Of a DNA stretch of 6,338 bases, positions 1 to 6,338 are shown one piece after another. Under the pieces are notes generated by a model. That model was not told the origin of the DNA. It ran no database searches and saw only the letters and a program-made list of their open reading frames with translations. How positions within the stretch are numbered: position 1 is the first letter of the stretch; each line of letters opens with the position of its first letter. The stretch comes from an uncultured Prevotella sp. GTDB taxonomy: Bacteria > Bacteroidota > Bacteroidia > Bacteroidales > Bacteroidaceae. The position numbers and the translations under genes are program-made. Where the stretch lies: NCBI GenBank assembly GCA_900770515.1, contig CAAHDP010000122.1:1-6338 (forward strand), in the 5' to 3' direction.

Positions 1-20
1 AGACTGATAGAATTAATGGA

Positions 21-54
21 GAGCCGGATACGCCGAAATGTGTAAGTCCGGTTC
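21..54 (+). ncRNA. Group II intron domain V (catalytic hairpin)
   Basis: This is a 34-nt hairpin, the canonical domain V length. GAGCCGGA (21-28) pairs fully with TCCGGTTC (47-54), including a G-T wobble at the catalytic AGC/GTT triad. The AG at 45-46 forms the two-nucleotide bulge. The distal stem is TACGC (29-33) with GTGTA (40-44), and its loop contains GAAA. In this ribozyme family the AGC triad and the bulge coordinate the catalytic metal ions, and both appear intact. Confidence 0.9.
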
Positions 55-56
55 GG

Positions 57-113
57 GGGCGAGCATTTGGAAACCTACCATAGTAATATGGCAAGGCGCT
101 GGGTGCTTAGCCT
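57..113 (+). ncRNA. Group II intron domain VI with bulged branch-point A at 109
   Basis: The basal stem is GGGC (57-60) with GCCT (110-113). Next comes a single unpaired A at 109, then GAGCA (61-65) with TGCTT (104-108). A wobble-rich segment 66-70/99-103 follows, then CCT/AGG (74-76/94-96), and a tip CCATA/TATGG (78-82/87-91) closed by a GTAA tetraloop of the GNRA type. The bulged A is the seventh base from the 3' splice site if that site follows AC at 114-115, which is a standard position for the lariat-forming adenosine. At 57 nt this domain VI is longer than usual. Confidence 0.82.
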
Positions 114-115
114 AC

Positions 116-783
116 ATGATCCACTGCTCTTTCCACTGGTGACACTCATCATCATGGACGTGTTCCTGCAGAAGATGCGCATCAAGAAGAACCGAAAGAT
201 GCTCATCATCGAGGAGGCATGGAAAGCAATCGCCTCGCCCATGATGGCGGAATACATAAAATATCTGTATAAGACCGCCAGAAAGTTCTGGGCAAGCGTG
301 GGGGTAGTGACGCAGGAGATACAGGACATCATCGGAAGTGAGATAGTGAAGGAGGCCATCATCAACAACTCGGATGTGGTAATGCTGCTCGACCAGAGCA
401 AGTTCAAGGAACGCTTTGATACCATCAAGGCAATACTCGGTTTGACCGATGTGGACTGCAAGAAAATATTCACCATCAACCGCCTGGAGAACAAGGAAGG
501 ACGCAGTTTCTTCCGTGAAGTATTCATCAGGCGAGGACAGACCAGCAATGTGTATGGCGTGGAGGAACCGCATGAGTGCTATATGACCTATACCACGGAA
601 CGTGCGGAGAAGGAAGCGTTGAAGCTATACAAGCGAGAGTTGAAATGCAATCATCAGCAAGCCATTGAAGCCTATTGCAGGGATTGGGATGCGAGTGGTG
701 TTAGTAAGAGTTTGGCTTTTGCTCAGAAAGTGAATCAAACAGGGCATGTTTTGGGGGAACATCATATTTCCCCAAACCCCTAA
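116..783 (+). CDS. traG: TraG-family conjugation ATPase (VirB4-like), second exon / C-terminal part
   Basis: This is the C-terminal 221 residues of the cytoplasmic motor ATPase that energises the type IV mating apparatus of Bacteroidales conjugative elements. The exon opens with DPLLFPLVTLIIMD, then LIIEEAW at about 202-222, a Walker B motif with a tandem acidic pair. After that come a VVTQE segment (about 304-318) and an INNSDVVMLLDQ block (about 361-396), all typical of TraG/VirB4 proteins. Walker A and the N-terminal domain are missing because they lie in the exon upstream of the intron. Full-length family members are roughly 800 residues. A TTG at 67 opens the same frame but is intron sequence, so it is not a real start. 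The intron splits a codon after its first base (phase 1). If the last base of exon 1 is G, the restored codon is GAT (Asp), which fits my recollection of the family motif IKD-x-P. The last ~12 codons overlap a hairpin. Confidence 0.88.
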
Positions 784-790
784 TCTTTTT
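750..790 (+). terminator. Terminator-like hairpin overlapping the end of traG
   Basis: TTTGGGGGAA (750-759) pairs with TTTCCCCAAA (767-776) as ten base pairs with one G-T wobble, around a 7-nt loop. A run of five T follows at 786-790. The T run starts nine bases after the stem, further than in a classical intrinsic terminator, so this is only a candidate. If it works, it separates traG transcription from the genes starting at 1335. The 5' arm, loop and part of the 3' arm are inside the coding sequence, just before the TAA at 781-783. Confidence 0.35.
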
Positions 791-801
791 CGCCCCCCCG
801 T

Positions 802-823
802 CCTCCCTTACCCTTAAGGGAGG
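802..823. repeat. Perfect 9-bp inverted repeat (GC-rich hairpin)
   Basis: CCTCCCTTA (802-810) and TAAGGGAGG (815-823) are exact inverted copies around a 4-base loop. No T-run follows directly on either strand, so it is not a clear intrinsic terminator. A C/G homopolymer (CGCCCCCCCG, 791-800) lies just upstream. Together with the next hairpin it resembles dispersed intergenic palindromic repeats, but that cannot be shown from one window. Confidence 0.75.
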
Positions 824-842
824 CTCCACCGCTTTTCCCAAG

Positions 843-867
843 CCCCTTTCCCCTCAGGGGACAGGGG
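843..867. repeat. Double-block inverted repeat CCCCT-TT-CCCCT / AGGGG-AC-AGGGG
   Basis: Two CCCCT blocks (843-847, 850-854) are mirrored by two AGGGG blocks (856-860, 863-867), giving two 5-bp stems with a 2x2 internal loop and a one-base centre at 855. The blocks are direct repeats as well as inverted repeats, so slipped pairings are also possible. It sits 19 bp after the preceding hairpin and may be part of the same repeat element. Confidence 0.65.
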
Positions 868-914
868 ATGTAACCGCTCCTTCTCGTCGCTCGGAACCGC
901 TATGCTCTAAGGTT

Positions 915-960
915 GGCGGACCATCAAAGGTCTCGCCAGATTGTGCGGGATGGGACCGCC
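915..960. repeat. Imperfect long-loop inverted repeat
   Basis: GGCGG (915-919) pairs with CCGCC (956-960), and CCATC (921-925) with GATGG (949-953). An A faces GA as the internal asymmetry, and the loop is 23 bases. It could be an RNA stem or a degenerate element end. Two AACCGCT copies (872-878 and 895-901) lie just upstream. No function can be assigned. Confidence 0.35.
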
Positions 961-968
961 TTGGTGCT

Positions 969-1032
969 ACTTGCTTGCGACTTGCTTGCAGCTTGCTGAT
1001 ATGGTTGTTGGTGAACTTGCTGGTGAACTTGC
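969..1032. repeat. Cluster of short direct repeats containing ACTTGCT
   Basis: An 11-bp unit, ACTTGCTTGC(G/A), occurs twice back to back (969-979, 980-990) and is followed by a partial GCTTGCT. A 12-bp unit, TGGTGAACTTGC, then occurs twice exactly in tandem (1009-1020, 1021-1032). The shared core is CTTGCT. This could be replication-slippage debris or a protein-binding array. It also creates the spurious repetitive reverse-strand peptide in this area. Confidence 0.7.
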
Positions 1033-1126
1033 TCATAGAATGCTGATAAACAGCATGTTTCATAAAGGATGACGGCTGTTTGATGTGAGGGGAACAAAAA
1101 GAGTGATGATGGAAGCAAGATGATTG

Positions 1127-1198
1127 TAGTATATACTATAGGTAGTAATGACTATAGGTAGTGAATACTTTAGATAGTGAATACTTTGAGTAGTGTAA
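1127..1198. repeat. 12-bp palindrome plus four degenerate 16-bp tandem units
   Basis: TAGTATATACTA (1127-1138) is a perfect palindrome that runs into an array of 16-bp units: ACTATAGGTAGTAATG (1135-1150), ACTATAGGTAGTGAAT (1151-1166), ACTTTAGATAGTGAAT (1167-1182) and a diverged ACTTTGAGTAGTGTAA (1183-1198). Each unit has short ACT...AGT inverted arms. The layout is iteron- or operator-like, about 137 bp before the start of the alpha-CTD-like gene. The units differ by point changes and have no indels. Confidence 0.72.
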
Positions 1199-1263
1199 GT
1201 ATCGGCTGAGGGGAAGGAAGAGATGGGAAGAAATAGAGAGAACAAAAGCACTAACAAACAAAA

Positions 1264-1281
1264 ACACTAACATGTTAGTGT
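1264..1281. promoter_or_regulatory. Palindromic operator-like site, copy 1
   Basis: ACACTAACATGTTAGTGT is a perfect 18-bp palindrome with no central spacer, which favours binding by a dimeric protein over an RNA hairpin. An extra half-site, CACTAAC, lies at 1249-1255. The site is followed by GGGGATTTGGTAATG, the same downstream block seen after copies 2 and 4. Its right edge is 53 bp before the ATG at 1335, so it probably lies in or beside the promoter of that gene. I could not identify a convincing Bacteroidetes -7 box (TAnnTTTG). Confidence 0.75.
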
Positions 1282-1334
1282 GGGGATTTGGTAATGCAAG
1301 TAGAATAGAAACAATTAACGAAAGATAGGAGAAG

Positions 1335-2246
1335 ATGAAAAGAATTAATATCGTTGGGTTTATAGATTTCCATCGTGAAGAATGGGACATACGTCCGAGC
1401 ATGGTGGATAAAATACGTCAGGCTTTCCATGATTCTGAATTATGGACATATAAAGACCTGTGTGCTTGTACAGAGAAACAACTGTTGAAAATACGACATG
1501 TGACACCAGAGCTGGTGGGTCATGTAAAAGAAACTCTTGAAAATGTAGGACTACATCTTGGTATGACAGAAAAAGAGTTAGATGCATACCATGATGCAGA
1601 ATACGATGCAAGACATCAAAGTGTAGAACCCAAAGGGACACACGTACATGACGATGTTCTGAATATCTTGGATGGTGTCAACATATTGGAGTTTTTGCGC
1701 AAGAAAGCAGAAACAGGAAACATGGAAAAAGGAAGTGGAATACTCATACCAGAGGATGCTGCTACAGAACAAATTGTAGGGACATCCGAGGAAGATATTG
1801 CGGAAGAGGAAGCAAAAGAAGATGCTGTTTCTGCTAATGCGGATGGTATGCAGAAGAAAGAGATTGAATCGCTGCAAGAGACTGAGCAGAAAAAAGGGAC
1901 TGAGCAGTTGCAAGAAGCTGAACCATTGCAAGATATGGAGACGAAGCATAAGAAGAAATTTGATGCTCAAAAGGCCTATAACCATGCAATGGCAAGAATA
2001 CTGCGTGATCCATGCCAAATGTTGAGAGGCGATGACTTGGAGTTTATGCGACACCAGTTGGTGATGTCGGTATTGGAGCAGCAGAGTTGGCTGATGAGAA
2101 CATTCTGTTTCTTCAGCTATCGTGTGAAAGTAGCTATGCGGAAAGCTAACTATATCATGCTAGAGTACAGACACGACATGGGACTACGTTCCACAGTCTA
2201 TCAGCATCTGGAGTATGAGGGAACAATTAAAGAGCTTGAAGCATAA
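1335..2246 (+). CDS. Protein with RNA polymerase alpha-CTD-like N-terminal domain, putative transcription regulator
   Basis: This 303-residue protein has no signal peptide or membrane segment, so it is probably cytoplasmic. Residues ~18-77 resemble the alpha-subunit C-terminal domain of RNA polymerase, a helix-hairpin-helix fold. The clearest stretch is TEKQLLKIRHVT (46-57) and the ending ENVGLHLGM (69-77), which parallel TEVELLKTPNLG and SRGLSLGM of the bacterial subunit. Residues ~148-209 form an acidic, Glu/Gln/Lys-rich linker with repeats around 180-203. Residues ~210-303 are mostly helical and unrecognised. The start is supported by AGGAG at 1327-1331, closely spaced. The gene is more AT-rich than the transfer genes around it, suggesting separate acquisition. 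It has palindromic sites on both sides, which fits a DNA-linked or polymerase-linked role. The alternative is a helix-hairpin-helix protein of another function. The domain call is fairly good; the role is inference. Confidence 0.72.
   Translation: MKRINIVGFIDFHREEWDIRPSMVDKIRQAFHDSELWTYKDLCACTEKQLLKIRHVTPELVGHVKETLENVGLHLGMTEKELDAYHDAEYDARHQSVEPKGTHVHDDVLNILDGVNILEFLRKKAETGNMEKGSGILIPEDAATEQIVGTSEEDIAEEEAKEDAVSANADGMQKKEIESLQETEQKKGTEQLQEAEPLQDMETKHKKKFDAQKAYNHAMARILRDPCQMLRGDDLEFMRHQLVMSVLEQQSWLMRTFCFFSYRVKVAMRKANYIMLEYRHDMGLRSTVYQHLEYEGTIKELEA
1873..1934 (+). repeat. Short direct repeats in the linker of the alpha-CTD-like gene
   Basis: GACTGAGCAG occurs at 1880-1889 and 1899-1908, and TGCAAGA occurs three times (1873-1879, 1909-1915, 1927-1933). 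They encode the LQE(T/A)E-type repeats of the acidic linker, residues about 180-203. The pattern suggests linker growth by slippage, so its length may vary between relatives. Confidence 0.6.
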
Positions 2247-2266
2247 CGCACAAGATTGGAGCAAAA

Positions 2267-2284
2267 ACACTAACATGTTAGTGT
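2267..2284. promoter_or_regulatory. Palindromic operator-like site, copy 2
   Basis: This is a second exact copy of the 18-bp palindrome ACACTAACATGTTAGTGT, 20 bp after the stop of the alpha-CTD-like gene. It is followed by AAGAATTTGGTAGAAACAAA, matching the block after copies 1 and 4. It opens a three-palindrome array upstream of the 853-aa gene. Confidence 0.75.
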
Positions 2285-2321
2285 AAGAATTTGGTAGAAA
2301 CAAAAATTGTGTGAGGATTAG

Positions 2322-2335
2322 ACTAACATGTTAGT
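2322..2335. promoter_or_regulatory. Palindromic operator-like site, copy 3 (14-bp core)
   Basis: The core ACTAACATGTTAGT is intact, but the left flank is G where the other copies have C, so perfect symmetry shrinks to 14 bp. Its centre is 53 bp from copy 2. The 35 bases following its GTGT align without gaps to those following copy 2, so the palindrome is part of a longer repeat. Confidence 0.72.
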
Positions 2336-2384
2336 GTTATAGTTTGGGGAAGGACATGACTGTGTAAGGATTCAGAGGATTAAA

Positions 2385-2400
2385 CACTAACATGTTAGTG
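2385..2400. promoter_or_regulatory. Palindromic operator-like site, copy 4
   Basis: CACTAACATGTTAGTG is a perfect 16-bp palindrome centred 64 bp after copy 3. It is followed by GAGGATTTGGTAATAACAAA, nearly the same block as after copies 1 and 2. Its right edge is 40 bp before the ATG at 2441, a position where a bound protein would affect transcription initiation of the downstream operon. Confidence 0.75.
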
Positions 2401-2440
2401 CGAGGATTTGGTAATAACAAAAGAAAGACAGGTAAGGAAA

Positions 2441-5002
2441 ATGAAACGACTTCTATCCATCATGATACTGATAGTCTGTGTGTTGGTAAAGGCTGACGCA
2501 CAGTACTACAGCGTAAACTATGACAAGCAGACGGTGGCTGCTATGGCTGCTGCCTACGGAACAGAAGCCGTGGCAGAAGCATACTACAATGTGCAGGTGC
2601 AGAACATATTGAAACACTATAATGCTGCAGAAGTGGCGAGTGCCGGTATCTATGCCTCCAAGTTTCTGGAGCGCAAGGCAATGACGGAGTTGGGTATCTG
2701 GAACAGTAGCACAGAGAACTACTATTACCGCCGTATCTACAACATGGTGAGCAACAAAATCATGCCGAAGATATGGACGGTGGCAGGCATGATGCTGAAA
2801 AGTCCGCAGACCGCCCTGTATTGGGGAACCTATCTGATGAAGATATGCGACGACACCAAGAACCTATGCCTGCAGTTTGAGAGCGTGGTAACAAATAGTA
2901 CCCTCACCTTCTCGAACATCGCCTTTCTGCAAATCAACCAGGAGATAGCAGCCATCCTGAAACTATCGGAGATAGGCAACGTGGACTGGAAGAAGATGCT
3001 GGATGACCTGTCGAAGGTGCCTGACAACTTCACGGTGGACAATCTGAAAGCCGACATTGACAACCTGTACAAGGCAGGAGCCAACCTTGCCGGAGCAGGA
3101 ATGAGCAATGTAGGCAATGTCCTGTTGCAAAGCAGCCAGTTCAACGAACTCTTCCAAGGTAAGCTCGATGCAGCCATCGATATTGTGGATAACTACAGCG
3201 AATTGTGGAAAACTATGGATAAAAGCATCGGCAACACCCTATTGGGAATGATTGGAGGCAAGGATAACGTGGCAGGACTCTTTTCACTAGCCAACTATAA
3301 CCTGACCTCGTGGATGACTGACTATCTGGATGAGACAGCAGGAAACTACTATACGCAAAGATGGTATATCGCCCGACGAGACCAAGGAAGGGAAAAACTG
3401 TGCGACTATGTGCCTCCAACCGATAACAACAGCATCTTGAAAGGCGACCACTGGTATAGAATCAACACCAAGGATGCCAACTTCTATCCGAACAGCAACC
3501 AGAGAGAAGCAATCCTGCAAAACTCGGAGAACCATGCAGGATGGTCGAGAGCAAAGATGCAGCAGAAGAACAACCAGAAAGACGGCTTTGTCTATAGCAT
3601 CAACTACTGGATGGACAGTTATATCATCAGCAGCAAGAAGAAAGGACAGAAACAGAAGGCATACGCCTATGAGATACAGGTGTATAAGAGCTGGAACAAA
3701 ACAGAAGAAGTGTATGAGGCCGTCTTCGACTCCTATTCGATGGACTTGAACACATTCAAGGCGCAACTGCAAGCCCGGTTGAGTGAATGGAACGACAACG
3801 AAGAAGGCTATACCTATTATATAGGCTGTGATGCACGCAACTACTATCAGGGCACCGATGCCGCCAAACTGAAGGGATGCGAGAGCGTGACCATCAGCGT
3901 GACCTGCAGTGACGGTGTGCAGTTGGGGCAAGGAACCACGCAATACAAGTGCAAGAAATGTGGCGGTTCACTGAATGACCACAGCAAGAATTGCGCCATG
4001 ACAACATCTGTGACAGAGAACGACCTCGACTTATCAGACCTGTATAAGCAAGAGCAGGAAGCTAATGCCAAGGTAGCCACCCTGCAATCGCAAATCAGTC
4101 AATTGGAAGCGGAGAACAAGTCACTTATTAAGCAAATTGCCAATGCAAGCGTGGACGATGCAGCCAAATATCGGGAACAATACAACAAAAACAAGACCGC
4201 CATCGACCAGTTGAACAAAGAGCTGGCAGCCTGGCAACAGAAGCAAAAGGACATAGAGGAAGCCAAGGCCGAGGCAGGAAAGGACAATGAGATGGCGACG
4301 GACGACTACTATCGCATACCTGCCATTATGAACGACTGCAGGAGTGCCTATAACCTAAGTTGGCAGGGAGAAGGAACATGGAGTGGCTATACATATATAA
4401 GAAAAGCCACCATGCCCAACATCAACGGCATCATCACCTTCAAGGCAACTCTGACTATAGCCAGAAAGCCAAAATACTTCTTGGGCATCAAGATACACAG
4501 AGCCATCATGCATATCAGTTGGGAACTAACATCGGAATACACCCATACATCGGTGGTGGATGTGATAACACTCGATGCCAGCAAGACGGAGCAGGAAAAG
4601 GCCAATGAGGTGAACAAGCGCATATCGGAAATAGCCCAGGAATATCCGTCGTGCAAAATAACCACCGAATACGCCAAGAGCGCACCCGTGGAAGACAACA
4701 CCACCGATGATACCTATCATCTGTTATGGTCGAGTGACAGACTGGAGATAGCCAGAGAGGTGGACAGCAGAATCACGAAGATATATGCCGACCTGGTGTC
4801 GTTGGAGAAGATGATGCACTATAAGCGCAACATCATCGATGTGCTGATGGACATCGCTCCCCATATCAATGCCGATGAAGGAAGACGGTTGACACTGGTG
4901 GAGAAATGCAAGAAACGCTGGCTAAGGAAAGCAGCGAACACCAAGCATTCGGATGACTATCACGGAAAATTCAATGATGAAGACAATGAAAATGAGAAAT
5001 AG
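2441..5002 (+). CDS. Large exported protein (853 aa) with CxxC...HxxxC motif and coiled coil, putative transfer protein
   Basis: I do not recognise this family by name. The start is ATG 2441, preceded by AAGGAA and giving a clear signal peptide (MKRLLSIMILIVCVLVKADA, cut before Q21); an in-frame TTG at 2408 would put charged residues ahead of it. No lipobox is visible. The mature protein is helical and Ala-rich to about residue 300, then mixed and Tyr/Trp-rich. It has a C504-x2-C507-x6-H514-x3-C518 motif that could bind zinc or form disulfides; twelve cysteines lie in the mature part. Residues ~534-613 form a coiled coil with a break near 567-575. The C-terminal part (about 620-853) includes a possible strand-rich segment and ends in a charged tail. 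No internal membrane segment is evident. Position after traG and overlap with the next gene suggest an envelope component of the mating apparatus (inference). Confidence 0.8.
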   Translation: MKRLLSIMILIVCVLVKADAQYYSVNYDKQTVAAMAAAYGTEAVAEAYYNVQVQNILKHYNAAEVASAGIYASKFLERKAMTELGIWNSSTENYYYRRIYNMVSNKIMPKIWTVAGMMLKSPQTALYWGTYLMKICDDTKNLCLQFESVVTNSTLTFSNIAFLQINQEIAAILKLSEIGNVDWKKMLDDLSKVPDNFTVDNLKADIDNLYKAGANLAGAGMSNVGNVLLQSSQFNELFQGKLDAAIDIVDNYSELWKTMDKSIGNTLLGMIGGKDNVAGLFSLANYNLTSWMTDYLDETAGNYYTQRWYIARRDQGREKLCDYVPPTDNNSILKGDHWYRINTKDANFYPNSNQREAILQNSENHAGWSRAKMQQKNNQKDGFVYSINYWMDSYIISSKKKGQKQKAYAYEIQVYKSWNKTEEVYEAVFDSYSMDLNTFKAQLQARLSEWNDNEEGYTYYIGCDARNYYQGTDAAKLKGCESVTISVTCSDGVQLGQGTTQYKCKKCGGSLNDHSKNCAMTTSVTENDLDLSDLYKQEQEANAKVATLQSQISQLEAENKSLIKQIANASVDDAAKYREQYNKNKTAIDQLNKELAAWQQKQKDIEEAKAEAGKDNEMATDDYYRIPAIMNDCRSAYNLSWQGEGTWSGYTYIRKATMPNINGIITFKATLTIARKPKYFLGIKIHRAIMHISWELTSEYTHTSVVDVITLDASKTEQEKANEVNKRISEIAQEYPSCKITTEYAKSAPVEDNTTDDTYHLLWSSDRLEIAREVDSRITKIYADLVSLEKMMHYKRNIIDVLMDIAPHINADEGRRLTLVEKCKKRWLRKAANTKHSDDYHGKFNDEDNENEK

Positions 5003-5792
5003 AAAAGAATACAAGGCTGATGCAGCGGAGAGGGTTGCAGGGTTGGTGAGCAAGAAGCAAAGATTGAGCATTGTGAGGACATTGCTGATAGCAATCATGT
5101 TCCTCGCCCTCCCCTCTAAAACATTCGCTCAATGGGGATTTGATGTGAGCAGTGTAGAAGCATACATCAATGACCACAAGAAACAGCGAAGTCTGCTGCT
5201 TGCAAGAAGCACCTTGGAGTACAGTAACAAGTTATTGCACAGCTACAGCAATGATGCGACCAAGGCATATAAGGAACTAAACGTGGATCTGGATAAGTAC
5301 ACCAGGGCGTTCGATGTGATAGACGTGCTGTACCAGAGTCTCAGAACCAGTCTGAATGTATATTCCACCTACGAGGGTGTGAGCGACAGAATTTCGGACT
5401 ACAAGAAGCTGCTGGATGACTACAATAAAAAAGTCATCAAACGAAAGCGCATTTCAGTTGCTGATACAATACTGATAGGTATCAACAAACGAGCCATAGA
5501 GAACATCGCCAAGGAAGGAGAATACCTGTACAAGAGCGTGAGCGACCTGGTGCTGTATGCCACAGGAGCAGCAGCATGTTCGACGGCAGACCTGCTAGTG
5601 GTGCTGGAAAGCATCAATACCTCGCTCGACAACATAGAGAAGCATCTGAACAAAAGCTACTTTGAGTCGTGGCGGTATATCCAAGTGTGCATCGGCTATT
5701 GGAAAGAAAAGGTGTATCGGACCAAGAGCAAGCAGCAAATACTGGAGGATGCCTTCGGGCGGTGGCGAGTGGCAGGAAAACTTGAAAAATAA
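4974..5792 (+). CDS. Exported helical protein (272 aa), putative conjugative transfer protein
   Basis: The product is not recognised with certainty. It has an export signal with hydrophobic core TLLIAIMFLALP (residues ~36-47) and probable cleavage at TFA|QW (52/53). The mature ~220 residues are almost entirely helical with heptad-like stretches (e.g. 85-135), one AAACS segment, and no transmembrane helix. A small helical protein in a transfer operon could be a VirB5/TrbJ-type component, but this rests on size and position only. ATG 4974 is preferred because GGAAAA lies at 4964-4969. It makes a 29-nt overlap with the preceding gene, indicating translational coupling, but gives an unusually long charged n-region. 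TTG 5043 or GTG 5046, preceded by GGAGAGGG (5027-5034), would give a normal signal peptide. Starts at 4953, 4977, 4986 and 4992 are also in frame. Confidence 0.75.
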   Translation: MMKTMKMRNRKEYKADAAERVAGLVSKKQRLSIVRTLLIAIMFLALPSKTFAQWGFDVSSVEAYINDHKKQRSLLLARSTLEYSNKLLHSYSNDATKAYKELNVDLDKYTRAFDVIDVLYQSLRTSLNVYSTYEGVSDRISDYKKLLDDYNKKVIKRKRISVADTILIGINKRAIENIAKEGEYLYKSVSDLVLYATGAAACSTADLLVVLESINTSLDNIEKHLNKSYFESWRYIQVCIGYWKEKVYRTKSKQQILEDAFGRWRVAGKLEK

Positions 5793-5805
5793 TTCCTATA
5801 TATAA

Positions 5806-5810
5806 TAAGG
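5806..5810 (+). promoter_or_regulatory. Ribosome binding site supporting the start at 5818
   Basis: TAAGG lies seven bases before the ATG at 5818 in a 25-bp AT-rich gap after the previous stop. It supports this start for a gene that runs off the right edge. No terminator or promoter is evident in the gap, so the gene is probably cotranscribed with its upstream neighbours. Confidence 0.5.
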
Positions 5811-5817
5811 TGTAGAT

Positions 5818-6338
5818 ATGGACAGAAAGAAGATAAAGGCAGTAGCCGTCATGATGATGTTGGGCATAGCCATGACAGGCAAAGCCCAAAGTGGTGTGAC
5901 ATACAACCACGACAGTGCTAAGAAGAACCAGATAACGGTGATGGAAACCGGTAGTGGTAGCCTATCGCCAACGGAGTACTACCAGTTGCTGCATAGCAGC
6001 TACATGAAATCGGCTGCAAGCAAGAACAAACTCGGTTATCGTACCACGGCAGGTATAGGAGCCTATAATCAGGTGGAATATGCTGAAGCTATCGACTCTG
6101 CCCTGACCAAGAGAGCGGAGATAGAAGCACTGAACATAGCAGACCGACAGGTAGATCTGGCATGGAAGGTGGAAGGAAGCAAGATAAACAGCAAGATGGA
6201 TGCCTTCAAGAAGAACATCGACCGCATCCTGCCTGTAGGCGGATCCATCGGTGACAAGCAGCGCTGGACAGAATACTATCATGTCTATGAGACAGCCATC
6301 AAAGCCACCAAGGATGCCTATATGCCCAATGCCAAGCG
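5818..6338 (+). CDS. Exported protein, N-terminal part (right edge partial), putative conjugative transfer protein
   Basis: The frame is open from ATG 5818 to the window end without a stop, giving at least 173 residues. The N-terminus is a typical signal peptide: DRKKIK, then the hydrophobic AVAVMMMLGIAMTG, with cleavage near GKA|QS (residues ~24/25). The mature part begins with a Ser/Thr/Gly-rich segment containing ITVMETGSGSLSPTEYYQLL (~41-60), followed by mostly helical, charged sequence with YNQVEYAEAIDSAL (~84-97) and WTEYYHVYETAI (~150-161). From memory this resembles an uncharacterised Bacteroidales family (DUF5045) found in transfer regions, but I could not check this. The 25-bp gap after the previous gene and shared export signal suggest the same operon and apparatus. 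It has no internal membrane segment so far. Confidence 0.78.
   Translation, partial: MDRKKIKAVAVMMMLGIAMTGKAQSGVTYNHDSAKKNQITVMETGSGSLSPTEYYQLLHSSYMKSAASKNKLGYRTTAGIGAYNQVEYAEAIDSALTKRAEIEALNIADRQVDLAWKVEGSKINSKMDAFKKNIDRILPVGGSIGDKQRWTEYYHVYETAIKATKDAYMPNAK

Follow-up and report, generated by a model that had tools for sequence, protein, structure and literature searches.

Agrobacterium Ti plasmids carry four 18-bp inverted-repeat tra boxes, the operators of TraR, in the promoter regions of their transfer genes, as described in the accessible part of the source (PMC3907764). The sigma-ABfr promoter of Bacteroides is described, again in the accessible part of the source, with TAnnTTTG at -7 and TTTG near -33, and PM2 of B. 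thetaiotaomicron is presented there as a near-palindromic promoter motif with two elements at -10 and -30 (PMC7366714).

In the present work we analysed a locus of an uncultured Prevotella sp. in which a short palindrome is repeated ahead of two gene starts. The window, i.e. the whole stretch of DNA that was analysed, is 6,338 nucleotides long and encodes five proteins, all on the + strand. The 3' exon of traG, coding for a VirB4-type ATPase (TraG P-loop domain, Pfam, E 1.8e-64), lies at 116-783, after the 3', catalytic end of a group II intron (19-115, Rfam RF00029), which breaks the gene. Because the match to the traG genes of relatives resumes at 116, the start of the open reading frame 67-783 is not a real gene start. 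The exon is followed by a gene for an alpha-CTD-like protein of 303 aa (1335-2246) and by a transfer operon. The first operon gene (2441-5002) encodes 853 aa with an apparent signal peptide (by eye) and is syntenic with tra genes of the relatives; the second is a 279-aa frame with a putative start and no assigned function (4953-5792); the third is a DUF5045 tra gene (5818-6336, Pfam), which is cut by the window end. Gene order is broadly alike in two annotated relatives, where it extends to traK and traM, and in one of them also to traN. With traG before it, DUF5045 within it and this continuation in relatives, the operon is indeed one for transfer, as the sequence-only reading of the window had supposed. 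That reading had also found no classical DNA-binding regulator in the window, and none was recognised by Pfam among the five proteins.

Four palindromes with a common tail

The dyad CACTAACATGTTAGTG occurs in three exact copies of 16 bp, at 1265-1280 (copy 1), 2268-2283 (copy 2) and 2385-2400 (copy 4), and a further copy at 2321-2336 (copy 3), with one mismatch, reads GACTAACATGTTAGTG. These sites are symmetric and are given without strand. Unbroken symmetry was measured over 18, 18, 14 and 16 bp in copies 1 to 4, respectively, the value for copy 1 including the flanking A/T. The 14-18 bp of symmetry announced by the sequence-only reading is thus correct and leaves room for copy 3, whose symmetry is unbroken over no more than 14 bp. 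A match with three mismatches was also found at 5222, inside a gene. Counting it, the window holds five matches at no more than three mismatches, against a mean of 0.04 and a largest count of 1 in shuffled windows, and none of 200 shuffles reached five.

All four palindromes are confined to two intergenic gaps, one copy before the alpha-CTD-like gene and three before the type IV secretion operon, the placement given earlier. The distance from each palindrome to the start that it precedes ranges from 48.5 to 165.5 bp, with 62.5 bp between the dyad of copy 1 and the ATG of the alpha-CTD-like gene and 48.5 bp between that of copy 4 and the first ATG of the operon. The centres of copies 2, 3 and 4 are spaced by 53 and 64 bp, corresponding to 5.05 and 6.10 helical turns; these values near 5 and 6 turns are suggestive of one helical face, although two spacings prove little. 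The palindrome array is a real and well-defined feature. An extra single half-site, CACTAAC, lies on the + strand at 1249-1255, 16 bp upstream of the half-site of copy 1. Farther upstream of copy 1, at 1126-1196, a 16-bp unit resembling GTAGTAATACTATAG is repeated in tandem about four times, the first copy being partly palindromic (by eye), and short tandem repeats of 11 and 12 bp (TGCAACTTGCT and TTGCTGGTGAAC) were seen at 965-1033.

Each palindrome is followed on the + strand by a TTTGG box, at 1287-1291, 2290-2294, 2343-2347 and 2407-2411 in units 1 to 4, respectively. The box is invariant in all four and always lies at +15 relative to the dyad centre, so that palindrome and tail form a directional unit. 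Its five columns are the longest invariant run; when the four 24-nt tails were shuffled 50,000 times, no run exceeded three. The shared block that the sequence-only reading had noticed after each palindrome is accordingly real, and its view of a unit resembling a protein site ahead of two gene starts agrees with the repeated, directional pattern, as far as sequence can tell.

That reading had further argued for selection from arms kept in otherwise diverged DNA. Between copies, identity is 94-100% in the palindrome, 44-81% over the 16 bases that follow it and 25-54% in the flanking DNA past the tail, which bears out the contrast between arms and flanks, but some post-palindrome stretches are alike beyond chance: none of 1000 shuffles was as good for copies 2 and 4 or for copies 1 and 4, and 5 of 1000 were for copies 2 and 3. 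Likeness was not unusual for the pairs 1-2, 3-4 and 1-3 (86, 207 and 522 of 1000 shuffles, respectively). As these comparisons include the shared tail, which explains part of the likeness, they do not prove duplication; local tandem duplication within the array of copies 2-4 may have occurred, and the likeness of some pairs counts against a pure selection argument.

The units might also act as RNA, the hairpins with their AUUUGG tail controlling translation or decay from within 5' leaders. In line with such an action, all four are on the sense strand, each before a gene, and the tail is directional; in copies 1 and 2 a 7-bp stem forms, closed by a CAUG loop. Folding barely beats that of shuffled sequences, however (z from -0.47 to -1.30), and copies 3 and 4 fold best into different structures. 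Moreover, the symmetry runs perfectly through the central CATG, which in the hairpins of copies 1 and 2 is an unpaired loop, and this favours a dimer site on DNA. We therefore regard an action through RNA as improbable.

The traG-operon junction in related loci

To gather related loci, genomes were scanned for the 853-aa protein, and 80 of the 110 loci confirmed were kept; five loci from IMG/VR and three from plasmids bring the total to 88 loci and 1.63 Mb. One of them (L074) was dropped from the comparison of junctions, since no traG-operon junction could be placed in it, which left 87 junctions. At no more than two mismatches the palindrome was absent from all 88 loci and from 87 of 87 homologous junctions.

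The closest relatives found, L010 (Bacteroides faecis), L011 (Prevotella sp. 885) and L012 (Prevotellamassilia timonensis), share with the window 92% DNA identity in traG and about 88% in the operon. They are without the window's stretch from about 745 to 2415 (+ strand), and their traG reaches the operon across a short gap. Judged by this alignment, the 1.67-kb segment, which comprises repeats, the alpha-CTD-like gene and all four palindromes, appears as a clean addition relative to these three loci. A regulon conserved together with these genes, as the sequence-only reading had envisaged, finds no support in the 87 junctions, including those of the relatives with about 88% identity: the operon genes are conserved and the palindrome is missing, the outcome which that reading itself had named in advance as speaking against it.

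The junction is a variable spot. The gap between traG and the operon is shorter than 100 nt in 35 loci, 100-299 nt in 12 and at least 300 nt in 40 of the 87. A distant alpha-CTD-like gene occupies the same junction in 20 of the 87 loci, every time without the palindrome, which disagrees with co-occurrence of the palindrome with the alpha-CTD-like family at large; weaker matches to such a gene were found at the junction of three more loci (L037, L080 and L087). In the lineage of the window, the alpha-CTD-like gene was either gained or retained together with long flanking stretches in which the four sites lie. By eye, the alpha-CTD-like gene at the junction of L087 (3355-5036) is followed by an open reading frame resembling a phage Bro-N antirepressor, and in L043, as in the window, traG is set apart from the alpha-CTD-like gene by a GC-rich gap with the look of a repeat (about 1205-1463).

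A variable junction with like copies on both sides of the alpha-CTD-like gene is also what would be seen if the palindromes were recombination or insertion sites marking an exchangeable alpha-CTD cassette. We give this explanation little credence, given that the boundaries of the segment (about 745 and 2415) lie elsewhere than the palindromes (1265-2400), that no palindrome is left at the 87 junctions, that three copies stand on one side and that no recombinase was recognised in the window by Pfam.

The alpha-CTD-like protein

The product of 1335-2246 matched no Pfam family at E<=1, and so does not reach the curated score of PF03118 (cut-off 23.8 bits). Among eight homologues scanned, this cut-off was passed by three (L005, 34.2 bits; L008, 24.8; L030, 25.2), three scored below it (L043, 19.7; L055, 16.1; L091, 15.9) and two (L006 and L032) gave no match at all. 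Three of the five families listed from NCBIfam are rpoA models; the similarity to them is weak (best E 0.0046), and all scores fall far short of the cut-off. A PDB profile search at E<=10 gave five matches, all of them RNA polymerase alpha subunits and weak (E 0.043-0.63), and a tEkqLLkIR...GLhLGM pattern is common to the window protein and the RNA polymerase alpha-CTD. In the structure model, residues 21-80 have pLDDT values of 74-85, compared with 53 for the whole model; about this stretch is predicted to take the alpha-CTD fold, followed by a low-confidence linker and a helical C-terminal region. The best Foldseek match had an E value of 6.3e-3 and a TM score by target of 0.77, with none at E<=0.001, and the best 50 of 104 matches at E<=10 were all, by title, RNA polymerase alpha chains or complexes. 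By its predicted fold and via its PF03118-passing homologues the protein is thus alpha-CTD-like, in agreement with the label that it had been given from sequence alone. An alpha-CTD-like family with a C-terminal extension was seen inside Bacteroidota tra operons, where it is encoded between traG and the gene of the 853-aa protein (L005, L008, L022, L030, L032, L036, L055 and others), with the GxKS loop kept in some members and lost in others. A literature search found no paper on such proteins from Bacteroidota conjugative elements, the two papers listed being off topic by title and opening of the abstract.

The residues of the N-F-G-[QR]-K-S loop of the alpha-CTD contact DNA, and the domain binds the A/T-rich minor groove and is not known to bind a 16-bp CATG-centred dyad. 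This loop, present in two solved alpha-CTDs, is replaced by V-T-P-E-L in the window protein, as in 15 of 15 aligned close sequences. Among the homologues it reads T-P-[DE]-K in L003, L006 and L032 and G-[RH]-K-S in L005, L022 and L030, and it is retained in part in L008, L036, L085 and L043.

These data bear on the proposal, made in the sequence-only reading, that the alpha-CTD-like product is itself the cognate protein, binding the palindromes for autoregulation and for control of the operon. Its gene is flanked by palindromes on both sides, gene and palindromes are jointly missing in L010-L012, and the protein has the predicted fold of a DNA-binding domain. The usual DNA-contact loop is missing, however, even though some distant homologues keep it, and the 20 junctions with distant alpha-CTD-like genes are devoid of the palindrome; on these comparisons we do not favour the protein as the binder and consider that role quite unlikely.

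The close subfamily of this protein is common, with 676 proteins at E<=0.001 among 1349 candidates from public genomes and metagenomes and an identity of 79-95% in the best 120 of the 676. It was sampled here as protein sequences, and the palindrome may travel with it. A close gene with DNA context was not found in plasmids, also by DNA search, or in phages, and none was confirmed among 42 genome-contig stretches that matched a pattern or among 39 IMG/VR stretches. Partial matches only were obtained in 2 of 299 genomes of the genus, at 31-33% identity, and in 10 of 399 genomes of the family, at 11 places. DNA searches of 60 and 276 genomes gave no match, being a weak test for lack of a known positive. 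A longer DNA query that included the stretch 793-986 matched 6 of 149 genomes, in that stretch alone. The latter is an interspersed intergenic repeat, found in 2-3 places in each of 4 of the 6 matching genomes; it has up to 90% identity to its copies in the genome G049 and 83-86% to copies in two plasmids of Segatella copri DSM 18205, which suggests a Segatella copri-like host.

A candidate operator array and its relation to known systems

With its tail, the palindrome was found in no IMG/VR contig, and the bare 16-mer in three. In the genus of L011, the tailed pattern at no more than two mismatches occurred in 1 of 398 genomes, against 5 of 398 for the reversed control; among 273 genomes of the genus of G049, the 16-mer without tail was present in 2 at no more than one mismatch, against 1 of 273 for the control, the two genome sets overlapping. 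The four whole genomes behind L010, L011, L012 and L062 contain among them one site with two mismatches. No host-wide regulon is thus seen in related genomes. BLAST searches of plasmids with one unit and with the array gave best E values of 2 and 7, respectively, and the palindrome, searched as text, did not occur in a literature corpus of 5.39 million papers. A screen for repeated palindromes among the loci gathered to that point returned only the window and the phage contig L095, which by eye reads as an unrelated phage. In another phage contig (L094, 338-367) the same 16-mer lies within a 30-bp palindrome ahead of an apparent gene start (by eye), probably by coincidence. The idea that the palindromes belong to a dispersed, non-regulatory host repeat, for which the interspersed repeat in the same gap might plead, is very improbable, as they lie outside 793-986 and stay at control level in related genomes. 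Their absence from 87 of 87 junctions and this control level point to a lineage-specific addition.

We conclude that the array is probably the operator array of a lineage-specific control module, and we put at roughly 60% the probability that the four palindromes are operators of a homodimeric DNA-binding regulator encoded outside the window, which sets the transcription of two units. Each operator unit would consist of the 14-18 bp dyad and the directional TTTGG 15 bp downstream of its centre; one operator would serve the alpha-CTD-like gene, and three would serve the type IV secretion genes downstream. By lying between traG and the next tra gene, the 1.67-kb segment would split the operon, and the downstream half would gain its own switch. 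The TTTGG would fall within the -7 region of the promoter, and the dyad would span about -30 to -13. We infer protein binding, the part of TTTGG in a -7 element, the sign of the regulation and the identity of the regulator, the last as a protein from elsewhere.

If TTTGG ends a -7 element of the sigma-ABfr type, the 5' UTRs would by arithmetic measure about 40 nt from copy 1 and about 26 nt from copy 4. No canonical TAnnTTTG is present on the + strand of the window; an off-by-one form, TATAGTTTG, occurs at copy 3 only, and in all four units TTTG is present and TA is missing. The promoter would for this reason depart from the canonical form, in keeping with a need for an activator or for another sigma factor. 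Scans of 740-2460 gave one sigma70-like site against a shuffle mean of 3.7 and no terminator-like site against 0.8, the sigma70 model and the terminator scan being uninformative for this phylum.

A bolder form of the proposal, which we hold to be doubtful, is a two-part switch, in which the dyad-binding regulator would act together with a free alpha-CTD homologue that has lost its DNA contact and serves as an adaptor to RNA polymerase or sigma. Operator-plus-TTTGG units without a normal -7 box would then be read only with both parts present, and the mobile element would express its transfer genes from promoters of a class of its own. To our knowledge, little is known about the switching of conjugation in Bacteroidota elements other than CTnDOT. 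The locus suggests that the addition of a regulated module at the variable traG junction is a way to exchange control, and the operator sequence is usable as bait for pulling down its regulator.

Compared with known systems, the window protein resembles the RNA polymerase alpha-CTD (PF03118) in its predicted fold and in the sequence pattern given above. It differs from RNA polymerase alpha in that no N-terminal domain is seen, in its long linker and in a helical C-terminal region (low confidence), and from the alpha-CTD in the loss of the GxKS loop and in being encoded inside a tra operon. PM2, compared here by its description, is likewise near-palindromic, lies upstream of starts and comes from the same bacterial order, but the palindrome is one compact 16-bp dyad. 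The likeness to the sigma-ABfr promoter, taken as given in the accessible part of the source (PMC7366714), lies in a TTTG whose spacing fits the end of a -7 element with short 5' leaders; the TA of TAnnTTTG is found in none of the four copies, and by eye there is no TTTG at -33. The nearest functional parallel would be the Ti tra boxes, by analogy and with no claim of membership: in both, as far as the accessible part of the source describes the boxes, four inverted-repeat operators of similar length belong to the transfer genes of a conjugative element, and the 14-18 bp of unbroken symmetry ahead of conjugation genes compares with a dyad of about 18 bp. For operators of the tra-box (LuxR/TraR) type, further hallmarks are a LuxR-type regulator encoded by the same element and activation of the promoter when it binds. 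The two arrays differ in sequence, host phylum and promoter type, and the array of the window is distinguished by a TTTGG at a fixed distance from each dyad and by three copies before one operon.
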